Source of the DNA: a virus
DNA length: 28,227 nt
Virus record (IMG/VR): IMGVR_UViG_3300042444_000762
Span: 1-28,227 of that record
Reading direction: 5' to 3' (one strand)
Part shown: positions 1 through 28,227 of the stretch, piece after piece
Numbering within the stretch: position 1 is the stretch's first letter
Layout of the letters: each line of letters starts with the position of its first letter
The notes under the pieces: generated by a model
Databases searched by the model: none
What the model saw: only the letters and a program-made list of their open reading frames with translations
What the model was told of the DNA's origin: nothing
Translations under genes and position numbers: made by a program

Positions 1-196
1 GCAGGACATGAAAAAGGGATTGGTGTGCCCATTGGGAGCCAGATAGGCCTAAATAGGAGGGTAAATTCGCCAAAAATCAGTAGAATCAGGCCAACTCTTC
101 CTCAATCTGCACCAAGAACGTTCATTAGGAACAAATCGGAGCGCAAACTGCGTTTCACGACCTTGTTGCCCAGAGCTTCCCTAACGCACGCTCCCC
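1..196. other. Left-edge intergenic region
   Basis: This stretch is visibly less GC-rich than the rest. I find no convincing reading frame, hairpin or RNA gene. A purine-rich stretch near 52-62 is not followed by a plausible start. It probably holds the promoter of the two small rightward genes, but I cannot point to a clear -35/-10 pair. Confidence 0.4.
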
Positions 197-469
197 ATGG
201 ACGAATCAGCCACTGCCCGGTTCAGGGGCTACAGCCACCTGAGGAAAGAGTTCGCCGAGTTGAACATGCCTGGGCATAACTTTGTGCAGCTTGCTGAAAC
301 GAGCCGCTGCCTGCACATTCACCTGCGATCTGACGGCTCAGTGCCTGATGCAATTCAGGAGCTGTTCGACCGGCTGAACCAAGAAGCCGCCTGGCTGGAG
401 ATCACGCAGCAGGAAGACGATTCCTTCACTTTTAGTGTTATCACTCCCATGCAAGCGCAAGGCGGCTGA
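197..469 (+). CDS. Small hypothetical protein, 90 aa
   Basis: The protein is acidic and soluble, with a mixed alpha/beta look: an N-terminal helical part, then a predicted strand (LHIHLRSDG), an amphipathic helix (PDAIQELFDRLNQEAAWLEI) and a final strand. I do not recognise the family. Translation from the ATG at 197 fits, and the next gene begins 3 bases after its stop, so the two are probably co-transcribed. Codon use is like that of the neighbouring phage genes. There is no signal peptide and no membrane segment. Confidence 0.6.
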   Translation: MDESATARFRGYSHLRKEFAELNMPGHNFVQLAETSRCLHIHLRSDGSVPDAIQELFDRLNQEAAWLEITQQEDDSFTFSVITPMQAQGG

Positions 470-472
470 GAC

Positions 473-757
473 ATGACGGATTTCAGCAAGATCACTGCGA
501 TCACAGAAGGCTTCGCGTCTAGCTCCCCATTGATCGATGGTTGGACCTGGAGCACAGATCCGCCAGCAGGCGCCGGCTGGTTCGCCGTCTTGTTGAGCTA
601 CGAAGAAGACGGCACCAGTACCCATGCCATGGTTTTCGCCGGAGGCCGTGCACGTACGTTCACTGCTGGGACTCTTCTCGCCCATGCCGGCCCGTTCTCC
701 GATCAAGCTACTGCCGAGGCATGGGGCTACGACCACGATCCAGACGATCAGGACTGA
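473..757 (+). CDS. Small hypothetical protein, 94 aa
   Basis: The family is not recognised. The residue pattern is rich in Trp, Gly and small residues (DGWTWSTDPPAGAGWFAVLL), which suggests a compact beta-rich fold, and it ends in an acidic tail. It follows the 90-aa gene by 3 bases and likely shares its mRNA. Its stop codon (755-757) directly abuts the stop of the leftward MuF gene (758-760), forming the palindrome TGATCA, so the two transcription units converge here with no spacer and no obvious terminator. Confidence 0.6.
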   Translation: MTDFSKITAITEGFASSSPLIDGWTWSTDPPAGAGWFAVLLSYEEDGTSTHAMVFAGGRARTFTAGTLLAHAGPFSDQATAEAWGYDHDPDDQD

Positions 758-2143
758 TCACACCTCCAGCTCCGCCACCTCAATGACCATGGCCTCGTAG
801 GCCTCGCGAGCGGCTGCATTGATCCAGCCCCGGGAGGGTGTCCAGACCGGATCCCCTGATGGCCAAGGCCTGGCGCCACCGTTGGCTGGGTTGTTCTCAG
901 TTTTGGGCCGGGGGGTGGTGGCCGGCAGGGCGGTGCGTTCCATCAGGGGGTAGTCCCGCGGGCCCCGGGGCTCACCGGTGCCGCCGATCGGCCGCCAGGG
1001 CCTGCTGCTGGCCTCGTCGTACTTCTTGCGGGTCGCCGCGGCCAGGGCCTGCTGCTGATCCTCCCAGCGCTCGCGGCGGTTGGCCGCCAGCTGGTTCTGG
1101 ATCACCAGCGCCTCCAGGGTGATCGGGGAGAGACTGCACCGGCATCGGGGATGGATGGGGGTCTTCACGCTGCCGGCGTAATAGAGGCAGCCCATCCGGG
1201 GCGCGCAGAACTCGCAGACCCGATCGTCGGCGGTGGCCACGTACCGCACAAAGCCGACCCCGATCCGGCGGAAGGTGCGCTCCCTGGCCTCGCCGGCGGC
1301 GATGTGGGTTTCGGTGCGGGCCACGGTCTCGGCCCGGTTCCTGAAGGCGTCGTTGATGTGGGGCAGTCGGGCCTTGAGGGTGCGGGCCAGGGCGCGGCTG
1401 TCGACGCCGGTGGCCATCTGAGTGGCGGTCTCGAACTGCACGGCATCGCCCCAGTCGCGCCACCAGCGGAAGAAATAGTCCTTCGATGCCCAGACCCGAT
1501 CGGAGGTGGCGGCGTTGCGCTGGCGGCGGTAGTTGGCGCTGAGGGTCTTGAAGTCCCGCTCCGAGGCTGCGATGACGGCCCCCAGGTTCAGGAGCCTGGT
1601 GAAGGACTGCCCCTCCTGGTAGGGGCTGCCCGGGGCCGGCGCATCGGTGGGGGCCGGTGGTGCCGCCGGTGGCAGCTGGGGATCCTGCAGCGACGGGTGG
1701 CGGCTGCTGAGCACGGCGGCCGGTGGGAGCATGTCCCGCGACAGCTCAAGGGCGTACTCAGTCCCCAGATCTTGGGCCCGGTTGTAGAGCTCCGTCAGCT
1801 CACGGTTCAGGGCTGCATTGGCTGCCCGATCGGCCGGGAAGCGGTTGATGATCGCCTGCAAGTCCTGGGCCAGCTGGCCCTGCAGGTAGAGGCTGGCCTG
1901 GTCTTTCTGCAGCGGGGTGATCGGCACCGGGCCATCCGGGGTGGAGCCCAGGAATGCGCCGGGGGTGGTGGCCGGGTCGTAGTCGGGCTGGGCCTCGATC
2001 CGCTCCAGGCGATCCATCAGGCTGCGGATGGTGCGGCGCAGCGCCTCATCGAAGATCCTCCGGAGCTTGCGCAGCTGCTGGTCCTCCAGGCCCCGCAGCT
2101 CCTGGTCGAGCTGCTCGATCAGCTCGATCGAGCGGTCAGCCAT
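758..2143 (-). CDS. MuF-like minor head protein
   Basis: This is a phage Mu gpF-like head morphogenesis protein (461 aa), a family of minor capsid proteins that act in head assembly and are often ejected with DNA. The diagnostic core is at residues 270-340: an ARTE segment (275-278), then C-x2-C at 310/313 (CEFC) and the terminal HPRCRC signature (331-336), a probable metal-binding site. The N-terminal 130 residues are helical and charged. A Pro/Ala linker follows at about 158-172. A 120-residue C-terminal extension beyond the core ends in an acidic helix. The start at 2143 overlaps the end of the preceding gene by 8 bases, implying translational coupling. It is the last gene of the leftward portal-to-head block in this window. 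Confidence 0.9.
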   Translation of the reverse strand: MADRSIELIEQLDQELRGLEDQQLRKLRRIFDEALRRTIRSLMDRLERIEAQPDYDPATTPGAFLGSTPDGPVPITPLQKDQASLYLQGQLAQDLQAIINRFPADRAANAALNRELTELYNRAQDLGTEYALELSRDMLPPAAVLSSRHPSLQDPQLPPAAPPAPTDAPAPGSPYQEGQSFTRLLNLGAVIAASERDFKTLSANYRRQRNAATSDRVWASKDYFFRWWRDWGDAVQFETATQMATGVDSRALARTLKARLPHINDAFRNRAETVARTETHIAAGEARERTFRRIGVGFVRYVATADDRVCEFCAPRMGCLYYAGSVKTPIHPRCRCSLSPITLEALVIQNQLAANRRERWEDQQQALAAATRKKYDEASSRPWRPIGGTGEPRGPRDYPLMERTALPATTPRPKTENNPANGGARPWPSGDPVWTPSRGWINAAAREAYEAMVIEVAELEV

Positions 2144-4244
2144 TCAGGGAGCCACAGAGCGCCCGCAGGCCATCGATCCGTTGCTGGAGCTTCCTCGGAT
2201 GAGCTCGGCGATCGGCGGCCGCGGCCTGGTAGGCCTCCTGGAGCAGCCGCTGGATTCGCTCATCGCGGCTGTCGGTGCGGTTGTTGGGACCTGGGAACTT
2301 CTCCGCTTTGACCCGCGCAAGCAAAGCATCGAACATCGGCTCCATCTCTTCCGCCTGCTTGCGGGTGGGCCACAGCTCATGTCCAGTAGGTTGGGTCAGG
2401 TAGGTGTTAACCCGTTTGGCCTTATCCAGCTTCAGCTGGACGTGGGCCTCGAATGCCCTGGCAAACATCTCCTCGCGGCTCGTCCAGTAGTCAGCGCTGA
2501 TGCCTAAGCCGCCCTTCTTCATGCTCCGCACTGCCACCTGGACCTGATCTGCAAAGCCTGACTTGATCATCGACCACTGCACCTGGTTCATGGACTCGAT
2601 CAGCTCGGGGGTGCCTCTGTTCTGCGAAACGAAACCAGTGCCGCCTGCTGCGTAGTTGTCCAGCGCGTGCGCCCATTCGTGGGCAAAGGTGCCGACGCCG
2701 TTCTTGCGGGTGAGGTTGATCACCTTCAGGTCAGGCTCGAAGTGCGCCATGGCACCGCCTCGACCACGTGCACCAATAGCCAATCCCAAGGTGCCGTTTA
2801 GGCCAACTGCTCGGTCAGGCAGACCGGTCATGTCTGCCAGATCAACCATGGCTTCAGCGGCTTTCTGGACGTGGTGGCGGCGCTCATCGTCGGTGACCGA
2901 GTTGCCGTACTGCAGGCCGCGGAAGCCGAGCTTGTTGACGATGGTGTCGGTGGCGGCCTGGGCGGTGCTTCCAACCGAGCGGCCACCGACGCGGCGCTCT
3001 CCGGCCACGTAGAGGTCGGCGGCGCTGAATCGCTTCTTGCCACCCCCCTCCTTCCCGAAGGCGCTGCCGACAGTGGCGCCTTCCAGAATTTTCGTGCCGG
3101 TTTCCACGGCACGGGCCATAGATTTGCCTGCGTCAGATAAACCGGTTTCCGTTTTTAAGAACTTGGCGAACTCATTCATCTGCCCGTAGACAGTTGACGT
3201 CGAGCGCCCCGACATCATCAGTCGTTTCTGCATAGGCACCAGGGCATTAGCGGCTGGATTGAATGAATCTCTATAGGTCCTTGTATAGCCAGAACCCTCC
3301 AGGCCGCGGATGCGGTCGATGATGCCCCCAACTCTTTGCCCCAATGCCATGCGGAGCTTCCCGGGTGGCATGTCTTTGTTTTCTTCTACAAATGTACGAA
3401 CTTCCTGAAAGGCGTCAAAGTATTGCTTGCGCACTGTTTTGGCGTCGACAGCTTGCTCGTCAGAAGTTGGTTTGCGGCCCGTGGCGCGGTCATACTCTGC
3501 GCTGTTCCGCTTACGCCGAGCGACGCCTTCGGTGTAGCTCTCAACGTCTTTTGCCGCAAGGTTTGGGAATGTCTTGAGGCTGTAGTGGGCCTCGAGGCGC
3601 GCAAGCACGTTCCCCTCATTGACACCACTGATCAGGTCCGTCGGGAAGTTCTTCATCAGGATGTCCCTGGTGAGGATCTTCTCCACTTGGCCACTGGCTT
3701 CGGCCTCCTCGATCGTTCTGAAAGCGTTGCGCCTGTGGCGGGCGGAGTCGACGATGTCCTCTCCTGCGTTGCCCACGGCCGAGGCCCGGGCGAACTCGTA
3801 ATCCGGATCGCCTTCCTTGGCTGCCCGATCGGCCTCTCCCCTTGGCGTGCCGGCCGGGGCCTTGCCAGTGCTGGAGGGGGGCGTGGCCGCCTTGGCTGCT
3901 GCGGCCTCAGCCGCTTGCTTCTCTGCTGCTGCCTTGGCCTTCTCAGCGGCCACCTGCTGGCGCCCGCTGCGGAGCTGGCCCGCCTTCTCCCCCCGGCGGG
4001 TGGCGATCGCCCCGGCCAGCTCACCGGCCTCCTTCTGCCGCACCTGTGCAATCCCCCGCTGAGAGGAGGCCCCGCCGGCGGCAAGCGCGAGCAAGCGCTT
4101 CATGCGCTCCTTCCCCATCGCCGTTCGGGGAGTGGTGCGGCATTCCTTCCGCAAGCTGATGCAGGCGCTGCCGCAGCCGTAGCCGGTGCTGCACTTCTTC
4201 CGCAGGGCATCGAGTCGGTGCTGTAGCGAAACCGCCAGGCTCAT
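2136..4244 (-). CDS. LPD1-domain polyvalent protein with HExxH zincin motif
   Basis: This is a 702-aa multidomain protein. Residues 18-36 hold a Cys-rich motif (C18, GYGCGSACISL, C35), followed by a basic TAMGKERMKRLL segment. I have the impression this Cys motif recurs in cyanobacterial phage head genes. Residues 65-145 are an Ala/Glu/Lys coiled-coil-like linker. Residues about 415-530 match LPD1 (large polyvalent protein-associated domain 1): LGFRGLQYGNSVT, then GLNGTLGLAIGARGRG, then AHFEP, then VINLTRKNGVGTFAHEWAHALD. The HEWAH at 522-526 is a classic zinc-metallopeptidase signature. Polyvalent proteins are typically packaged or delivered with phage DNA, so this is a candidate injected effector or a head-maturation protease (inference). 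It overlaps the portal stop by 4 bases (ATGA). The stretch coding for residues 200-300 is less GC-rich than the rest. Confidence 0.85.
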   Translation of the reverse strand: MSLAVSLQHRLDALRKKCSTGYGCGSACISLRKECRTTPRTAMGKERMKRLLALAAGGASSQRGIAQVRQKEAGELAGAIATRRGEKAGQLRSGRQQVAAEKAKAAAEKQAAEAAAAKAATPPSSTGKAPAGTPRGEADRAAKEGDPDYEFARASAVGNAGEDIVDSARHRRNAFRTIEEAEASGQVEKILTRDILMKNFPTDLISGVNEGNVLARLEAHYSLKTFPNLAAKDVESYTEGVARRKRNSAEYDRATGRKPTSDEQAVDAKTVRKQYFDAFQEVRTFVEENKDMPPGKLRMALGQRVGGIIDRIRGLEGSGYTRTYRDSFNPAANALVPMQKRLMMSGRSTSTVYGQMNEFAKFLKTETGLSDAGKSMARAVETGTKILEGATVGSAFGKEGGGKKRFSAADLYVAGERRVGGRSVGSTAQAATDTIVNKLGFRGLQYGNSVTDDERRHHVQKAAEAMVDLADMTGLPDRAVGLNGTLGLAIGARGRGGAMAHFEPDLKVINLTRKNGVGTFAHEWAHALDNYAAGGTGFVSQNRGTPELIESMNQVQWSMIKSGFADQVQVAVRSMKKGGLGISADYWTSREEMFARAFEAHVQLKLDKAKRVNTYLTQPTGHELWPTRKQAEEMEPMFDALLARVKAEKFPGPNNRTDSRDERIQRLLQEAYQAAAADRRAHPRKLQQRIDGLRALCGSLNG

Positions 4245-6208
4245 CCTTCTGCCCCATCCCCCGCAAGGTAGGCATCACACAGGGCCCCCATCGCCACAAG
4301 GTCAAGGGCATTGATCTGGCGGATTGTGGGCTCGACGCCGATGGCATCACGGATCCCGCGCTGGTGCTGGTGCCCCATGGCCAGCAGGTAGGCGCCGCTG
4401 CTGGGCTCGAACACCTCCCAGGCGCCGCTCAGATCCGGACCCACCGCCACCGGGTAGGGCAGGGTCTGCCCGTAGGGGCCCATCAGGCGGCCGATGCCGG
4501 GGCCATCCATGCGGATCGACACCCCGAAGATCTGATGGATCTGGCCGGCGGCATCGCTGCGGGGCTCCTCATCCCGTCGGCGCTTGCGGCGGCCACGGTG
4601 CTCGGTGATCTGCTCGGCTAGTGCCTGGGCCCGCTCTTCGCAGGCATCACAGCAGGGCTCATCGGCGGCATCGTTGCGGGGCGGCGTCTGGGGCGGCGTG
4701 GCGCCCTCCAGCCCAGCATCACCGCCTGTGGCCGGAGCCTCCCCGGGGGTCGCTGCCGGGCCCCCCTCAAGGGTGCCGCCGAACTCCACCGGGGCCTCCT
4801 GCTTCGGCTGCGGGATGGATCCATCGTCCTCCCGATTCAACAGGGTGGTGTCCATGCTGAAGCGGGGCTTCCCGAAGCGGGCCAGGGCCACCTCGTTGGG
4901 CTGCAGCACACCGGCCTGGATGTACTGGGCGTCGGCTGTGGCGACCTTCGACCGCAGCTCAGCCTGTTCGTCTTCCGTGGGGGTGTAGGTGGGCCGGAAG
5001 GTGATCTCCCAGTCGGCGGGGGGGGCTTTCCCTTTCCATGGGCCTTCGGCGCAGGCCATCACCAACTCGTAGACCCGCCGCAGAGGCTCTTTGAGGTGCT
5101 GGGCCTGCCAGTCGGCCACCTCATTGCCAAAAGCGGCCTGCTCACTGCGGCCATCGGCCCCCAGGCCGGAAGGTGACTCACCCCACAAAAGGGTGTGGGG
5201 GAGGCCTGATGCGCCGGTGATCTCGCTTTTAAGGTTGGCGATGATGTCGGCGATGCCGGCTGCCGAGCGATTGAGGTTGGTGAGCTCCTCGTTGTCGCTT
5301 AGGAGGTAGGCGCCGATGGTGCTGCGGGCCAGGGCGTTGGTCTGCAGGCGCTGGCGGAGCACATCTTCCCCACCTTTGGAAAGCATGTTGGTCAACCCCG
5401 GCAGCTTGTGCACCACCAGGTCGAAGTCGTGGAGGATGTCCGACGCCGATTGCTGGCCGGTCTCCCACCGCTTGAAGACATCCCAGACCAGGTCCACCAC
5501 GGAGACCCCCCACCCCTGCCGCTCCTGCTGTGACCGCCAGGAGCAGGGGAGCCCCTCGATGCGGATCACCCGGCTGCTGTGGATCTCAATTTGGGTGGCT
5601 TCGGTGAGGCCCAGGCCAGCACTGGTTACCACCTTGCTGCCGGCCTGATCGTTGAGCTTCTGCAGCTCCTGATCGGCCTGAGTCCAGAACCAATAGCTTT
5701 CCGGCTCGCCGATGCCGGACCAGCCGGCGGCGGGGTAGAGACGCCAACGATCGATCGGGTAGAAGCCGTGGATGGTCCGGAGCCGCTTGAGGTTCAGAGG
5801 CTTGTCGATCGGGGTGCGGTCGTCGGCGATCAGCACCAGGGCGCCACCGCCATAGAGGCGGCTGTAGGTGGCGGCCGCGGCCAGGCCCTGGCGGAGGTGG
5901 AGCTTTTCGGTCCAACCCACGACGTCATCGAGCTGGGCCTTCATGCGGCTGGAGGTTTCATCCCCCACCGACAGGTCCCAGCCGCTGCGGGTGCCCTGCT
6001 GGGGGAGTTTCTCCACGATCCGGCGGATCAGCCAGGACTGCTCATAGAGGGCATCGACAGCAGATTCAGAGAGGATCCGGCTGCGCTTGACGCCGATCGC
6101 TTCGTTTCGGTCCTTCGCGGTGCCCAGGCCGGTGAGGACGTTGATCAGGGCGCCATCAAGCCGCCACTCAGATCGGGAATCAGCGGAGCTCAGGAAACCA
6201 ATCGACAC
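4241..6208 (-). CDS. Phage portal protein (DUF1073-like)
   Basis: The 655-aa protein fits the DUF1073/portal group. Conserved segments include SWLIRRIVEKLPQQGTRSGW (58-77), LYGGGALVLIADD (118-130), GFYPIDRWRLYP (148-159) and SGLPHTLLWGESPSGLGADG (334-353). Portals form the dodecameric DNA channel at the head vertex and dock terminase. The start is GTG at 6208. Residues about 470-520 are a Pro/Gly-rich linker. The last 110 residues carry CCDAC, a basic RRKRRRDE stretch and a small globular domain I do not recognise. I see no 2H-phosphoesterase HxT motifs that would suggest a fused Acb1 domain. Its closest late-gene partner, terminase, is separated from it by an inverted regulatory cassette. 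A 145-bp part of the gene (5156-5300) recurs at 8705-8849. Confidence 0.9.
   Translation of the reverse strand: MSIGFLSSADSRSEWRLDGALINVLTGLGTAKDRNEAIGVKRSRILSESAVDALYEQSWLIRRIVEKLPQQGTRSGWDLSVGDETSSRMKAQLDDVVGWTEKLHLRQGLAAAATYSRLYGGGALVLIADDRTPIDKPLNLKRLRTIHGFYPIDRWRLYPAAGWSGIGEPESYWFWTQADQELQKLNDQAGSKVVTSAGLGLTEATQIEIHSSRVIRIEGLPCSWRSQQERQGWGVSVVDLVWDVFKRWETGQQSASDILHDFDLVVHKLPGLTNMLSKGGEDVLRQRLQTNALARSTIGAYLLSDNEELTNLNRSAAGIADIIANLKSEITGASGLPHTLLWGESPSGLGADGRSEQAAFGNEVADWQAQHLKEPLRRVYELVMACAEGPWKGKAPPADWEITFRPTYTPTEDEQAELRSKVATADAQYIQAGVLQPNEVALARFGKPRFSMDTTLLNREDDGSIPQPKQEAPVEFGGTLEGGPAATPGEAPATGGDAGLEGATPPQTPPRNDAADEPCCDACEERAQALAEQITEHRGRRKRRRDEEPRSDAAGQIHQIFGVSIRMDGPGIGRLMGPYGQTLPYPVAVGPDLSGAWEVFEPSSGAYLLAMGHQHQRGIRDAIGVEPTIRQINALDLVAMGALCDAYLAGDGAEG
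5156..5300 (-). repeat. Portal segment duplicated at 8705-8849 (parent copy)
   Basis: My hand alignment gives 123 of 145 bases identical with no gap to the second copy. It encodes portal residues about 304-352, including SAAGIAD, SEITGASGLPHTL and WGESPSGLGAD. Both copies have the same orientation and reading frame, and they are 3.5 kb apart. Confidence 0.92.
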
Positions 6209-6245
6209 GGGCCAGTGCGCTTAGGCCCAGGGTAGGCCTGGCGAG
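6209..6245. promoter_or_regulatory. Divergent portal/sigma spacer with small inverted repeat
   Basis: Only 37 bases separate the portal start (leftward) from the earliest sigma start (rightward). The spacer holds an interrupted palindrome, AGGCC-7 nt-GGCCT, at 6223-6239, which could be an operator or a weak hairpin. A TATATC/GATATA element lies just inside the sigma ORF at 6250-6257, but no matching -35 is convincing on either strand. Its regulatory role is inferred from position only. Confidence 0.35.
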
Positions 6246-7172
6246 TTGGCTATATCACTGGCCAACGACGTTACGCGCCATAGGCTGGGGCCGAACATCA
6301 GCCCTAGTCCATTGGGCGCCCCGCTCGATTCGCTGCTCGGTTCGTATGCGCGGCTGCCCATCCCCTCCAGGGAGGAGCAGGTGTTGCTGGGTCGGGCCAT
6401 CCGGAAGTGGCTGGACTGGGATCCAGCTCCAGAGAAGGCCCCGCCTGGTGTGCAGCGGGCCGGCCGGCGGGCGCGGGATCGGATGGTGGCCCGCAACATG
6501 CTGCTGGTGGCGACACAGGCCCGCTCGTTTTCGGTGTCCTCGGTGGTGGCCCTGGAGCCGCAGGACCTGATCCAGGAGGGTGCGATCGGGCTCACCAGGG
6601 CGGCGGAGAAATACGACCCCACGCGGGGCTTCAGTTTCGCGACCTATGCGGTTCCGTGGATCCGGCAGTCGATGACCCGGCTGGTGCACACCTCCGGATC
6701 GATTCGACTCCCAGTGAAGCGGGCATCGAAGATGCACCAGCTGCGCCAATGGGTGGAGGCCTTCACAGCCCGTGAGGGCCGATCACCGACGGATCAGGAG
6801 GCAATGGAGGGGATGGAGATCAGCGCTGCTGACCTGCTGATCCTGCGGCAGGCGGCCGCCGTGCGGCAGGTGGTTTCGCTCGATGCCTTGGATTGCGATC
6901 GCGAGGGGCGCGGGGATACCCTCCTCGCCACCATGGCGGCACCAACGACAACAGAGGACATTGCAAACAGAGAGCGTGCCCAAGTGTTGGAGGCGCTGAA
7001 ACCCTGGCCTGATCTGCAGGAGATCATGGAGCGCCGGCTGGACGGGCACAGCTGCCAGGAGGCCGGCCTGGCGATGGGGCTCACCCGATTGGCCGCCGAA
7101 CGGCTGTGGGAGCAAGCACTGGCGATGGCGCAGCACCTGATGGGCGGCGATCACTGGCACGGCAGGTGCTAG
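6246..7172 (+). CDS. Phage-encoded sigma-70 family factor
   Basis: This 308-aa protein shows sigma-70 architecture. A region 1.2-like helix is at 36-57 (RLPIPSREEQVLLGRAIRKW). Region 2 is at about 75-147 with ARNMLLVATQARSF, LEPQDLIQEGAIGLTRAAEK, YDPTRGFSFATYAVPWIRQS. Region 3 starts at SGSIRLPVKRASKMHQLRQW. Region 4 is at about 245-300. The first half resembles cyanobacterial RpoD/SigA-type factors. Region 4 is short, and its expected recognition helix reads GLTRLAAERLWEQAL where housekeeping factors have an SRERVRQIE-like helix, so -35 recognition is probably altered or lost. The first start is TTG at 6246; another TTG at 6312 would still keep region 1.2. Neither has a strong ribosome-binding site. 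It probably redirects host RNA polymerase to phage promoters, with the LexA-like and wHTH genes downstream as partners. Confidence 0.88.
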   Translation: MAISLANDVTRHRLGPNISPSPLGAPLDSLLGSYARLPIPSREEQVLLGRAIRKWLDWDPAPEKAPPGVQRAGRRARDRMVARNMLLVATQARSFSVSSVVALEPQDLIQEGAIGLTRAAEKYDPTRGFSFATYAVPWIRQSMTRLVHTSGSIRLPVKRASKMHQLRQWVEAFTAREGRSPTDQEAMEGMEISAADLLILRQAAAVRQVVSLDALDCDREGRGDTLLATMAAPTTTEDIANRERAQVLEALKPWPDLQEIMERRLDGHSCQEAGLAMGLTRLAAERLWEQALAMAQHLMGGDHWHGRC

Positions 7173-7184
7173 CTGGAGCTGTTC

Positions 7185-7271
7185 GTGACCGAGATTGAGA
7201 TCGAGCAGCAGCTGCTCCTGTTCCCCCAGGCCGCGCCGGTGCTGTGGCGAAAGCGTCGGCGTCGCTCCTGA
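7185..7271 (+). CDS. Possible 28-aa basic peptide
   Basis: A GTG-started frame lies 12 bases after the sigma stop and encodes a Gln/Leu-rich N-terminus and a strongly basic tail (RKRRRRS). It lies between the sigma gene and a candidate promoter at 7296. Nothing but position and codon use supports it; it may simply be spacer. Confidence 0.25.
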   Translation: MTEIEIEQQLLLFPQAAPVLWRKRRRRS

Positions 7272-7295
7272 GATGGGATAGCACTGATGCGCTAG

Positions 7296-7322
7296 TTGGG
7301 AGTAAGTTCATCCCGGTATAAC
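7296..7322 (+). promoter_or_regulatory. Candidate sigma-70 promoter for the lexA-like gene
   Basis: TTGGGA at 7296-7301 and TATAAC at 7317-7322 are separated by 15 bases, slightly short but usable, and lie 15 bases before the ATG at 7337. The surrounding 7272-7330 stretch is AT-richer than the flanking genes. If real, this is a short-leader promoter for the three small regulator genes, independent of the sigma gene. Confidence 0.4.
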
Positions 7323-7336
7323 GACGTTGTGAATCC

Positions 7337-7624
7337 ATGGCGGAAACGGCCAACGGCCCTGGCCCTGCAGGCGAGATCCAGACCGAGCGCGGGCTGAGCC
7401 AATCACAGCAGCTCACGCTGAACGCCGTTAGGCAGTACATCGATCAGCACGGCATCCCGCCGAGCTTTCGCGACGTGATGGTGGTGCGGCAGCTGGCCTC
7501 CACCAGCACAATCCAGGCTCATTTCAAGCACCTCCAGGCAGCCGGGGCCATTGATGTGCGCGATGGAGTGCCTCGGTCCGTGCGGGTGCTGTGGCCCCGG
7601 CCAAAGCGTCGGAGGGGCGGTTGA
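7337..7624 (+). CDS. Stand-alone LexA-type DNA-binding domain
   Basis: The 95-aa protein aligns with the N-terminal winged helix of LexA: LTLNAVRQYIDQHGIPPSFR, then a turn and recognition helix (LASTSTIQAHFKHLQAAGAI), then the wing (VRDGVPRSVRVL). Full LexA is about 200 residues with an Ala-Gly cleavage site and a Ser/Lys peptidase. None of that is present, so this protein cannot self-cleave. It ends in a basic RPKRRRGG tail. It is probably a transcription regulator that may compete at SOS-like operators or act constitutively; that is inference. Its stop overlaps the next start (TGATG), so the downstream gene is translationally coupled. Confidence 0.85.
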   Translation: MAETANGPGPAGEIQTERGLSQSQQLTLNAVRQYIDQHGIPPSFRDVMVVRQLASTSTIQAHFKHLQAAGAIDVRDGVPRSVRVLWPRPKRRRGG

Positions 7625-7914
7625 TGGGCTGGGGCGACTGGAGGGTGCCCGAGCTCACAGAGGAGGTTGAGTTTCGGCTCAAGGTGCAGGAACTGATGGT
7701 GCGAAGCACGTTCAGGCGCAATCCTGAGGCCGTGCTGCACCAGGCACTGCTGCTGGCCCGGGAGAAGGCAATTCTTGAACGAACCGTGGAGAAAGCCCAC
7801 CGGCGAATTATGGAGCTTGAGGTGGCAGCCGCTCTGGGTCAAGCAGGAGGGCGTAGCGAGGAAGGGCAAGCCAAGCGCGCCTGGCGGCCGTGGTGGTTTT
7901 GTCTGAAGCGATGA
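7624..7914 (+). CDS. Helical hypothetical protein, 96 aa
   Basis: This is a mostly alpha-helical, charged protein with a long heptad-like stretch (LLLAREKAILERTVEKAHRR) and a basic, Trp-rich C-terminus (KRAWRPWWFCLKR). I do not recognise the family. I chose the ATG at 7624 over one at 7591 because it gives a TGATG overlap with the LexA-like gene. The stop overlaps the next ATG as ATGA. It could be a dimerisation or anti-sigma-like partner of its neighbours, but there is no direct evidence for that. Confidence 0.65.
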   Translation: MGWGDWRVPELTEEVEFRLKVQELMVRSTFRRNPEAVLHQALLLAREKAILERTVEKAHRRIMELEVAAALGQAGGRSEEGQAKRAWRPWWFCLKR

Positions 7915-8393
7915 TCCAGCCCGCCTACCTGGCGCAGCTGCGGCGAGAGCTGCGGGCGGAGCAGGCAATGACGCTGGTGCAGATCGAGCAGCTGGTGCCC
8001 GGGTGGTGGCCAACGCTCACCGATCTGGCGGAACAGCTGGGCAGCGAGCGGGCGACCCTGAACCGTTGCCTGTCCCGGCTGGAGCGGCAGGGCCTGCTGC
8101 GGCGGGTGACCCGGGGCAACGGGGGGGGCACCTGGATATGGTGGGTGAAGCGCTCCGCCGATGACCAGCCCAACGACATCGAGGCGCCTAGGTGGCGGCT
8201 GAGGGATCAAGCGGGTGGGCGGGCGCAGGAGATCATCGTCGGCCAGGAGCGGGCCTTCGCTTCAGCCAAGGGGATCCCGTTCAACACGGTGCGCAACTTT
8301 CTGGCTGGCCACCGGCCGCTGCTGGCGAAGCGGTGGAAACTGGTCAGCTCGCCCCTGCAGCTCGTTGACGAGAGCGAGCAACTCGCTGCCTGA
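7911..8393 (+). CDS. Winged-HTH transcription regulator
   Basis: The 160-aa protein carries a MarR/IclR-style winged helix at about residues 28-75: TLTDLAEQLGSERATLNRCL, then SRLERQGLLRRVTRGNG and a wing ending in GGTWIWWVKRS. The C-terminal half has a second HTH-like pattern (FASAKGIPFNTVRNFLAGHR). The start at 7911 is preferred over an in-frame GTG at 7890 because it gives an ATGA overlap with the preceding gene. It is the last gene of the rightward cassette and overlaps the leftward zinc-ribbon gene by 50 bases at their 3' ends, so the cassette and the late operon collide here. Confidence 0.75.
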   Translation: MIQPAYLAQLRRELRAEQAMTLVQIEQLVPGWWPTLTDLAEQLGSERATLNRCLSRLERQGLLRRVTRGNGGGTWIWWVKRSADDQPNDIEAPRWRLRDQAGGRAQEIIVGQERAFASAKGIPFNTVRNFLAGHRPLLAKRWKLVSSPLQLVDESEQLAA

Positions 8394-8553
8394 GGTCTTC
8401 CCGGCCGGCTGGCGTGACAGCCCAGCAGCGGGAGCAGAGGCCATCACGGCCCGCACCACGGATCTGCTTCCCGCAGGTGGGGCACAGCCGCACCGGGGGG
8501 AGGGCGCCGGCCAGCCGGGCCCGGTAGCGGGCCCACTTTCTGGAGTCAGGCAT
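8344..8553 (-). CDS. Small zinc-ribbon protein, 69 aa
   Basis: A CPTCG motif followed 15 residues later by CSRCW gives a C-x2-C...C-x2-C zinc ribbon, flanked by basic helices (DSRKWARYRARLAG and REDLRQRVARSRQR). I chose the ATG at 8553 because it overlaps the upstream stop by the same 8 bases (ATGCCTGA) seen at two other junctions in this cluster. It is the last gene of the leftward packaging block before the inverted regulatory cassette. The likely role is nucleic-acid or protein binding; it cannot be specified. Confidence 0.65.
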   Translation of the reverse strand: MPDSRKWARYRARLAGALPPVRLCPTCGKQIRGAGRDGLCSRCWAVTPAGREDLRQRVARSRQRAAGAS

Positions 8554-8947
8554 GGCGGCGGCGGCCCCTGGCGCGGCGTGCGCGCCGCTTGCGGCCGATG
8601 GGGCTGCCTCGCTTGGCTTCAATAATTAGGCGTTCAAGCACGGCCACAGTGCGATGGGCTGCAATGCCAAAGGGGCGGAAGGCTACCGCCAGCGGATCGG
8701 TGTCGGCCCCTAGGCCGGAGGGGGACTCACCCCATATCAGGGTGTGAGGCAGGCCGGAGGCGCCGGTGATCTCGCTTCTGAGGTTGGCGATCATGTCGGC
8801 GATGCCGGCTGCCGAGCGGTTGAAGTTAGTGAGATCTTCGCCCTCGCTCAGTTCGATAGCGGCGGTTCGCTGCCACTGATCCAGCAGCTGTTGCTGCTCC
8901 TGGTTGAGAGGCGGGGGGAGGCCCGGCGGCCCGTGGGGGTCAGGCAT
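8546..8947 (-). CDS. Chimeric small protein containing a portal fragment, 133 aa
   Basis: The N-terminal 35 residues are Pro/Gln-rich (starting MPDPHGPPGLPPPLNQEQQQ). About 49 residues follow that match portal residues 304-352 at 42 of 49 positions (DLTNFNRSAAGIAD, SEITGASGLPHTLIWGE, SPSGLGAD). A C-terminal helix (VAVLERLIIEAKRG) and a very basic tail follow. The portal part cannot form a portal on its own. The reading frame is open throughout, and the DNA differences from the parent gene are mostly silent or conservative. The start at 8947 gives an 8-base ATGCCTGA overlap with the upstream gene. It could be a small head-associated protein built by recombination or a decaying remnant still in frame. 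Confidence 0.65.
   Translation of the reverse strand: MPDPHGPPGLPPPLNQEQQQLLDQWQRTAAIELSEGEDLTNFNRSAAGIADMIANLRSEITGASGLPHTLIWGESPSGLGADTDPLAVAFRPFGIAAHRTVAVLERLIIEAKRGSPIGRKRRARRARGRRRHA
8705..8849 (-). repeat. Partial portal duplication (second copy)
   Basis: This is the second copy of the portal segment at 5156-5300, in the same orientation and frame, with 123 of 145 bases identical by hand count. It encodes the middle of the chimeric 133-aa protein. Of the 22 mismatches few alter the protein (7 changes in 49 residues, all but one conservative). Confidence 0.92.
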
Positions 8948-9161
8948 CGTCAGCCTCTGCCAGCAGGCGGGCGGCTCTCGCAGCGGAGACCACACCGGAG
9001 TTGTTGCCATTCTCCAAAATTGCCAATGCCAAAACTTGAGAACGTTGCAGGCCCAAGGGGCTGTATTGGTCAATGAAGCTGCCTAGCCTGAGCACGGCTT
9101 CTTCAAGCTCTTGGCGATCTTGCTGTTGCTGAAAGTAATCGCGGGGGGTGGGGTCAGGCAT
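8940..9161 (-). CDS. Small hypothetical protein, 73 aa
   Basis: A helical protein with an N-terminal Gln-rich helix (RDYFQQQQDRQELEEAVLRL) and a second helical half (GVVSAARAARLLAEADDA). The family is not recognised. The ATG at 9161 is chosen because it overlaps the upstream stop by ATGCCTGA, giving an MPDP start like that of the next gene. The first residues (MPDP) and the upstream bases are nearly the same as in its downstream neighbour, which suggests a duplicated initiation region. Confidence 0.6.
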   Translation of the reverse strand: MPDPTPRDYFQQQQDRQELEEAVLRLGSFIDQYSPLGLQRSQVLALAILENGNNSGVVSAARAARLLAEADDA

Positions 9162-9336
9162 CAACAATCTCAACCATGGCGGGCCAATCGGGCATGGTCG
9201 GGTCGTAGGCGTCTTCGAGAGCCGGCCGCAGCTCGGCGCGGGTGACGCGGATCACGCCGCCATCAGCGCCCCATTCATGGAAATGGCCGCCTAGGTGCGT
9301 GCGGGCCAGGATTTTGTCAACCGTTGGGACAGTCAT
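9154..9336 (-). CDS. Small hypothetical protein, 60 aa
   Basis: Begins MTVPTVDKILARTHLGGHFH and ends with an acidic half (PALEDAYDPTMPDWPAMVEI). No family is recognised. The start at 9336 is the first ATG; a TTG at 9345 is also possible. The frame stays open further upstream and encodes PDPHGPPEP at about 9368-9394, a match to the leader of the chimeric portal-fragment gene, but the start codon expected there reads ACT instead of ATG. Confidence 0.5.
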   Translation of the reverse strand: MTVPTVDKILARTHLGGHFHEWGADGGVIRVTRAELRPALEDAYDPTMPDWPAMVEIVDA

Positions 9337-9391
9337 TGAAGGCAATGCACTGGGGATGGGTTGCCGTATGGGCTCCGGCGGGCCGTGGGGG

Positions 9392-9547
9392 TCAGGAGTA
9401 AGGGCAATCAGGGTTGCCGGTGGCCGTGTAACCCAGCTCAGCAGCGCAGCGTGCGAGGCGCACGTCCAGCTCGCGGGACTTGCGCTGAACCATGGCCCTG
9501 ATCTGAGCTTCGATCTGAACCAGGTGCGCGGGGGTGGGGGTGGTCAT
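9392..9547 (-). CDS. Small hypothetical protein, 51 aa
   Basis: The frame starts at ATG 9547 with MTTPTPAHLVQIEAQIRAMV, continues as a charged helix with RELDVRLARCAAELGY and ends TGNPDCPYS before TGA at 9392-9394. The helical periodicity and codon use are convincing despite its size. The start sits in an ATGA overlap with a frame ending at 9544. No known family. Confidence 0.55.
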   Translation of the reverse strand: MTTPTPAHLVQIEAQIRAMVQRKSRELDVRLARCAAELGYTATGNPDCPYS

Positions 9548-9678
9548 TGCTGGGGAGCGATGGGACGGGCCGGGGCGACTCCCCCGATGCCCATACTGTA
9601 ACGCACAAGTAGCAGGATGGACGGGCCGGCATGGGACGGTTCACCGGCCGCGACACTCAATCCTGCTAGCGAGAGCAA
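9544..9678 (-). CDS. Doubtful 44-aa ORF with signal-like hydrophobic segment
   Basis: This frame overlaps the 3' end of the 94-aa gene and ends in an ATGA overlap with the 51-aa gene, which is its main support. The sequence has a hydrophobic stretch (FLIGLLSLAGLSVAAGEP spans the TTG start region) followed by SILLLVRYSMGIGG, which looks like a small secreted or membrane peptide. The start is uncertain: TTG at 9678 or an upstream codon inside the neighbouring gene. Confidence 0.25.
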   Translation of the reverse strand: MLSLAGLSVAAGEPSHAGPSILLLVRYSMGIGGVAPARPIAPQQ

Positions 9679-9925
9679 CCCGATGAGGAAGGATCTCCCA
9701 TAGGCGCGGCCGCTTCTCCAGCACGGCGGGGCACTGGCGCAGTAACCGGGCAGCCACGGCGGCCCCCAGGTGAAACACCTGGCCATTGGAATTGTGATGG
9801 CGCCCGTCAGGCCATAAACGCTCGGCAAGCGTGTTGGCTCGCAGCGTCGTTACGCCTTCACGGTGCATCTTCCCAATTTCGCGCATCACCACATCAGCGG
9901 TTGCGCGGTTTTGATGCGTTCTCAT
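9641..9925 (-). CDS. Hypothetical protein with winged-helix look, 94 aa
   Basis: The sequence ATADVVMREIGKMHREGVTT followed by TLRANTLAERLWPDGRHHNS and GAAVAARLLRQCPAVLEKRP fits a small helix-turn-helix or wHTH fold, ending in a basic tail. The ATG at 9925 lies one base after the preceding stop. I do not know the family. It sits downstream of the terminase gene in the leftward block, where small accessory or regulatory genes are common. Confidence 0.65.
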   Translation of the reverse strand: MRTHQNRATADVVMREIGKMHREGVTTLRANTLAERLWPDGRHHNSNGQVFHLGAAVAARLLRQCPAVLEKRPRLWEILPHRVALASRIECRGR

Positions 9926-9926
9926 G

Positions 9927-10247
9927 TCATGGGAAATAGATCGTGATCCAGTCCCACCTGACCTGGAACCACAGCCAGCAGCACATCCACTCGTAGGGCT
10001 CACGCCTTGGAATCAAGGGCAAGCCCCTGAACCTGCCTGCTTCAGGGAAGAACGTCACCGAGACCCGAACCGCCATCACGGGCTTCCCGTCAAGCTGGGG
10101 TCGACGGAACCAACCCCACTGAAGGCCGGAGCCGAAAAGCATGTGCCAGGCAAGGCAGGCCAGCCAGAGCCGCACCACAATTCCCGTGAATGCCTGCACC
10201 ACGGCGCTGGCGGTCAGCAATCCGTGGTGAACGTCCAGGAGGGTCAT
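9927..10247 (-). CDS. Hypothetical aromatic-rich protein, 106 aa
   Basis: The first 45 residues include a hydrophobic segment (AFTGIVVRLWLACLAWHMLF) that may be membrane-associated. The second half is rich in Trp, Arg and Phe (PEAGRFRGLPLIPRREPYEW, then CCWLWFQVRWDW). The ATG at 10247 overlaps the upstream stop as ATGA, which decides the start against an in-frame codon at 10355. I do not recognise the family. It could be a lysis or membrane-associated phage accessory protein, but this is speculative. Confidence 0.6.
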   Translation of the reverse strand: MTLLDVHHGLLTASAVVQAFTGIVVRLWLACLAWHMLFGSGLQWGWFRRPQLDGKPVMAVRVSVTFFPEAGRFRGLPLIPRREPYEWMCCWLWFQVRWDWITIYFP

Positions 10248-10447
10248 GGCTCGCGCCCCTCCTCTTTCGATGGCCCATAGGGGCACGAGCAAGCCAAACC
10301 GAAGAAGGAGTGTTCGGTCATGTCGTGCACCACGGCATCTCCGCAAACGATGCACTGCTTCATCTCGTCATTGATGCAGCCTCGGACACGGCTGATCGTG
10401 GGGCCGCCGACTGCCGCGCAGTCTTTGGGGCGGAAGAGGGGCATCAT
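10244..10447 (-). CDS. Small Cys-rich (zinc-binding) protein, 67 aa
   Basis: The core is CIVCGDAVVHDMTEHSFFGL followed by ACSCPYG, giving paired C-x2-C and C-x-C sites that suggest a zinc knuckle. The start is uncertain: 10486 overlaps TerL, 10447 follows the TerL stop by 20 bases and is my choice, and 10363 (immediately before KQCIVC) would leave just the knuckle. It ends in ATGA overlap with the 106-aa gene. Confidence 0.55.
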   Translation of the reverse strand: MMPLFRPKDCAAVGGPTISRVRGCINDEMKQCIVCGDAVVHDMTEHSFFGLACSCPYGPSKEEGREP

Positions 10448-10467
10448 CAGGTACTGATGTTCTGGGT

Positions 10468-12024
10468 TCACACCATCTTGACCCATTCGGCCATCATCGG
10501 TCGAGTTCGGGCGCCGGCTTCACAAGCTGCAGCCAGGCTCATAACTGCGTCGTCGTGGCAGCCGGCTGCGGCCTCGCGGTTGCCGTCGGCCCCTTGGCGG
10601 AAGGTGCGCATCTGCTTGCCGTAGATGTCGTCCGGGGGGATCCCCAGCTCGCCCTGCTCCAACAACAACAGGACCCGGTCGGTCATGCGGATTTTCGAGG
10701 GCTTGGAGGTGGCGAACTCTTCGATCGGCACCCCGGGCCGGAGGATCGACAGGGCCTCCCCCACGTTGGCCCCGACGCCGTTGTTCTCGATCGCCACCAT
10801 CTCGGGGCTGTACTCGTCGATCAGGCGGGCGGTGCGCTGCAGGCCGTAGTCGCGGCTGCGGCGGGCGTCGTTGAAACGGGCCACCACCTGCCAGGGGTTG
10901 GAGGTGATGTCGAGCACGGTGGTGACCCATTCGTCGTCGCCGGAGCCGTTGGGGTCGATCCCGATCACGTAGCTGTGGCCCCTGGTGGCCAGCTGCAGGC
11001 CGCCGATGGCCTCGGCCGCCTCGATCAGGTCGTGGGGGTAGACCTCAGCGTCAGTGGCGGCGAAGTCGAGCTCAAACTCCTGCCGGTAGCGCTGCTGGGT
11101 GAGCTGAAACTTGCGGCGGGTGTTCTCTGGATAGTCCGGATCCAGCGAATAGATCGGGTGCTGGCTCCAGTGGATCGCCACCTTGGCGAACTGGCCATCG
11201 GGAGAACAGCGCAGCGTGGGGATGTCGTTGACGAAGCTGTCGCCGACCTGCACCTCGCCGTGGTCGGTGCTCCAGTGCTCGTAGAACCGGCCGCTGCGGC
11301 CGTTGGGGGTGGAGACCCACACGGCCCTGGCCCGGGCCCCCAGCAGGGAAAGGGTGGGCATGGCACCGGTCTCGATGCCGGCCAATTTCTCGATGAAGGC
11401 ACCCTCATCGAAAAGGACCATTGAGGCCGACGGGATGCCCCGGGCGGCCCGCTCGGTGGGGGGCAGGAAGTGGAGGCTGCCGCGGCCCTGGAAGACCAGC
11501 TTGCGGGCGCTGTCCTTCGGCAGGGGAGGGCAGGCGGAGCCCAGGGAGGCGGCCTGGCCCTTGATCCGTGCCGCCAGCTCGCTTGCGTCCTCCCCGGTCT
11601 TGCTGAAGATGATCCCGACCCACGCCGGCCGTTGGATGGCCTGCTGGAGCATGTAGGAGATGATCGTCTCGGAAACACCGGTCTGGCGGCTCTTGTTGAC
11701 GTAGGTGTTCTGGTGGCCCCGGATCGTGCGGATCAGGTCCAGCTGGTAGTCCCAAGGCCTGAAGCGCAGGTACTTGCCCTGGGAGGCGATGTAGGTTCGG
11801 GCGGCAAAGTCGGGCCAGCGCTTCGGGAGCTGGTCCCATGGCAGCACCTGCTGGCTCTGGCTGAAAATCCCCCGGCGGGGCACGTAGCGCAGCAGGGGGC
11901 GCACCACCCGCTTCGGCTTGGGGAGGTGCAGGCCTGCGGGGCCCTTGCGGGGCCAGGAGAAACAGGGGGTCTGGGTGCGCAGCTGGGCGTCGTATTCGGC
12001 CCAGGCCTCGTCATCCCAGGCCAT
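10468..12024 (-). CDS. terL: Terminase large subunit
   Basis: The 518-aa protein has both halves of a packaging motor. The ATPase has a Walker A-like loop at 111-119 (KSRQTGVSE), Walker B at 202-208 (MVLFDEG) and a coupling motif at 237-242 (VSTPNG). The RNase H-like nuclease has acidic residues at 356 (VIGIDPNG), 413 (AIENNGVGAN) and 491-492 (DDAVMSLAAA). It powers DNA translocation into the head and cuts concatemers. Its ATG at 12024 overlaps the stop of the putative small subunit (TGATG). Length and motif order are normal. Portal would be expected directly downstream, but small genes and an inverted cassette intervene. Confidence 0.95.
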   Translation of the reverse strand: MAWDDEAWAEYDAQLRTQTPCFSWPRKGPAGLHLPKPKRVVRPLLRYVPRRGIFSQSQQVLPWDQLPKRWPDFAARTYIASQGKYLRFRPWDYQLDLIRTIRGHQNTYVNKSRQTGVSETIISYMLQQAIQRPAWVGIIFSKTGEDASELAARIKGQAASLGSACPPLPKDSARKLVFQGRGSLHFLPPTERAARGIPSASMVLFDEGAFIEKLAGIETGAMPTLSLLGARARAVWVSTPNGRSGRFYEHWSTDHGEVQVGDSFVNDIPTLRCSPDGQFAKVAIHWSQHPIYSLDPDYPENTRRKFQLTQQRYRQEFELDFAATDAEVYPHDLIEAAEAIGGLQLATRGHSYVIGIDPNGSGDDEWVTTVLDITSNPWQVVARFNDARRSRDYGLQRTARLIDEYSPEMVAIENNGVGANVGEALSILRPGVPIEEFATSKPSKIRMTDRVLLLLEQGELGIPPDDIYGKQMRTFRQGADGNREAAAGCHDDAVMSLAAACEAGARTRPMMAEWVKMV

Positions 12025-12530
12025 CAGAAATCGCCTTCACGGTCCATGGCCTCCTGCTCCTCTGGTGTGAGGCTGTTGGCACCGGCACCGCCGTCGCCGC
12101 TCTCCTGCTGCTCCCGCTCGAACTTATCGACGGAGAGGATCAGCTGGTTGATCTCCCGGTTCACTCCCAGGGCGGTGCTGAGCTGCTTCTCGGCCATGCA
12201 CGTTTTCAGGAGGTGCTCCATGCGGCTGACCTGGATGGAGGCCAGGCGCAACCGGTCGTAGAGGCTGACAGCGGTGCTGCAGAGGTCGTAGGCCTCCTGC
12301 ACCAGCCTGGCGGCCACGGCGGGGGAGACTCGCCAGCCCTTGACGGCCACGTCCATCAGATCCATGGGGCCATAGCCCCGTTTCACCGCCATTCCCAGCA
12401 GGGCATGGACCCGGTAGTTCCTCTCAGCGGCCCTGGATAGGGAGCGGTCCTTTGTCTTTGCCTTGCCCCGGGGCTTTCGTTTGGCGCCAGCTTCTCCGTT
12501 GCTGCTCACGCCGGTGGCCCTCCTGGTCAC
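12024..12530 (-). CDS. Putative terminase small subunit
   Basis: The 168-aa protein has a basic N-terminus (AKRKPRGKAKTKDRSLSRAA), a central helical region that could hold a DNA-binding HTH (GPMDLMDVAVKGWRVSPAVA), a long oligomerisation-type helix (REINQLILSVDKFEREQQES) and an acidic C-terminus ending EEQEAMDREGDF. Size, architecture and position immediately before terL with a TGATG overlap all fit TerS, which recognises the packaging site and stimulates TerL. The call is by context and architecture; I see no family-specific motif. The upstream HTH protein is an alternative candidate. Confidence 0.6.
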   Translation of the reverse strand: MTRRATGVSSNGEAGAKRKPRGKAKTKDRSLSRAAERNYRVHALLGMAVKRGYGPMDLMDVAVKGWRVSPAVAARLVQEAYDLCSTAVSLYDRLRLASIQVSRMEHLLKTCMAEKQLSTALGVNREINQLILSVDKFEREQQESGDGGAGANSLTPEEQEAMDREGDF

Positions 12531-13339
12531 AGGCTAGGCGGCCGAAACAGCGGCATCACCCGTGGGGGTAGGGCGGCCGCAGCCTGGCGCATGCGGTTCG
12601 GGTTGATGTGGTTGCCGGGCCTCACCACGATCCCGAAGCGCTTGAGGGTGCCGGAGACGATGGCCGAGGGGATGTCGAACTCCCGGGCCATGGCGGCAAC
12701 AGTGCGGCCCTCGATCCAGCCGTTGCGCAGCTGCTCGATCACCTCCGCCGGCGGTAGCTCCTCCGGCAGCAGCTCGCCGCGGCGGCGGCGGGCACGCTCC
12801 AACATGCGGGCGGACTGGGTGGGGTTGTCGTGCTCCTTGAACCAGCAGCTGACGGCCTGGGTGCTGCGGTTGATCCTGAGGGCGATGGAGGCATGATCGA
12901 GGCCTTCGGCCCGCAGCCGCAGGCAGGTAGCCCCTTCCTTGGGGCTCCACTGCCGGTAGCCCTCTGGCACCTTCATCCGATCAGCACGGATGGTGACGCC
13001 GGCCTGCACCAGCAGCTGGCGGATGGTGGCCCGGCTCACCTGGTAGGTGGTGGCCAGTGCCTCGATGCTGTCGCCGGTGAGGTAAAGGTTCACCACCACC
13101 TCAGCCGGTAGGCGGGGCTTGAGCGGAACAATGCCATCGCCACCCGCCATGAGGTTGCGCCGCAAGGCCCGCCCCCGCTCCACGTGGCCCCCGCTGATCC
13201 GTGCATCTGCCAGATAGGCGTAGACGGTGCCTCTGCAGCAGCCCAGCTGCGCTGCAATCTCGCGGACCGGCACCTCCTGCTGGTGCAGAGCCTCAATCCG
13301 GGTGTGATCGGCCGTGGTCAGTCGGTGTCCGGCTGCCAT
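12527..13339 (-). CDS. DNA-binding protein with four HTH units
   Basis: The 270-aa protein appears to hold four successive helix-turn-helix units: about 10-45 (EVPVREIAAQLGCCRGTVYA), 78-116 (DSIEALATTYQVSRATIRQL), 128-170 (Myb/SANT-like, DHASIALRINRSTQAVSCWF) and 198-240 (RTVAAMAREFDIPSAIVSGT). No catalytic motif is seen, so it is not a transposase. Four recognition helices suggest binding to a long or repeated site, for example a packaging site or a late operator. It starts 3 bases after the ParB-like gene and overlaps the small terminase by ATGA. Confidence 0.8.
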   Translation of the reverse strand: MAAGHRLTTADHTRIEALHQQEVPVREIAAQLGCCRGTVYAYLADARISGGHVERGRALRRNLMAGGDGIVPLKPRLPAEVVVNLYLTGDSIEALATTYQVSRATIRQLLVQAGVTIRADRMKVPEGYRQWSPKEGATCLRLRAEGLDHASIALRINRSTQAVSCWFKEHDNPTQSARMLERARRRRGELLPEELPPAEVIEQLRNGWIEGRTVAAMAREFDIPSAIVSGTLKRFGIVVRPGNHINPNRMRQAAAALPPRVMPLFRPPSL

Positions 13340-13342
13340 GGC

Positions 13343-13996
13343 TCAGCGGCCACGGTGGGCCAGCAGGGCCTCCACAGCCCGGGACAGGCGGGCCTCGGTG
13401 CTGTCCTCTTCCGGCATGGCCTCAGCCAGACGTGCCAGCAGCTGCTGGAACTTAGAGAGTGCCTCCTGGCTGGGGAAGTTGAGCTGCACCGACAAGCCGG
13501 CGGGTTCATCCGGTGGCGCGGGAGGCTCCTCCTCCTCATCGATGTCATCCACCAGGGCCTTGAACTCGTCGTCGGTGAAGTACGGGCTCAGATCAAGATC
13601 GGCGTGATCCTCCAGCAGGGCGTTGAGGGCCTTGCCGTCGAACTCCGACAGATCAGAGCTGCGGTTGTCGGCGACGCCGTACTCCGCCTTTTGCGAGGGG
13701 GAAAGATCTGTCCGCTGCACCGCCACCAGGGTGCGGCCATCGGCCGGGATTACCAGCACCCTCTCGATGCCGATGGCTGCGGCCGCCTCGGCGGTGCCAT
13801 TGCCGGCGAGGATCACGCCCCGCTCATCCACCACCAGGGAGCGGGCAGCGCCGAACTCGCGCAGCGAGCGCTCGATCATCCCGGTGGACCGCTGGGTGCG
13901 GCGTCTGGCGTTTTTGGGGTCCTGGAGCAGGGCCTCCAGAGTGGTCTCGGTCGGGGCGGTGACTGCTGCCAGGGGGGATGTGCGGGGCCGAGCCAT
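13343..13996 (-). CDS. ParB/sulfiredoxin-like domain protein
   Basis: The 217-aa protein carries a ParB N-terminal-like domain at about 20-115: LLQDPKNARRRTQRSTGMIE, SLREFGAARSLVVDERGVIL, then the signature AGNGTAEAAAAIG, and YGVADNRSSDLSEFD. A Glu/Pro-rich hinge (DIDEEEEPPAPPDEPAG) leads to a C-terminal helical part. Such ParB-like proteins are common next to terminase genes in phages, sometimes beside a DNA methylase; no methylase is present here. I chose ATG 13996 over 14023 because MARPRTSP gives a better basic start. It heads the leftward packaging operon. Confidence 0.85.
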   Translation of the reverse strand: MARPRTSPLAAVTAPTETTLEALLQDPKNARRRTQRSTGMIERSLREFGAARSLVVDERGVILAGNGTAEAAAAIGIERVLVIPADGRTLVAVQRTDLSPSQKAEYGVADNRSSDLSEFDGKALNALLEDHADLDLSPYFTDDEFKALVDDIDEEEEPPAPPDEPAGLSVQLNFPSQEALSKFQQLLARLAEAMPEEDSTEARLSRAVEALLAHRGR

Positions 13997-14073
13997 GCTG
14001 GGTAGTGGCGTTTCCGGCCCCAAACGTAGCGGGTCAGGTACATACTCATCCCTAAGCGCAGCATCTGACTGCG

Positions 14074-14949
14074 ATGGGTTTCCGCAGCAGTTGCGCTGTG
14101 CGTAGGCACTCCAAACGCTCTGAAGTCAACATTCCGGAGAGGATGGGGGCCCTGTGGCGCACTGGCTTCTACTGGTCAGCAGCCAGCGCCGAAACAGGAG
14201 ACACGATCTGGGCCCTGTGGGATTGGTGGAAGACGACAGGGGCACGCCTGGCCGATCCAGTGGATCGAGCATTGGCACAGAGACTGATACAAGCGAACTA
14301 CAAGTTCAGATCGCCACAGCTTTTTGATGGCCTGATGATCTGCCGCTGCGGGCGGCGAATGTGGAGGCCTGAACAGAAAGACACCTTTGGCAAGCCCCAT
14401 CGTTGGTCTTGCCCGGTCTGCCGGCTGCCCAGCGGCAAGCGGGACTGGGTGCAGGCCGCGGCCATCAAGCGAGCGGTGTTTGAGGCCTTGCAGCGGCGGC
14501 TGCCGGAGCTGGCCCGGCTGTGCGAGCACCGCACGCCGATGCAGCGGGAGCGGGAGCAGCAGTGGCTGCAGCAGCTGGAGGACTTCCTGGAGCTCAGCCG
14601 GCGGCTGCATGACGCGGGCCTGCCCCGGATGGATTATCCGACCATGGCGGCCCGGGTGCAGCTGGCCCGGGACCAGGTGGGGGAGGACGTCGACCTGGTG
14701 CGGCGCAACTGGGGGAGGACGTTCAGCAGCTGGGGGGCCTGGGATGGAGCCACCTCACACCAGTGGCGGATGGTCAGCTCCTTTTTCTGCCGAAAGATCG
14801 TCTGGGATGGCGAGGGCCTCCAAGTCGTCCTGTTCGGGCGGCGCTTTGTCGATCCACTGCTGATGAATGCCCAGCAGGACCCAGTTGATCGAGGACTGTG
14901 GCCAGTTCACTCCCTCCCCCCGAGTCACCCGGCTCATCGGGATCGCTGA
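14074..14949 (+). CDS. Serine-recombinase C-terminal half without catalytic domain
   Basis: The 291-aa product resembles the C-terminal part of large serine recombinases: LFDGLMICRCGRRMWRPEQK, a second CPVC knuckle giving a zinc beta ribbon at about 107-136, then a helical, coiled-coil-like stretch (REREQQWLQQLEDFLELSRR) and a terminal beta part (IVWDGEGLQVVLFGRRFVDP). The resolvase catalytic domain (Ser nucleophile, about 150 residues) is absent, and the DNA immediately upstream belongs to the divergent ParB gene. It is either a 5'-truncated integrase remnant or a domesticated DNA-binding protein. The start may be 14074 or 14143. The last 16 bases overlap the convergent 99-aa gene. Confidence 0.65.
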   Translation: MGFRSSCAVRRHSKRSEVNIPERMGALWRTGFYWSAASAETGDTIWALWDWWKTTGARLADPVDRALAQRLIQANYKFRSPQLFDGLMICRCGRRMWRPEQKDTFGKPHRWSCPVCRLPSGKRDWVQAAAIKRAVFEALQRRLPELARLCEHRTPMQREREQQWLQQLEDFLELSRRLHDAGLPRMDYPTMAARVQLARDQVGEDVDLVRRNWGRTFSSWGAWDGATSHQWRMVSSFFCRKIVWDGEGLQVVLFGRRFVDPLLMNAQQDPVDRGLWPVHSLPPSHPAHRDR

Positions 14950-15233
14950 CGCCGGAGGCAGGACAGCTGCGCAAACCGTGGTGTGGGGCCAGGGGCCAAG
15001 GAATGCGGGGGGCCGACCTCATCGATCACCAGGAAGGACGGGAGGGGCCGCGGGGCCAGGATCTCCGCACGGCGCATCTCTTCCAAATTGTCGACTCGGT
15101 CCAGATCCTGCCTCAGCAGGGCCATGGCCCGCATCGTGCCCATGCGGCGACCTGCAGTGAAAAAGGCCTGCCGTCTCAGTCGATGTTCAACGTACACCAG
15201 GAGGGGCAGAAGGGTGCGGGCTAGGTCGGTCAT
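14934..15233 (-). CDS. Hypothetical basic protein, 99 aa
   Basis: The first 60 residues form Leu/Arg-rich helices (LARTLLPLLVYVEHRLRRQA and MRAMALLRQDLDRVDNLEEM). The C-terminus is Pro/Arg-rich. No family is recognised. The start at 15233 overlaps the upstream stop as ATGA. It is the last gene of the leftward replication operon and overlaps the recombinase-like gene by 16 bases at the convergent junction. Confidence 0.6.
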   Translation of the reverse strand: MTDLARTLLPLLVYVEHRLRRQAFFTAGRRMGTMRAMALLRQDLDRVDNLEEMRRAEILAPRPLPSFLVIDEVGPPHSLAPGPTPRFAQLSCLRRQRSR

Positions 15234-15508
15234 GGCAATGGCAGTTCGTCGGCAAAGTAATCGCGTGAAGCTTGAGCACGTACACGAAACTTGCGCCGAT
15301 ATCTAGCGTCAGCGATCTTATCAGCAGGGCAAACTATTACAATTTCAGGCGTTTCCTCAAGCGTGTAATCACATTCACTCCTTTCAAAGTCGTGTGCCCA
15401 TTGCTTAGCTGCTTCTTCATGGTCGCTTGCCCGAAGCGTTTTGCCGTCGTCGGGTCCTTCATCGCCGTCATAAGCGTTCCAGACAATCCAATCGGAGAAG
15501 GGGCTCAT
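15230..15508 (-). CDS. Hypothetical protein, 92 aa
   Basis: Begins MSPFSDWIVWNAYDGDEGPD and continues with ASDHEEAAKQWAHDFERSEC, a pattern seen in small phage proteins whose residues after the first strand form an AA-x-x-WA helix. Predicted strands include EIVIVCPAD. The function is unknown. The ATG at 15508 overlaps the PolX stop as ATGA, which decides the start. The DNA is less GC-rich than the neighbouring terminase block. Confidence 0.65.
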   Translation of the reverse strand: MSPFSDWIVWNAYDGDEGPDDGKTLRASDHEEAAKQWAHDFERSECDYTLEETPEIVIVCPADKIADARYRRKFRVRAQASRDYFADELPLP

Positions 15509-16053
15509 GGCCGCACCTCGCGGTCTTCGGGCTCGACCCACTTCAGGCCGATTCGATCAAACAGCTCGCGCTCTGTGCGGCAAGGCACGACAGGGCCAAG
15601 GCTGTAGATGCCTTCCGTGTTGTTCACGCGACGCAGCAACCCACCTTCAGAGCGATAGCCGGCACGAACCCAAGCCGGTGCCAGCACGGTGCGGCTCCAT
15701 TCTGCCGAGCCGGTCCTGATCGCCAGCTGAAGGCCGTAGCCATCCGGGTGAGGCATGAACAGATCGAGTTTCATCCCTTGCCACGGCAAGACCCGCTGGG
15801 TGTAGCGGCAGGGCAGCTCGCCTTTCACCTTCTCCCACTGGTTCACCACGGTGGCGATGCCAGAGCAGAACAGGGGAGAGGCGTCGTAGGGCTTGGGGAT
15901 GCAGACGATCTCCAGGTCGCCGATGGTGGGCCGGCGGCGGCGAATGCTGCCGGCGATGTCGATGCGCTCGCAGTGGGGCTTCAGCAGCTCCAGCACCTTG
16001 GCGGCGACACCATCGGCGGTGGCCAGGGACAGGCGGGTGGTGGTGGTGCTCAT
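15505..16053 (-). CDS. Minimal family X DNA polymerase-like nucleotidyltransferase
   Basis: The 182-aa protein matches the PolX palm and thumb. The GS-RR nucleotidyltransferase motif is GSIRRRRPTIGDLEIV at about 35-50, with metal ligands D and E (DLE instead of the usual DxD). The third acid is in MKLDLFMPH. The thumb-like part has RTGSAEWSRTVL, AGYRSEGGL and the C-terminal ELFDRIGLKWVEPEDRE, which follows the typical PolX ending. Bacterial PolX is 320-570 aa with 8-kDa, fingers and often PHP domains; only about 15 residues precede the palm region helix here. It could fill short gaps or add nucleotides untemplated. The start is in the repeat at 16041-16079, and it is ATGA-coupled to the next gene. 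Confidence 0.85.
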   Translation of the reverse strand: MSTTTTRLSLATADGVAAKVLELLKPHCERIDIAGSIRRRRPTIGDLEIVCIPKPYDASPLFCSGIATVVNQWEKVKGELPCRYTQRVLPWQGMKLDLFMPHPDGYGLQLAIRTGSAEWSRTVLAPAWVRAGYRSEGGLLRRVNNTEGIYSLGPVVPCRTERELFDRIGLKWVEPEDREVRP

Positions 16054-16079
16054 CCCTTCACGTCCTCCAGCAGGTCGAG
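16041..16079. repeat. 39-bp direct repeat, copy 1
   Basis: Matches 16444-16482 at 38 of 39 bases (one C/T change at 16071/16474). On the minus strand this copy holds the last sense-like bases of a DLLEDVKG end, the stop and the MSTT start of the PolX gene. Upstream of PolX the DLLEDVKG frame is not continued, so this end is a remnant. Confidence 0.92.
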
Positions 16080-16192
16080 GCGGAGGGTGGGGGTCACGGG
16101 GTTAGTGCAAGTGGGCATTGGTGGCGGGGCGGTTTGGCTTGGAATGTTCTGAGCCGTTAGTTCCTAGACGGGAAAAGTAATCTTGCTTGTAT

Positions 16193-16456
16193 CTAATGTG
16201 CGACCTTATATACAATGTTTGGATCAAATACTTCTCTCATTGGAAAGGATTTAATTGTGCCATTCCAGCCGACAATGGCATTGCCATTTTCGTATCGAAA
16301 AAACTCGTACGTGTTTTCATCGCTGGCGTGCGCTGCTGTGTCGCCTGGAGACAGGAGACGCATTTCGGCAAGCACGATCTCAATAGCTGAATCAATAATC
16401 TGATCGTTGTTCATGTTCGTATCAAAGCGGTGTGGTTTAGGATTGGTGGTGCTCAT
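16193..16456 (-). CDS. Small AT-richer hypothetical protein, 87 aa
   Basis: Starts MSTTNPKPHRFDTNMNNDQI, rich in Asn/Asp/Ile, with a C-terminal beta-rich part (ENTYEFFRYENGNAIVGWNG). The family is not recognised. Its base composition is clearly more AT-rich than its neighbours, and it lies between two 39-bp direct repeats, so it looks like an acquired cassette. The ATG at 16456 overlaps the upstream stop as ATGA. About 135 bases without a gene separate it from PolX. Confidence 0.65.
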   Translation of the reverse strand: MSTTNPKPHRFDTNMNNDQIIDSAIEIVLAEMRLLSPGDTAAHASDENTYEFFRYENGNAIVGWNGTIKSFPMREVFDPNIVYKVAH

Positions 16457-16482
16457 CCCTTCACGTCCTCCAGTAGGTCGAG
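16444..16482. repeat. 39-bp direct repeat, copy 2
   Basis: 38 of 39 bases match 16041-16079. On the minus strand it encodes the real end (DLLEDVKG) of the 93-aa gene, its stop, and the MSTT start of the 87-aa gene. The two copies are offset by 403 bp in the same orientation. Confidence 0.92.
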
Positions 16483-16734
16483 CAGGAGCATGCGGCGGGT
16501 GTCAGAGGGCCGGGGGTATTGCTCCAGGCGATGTAGCAACAGGGCCATCACGCGACGGCGCTCCATCTGCTGGCCATCGGCCAGTGCCTTGCGGAGCAGG
16601 ACATCCCCGCTCACCTCGGCGGTGGCTGCTTCCAGCAGGTAGGCGACAGCTGCGTCCAGCTGCTCACGGGCCGCGGCCAACGGATTGGGCTGCTGCAGCC
16701 TCGGCCAGGCGACGATCCCCTCAGCCATCTCCAT
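16453..16734 (-). CDS. Helical hypothetical protein, 93 aa
   Basis: All-helical pattern: AAREQLDAAVAYLLEAATAE, then RKALADGQQMERRRVMALLL and TRRMLLLDLLEDVKG. No family is recognised. It is GC-rich like the phage background, in contrast to the genes on either side. It overlaps the upstream 256-aa gene by 14 bases and the downstream gene by ATGA, so it is translationally coupled within the replication operon. Confidence 0.65.
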   Translation of the reverse strand: MEMAEGIVAWPRLQQPNPLAAAREQLDAAVAYLLEAATAEVSGDVLLRKALADGQQMERRRVMALLLHRLEQYPRPSDTRRMLLLDLLEDVKG

Positions 16735-17491
16735 GGCCTCCTGTTGGGTCTGACGTGATGGCGCTGGGATCCTTAACGCTCGTCTGCGCCTTTCGCTGTT
16801 GTTCTATTCCCTCCGCTCGTAGCTGGATTAGGTGCCATGCCTGAATCGATTGTTCAGGAATGCCACTTTGCCGAGCCTCCTCCATGGCGGTTTCAATCGC
16901 CTGCAGCTTAATTTGGCGTTCCCACTCGTCATAATCGTTGCCAAGCAACTCCCTTAACTTATTGTATGCCACACCATTTTGGCGCTGTTTCTTCTTCCTG
17001 TCCATCCACATTTCGTCGCACAACTCCTTTTCACTTCTTGCCGGCAGTTTGCTCGCCTTTACATTTCGGAGCTGCACACTGGCATGCGGATTCTTCCTGT
17101 TGTATTCCGAGACCATTAGCTTTGCCTCGTAGCAGAACCTGCCGATTCTGGCCAAGAGACTTCTTTGCCTGTGGATCCGGCATCGCAGCTCAGTAATGCC
17201 CGCAACCATTAAGGAAGATTTGCCTTCAATCTCCGCTTTTAGCTCGGTTAGCTTACTCTGAGCAACTACCTGAGCGTTGGCTAGATCATTGTAGAACTGT
17301 CGCAACGTCAGGATGTCCATCTGCTGGACATCAAGCAAGAATACGACCTTGTCCCAGCGATCCCAGTACATCCATGCCTGTGTGCGCTGCTTTCCCTCAG
17401 TAGTCAATTGCTCAGCGCTTACCTCCTTGTCCCTTGTCCATGTCTGTACTGTGTTTATTTTGTTTATGTTGTTGGTGTCGATGTTTTTCAT
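16721..17491 (-). CDS. AT-richer hypothetical protein, 256 aa
   Basis: The protein is mostly alpha-helical with long charged helices (NAQVVAQSKLTELKAEIEGK, EWERQIKLQAIETAMEEARQ) and a basic stretch (DRKKKQRQNG). The family is unknown. Start at ATG 17491, which gives a TGATG overlap with the preceding stop; the frame remains open 180 bases upstream only as a shadow of that gene. Composition and codon choice (Asn, Lys, Ile rich; MKNIDTNNINKINTVQTWTR) differ sharply from the GC-rich flanks, pointing to recent acquisition. It might be a DNA-binding or coiled-coil structural factor of replication; no motif proves it. Confidence 0.7.
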   Translation of the reverse strand: MKNIDTNNINKINTVQTWTRDKEVSAEQLTTEGKQRTQAWMYWDRWDKVVFLLDVQQMDILTLRQFYNDLANAQVVAQSKLTELKAEIEGKSSLMVAGITELRCRIHRQRSLLARIGRFCYEAKLMVSEYNRKNPHASVQLRNVKASKLPARSEKELCDEMWMDRKKKQRQNGVAYNKLRELLGNDYDEWERQIKLQAIETAMEEARQSGIPEQSIQAWHLIQLRAEGIEQQRKAQTSVKDPSAITSDPTGGHGDG

Positions 17492-17709
17492 CACGTTGGC
17501 CCCATCGAAGTGCTGGCCAGGGAAGGTGGGCCACCATGGCCAGGCCGCTCCCGGGTCACTCGCCAGCCCGGCATGGGCGTGGGCTGGAAGCCAACCCCCT
17601 CCACGGTGATCAGCGCTGTTGGCGATCCGATCAGGGGCAGATCGCTCTCCCGCATGCTCATCCGCTTCCACTCAGCCTGGCCCACAAACCAGACCCACAC
17701 CTGCACCAT
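17491..17709 (-). CDS. Small hypothetical protein, 72 aa
   Basis: Begins MVQVWVWFVGQAEWKRMSMR and has a beta-rich middle (SPTALITVEGVGFQPTPMPG) and a Pro/Gly-rich tail. No family is recognised. The ATG at 17709 lies 23 bases after the upstream stop. The TGATG overlap with the 256-aa gene supports this frame. Confidence 0.55.
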   Translation of the reverse strand: MVQVWVWFVGQAEWKRMSMRESDLPLIGSPTALITVEGVGFQPTPMPGWRVTRERPGHGGPPSLASTSMGPT

Positions 17710-17732
17710 GGGCGGCCGCGACTTCGTGGGGC

Positions 17733-18410
17733 TCAAAACCGCACCTCCCAGTTCATGGTTCTGGCCATGAATCGGTAGGCGTCGATCGCATCGATCCAGC
17801 AAGCCAGGGCCTTGTCCACGTCGATCATTTCCACCGTGGTGCGCTCAGAACTACAGAACAAGACGAACGCACGCCGCGGCCACCAGGAGAAGCTGTCGCC
17901 CAGCAGGGCGATCGCCGCTCCAACTTCGGCGGCAACTCGGATCGGGTCGAGCTGATCGCTGGCAGCGCTCTGACAAAGACCAATTCCGATGTCCCCGCCA
18001 TCGGAGAAGCGGACCAGCAGCTCTGCTGTGGTGGCTATAGGCAGGCGGCGGTGACGCACATGAACCGGTGCTGCCAGCACTTCGAGTCTGGCCCAGAAGG
18101 GATGGCCGATCAGCGGGGCGATGGTGCTGAGCTGATCGGTGAACGGCGCCACAGCGGGCGACCAGGGCCCTGCTGCGCTCACATCCGGGTTGTGGAGACT
18201 GTTGGCATAGGCAACGCAGGCGCGCAGCACCACCGGGTTGCGGGCCAGCTGCAGGGCACGATGGGGATAGACCCGGTCGAGGATGCCACTGGCGGAGAAC
18301 AGCTCCTCACCGCTGGGGGTGATGTAGCCACCGGCCGCGGCCGGTTGAACGGGCTGGTCCTGTGCTGGTATCCAGGTGGTGGGTTTAGGTCGGAACAGGG
18401 TGCTCACCAT
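17733..18410 (-). CDS. Hypothetical protein, 225 aa, perhaps degenerate PD-(D/E)XK fold
   Basis: The sequence begins MVSTLFRPKPTTWIP and has a helical middle (ALQLARNPVVLRACVAYANS). The C-terminal half has alternating strands and helices: TAELLVRFSDGGDIGIGLCQ, VAAEVGAAIALLGDSF, RAFVLFCSSERTTVEMIDVD, KALACWIDAIDAYRFM. That order resembles phage RecB-like exonucleases (strand, DxK strand, QLAAY-type helix, then a substrate strand). The expected D...E-x-K residues are absent, so nuclease activity is doubtful. The start at 18410 is chosen because the upstream 51-aa gene ends 7 bases inside it; the longer open frame to 18851 is a shadow. Confidence 0.6.
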   Translation of the reverse strand: MVSTLFRPKPTTWIPAQDQPVQPAAAGGYITPSGEELFSASGILDRVYPHRALQLARNPVVLRACVAYANSLHNPDVSAAGPWSPAVAPFTDQLSTIAPLIGHPFWARLEVLAAPVHVRHRRLPIATTAELLVRFSDGGDIGIGLCQSAASDQLDPIRVAAEVGAAIALLGDSFSWWPRRAFVLFCSSERTTVEMIDVDKALACWIDAIDAYRFMARTMNWEVRF

Positions 18411-18559
18411 GACGTTCTCTGCCTCCAGCAACCATGAAGAGGCACGGCGACGATGGGGCGGTTGGGGCATTGCCAGCGGATCTCCCACCCAAAGGGGAGC
18501 GGCTTGCGCCAACGGGCGCCGCTGGGGTGCACCTCTTGGGTTCGGCAGAAAATAAGCAT
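18404..18559 (-). CDS. Small hypothetical protein, 51 aa
   Basis: Starts MLIFCRTQEVHPSGARWRKP and continues with FGWEIRWQCPNRPIVAVPLH, ending WRQRTSW. The mix of Trp, Arg and Cys and the 7-base overlap with the next start suggest a real coupled gene filling the gap between two larger ones. No family is recognised. Confidence 0.5.
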   Translation of the reverse strand: MLIFCRTQEVHPSGARWRKPLPFGWEIRWQCPNRPIVAVPLHGCWRQRTSW

Positions 18560-18579
18560 GGGGGTGGGGAGCGAGGGTG

Positions 18580-18918
18580 TTACCAGTTCTCGGTGGGCTC
18601 TGGAAGGCCAACCGGTGGCGCGGGGGGCTGCCAGGGGGCCCGAGAAGCCGTGGCCAGCTTTGCCTGGAGCTTCTCCAGGGAAGCCTGATCTTCAGGGCTG
18701 GACAGCCAGACCATGGCCGCGGCCGTGCGCCAGGTGTGGCGGGTGGTGCCCACCTTCCAGTCGTCGTAGACGTGGAAGCGGTGACCACCGGCAAAGAAGT
18801 AGCGGCCCAGGTGCCGCTCGACCGTGACGGGATAGGCGGCAGTGGAGCCAAGCTCGAGGCACAGGAGCACGGCGCCGATATCTGGCAGCGGGCGGGCGGG
18901 GGCGATGTGAGTGGCCAT
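18580..18918 (-). CDS. Hypothetical protein, 112 aa
   Basis: A strand-rich central part (AYPVTVERHLGRYFFAGGHR followed by FHVYDDWKVGTTRHTWRTAA) is followed by a helix (PEDQASLEKLQAKLATA) and a Pro-rich tail. No family is recognised. Its ATG overlaps the stop of the 160-aa zinc-ribbon gene (TGATG at 18918), so it belongs to the replication operon. Confidence 0.65.
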   Translation of the reverse strand: MATHIAPARPLPDIGAVLLCLELGSTAAYPVTVERHLGRYFFAGGHRFHVYDDWKVGTTRHTWRTAAAMVWLSSPEDQASLEKLQAKLATASRAPWQPPAPPVGLPEPTENW

Positions 18919-19400
18919 CAGAGGCTCCCGGGCATGGAGGTCAACAGGCCGGCGGCCGCGGCCTGGGTGTTGGCCTTCTGCCGGCGGGCCTGCTCAGCGT
19001 TGGCCTGAACGCCAGCGAGGGCGCGCTGGCGGCGCTGGCGGTGGATGGCCTCGATGGCCTGCTGATCCAGCTCACGGCCCACCATGCGCGGACCGGCATC
19101 GGTCTCGAGACGGCGAATGCCGGCGGAATCGCGAAACCCGCCGCGGCCTTCCCTGGGGTAGGCGGCATTGCAGCAGCAGATGATCGCCGGATGAAGCCCG
19201 CCACAGACCTCCCCGGAAGGGAGGACGTCGTAGTTGGAGATGAACTCGTTGATCGCCCGGTCGTGGTTGCCGACGATGCCGGTGTCCGAGCAGGCGAAAC
19301 AGGCAAAGCCTGGGAGCACGAAAGCGGGGCCGGCGGCAGGGCGGCGCTTGTGCGGCGCTAGCGGCTCAGGTGCTGGAGCTGAGGGGAGCGTGAGCGTCAT
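18918..19400 (-). CDS. Cys-rich putative zinc-binding protein, 160 aa
   Basis: A zinc-ribbon-like N-terminal half holds CFACSDTGIVGNHDRAINEF, then a second Cys group with VCGG and IICCCNAAYPREGRGGFRDS, giving at least two C-x2-C-like sites. The C-terminus is a long helix rich in Ala, Gln and Arg (AIEAIHRQRRQRALAGVQAN). Similar C-x2-C-x-DTG proteins occur beside replication initiators in cyanobacterial phages and plasmids to my knowledge, but I cannot name the family. It overlaps the upstream replication gene by ATGA. It probably binds DNA or a helicase or primase partner. Confidence 0.7.
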   Translation of the reverse strand: MTLTLPSAPAPEPLAPHKRRPAAGPAFVLPGFACFACSDTGIVGNHDRAINEFISNYDVLPSGEVCGGLHPAIICCCNAAYPREGRGGFRDSAGIRRLETDAGPRMVGRELDQQAIEAIHRQRRQRALAGVQANAEQARRQKANTQAAAAGLLTSMPGSL

Positions 19401-20680
19401 TGGCCTGTGATGTGACGGTGGTAGGCGAATGGGTCAGGGGCGCCGGTTTCTGGATCGATCGGAGCCTCAAATGCGGCGGCGGCGGCGGGCTGGTTCTGCT
19501 GCAGGTAGGCGGCGAAACGGCGCTCCTTCAGCCAGCGAGCGATGTCAGGCAGGGATGGGGCAAAACCCGTGGAGGCGTGCTGCTGGTCCTGAGCGCGGAT
19601 TTCAGCAGCCAAGGCCCCTACCAGCTGCTCGGCGGTGTGGCCCTCAGCCAGCACGGCGGAAAACTCTCTCTGGGCAGCGGGCAGAGATTGACAAGGGACC
19701 CGACGGGGCGCCGCCAGGTAGGCGCTGCGAAGGGTGTCGAAGGCCTCAGCGGCTGCAGGGCCGGCGCGCAGCTGCTCGCAGCGACGGCGGTAGCCGGTGG
19801 CAAGACTTTTGCAACCGCTGGCCGCGGCGTGTTCGAGGAACGGCCGGAGGACCCCCAGAGCATCGGCGTGCTGGATGGCCTGGATGTCGCCAGCGTTGAG
19901 CTCGTTGGCCGCGGCGGGGTGCTTGCTGCGGCGCCTGAGCCACCACTCGCGCAGCAGTTGGCGGTATGGGCGGGCGCAGTCGGGAAGGGCTGAAGCGGTT
20001 GCTGGGGGCTGGGTTGCCGGTTGGGCATGGCGCTGGGGAGCGTCGTTGTGAGCTGAGAATATCACGATCTCGACCGCTGTCGCGACGGGCTCGGCCGTCG
20101 TGACCGTTGACGCCGCGGCATCGATTTTTTCGACGCGTTGGTGGATATATGTACTGGAGTAATCAATTAACCCTTCTTGGATTTCTTGTTCTTCGTTTAG
20201 AGGTTTATTGATTGGGTCCCCCCCAGGGGGAGTCCCCTCTGGGGGGAGGGGTCCCCTTCCGGGGGAGTCCCCCCTGGGGGGAGTGGGGGGCCCCTGGGGG
20301 GGACCCCCCTCTGGGGGGAGGGGGTGTGCTGACTTGCGCTGCACTGCAATGGGTTTCGCGGTTCGCTTTTTGCGGCCTGTTGCCATACGGATCCGGTATC
20401 GGTTTGTCCCGTTGGGTCCTTTGCCCGATTTGATGATCCAACCCTCACTAAGAAGGGTCGAAAGTGCCGTTCTGATGTCCCGTTCCTTCATGCCGCACTC
20501 CAGGGCAAGCCGAGGGACGGAAGGGAATCCGTCATCTGCTTGGCCGGCGTAAAACCAGAGCCAGGCATAGACGAATACCAACCTCCTGCGCCCTATCTGT
20601 GCACAGCTGCTCAGCAATTCGAGCGGAATCTGTGCAAACAGAGGGCGGTGCAACTCACCGCTGAAATCTTTGGTTGGCAT
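19397..20680 (-). CDS. Winged-helix replication-type protein with Pro/Gly linker
   Basis: The 427-aa protein starts MPTKDFSGELHRPLFAQIPL. It carries a winged-helix domain at about 15-100 (RRRLVFVYAWLWFYAGQADD, VPRLALECGMKERDIRTALS, TLLSEGWIIKSGKGPNGTNR), as in phage replication initiators of the O/DnaD type. A Pro/Gly linker at about 120-155 is encoded by the palindromic array at 20216-20325. A central low-complexity part follows, then a C-terminal helical domain (REWWLRRRSKHPAAANELNA, YRRRCEQLRAGPAAAEAFDT). It heads the leftward operon next to the large divergent spacer, as expected for an early replication initiator. Start 20680 is chosen because residues before it look unconserved. Confidence 0.75.
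   Translation of the reverse strand: MPTKDFSGELHRPLFAQIPLELLSSCAQIGRRRLVFVYAWLWFYAGQADDGFPSVPRLALECGMKERDIRTALSTLLSEGWIIKSGKGPNGTNRYRIRMATGRKKRTAKPIAVQRKSAHPLPPEGGPPQGPPTPPRGDSPGRGPLPPEGTPPGGDPINKPLNEEQEIQEGLIDYSSTYIHQRVEKIDAAASTVTTAEPVATAVEIVIFSAHNDAPQRHAQPATQPPATASALPDCARPYRQLLREWWLRRRSKHPAAANELNAGDIQAIQHADALGVLRPFLEHAAASGCKSLATGYRRRCEQLRAGPAAAEAFDTLRSAYLAAPRRVPCQSLPAAQREFSAVLAEGHTAEQLVGALAAEIRAQDQQHASTGFAPSLPDIARWLKERRFAAYLQQNQPAAAAAFEAPIDPETGAPDPFAYHRHITGQ
20216..20325. repeat. Tandem array of about six imperfect GC palindromes
   Basis: About six units of roughly 17-20 bp, each a C-run facing a G-run across 1-4 bases (such as TCCCCTCTGGGGGGA), stand head to tail. They lie inside the replication gene and encode alternating Pro and Gly residues. 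Each unit can form a stable hairpin in single-stranded DNA or RNA, and G-runs of 4-7 could form quadruplexes on both strands. Confidence 0.9.
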
Positions 20681-21059
20681 GTCAGGATCTGAGGTGGATG
20701 GTTCCACTCCCTGGAGCCTGCGGATCGCGGCTGTTGCAGTAGGATTGCCCTGTTGCGGCCATTGGTCCTGCTGGGGAGCGTGCCCGGTGGTCGCAGCCCG
20801 CAAGGGCAACATTGGCTCCGCCTCGGCGGGGCCTTTGTTGTTTGCGGGAAACCGACCAACAGATCTGGACCGTAGCGGATTCGAGATGGTATGGACCAGT
20901 GCTGTCTCAAATCTGCTGCCGCACAGTTCCCTCGCATCTGCTGCATGGCGCTATGTGGTTGTTGCGAGTGCGCTTCGTAGGGTGGCGGCGTGATTTCGCC
21001 TAGCACTTATGTTCGGCTCCAGATGGACCCGATCCCGGCCCTCACGCCTCAGAGCACCC
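20681..21059. promoter_or_regulatory. Divergent intergenic region between early operons
   Basis: This 379-base spacer separates the leftward replication operon from the rightward recombination module, so it should hold their early promoters and perhaps operators. I see no strong -35/-10 pair. It contains a hairpin with a T-rich tail (20814-20844) and a repeated ATCTGCTGC at 20911-20919 and 20935-20943, 24 bases apart, which could be operator half-sites. Open frames here are not credible as genes. Confidence 0.5.
20814..20844 (+). terminator. Possible Rho-independent terminator
   Basis: GGCTCCGCC (20814-20822) pairs with GGCGGGGCC (20825-20833) with one G-T pair, followed by TTTGTTGTTT. The tight 2-base loop would open to 4 or more. 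The orientation suits rightward transcripts entering from the left. It may insulate the recombination module. Confidence 0.35.
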
Positions 21060-21974
21060 ATGGATCAGCAGCAGCAAATGTCGAGGCCGCCAGGGTCAGA
21101 GCCTGTTGCTCGAGACCACTGGCTGATCACTGAGCAGTGCGGCCGTGAGGTCTTGCGCTCGTTGATCGAGCAGTGGCTGGACCACAACGGCTGGAGCCTG
21201 GCGGTCACCTCACGGCTTGCTGAGCTGGCCCTGCTGGCGCGATCCTCGGAACCGATCCTGGAGTGGGTCGCTGGCATGCCTCTGCAAGCCGGCCAATGGG
21301 TCAACCACCGCGGCCATGTCTGGGAGGCGATCGGAACGCCAGCCTCTGAGCCCGCAGATGATGTCCCCGGTTGGCGGGAGATCAGCCTGACCAGCCGCCT
21401 GCATTCCAGTGGCCTCAACCTGTTCCTGCGGCGCAAAAGCCGCAGTCTGGCCAGCACCTTCTTCTTGGAGCTTGGGCGGCTAAACGAATGGGTTGCGGCC
21501 GTGCAGGCTGGCAAGCAAGCGGCACCGACAGATCAGCGGCTCCGGGACTGCGTCGCCAGCGCGCACGTGCTGCGCGATGAGCAGGGCGTTTTTGGGCCCG
21601 AGGAGCTGCTGTCCATTGCGCTCGGTCGCCTCACCCCAGAGCCGCTCGTCAAAAAGCAGGCCGCAGCAGAGCAGCAGAGGCCTCCAGAGTGCATCTCAGG
21701 TCGCACTCTGCGCCAGGCCGCCAGCGCCGCTGGCCTGGACATCGTTGATGACTGGGCCCAGATCGTCGGGCTCTACCCAGGCAAGGAGCCCGAGCGGCAG
21801 GAGTTTCTCCGGCTGGTGCTGCTTGGCACGGAAACCTGGGGGCCTGAGCAGGGTGAGGGTGAGCAGCTCGCCACCCAGGTGCTGCTGCAGCGCCTAGGAG
21901 ATCGAAAGACGCAGCAGCCTGCAAAGGCCTCAGCCAAGCCGCAGGGGCCAGAAACGGCGATCAGTGTCGACTGA
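21060..21974 (+). CDS. Hypothetical protein, 304 aa
   Basis: Largely helical, GC-rich in codon use. The N-terminal part (VLRSLIEQWLDHNGWSLAVT, RLAELALLARSSEPILEWVA) and a segment with HRGHVWEAIGTPA are followed by a basic helix (SGLNLFLRRKSRSLASTFFL) and a C-terminal region with ECISGRTLRQAASAAGLDIV. No catalytic motif or membrane segment is seen. It is not a recognised family. ATG 21060 is preferred to 21009 because residues upstream are Arg/Pro-biased. It is the first gene of the rightward early module, so a role in replication or regulation is plausible. Confidence 0.7.
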   Translation: MDQQQQMSRPPGSEPVARDHWLITEQCGREVLRSLIEQWLDHNGWSLAVTSRLAELALLARSSEPILEWVAGMPLQAGQWVNHRGHVWEAIGTPASEPADDVPGWREISLTSRLHSSGLNLFLRRKSRSLASTFFLELGRLNEWVAAVQAGKQAAPTDQRLRDCVASAHVLRDEQGVFGPEELLSIALGRLTPEPLVKKQAAAEQQRPPECISGRTLRQAASAAGLDIVDDWAQIVGLYPGKEPERQEFLRLVLLGTETWGPEQGEGEQLATQVLLQRLGDRKTQQPAKASAKPQGPETAISVD

Positions 21975-22239
21975 TCGGTGAATCGTTCAGTGGCCTGGGA
22001 TCCGGCGGGCGGTTCCATTCCATCTGGATCGGCTCAGCGCTGCTGTTTTCTGGCCTGATCAGCAGTAGGCGCAATGCACTGCAGCTGAAGGCTTCTGTCA
22101 GCACCTGCCGCTGTCGCCAGAAAAGGTCGGCGGCCGTGGCATGAAGAACTGTTACAGAGAGAACCCCTTTGCTGGTGGCCATGACGCAGCCAGGAGGGCC
22201 GTTAGGGACTTGATTCACGACGGCATGAACCGAAGGCAT
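21961..22239 (-). CDS. Possible small protein, 92 aa
   Basis: The frame reads MPSVHAVVNQVPNGPPGCVM then SKGVLSVTVLHATAADLFWR, RQVLTEAFSCSALRLLLIRP and a Pro-rich end, which has a plausible alternating strand/helix pattern. It is a leftward gene within a rightward module and overlaps the 3' end of the preceding gene by 14 bases. Without it, 21975-22325 would be an empty 350-base spacer. The family is unknown and the call is uncertain. Confidence 0.4.
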   Translation of the reverse strand: MPSVHAVVNQVPNGPPGCVMATSKGVLSVTVLHATAADLFWRQRQVLTEAFSCSALRLLLIRPENSSAEPIQMEWNRPPDPRPLNDSPISRH

Positions 22240-22325
22240 TACGAAGTCACAATGGTGCTAGTGTTCGGTGAGCGTGTCGGTGCAGCGTAACCGATGCACT
22301 ACCAACCTCTCTCGCAACGGCTCGA

Positions 22326-23336
22326 ATGGATTCCAGTACCCAGTCAGGGGCGCCATTGCCGCAGCCTCCACCGCCTGCCTCCGGGGCGCAGGCCGCTGCC
22401 AGTCCACAGCTCTCCCACAAGGCCCTAGAAGACTTCGCCCACCGCGCCAACCTGCAGATCGGCGCTCACGACCAGCAGATTCGCAACCAGGGCGCGGTGA
22501 TCGCCCAGCTCCGCTCAGAGATCCACGTGCTGGCCGACGCACAGGCGCACCTCGAACGGCAGGAAAAAACCTTCACAGATGATCAGCGGCGCCGGCTGAT
22601 CGAGTTCGTCAACTACGAACCGACAGCAGAACAGCAGATGCAGCTATTTGCTGCATTCGCAGCATGGCACGCAACAGAGCCGCGCCTTGTCGAAAACCGC
22701 CAGGCGGAGTACGCCACCAAGAAAGGCGGGACCATCTCCTACGGCTACGCCGATCTCGCCAGCGTCATCGCCACCGGCCAGAGCGCCGCCGCCATGGGCC
22801 TGTGCGCGGTCACCCGCCAGGAGCTGGACGACAACGGCACTCCGGTGGTCACTGGCTACCTGATCCACTCCGGCGGCGGCTGCATCAGCAGCGGTCCCGT
22901 CCCCCTCTACATCGGCGAAAGCGATCGCCGCGGCCAGGCCCATGCCGCTGGTCTCACCACCTGCCGCCGGCTGGCCCTGCAGATGGTCCTTGGCCTTGCC
23001 GCTGAGCGTGATGACGATTTCAACGCCCCAGGCGACAGCCAGCCCCGCCATGCGCGCCAGGGCAACGGCCAACAGCAACAGCCGGTGCGGACGGTCACGA
23101 CACCTTGCCGCACCGCTGCAGGCCCAGCCGGCGCCACCCAGCGCGGTCCTGCCGCCGCAGTCCGTCAGGGCCCACCGCCCGGGTGGATCAGCAAGGACGA
23201 TCGCCGCGCCCTCGAGCAGGAGCTGACAGATCCGGCCATCACTCCGGAGCGCTTCCAGGAGATCGAGTCGAAGCTCCTGGCCGCTGATCAGCTGGCCAAG
23301 AACGCCGCGGCCGCACCACAAGGCAACGCGCCATGA
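22326..23336 (+). CDS. erf: ERF-family single-strand annealing recombinase
   Basis: The 336-aa protein contains the ERF superfamily core: KKGGTISYGYADLASVIATG (132-151), the middle GLCAVTRQELDDNGTPVVTG (158-177) and the C-terminal end AGLTTCRRLALQMVLGLAAE (208-227) with RDDDFN. ERF proteins form rings on single-stranded DNA and promote annealing and genome circularisation, independent of RecA. A Pro/Ala-rich leader and a helical stretch (about 30-90) precede the core. The tail holds a linker and a final acidic helix (DRRALEQELTDPAITPERFQ). No Shine-Dalgarno is obvious before ATG 22326. Confidence 0.9.
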   Translation: MDSSTQSGAPLPQPPPPASGAQAAASPQLSHKALEDFAHRANLQIGAHDQQIRNQGAVIAQLRSEIHVLADAQAHLERQEKTFTDDQRRRLIEFVNYEPTAEQQMQLFAAFAAWHATEPRLVENRQAEYATKKGGTISYGYADLASVIATGQSAAAMGLCAVTRQELDDNGTPVVTGYLIHSGGGCISSGPVPLYIGESDRRGQAHAAGLTTCRRLALQMVLGLAAERDDDFNAPGDSQPRHARQGNGQQQQPVRTVTTPCRTAAGPAGATQRGPAAAVRQGPPPGWISKDDRRALEQELTDPAITPERFQEIESKLLAADQLAKNAAAAPQGNAP

Positions 23337-23601
23337 CAGGAACCACCCTCAGCCTTTCCCCAGCACGGGGCCCCTAGGCCCTGCTGCTGGTGCTGCCGCG
23401 CTTGCGCGTGTTGTGGCCTCCTAGGTGATGCCAGCCCGCTGCTCGGACCAAGCGGTGGACGCTGTTGGCCTCTCTCCAGTTACGGGCCCCATCGAGGGAT
23501 CCGGTTGGCTCCAGGGCGACTGCACCCGACAGGACCGGACCAAGGCCATTTGCAGCAACACAACCCGTCTTCCCTTCTGTTCCCCTTTCATCCCCATCCC
23601 C
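23337..23601. other. Spacer upstream of DUF2303 gene
   Basis: 265 bases with no convincing gene. A frame open from 23425 continues into the DUF2303 gene, but its residues look random (Cys/Pro/Arg-rich) and a much better start lies at 23602. The last 25 bases are pyrimidine-rich (cccctttcatccccatcccc) with no Shine-Dalgarno. Confidence 0.5.
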
Positions 23602-24465
23602 ATGAGCGAATCAACGACCAGAACCGAGGCTGACGCCCTCATCGAGCAGACCCTGTTGGGTGTGGAGCCCATAGAGCTCCTCCCCGGCCACGTCTATGTC
23701 GTCCGCACCAGGGAGGGTTTCAAAACCATCGACCTGACCAAGCCTGAGTTGCTGAATGCCGCCGGCTGGGAGCGGCTCAGACCTCAGGCCAATTACGCCT
23801 TCCACAGCGTTCAAAGCTTCACGTCCTACGTGCTGAGCGTCTTCGACAACTACCCCGAAGGCCTCGATGATGATGCCTACCGGCCCAGGCGCAGCAGGGC
23901 CCTTTGCATCGCTGACGAGGCCCAAGGCACCGTCAGGCTGATCTTCGACGCACAGCCCAACGAATGGGGCACCGTCTACGCCGACCTGATGCTGCTTGGC
24001 AGCCCTGAGGCAAAGCGGTGGATGGCGGCCAGCGGCACTTACATGGCCCAGCAAGACTTCGCTGAGTTCTGTGAGCTGAACCTGGAGACCTTCTCCAGCC
24101 CGGATGCCGCCACGATCCTGGAGATCGCCCAGACCTTCAACGCCAAGTCCACCGTCGATTTCAGCAGCGCCGTTCGGCTGTCCAGTGGGGCCATCAAGCT
24201 GAAGCGGGAGGAGCAGATCAACGCCACCGCCGGCGAGCGCGCTGACATCTCAATCCCTGAGGTGCTCACCGTCGCCATGCCGATTTACAAGTTTGGCAAG
24301 GCCTACGCCGTGATGGCTCGCCTCCGCTACCGGATTGTGGACTCCGCCGTGAAACTCTCTGTCCTGCTGGTGGACCCGGAGATGGCGATCGAGCACGCCT
24401 TTAAGGAAGTGGTCGACGAGGTCTCCACCCTGTTGGGGATGCCCGTCTTCTACGGGAAGGTCTGA
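23602..24465 (+). CDS. DUF2303 (YfdQ-like) protein
   Basis: The 287-aa protein starts MSESTTRTEADALIEQTLLG and matches the DUF2303 layout: LNAAGWERLRPQANYAFHSV then QSFTSYVLSVFDNYPEGLDD, a middle strand pair (GTVRLIFDAQPNEWGTVYAD), DFAEFCELNLETFSSPDAAT, SSGAIKLKREEQINATAGER and a C-terminal IPEVLTVAMPIYKFGKAYAV. DUF2303 genes are common in the early recombination regions of tailed phages; their biochemical role is not established. It lies between the ERF gene and small genes. Confidence 0.85.
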   Translation: MSESTTRTEADALIEQTLLGVEPIELLPGHVYVVRTREGFKTIDLTKPELLNAAGWERLRPQANYAFHSVQSFTSYVLSVFDNYPEGLDDDAYRPRRSRALCIADEAQGTVRLIFDAQPNEWGTVYADLMLLGSPEAKRWMAASGTYMAQQDFAEFCELNLETFSSPDAATILEIAQTFNAKSTVDFSSAVRLSSGAIKLKREEQINATAGERADISIPEVLTVAMPIYKFGKAYAVMARLRYRIVDSAVKLSVLLVDPEMAIEHAFKEVVDEVSTLLGMPVFYGKV

Positions 24466-24546
24466 ACTCTCCCAACCACCCCATCAAATCGAGCTATCCG
24501 GGATTTCCGAAGAACTGAACCTGATCCACCCCCCCCCCATCTCACC

Positions 24547-24951
24547 ATGAACGCCGAGCCCATGGACACCGACATGGAAGAAGCCCTGGAGGCCTCTCCC
24601 TTCGGGCAGTTCCTCTTCTCCCAACGCGATGGAAAAACCCACAGCGAGCTGTCCGACGCCCTCTCCAAAGTCGGCGAGGCGGTACTGGCCAACGGGGGCA
24701 CCGGCACCATCACCCTGAAATTGACCGTGACGCAGCTGGGTCACGAAAGCCGCCTGGTCGTCCGCGACGAGGTGGTCATGAAGGCACCCAAGCCGCCCAG
24801 GGAATCCAGCATCTGGTTCTACAACAAGGGCCAGAGAGGCTTCAGCCGCAGGGACCCCAATCAGGGGGAGCTGGAACTGGCCGTCGTCCCGATCCGCCCG
24901 CGCCTCGGCACTGCGATTGCAACGGATCGCACCGACAAGACCAGCGCTTGA
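24547..24951 (+). CDS. DUF2303-associated phage protein, 134 aa
   Basis: Reads EEALEASPFGQFLFSQRDGK, then LSDALSKVGEAVLANGGTGT and ITLKLTVTQLGHESRLVVRD, KAPKPPRESSIWFYNKGQRG and a final strand (LELAVVPIRPRL). In my experience such a protein follows DUF2303 genes in many phages; its function is unknown. The leader contains a run of ten C (24529-24538) and no Shine-Dalgarno. Confidence 0.75.
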   Translation: MNAEPMDTDMEEALEASPFGQFLFSQRDGKTHSELSDALSKVGEAVLANGGTGTITLKLTVTQLGHESRLVVRDEVVMKAPKPPRESSIWFYNKGQRGFSRRDPNQGELELAVVPIRPRLGTAIATDRTDKTSA

Positions 24952-24984
24952 TCTTTATCACCACCTCCCCAGCGCATTGCAGCC

Positions 24985-25476
24985 ATGCAGTCCCTCACCG
25001 ATCAGCCCATCACAGGGTTTGCCCTGTTTGCTGATGGCAGCCTTCACCTGCAACGTGGCTACGGCCAGCAGCAGTTTCAAGCCTGCTGCCCTGATCAGCT
25101 CCCGGCCAACGATTTCAAGAGCCTGCTATGGGCCATCGAGGCCGCCCTCGGGGCCTGCCACAACGAGCTTCAGCAGACCATGCCGGAATCCATCCAGTCG
25201 TTGTTGCGGGTGATGGCCCTGTGCCATGCCAACTGGCTCACGCTCATTGCAGGCGATCCCCCTAACCCGATCACCGGCGCGGTGTTGGTTTGGGTTCGCC
25301 CGTTCCCTATCGCGATCGATTGCACCGAGGCCACCAATGCCAAGCCATCTGGAAGAAGCCTTTGCCAACCAGTGGCTGATCTCTTGCCCCGGCCTGCCTT
25401 TCCAGCGAGAGTTCATCCTGCCCGTGTGGGACACCTGGGCCTCGTACCAGAAGCAGGAAGGGCTGAGGTCGCGTAG
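24985..25476 (+). CDS. Hypothetical protein, up to 163 aa
   Basis: The first 115 residues look genuine (SLTDQPITGFALFADGSLHL, then LLWAIEAALGACHNELQQTM, SLLRVMALCHANWLTLIAGD). The last 45 residues overlap the nuclease gene in another frame and are Pro/Ala/Arg-rich, as expected of a shadow, so the native stop may have been lost by mutation. No family is recognised. Confidence 0.55.
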   Translation: MQSLTDQPITGFALFADGSLHLQRGYGQQQFQACCPDQLPANDFKSLLWAIEAALGACHNELQQTMPESIQSLLRVMALCHANWLTLIAGDPPNPITGAVLVWVRPFPIAIDCTEATNAKPSGRSLCQPVADLLPRPAFPARVHPARVGHLGLVPEAGRAEVA

Positions 25477-25939
25477 AGATCGCTTCCGCGCTGACTTTGC
25501 CTGGCCTGATGCGCAGGTGGCCGTCGAGGTCAACGGCGGCATCTGGCGGCCCGGGGGGCACTCCACAGGCAGTGGCATCACCAGGGACATCACCAAGACC
25601 ATGCTCGCCCAGCTCTCCGGTTGGGTTCTTATCCCCCTCTCCGACGCACACATCTTCGATGGCACCCCCTACTGGCTCGCGCTCATTGCAGACCTCATCG
25701 AGAGCCGCAAAGCTATCCGTTTCAGCGGACACCCCGCCGGTGCTGCAACTCGCTGGTGTGGCCCTGGACCCCAACCATCACATCCTCAAACCCTGGCTGA
25801 CCCGTTCGCCGTTGGATCGAAACAGCATGGGCAGACCTCGCGTCGGAAAGGGCGTGCTGAACGGGATCGAGTGGATCTCCGTCAGGAACTCAAATCCTTC
25901 CGAAGCGGGCCAGAACCGGCGACTGATTTACAACGGTAG
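25337..25939 (+). CDS. PD-(D/E)XK endonuclease (DUF559/Vsr-like)
   Basis: The conserved core is RRDRFRADFAWPDAQVAVEV (46-65), NGGIWRPGGHSTGSGITRDI (66-85) and TKTMLAQLSGWVLIPLSDAH. Candidate catalytic residues are D53, E64, H75 and D84, with the usual Lys/Gln position replaced by Asn (E-x-N). Such phage enzymes act on recombination intermediates or branched DNA; it follows the ERF module, which fits. ATG 25337 has GAGG 6 bases upstream. After about residue 125 the frame is Pro/Arg-rich and overlaps the next gene by 113 bases, so the original C-terminus is probably shorter (a lost stop). Confidence 0.75.
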   Translation: MPSHLEEAFANQWLISCPGLPFQREFILPVWDTWASYQKQEGLRSRRDRFRADFAWPDAQVAVEVNGGIWRPGGHSTGSGITRDITKTMLAQLSGWVLIPLSDAHIFDGTPYWLALIADLIESRKAIRFSGHPAGAATRWCGPGPQPSHPQTLADPFAVGSKQHGQTSRRKGRAERDRVDLRQELKSFRSGPEPATDLQR

Positions 25940-26357
25940 TTCGGTGCTGCTGATGCGTGCTCCACATGAACCGGAGGCCCTGCAGCAAATCACGATCAAT
26001 GATGGGGATTTCACTCTCCTCGCACCCTTTCCAGGCATCTACATCCCCGAAGAGGGCCGGCACTTCCCGCCGGGGTCGCTGCAGCTGATCGTTGATGAGA
26101 ACGACCGGCAGATCATCGACGACACTACCACCCTGCCGATTCCTGAGCGGGTGGCCACCACACCCTGCAGCGGCTGGTGCCGCAAGCAGCACATCTATTT
26201 TGATTTCGGCATGACTGAGCTGGCGGTGATTTTTTTCAATAGCTACGGCTGGCCCATCGCTTGCCGTGAAAATGTCCTCAGCAACGACCTTCGCACTGGT
26301 GCTTGCTGGTGGCGCTTTGATTACAGCCGGCCCGATCCGGCGGTGGTGGTTCGATGA
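25827..26357 (+). CDS. Hypothetical protein, 176 aa
   Basis: Begins MGRPRVGKGVLNGIEWISVR and shows a regular beta pattern: LIYNGSSVLLMRAPHEPEAL, TINDGDFTLLAPFPGIYIPE, WCRKQHIYFDFGMTELAVIF, ACWWRFDYSRPDPAVVVR. It may start upstream at GTG 25758 in the same frame. No family is recognised; no membrane helix is predicted. It ends in ATGA with the next gene. Confidence 0.65.
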   Translation: MGRPRVGKGVLNGIEWISVRNSNPSEAGQNRRLIYNGSSVLLMRAPHEPEALQQITINDGDFTLLAPFPGIYIPEEGRHFPPGSLQLIVDENDRQIIDDTTTLPIPERVATTPCSGWCRKQHIYFDFGMTELAVIFFNSYGWPIACRENVLSNDLRTGACWWRFDYSRPDPAVVVR

Positions 26358-26509
26358 CTGATAAGCAAGTTCATACGCTTTGCGGTGTGAATCTTCTTTC
26401 TGCGTCGGTTATTGCAAGGTCTCCGTCTGCCGAAGTAGCTACTTCTTTGGCCATCGTCGCTTTTGCGTTCTTTATTGGTTCAATCGCTAGTGATGGTGAC
26501 AAACCATGA
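26354..26509 (+). CDS. Small single-TM protein, 51 aa
   Basis: ATG at 26354 and stop at 26507 are both in ATGA overlaps with the flanking genes, strong support for a real gene. The product has one predicted membrane segment near its C-terminus (SLAIVAFAFFIGSIAS), and no cleavage site is evident. The composition is AT-richer than its neighbours. Function unknown. Confidence 0.7.
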   Translation: MTDKQVHTLCGVNLLSASVIARSPSAEVATSLAIVAFAFFIGSIASDGDKP

Positions 26510-27525
26510 CTGCCAACCCCGAACACATCAACCAGCTGGCCGCGATCATCCTAAAGGTTGACCGGGGGCTGTTTGCGCATGAACTCGCCGATGCGATCCT
26601 GAGCCACCCCGACAGCCTGTGGCAGCCGCCCGCCGCCCTGACCCAGCCGGAGGTGGGGGAGGTGGGTGAACAGGAGATTGAAGCCTTCATTCACCAGTGG
26701 TGGGAGGATTTCGGCAGGGGCTACCTGCCAAACTCCAGCGACAAAGCTCTGGTTGCTGTCGCCCTCGCCCACTGGGGCCGCCCACCCGCCTCGTCATCTT
26801 TGCCCGCCAACTACATCGACCCCGAGCACCAAGGGGGCGATCTCAAGTTGTTGCAGACCTTCTACCAGGCCTGCCATACCGAGGGCGGAACGGCCGATGA
26901 GATCTACCTTCGGGGTCTCCGGGCGGTGCTGGCTGCCCGTCCCGCCGCTCCTTCAGCGCCGGAACCCGTGCCCGACAAACCCGCCGAGTCCCTTGCTGCT
27001 CGTTGGCTGCTGGAAAAGCTGGCCCGACTGGATGATTTGGTAGGAATAACCGTTGCCGAGGTGCGCCAGTTAGCGGCGCACGCCGCCGCGTGGCTGCGCG
27101 AGAACCCGCCAGGCCAGCCGGTAGCGATTGAGCCCCGAGGCTGCCCGACGCCAGGGGCCTGCTCCTGTGTTGTCCCCGCCACCCCGCCAGCGCCGGAAGT
27201 GATGGAGGTTTGTGAATGGCTGGAAAACCACGCCGCGCACTTGCGGAAGATGCAGGAGATCGGGGCGTGGCCCGAGACTGAACTGCAGGAGATGCTGGAC
27301 CGCGCCGCCACACTGCTCCAGCAGCATGAAGCGCCCGCCCCGGCGGTGGTGCCGGTGGCCACACCCGGCAGGCAATGGCGCGAGGATGACGGCGCTTGCC
27401 TTTGGTGGCGGTTCCCGATCGAGGAGCCGCCTTGGTGTGGTGACCCGCGTGACGAAGACTGGCCCGGCTATCACACGCACTTCACGCGGATTATGTGCCC
27501 GTTACCCCAGGCCGGGGAAGGTTAA
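26506..27525 (+). CDS. Modular phage protein with DUF551-like end, 339 aa
   Basis: The N-terminal 40 residues are helical (INQLAAIILKVDRGLFAHEL). Modules separated by Pro/Ala linkers follow: QEIEAFIHQWWEDFGRGYLP, GDLKLLQTFYQACHTEGGTA, AEVRQLAAHAAAWLRENPPG and LQEMLDRAATLLQQ. The end reads ACLWWRFPIEEPPWCGDPRD followed by DWPGYHTHFTRI, which resembles the Trp-rich DUF551 type found in phages. Modular proteins of this design are frequent in cyanophages (recollection). Role unknown. Confidence 0.7.
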   Translation: MTANPEHINQLAAIILKVDRGLFAHELADAILSHPDSLWQPPAALTQPEVGEVGEQEIEAFIHQWWEDFGRGYLPNSSDKALVAVALAHWGRPPASSSLPANYIDPEHQGGDLKLLQTFYQACHTEGGTADEIYLRGLRAVLAARPAAPSAPEPVPDKPAESLAARWLLEKLARLDDLVGITVAEVRQLAAHAAAWLRENPPGQPVAIEPRGCPTPGACSCVVPATPPAPEVMEVCEWLENHAAHLRKMQEIGAWPETELQEMLDRAATLLQQHEAPAPAVVPVATPGRQWREDDGACLWWRFPIEEPPWCGDPRDEDWPGYHTHFTRIMCPLPQAGEG

Positions 27526-27528
27526 GCC

Positions 27529-27696
27529 GTGAACAAGATTCTGTGCCAAATAGGATTTCACCAGTGGCGCTTCCTTTTATCTGAGGTTGGCCATATTCCG
27601 CTGCGTGGGTGGCCAGTTGGAACCAAGTGCTCGCATTGCAGCAAGCTGCACCCCCATCCACTGCCACTGCTCCAGGGCGGGGATGTGGAGGCGTGA
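27529..27696 (+). CDS. Small Cys/His protein, 55 aa
   Basis: GTG start at 27529, 3 bases after the preceding stop. Sequence NKILCQIGFHQWRFLLSEVG then GTKCSHCSKLHPHPLPLL suggests a small zinc ribbon (C-x2-C followed by H-x-H). The next gene overlaps its stop as GTGA. Confidence 0.55.
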   Translation: MNKILCQIGFHQWRFLLSEVGHIPLRGWPVGTKCSHCSKLHPHPLPLLQGGDVEA

Positions 27697-27779
27697 GCGA
27701 CCACTCAACATGGGCCGACGTTGCTATGCAAATTGTTTGGCTCATTCCCGTTTGCCTACTTATCTGGAGGAAGACTTAA
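27693..27779 (+). CDS. Tiny membrane peptide, 28 aa
   Basis: GTG at 27693 overlaps the preceding stop (GTGA) and the TAA overlaps the next ATG (TAATG). The product SDHSTWADVAMQIVWLIPVC continues with LLIWRKT, a single membrane helix with a basic end. The double overlap is the main evidence. Confidence 0.5.
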   Translation: MSDHSTWADVAMQIVWLIPVCLLIWRKT

Positions 27780-28227
27780 TGAGCAAACCCAAGCTCCTAA
27801 TCATCGGCCACGCCAGGCACGGCAAGGATACCGTCGCCGAAAAAATCCGCGACAAGGTGGGCCTCGCGTTTACCTCCTCTTCACTTTTTGTTGGGTGGGA
27901 GCATGTTTGGTGGCAATGGGGTTGGAAGCACTATACCACCTTCGATGATATGTTTGCCGATCGAGCAAACCACCGAAAAACATTGGCAGACTTAATTTCC
28001 GCTTACAACACTCCCGACAAAACGCGAACTGCCAAGACAACGTTGAACCGTGGATATGATATGTATGTTGGCATGCGAAGAAGGGATGAATTTAACGCCT
28101 GCCGCGAGGCCGGGTTGTTTGATCACCTCATCTGGGTTGACGCCTCAAGGCGCTTGCCACCAGAAAGCACAGATTCAATGGAGCTTGTAGCAAGCGACGC
28201 TGATATATATTTTGACAATAATGGGGC
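27779..28227 (+). CDS. dNMP kinase-like protein (3' truncated by window end)
   Basis: The first 149 codons are present. A P-loop is at residues 10-18 (GHARHGKDT) after strand KLLIIG. Downstream are DLISAYNT, then NRGYDMYVGMRRRDEFNACR and LFDHLIWVDASRRLPPESTD, ending near DADIYFDNNG. This layout matches phage adenylate-kinase-superfamily deoxynucleoside monophosphate kinases, which raise dNTP supply. The ATG overlaps the upstream TAA. The composition becomes AT-richer than the left part of the window. Confidence 0.75.
   Translation, partial: MSKPKLLIIGHARHGKDTVAEKIRDKVGLAFTSSSLFVGWEHVWWQWGWKHYTTFDDMFADRANHRKTLADLISAYNTPDKTRTAKTTLNRGYDMYVGMRRRDEFNACREAGLFDHLIWVDASRRLPPESTDSMELVASDADIYFDNNG

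Follow-up and report, generated by a model that had tools for sequence, protein, structure and literature searches.

The locus examined here raises the question of how a piece of a phage portal gene came to lie in frame inside a small gene, and whether it does anything there. The window, by which we mean the whole 28.2-kb virus record analyzed, carries head genes for a DUF1073-type portal, a Mu F-like protein, and terminase. Its full-length resident portal gene (positions 4241 to 6208, minus strand) matches PF06381 at 214 bits and phrog_146 at E = 1.3e-85, with Synechococcus phage S-CBS4 as the best match among isolated phages (35% identity), and the virus is most likely a freshwater cyanosiphovirus. 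The predicted structure of the resident portal (overall pLDDT, 42) was too low in confidence for a fold search. Within that otherwise poor model, residues ∼555 to 640 form a beta-rich C-terminal part of fair predicted confidence (pLDDT, ∼80); relatives conserve this part, which the Pfam portal domain does not cover.

An inverted regulatory cassette (6246 to 8393, plus strand) is positioned between terminase and portal and encodes a sigma-70-type factor, a LexA-like helix-turn-helix (HTH) protein, a small open reading frame (ORF), and a winged-HTH protein. Scanning IMG/VR with the window portal yielded 43 contigs carrying a portal relative; 35 relatives reach upstream of the portal, and 29 span portal to terminase. 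No sigma factor was found in the portal neighborhood of S-CBS4, and therefore the cassette cannot be interpreted by comparison with this isolate. Scanning the window for Rfam families and tRNAs returned no match, and a promoter and terminator scan gave no signal exceeding that of shuffled sequences.

Structure of the chimeric gene

The chimeric small gene (8546 to 8947, minus strand) is an ORF of 133 codons with its ATG at 8947, preceded by a Shine-Dalgarno (SD)-like GAGG, and its TGA stop shares bases with the ATG of the gene that follows (ATGCCTGA). It consists of three parts, all on the minus strand: a 32-codon leader (8852 to 8947); a captured portal segment of 50 codons (8702 to 8851), whose homologous stretch in the resident portal is residues 303 to 352; and a basic C-terminal tail that belongs to the recipient gene family and ends in ..GSPIGRKRRARRARGRRRHA (8546 to 8701). 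A repeat search of the window recovered the portal segment as a direct repeat of 149 nt with 85% identity (8703 to 8851 versus the homologous segment of the resident portal, 5154 to 5302), and blastn of the chimeric gene against its own contig matched the portal pair at E = 7.6e-45, placing the resemblance far beyond chance. The alignment given in the earlier note (123 of 145 bp) was thus essentially right, as were its statements that the segment is in frame within a 133-amino-acid gene, the ORF being open throughout the portal stretch, and that it departs from the resident portal (residues 303 to 351) at 7 of 49 residues.

The likeness to portals of the Phage_portal_3/DUF1073 type (PF06381; PHROG 146; e.g., that of S-CBS4) is that of the homologous 50-codon segment. 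Pfam Phage_portal_3 matches chimera residues 16 to 82 at 28.3 bits, below the family cutoff of 33.8, over profile positions 219 to 286 of 357, and PHROG portal family 146 matches at E = 6.8e-8. Membership among phage portals requires the whole PF06381 domain above the curated cutoff; because the chimera covers only ∼68 of 357 profile positions, at a score below that cutoff, it cannot be a portal. The AlphaFold model of the chimera is of low confidence (pLDDT, 49), too low for a fold search, and the captured segment corresponds to about one predicted helix plus loops.

Copies of the fusion in other contigs

The same fusion is present in IMG/VR contigs from other samples, namely, L004, L013/L047 (a 67-kb contig), and L048. 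L004 is 100% identical to the window over positions 54 to 9532 (9.5 kb), and the two are therefore possibly the same virus. The chimeras of L013/L047 and L048 are identical to each other and 95% like that of the window. The window and L013 copies are separated by 21 nucleotide substitutions, among which are replacements in L013 of D by Y, A by S, and I by L, and the L013 copy has no ATG, only a TTG (or CTG) being available as a start. The window is a metagenomic contig, in which an assembly or binning artifact might have joined two phages, but the same junctions recur in the L004, L013/L047, and L048 records, with 5% divergence, which refutes this reading and leaves it with practically no probability. 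The fusion is therefore a real, natural gene common to two virus lineages. Searches of isolated phages for the chimera returned portal matches only.

Probable donor of the portal segment

Among sampled portals, the nearest to the window fragment are those of L013 (11 differences in 150 positions; 92.7% identity) and L036 (12 differences; 92.0%), compared with 23 differences from the resident portal. We defined 11 diagnostic sites as those at which the resident portal departs from the consensus of the L013, L036, and L005 portals. The window fragment carries the donor base at 10 of the 11 and the resident base at none; in the L013 fragment copy, the donor base is found at all 11 (resident base, 0). 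In the tree, the window and L013 fragments group together (UFBoot, 99) near the L013/L036/L005 portals. Diagnostic sites and tree both favor portals of this type and so support the proposal that the piece derives from another phage's portal. As judged from these alignments, both chimera copies are shown to have a single origin and a foreign donor. The donor signal is short (150 nt), and the true donor could be an unsampled portal. On the simplest history, the piece would have been captured from an L013-like portal, perhaps while still in an L013-like genome, and would then have passed into the lineage of the window.

Recipient gene and its surroundings

A portal-free counterpart of the chimera is present in L011, which is colinear with the window here: a 76-amino-acid gene (L011:2688-2918) has the same tail (DQLAAAFRPVGIAARRAAARLEPLYRLIIQAERGSPIGRKRRARRARGRRRHA) without the portal piece, and its alignment with the window ends at 8707. 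Further tail homologues without portal sequence were found in L049 (8136 to 8477), L058, L064, and L070. In L049 to L051 the tail stands behind another N terminus, and in L058, L064, and L070 it stands behind a third, so that the front end of this small gene is generally replaceable. No member of the tail family was confirmed in host genome contigs.

Downstream of the chimera is a zinc-ribbon-like gene (MPDSRKW..; 8344 to 8553, minus strand; weak Pfam DZR_2 match, below cutoff) that is linked to the chimera or the tail gene across relatives. Comparison of upstream sequences revealed a DNA box of ∼55 nt just before its start (8554 to 8608, minus strand), which is Arg-rich coding sequence and is nearly invariant in DNA, including synonymous sites, in otherwise diverged phages (window, L006, L011, L013, L049, L058, L064, and L070). 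In L006, 53 nt of the box are kept while the tail gene is replaced by a mere short ORF. The box is a possible recombination boundary or regulatory sequence. Sequence upstream of the zinc-ribbon start differs in many relatives, and by this comparison the small-gene site adjoining the cassette is hypervariable.

The leader is present only in carriers of the chimera. Its first ∼10 codons (8925 to 8947; ATGCCTGACCCCCACGGGCCGCCGGG) coincide with the 5′ portion of an intergenic start-site repeat, which extends from one gene's stop to the next gene's start in the pattern TGA..CACGGCCCGCCGGRGCC....CCGGCAACCCATYCCAC..ATG. What had been described as a Pro-rich leader is therefore, in part, a noncoding start-site repeat turned coding; for leader residues 11 to 32 (22 codons), no source was found among the loci compared. 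The repeat is 50 to 60 nt long, with a GCCGG..CCGGC hairpin showing some compensatory changes, and an intact copy (9346 to 9394, minus strand) precedes the small gene at 9154 to 9345. At least 11 IMG/VR contigs, belonging to different phage types, carry it between small genes that are unrelated to one another, with sites in the window (9346 to 9394 and the relic at 8925 to 8947), at L011:2349, L049:7904, and L058:3282, and in L059 to L069, whereas host genomes gave 0 matches to the exact pattern. In cluster K mycobacteriophages, Start-Associated Sequences (SAS) and ESAS are short, conserved elements with an inverted repeat just before the starts of small genes (PMC3203893). The repeat described here is likewise a conserved inverted-repeat element directly before the starts of several unrelated small genes, but its sequence, phages, and hosts differ from those of SAS/ESAS, and it has one hairpin, its 5′ end carrying the upstream stop codon.

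Probable assembly and transfer of the mosaic

The separate parts of the chimera have separate sources, since the portal segment and the tail family are each found apart and the L011 gene provides a portal-free parent at the same locus. No extended homology was seen at the 3′ junction when set against L011, L049, and portals, or at the 5′ junction when set against portals. Over 7970 to 8330 the window is 98 to 100% like L006/L011, and over 8390 to 8930 it is mostly 95 to 98% like L013, the similarity tract switching near 8390 to 8450; the match to L013 reaches only as far as 8953, which is 6 nt upstream of the ATG and adjoins the start motif. The chimera and zinc-ribbon gene of the window look L013-like, the neighboring HTH gene looks L006/L011-like, and the same chimera has different upstream neighbors in the window and in L013.

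We consider the chimera to be, probably but with room for doubt, a mosaic produced by illegitimate recombination at the hypervariable small-gene site between terminase and the inverted cassette and moved later as a short module. A portal piece of ∼150 nt, of the L013/L036 type, would have replaced an older front end, and on the simplest reading the chimera and zinc-ribbon gene would have moved between lineages together, as a short module with edges near gene boundaries. Phage mosaicism arising by illegitimate recombination or at short boundary sequences has been described (PMC3029335). As in the mosaic chimeric genes of mycobacteriophages (PMC3029335), junctions here are sharp and without extended homology, and the genes concerned are small, lack an assigned function, and have a parent gene in relatives; unlike in those cases, the junction is intragenic with the frame kept, and an essential structural gene served as donor. 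The fusion is ordinary in kind, with no sign of special action or a new mechanism. Its value is as a well-resolved case of small-gene birth in which donor clade, recipient, junctions, and later transfer can be read from relatives, and the more general lead is the wider locus, where the start-site repeat and boundary box are common to otherwise unrelated phage contigs.

The fragment lies only ∼0.3 kb beyond the cassette edge, from which the earlier note took the hint that recombination between portal copies had installed the inverted sigma-factor cassette. Not one of the 35 informative relatives, however, lacks the inverted sigma-factor gene, the most distant (L046; 48% portal identity) included, whereas only 1 of the 29 relatives spanning portal to terminase (L013) has the fragment and 28 lack it. 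In L013, moreover, the fragment adjoins the zinc-ribbon gene although the cassette-edge HTH gene is nearly gone. The cassette predates the fragment, and a role of the fragment in installing it is refuted, with next to no probability remaining.

Selection and possible function

Neither of the two diverged chimera copies contains a stop or frameshift, and they differ by 9 synonymous and 12 nonsynonymous changes (dN/dS, ∼0.47). In simulations of random mutation, stop-free outcomes with as few replacement codons were rare for the whole chimera (P ∼ 0.01 to 0.03) and for the fragment alone (P ∼ 0.005 to 0.02) but not for the tail (P ∼ 0.4 to 0.5). Between the fragment and its nearest portals, dN/dS is 0.24 to 0.78, versus 0.05 to 0.2 for most close portal pairs, and the differences from those portals that are common to both copies are conservative. 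The open frame and the few replacements hint at some protein-level role of the fragment, though exchange with portals could mimic this purifying signal. The fragment's replacements are mostly conservative, but portals show the same among themselves, and part of its divergence may predate capture; protein-level constraint on the chimera would therefore be weak at best and is not established. The first of the earlier note's two alternatives, divergence of the copy under such constraint, thus has weak support.

These data also bear on whether the portal piece is a meaningless scar, a decaying duplicate whose ORF is open by chance and untranslated. So few substitutions have accumulated since the split (21 nt) that the frame would probably be open even in the absence of selection (P of no stop, ∼0.6), comparison of the two copies reveals no constraint on the tail, the L013 copy lacks an ATG, and dN/dS of the fragment reaches 0.78 against the nearest portal. 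The in-frame fusion to the tail, the coupling overlap with neighboring genes, the SD-like GAGG before the ATG, and the mildly low replacement count speak against decay, which we regard as unlikely while granting it a minority share. At the other extreme, the chimera could be a putatively expressed accessory portal mimic that interferes with portal assembly of coinfecting relatives, as a decoy or dominant-negative fragment poisoning that of competitors, or that decoys a portal-sensing host defense. A fragment taken from a relative's portal rather than the resident one, whose frame is open in both diverged copies and shows a mild signal of purifying selection, would suit such a role. The fragment nevertheless changes freely (the D-to-Y, A-to-S, and I-to-L replacements in L013), has a dN/dS well above that of portals, amounts to about one predicted helix plus loops in a protein without a confident fold, and is missing from 28 of 29 spanning relatives; a literature search on dominant-negative portals and superinfection found no precedent under the terms used. 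We judge mimicry very improbable. Under the mosaic origin favored above, translation of the chimera would be coupled to that of the upstream gene, as its ATGCCTGA overlap and GAGG suggest, any activity would reside in the basic tail (nucleic acid or membrane association), and the portal piece would be mostly a passenger spacer tolerating substitutions.

Other repeats in the window

Two further repeats were observed elsewhere in the window. A 52-nt direct repeat (88% identity; TGGTGGTGCTCATCCCTTCACGTCCTCCAG..) occurs at 16041 to 16092 and 16444 to 16495, with a spacing of 403 nt, near the ends of two adjacent minus-strand ORFs. At 20214 to 20320, inside the minus-strand ORF 19397 to 20812, a 35-nt G/C-rich unit is present three times in tandem, and these copies encode a Pro/Gly-rich linker.

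Follow-up and report, generated by a model that had tools for sequence, protein, structure and literature searches.

In the Subcluster I1 mycobacteriophages, gene 68 of Island3 is an 85-residue orphan inserted, relative to Brujita, beside a conserved gene. In the part of that work devoted to this gene, it is described as flanked by a repeat of about 50-60 bp of the 3' end of the conserved gene, present as a single copy in Brujita, and a short-homology exchange is proposed, the donor being unknown there (PMC3029335). The same source, where it treats LRRHood, reports a 1.35-kb insertion flanked by 29-bp direct repeats, of which the relatives hold one copy (PMC3029335). Short repeated sequences next to genes are also described as the start-associated sequences (SAS) of Cluster K mycobacteriophages, given in the relevant section as 13 bp long with a Shine-Dalgarno core and 11-19 copies per genome (PMC3203893), and as the PeSL promoter/stem-loop cassettes of T4-like phages, where, in the passages concerned, a repeated intergenic sequence borders shuffled small genes (PMC4503421).

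The locus considered here lies in a 28,227-nt stretch of viral DNA (the window), in which a small AT-rich gene is located between a 93-aa gene and a PolX-like gene (Table 1). The analysis indicates that this gene was probably acquired recently, through two off-register crossovers between phages, of the short-homology or illegitimate kind, which duplicated the junction and in which an Erf protein perhaps helped. The extra ORF sits between genes that are adjacent in relatives, and it is AT-richer than its surroundings, as the preliminary description of this DNA had stated, with 44% G+C against 64% in the window, 67% in the 93-aa gene and 65% in PolX; in both respects it resembles a moron.

Table 1. 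Positions in the window of the features discussed in the text.
Feature	Position	Strand	Remarks
93-aa gene, upstream neighbour	16453..16734	(-)	DNA identity of 93.3-96.3% with L002, L003 and L005 (aligned part)
Repeat copy, 93-aa side	16444..16482	(-)	spans the 93-aa gene end, GGAGG as a possible Shine-Dalgarno, the ATGA overlap and the MSTT start of the inserted ORF
87-aa ORF	16193..16456	(-)	14-residue N-terminal extension via MSTT fusion, plus 73 native residues
Imported DNA	16111..16442	(-)	leader of the donor, gene of 85 codons, a 3' untranslated stretch, then the right copy of the leader and 8 nt (ATGCCCAC) from the start of the next donor gene
Native 85-codon frame	16160..16414	(-)	profile match over positions 1-85, one in-frame TAG at codon 74
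31-nt filler	16080..16110		between ATGCCCAC and the PolX-side repeat
Repeat copy, PolX side	16041..16079	(-)	duplicated gene end and PolX start
PolX-like gene, 182 aa, downstream neighbour	15505..16053	(-)	DNA_pol_B_thumb PF14791, E 1.6e-7, above cut-off
Erf-type single-strand annealing protein	22326..23336	(+)	PF04404, E 1.4e-6; phrog_2324, E 6.9e-12

The preliminary description had pointed to two 39-bp direct repeats that flank the gene, differ at a single base and span the same functional unit, and this description was confirmed. The copies are identical at 38 of 39 positions, and on the minus strand both read ...LDLLEDVKG, a stop overlapping ATGAGCACCACCA, and then MSTT, with GGAGG 10 nt upstream of the ATG. 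The repeat is placed at a gene boundary, and both neighbour genes stay intact. The pair is the longest direct repeat of the window at no more than one mismatch; in 60 Markov-resampled windows, the longest such repeat has a mean length of 17 nt and a maximum of 22. The PolX-side copy is identical over all 39 nt to the single copy of L003. The variant base of the 93-aa-side copy is an A (CTA, synonymous in the 93-aa gene), the corresponding base being G in L002 and L003 and C in L005. A PolX-side base as in L002 and L003, together with a synonymous change on the 93-aa side, fits a young event. A widespread ribosome-binding leader, raised in the preliminary description as an alternative, was not seen: the junction 21-mer is found in only three IMG/VR contigs, all of them relatives of the window, with one copy per contig, and a widespread leader of the SAS type was rejected on this basis.

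A scan of IMG/VR based on PolX gave 23 loci, and use of the 93-aa protein as the query identified three contigs, namely those of L002, L003 and L005. It had been suggested to look for a relative with one repeat and no 87-aa gene, and L005 is such a relative, having a single copy of the repeat (L005:3203-3241) and the 93-aa gene joined directly to PolX. After removal of the insert and one repeat copy, the window matches L005 at 592 of 641 positions, with 0 gaps. In L002, the slot is occupied by an unrelated dATP/dGTP diphosphohydrolase-like gene (PF18909, E 2.3e-30), which has an in-frame stop upstream, and in L003 by an unrelated 162-aa gene that also has an MSTT start, probably acquired by fusion. 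The duplicated length is variable, since the starts share only about 7 bp in L002 and about 13 bp in L003. When the insert was searched in 12 other records, seven were found to match (four at 95-96% and three at 70-72%), and L002, L003 and L005 are among the five without a match.

The four closest matches (L025, L026, L027 and L028) share 94.9-96.0% identity with the imported DNA, and the 87-aa gene occurs in four other contigs with unrelated flanks, in favor of the insertion that the preliminary description had considered. These copies are found in another neighbourhood, without the 39-bp repeats, between a 79-aa gene and a gene starting with MPTITHTP. The donor-type copy has 85 residues, lacks MSTT and precedes the MPTITHTPRQQ gene; the copy in L028 is cut by the contig end. 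Because the native start corresponds to M15 of the 87-aa ORF, the window copy carries a 14-residue N-terminal extension, and the TAG in this copy removes the 12 C-terminal residues of the native protein, the cut falling inside the last helix of the structure model. Following ATGCCCAC, which the window retains, the 31-nt filler ends with CACCCTCCGCC, which by eye resembles codons 7-10 of the donor's next gene in the L063 allele. The retained ATGCCCAC and the L063-like end of the filler imply that the import extended from the leader of the donor as far as the gene that follows there. A search of viral contigs for a donor with the exact start ATGCCCACTTGCACTAACCC, the allele from which the filler would come, gave 0 matches.

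At the 12 loci of the MPTITHTP gene, the 85-aa gene stands directly before it in four and another gene in one (L062); the other arrangement, a 79-aa-type gene followed by the leader only, is found at 7 of the 12. The leader, of about 24 bp (GCTGCGCTTYCCAAACCACACCRC), precedes different genes at this native locus and was found at one locus only. A search of 20 records allowing at most three mismatches gave 11 occurrences, distributed over nine of them, and 0 for the reversed control; in L027 and L062, two close copies are present, each in front of a different cassette. The native locus itself is a cassette array of variable content with repeated leaders. The ORF just before this array in L062 (L062:785-1216) has long simple repeats read as (MA)n. 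The 85-aa gene family as a whole is found in three neighbourhoods, and in L029/L030 its member lies within a 21-bp exact direct repeat that comes from the end of the upstream gene. In L030, a neighbour of the family gene is flanked by its own 31-bp exact direct repeat (L030:5648-5932).

The AlphaFold model of the gene product consists of a helix, four strands and a helix, with a mean pLDDT of 88. A fold search with this model gave only weak Tudor/PWWP-like matches, none at E of 0.001 or below, and the 85-aa protein has no match in Pfam, NCBIfam, PHROGs or PADLOC. In annotated phage records, no match was found for the 73-aa part, the PolX protein or the DNA at 15230-17500. Two bacterial loci (L041 and L042), taken as possible relatives of the gene, were dropped because their matching ORFs encode 162-165-aa proteins, presumably HisI from their appearance, which have only a short end peptide in common with the query. 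A search for sigma-70-like promoters and terminator-like sites in 16041-16482 gave neither, whereas a moron has its own promoter and terminator. The five gene copies differ by 21 nonsynonymous and 8 synonymous codon changes, which suggests that any constraint on the imported gene is weak at most. The differences between pairs of the 85-aa gene in L025, L026 and L027 are nearly all nonsynonymous (0/10, 1/9 and 1/9 synonymous/nonsynonymous codon differences).

If the gene had been ancestral at the junction and L005 had lost it by recombination between the repeats, the deletion would yield exactly the structure of L005. Loss does happen at the native array too, where a scar in L064 matches the end of cassette A at 24 of 27 positions, and excision through the 39-bp repeats, as envisaged in the preliminary description, may be possible in the window. 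However, L002 and L003 hold unrelated genes at the junction and lack this one, and the insert is 95-96% identical to a different locus, the flanks of which were dragged along with it. As there is a single fully empty site (L005) in the window's own group, with four close contigs, the choice between gain and loss rests on parsimony, and we consider the ancestral state unlikely. Two junction copies would likewise remain if the junction had been duplicated in tandem and the imported gene had later taken the place of the DNA lying between them. Such an order of events is very unlikely in our view: nothing requires it and no separate evidence favours it, intermediates were not observed, the 87-aa product bears no relationship to the 93-aa protein, and the donor's own flanks directly adjoin the repeats. 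The 93-aa neighbour as duplication source of the insert was rejected as well, the two proteins having no similarity.

The three neighbourhoods of the family, the 21-bp repeat in L029/L030 and the leader-repeat array at the native locus would fit a dedicated system for moving cassettes, either integron-like or a small transposon, with target duplication. Against it, the repeats belong to each target rather than to the gene, and their lengths differ (39, 21 and 14-16 bp). The repeat and the leaders fold no better than shuffled sequences, so that nothing attC-like is present and an attC or hairpin element was rejected. Moreover, family searches and the fold search (E 0.001) found no transposase, recombinase or nuclease domain in the insert, and a system of this kind appears highly improbable. 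The record is an uncultured IMG/VR contig, and two phages joined at a common 39-bp sequence during metagenome assembly could in principle mimic an insertion. Such a chimera, however, requires a second template that already has the repeat-gene-repeat order, a single base distinguishes the two copies, and the insert carries a TAG of its own together with a filler that was not observed elsewhere, all of which makes an artefact the least probable explanation of all.

Recent acquisition by crossovers between phages is therefore the reading we prefer, given an empty site, donor-type sequence elsewhere, donor ends dragged along and unrelated genes at the same point. In this scheme, a segment of about 330 bp would have been copied, during co-infection, from an accessory locus of another phage into the overlap of the 93-aa gene and PolX (ATGA), by two short-homology or illegitimate crossovers. 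In the first exchange, the switch from recipient to donor would lie inside ATGAGCACCACCA on the recipient side and in the leader on the donor side; homology at this left crossover is slight. In the second, the switch back would have taken place about ten codons into the donor's next gene, and the recipient sequence would have resumed within the end of the 93-aa gene, 39 bp upstream of the point where it had been left. With the two exchanges off-register, the 39-bp junction would become duplicated, which would explain why the repeats vary in length and derive from the target, and why the donor ends are ragged. Survival of such a product would rest on three points: the stop of the 93-aa gene is preserved, the inserted gene acquires a start together with a possible Shine-Dalgarno sequence, and PolX retains the corresponding elements. 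Since the 93-aa gene and PolX overlap at ATGA, an insert spares both only if the overlap is copied, and the longer junction copy may also supply a possible ribosome site. The order of the exchanges and their enzymes, as well as selection for the duplicated junction, are what we infer from these arrangements.

The Erf annealing protein is a possible helper in these exchanges. Identified in the window by sequence matches, Erf belongs to the class of Rad52-like proteins, which in phages reportedly carry out relaxed homologous recombination. Of 14 records searched, many of them fragments, four encode Erf, namely the window, L002, L003 and L027 (G000, G001, G002 and G006); in the same search, it was not found in the record of L005 or in most donor-type records.

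Among the terminase matches listed, the best share about 30% identity and belong to phages of Nodularia and Cylindrospermopsis, so a cyanobacterial host is likely for the window virus. The same operon contains other differences from relatives. Compared with L002, L003 and L005, the window has an inserted 256-aa gene (50% G+C; 16721-17491, minus strand) in front of the 93-aa gene, and this gene took over the GGHGDG-stop tail that is the end of the upstream gene in L002; a search of 13 related records, run without a positive control, gave no match for it. A 103-aa gene (53% G+C, phrog_21008; 15230-15541, minus strand) follows PolX, is absent from L002 and L005, and is a third small insertion. 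Elsewhere in the window, a 149-nt stretch of the portal gene (5154-5302) is repeated at 85% in 8703-8851, inside a 175-aa ORF 3.5 kb away, as a displaced portal fragment, and three tandem copies of a 35-bp unit of the GGGGACTCCCC type are found at 20214-20323, inside a 471-aa ORF with an HTH_36 domain.

The relatives of PolX with about 60% identity form a second group with the same slot upstream of PolX. A gene starting with MSTLEQTIY (88-94 aa) is located just before PolX in L009, L010-L012 and L023; L004, L006-L008, L013, L014, L017 and L018 lack it and have an MTTQTAYDGL-type gene there instead. In L009, the MTTQTAYDGL-type gene lies directly upstream of the inserted MSTLEQTIY gene. Comparison of the junction preceding the inserted gene with that preceding PolX gave 26/31 identical positions in L009, 26/35 in L010 and 22/29 in L023. 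The score for L009 is 42, compared to a median of 14 for random ORF-start pairs, of which 5 of 1,050 score at least 42, some of them possibly nested ORFs. This second phage group shows a similar insertion. Tandem duplication as the source of the slot gene was rejected, the slot protein of L009 having no similarity to the upstream protein of L007.

Direct repeats scoring at least 17 flank 12 of 1,513 ORFs (0.79%), compared to 5 of 6,052 unrelated ORF pairs and 30 of 6,052 random windows of the same spacing (0.50%). The enrichment at gene edges is clear against the former and weak against the latter, and because 0.79% of ORFs stands against 0.50% of same-spacing windows, we do not claim a general system. 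It is conceivable, at a rather low probability, that these (perhaps cyano-) phages take up genes recurrently in a plug-in manner. Small genes would enter overlapping or tight junctions that combine stop, ribosome site and start, each entry duplicating the junction, and the duplicated junction or leader would provide homology for the next gain or loss. The docks would be the slot upstream of PolX, in two distant phage groups, and the 79-aa/MPTITHTP locus.

The locus presents one phage gene acquisition at base resolution: the site is known in its empty state, a donor-type locus is identified, both breakpoints and the duplicated junction are visible, and the gained gene shows early decay. The entry of a gene into a tight operon without breakage, usually inferred, becomes directly testable by comparing phages at the same slot. 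Compared with the systems introduced above, the native donor locus resembles the SAS in that several exchangeable genes are preceded at their starts by a conserved leader (about 24 bp), but this leader has no Shine-Dalgarno core and is present in one or two close copies per record, at one locus only, unlike the SAS as characterized in that report (PMC3203893). As in the PeSL cassettes, a repeated intergenic sequence stands beside shuffled small genes at the native locus, but no stem-loop was found in the donor-locus leaders, in contrast to the PeSL elements as presented there (PMC4503421). Closer are the mycobacteriophage insertions. The window insert lies between direct repeats with a single copy in a relative, as in LRRHood, but is one gene, whereas the account of LRRHood gives four genes and a repeat at the gene end only (PMC3029335). 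Like Island3 gene 68, the window gene stands beside a repeat of its neighbour's 3' end, with a close relative that is single-copy; unlike what is related for Island3, the window case has a donor-type locus, the repeat includes the start of the next gene, and the imported gene is fused and truncated (PMC3029335). On the descriptions given in that source, the window case and the insertions of LRRHood and Island3 gene 68 are events of the same kind (PMC3029335). The window locus illustrates a known phage gene-gain route with unusual clarity, contributing the donor-type locus and one slot seen in several states.
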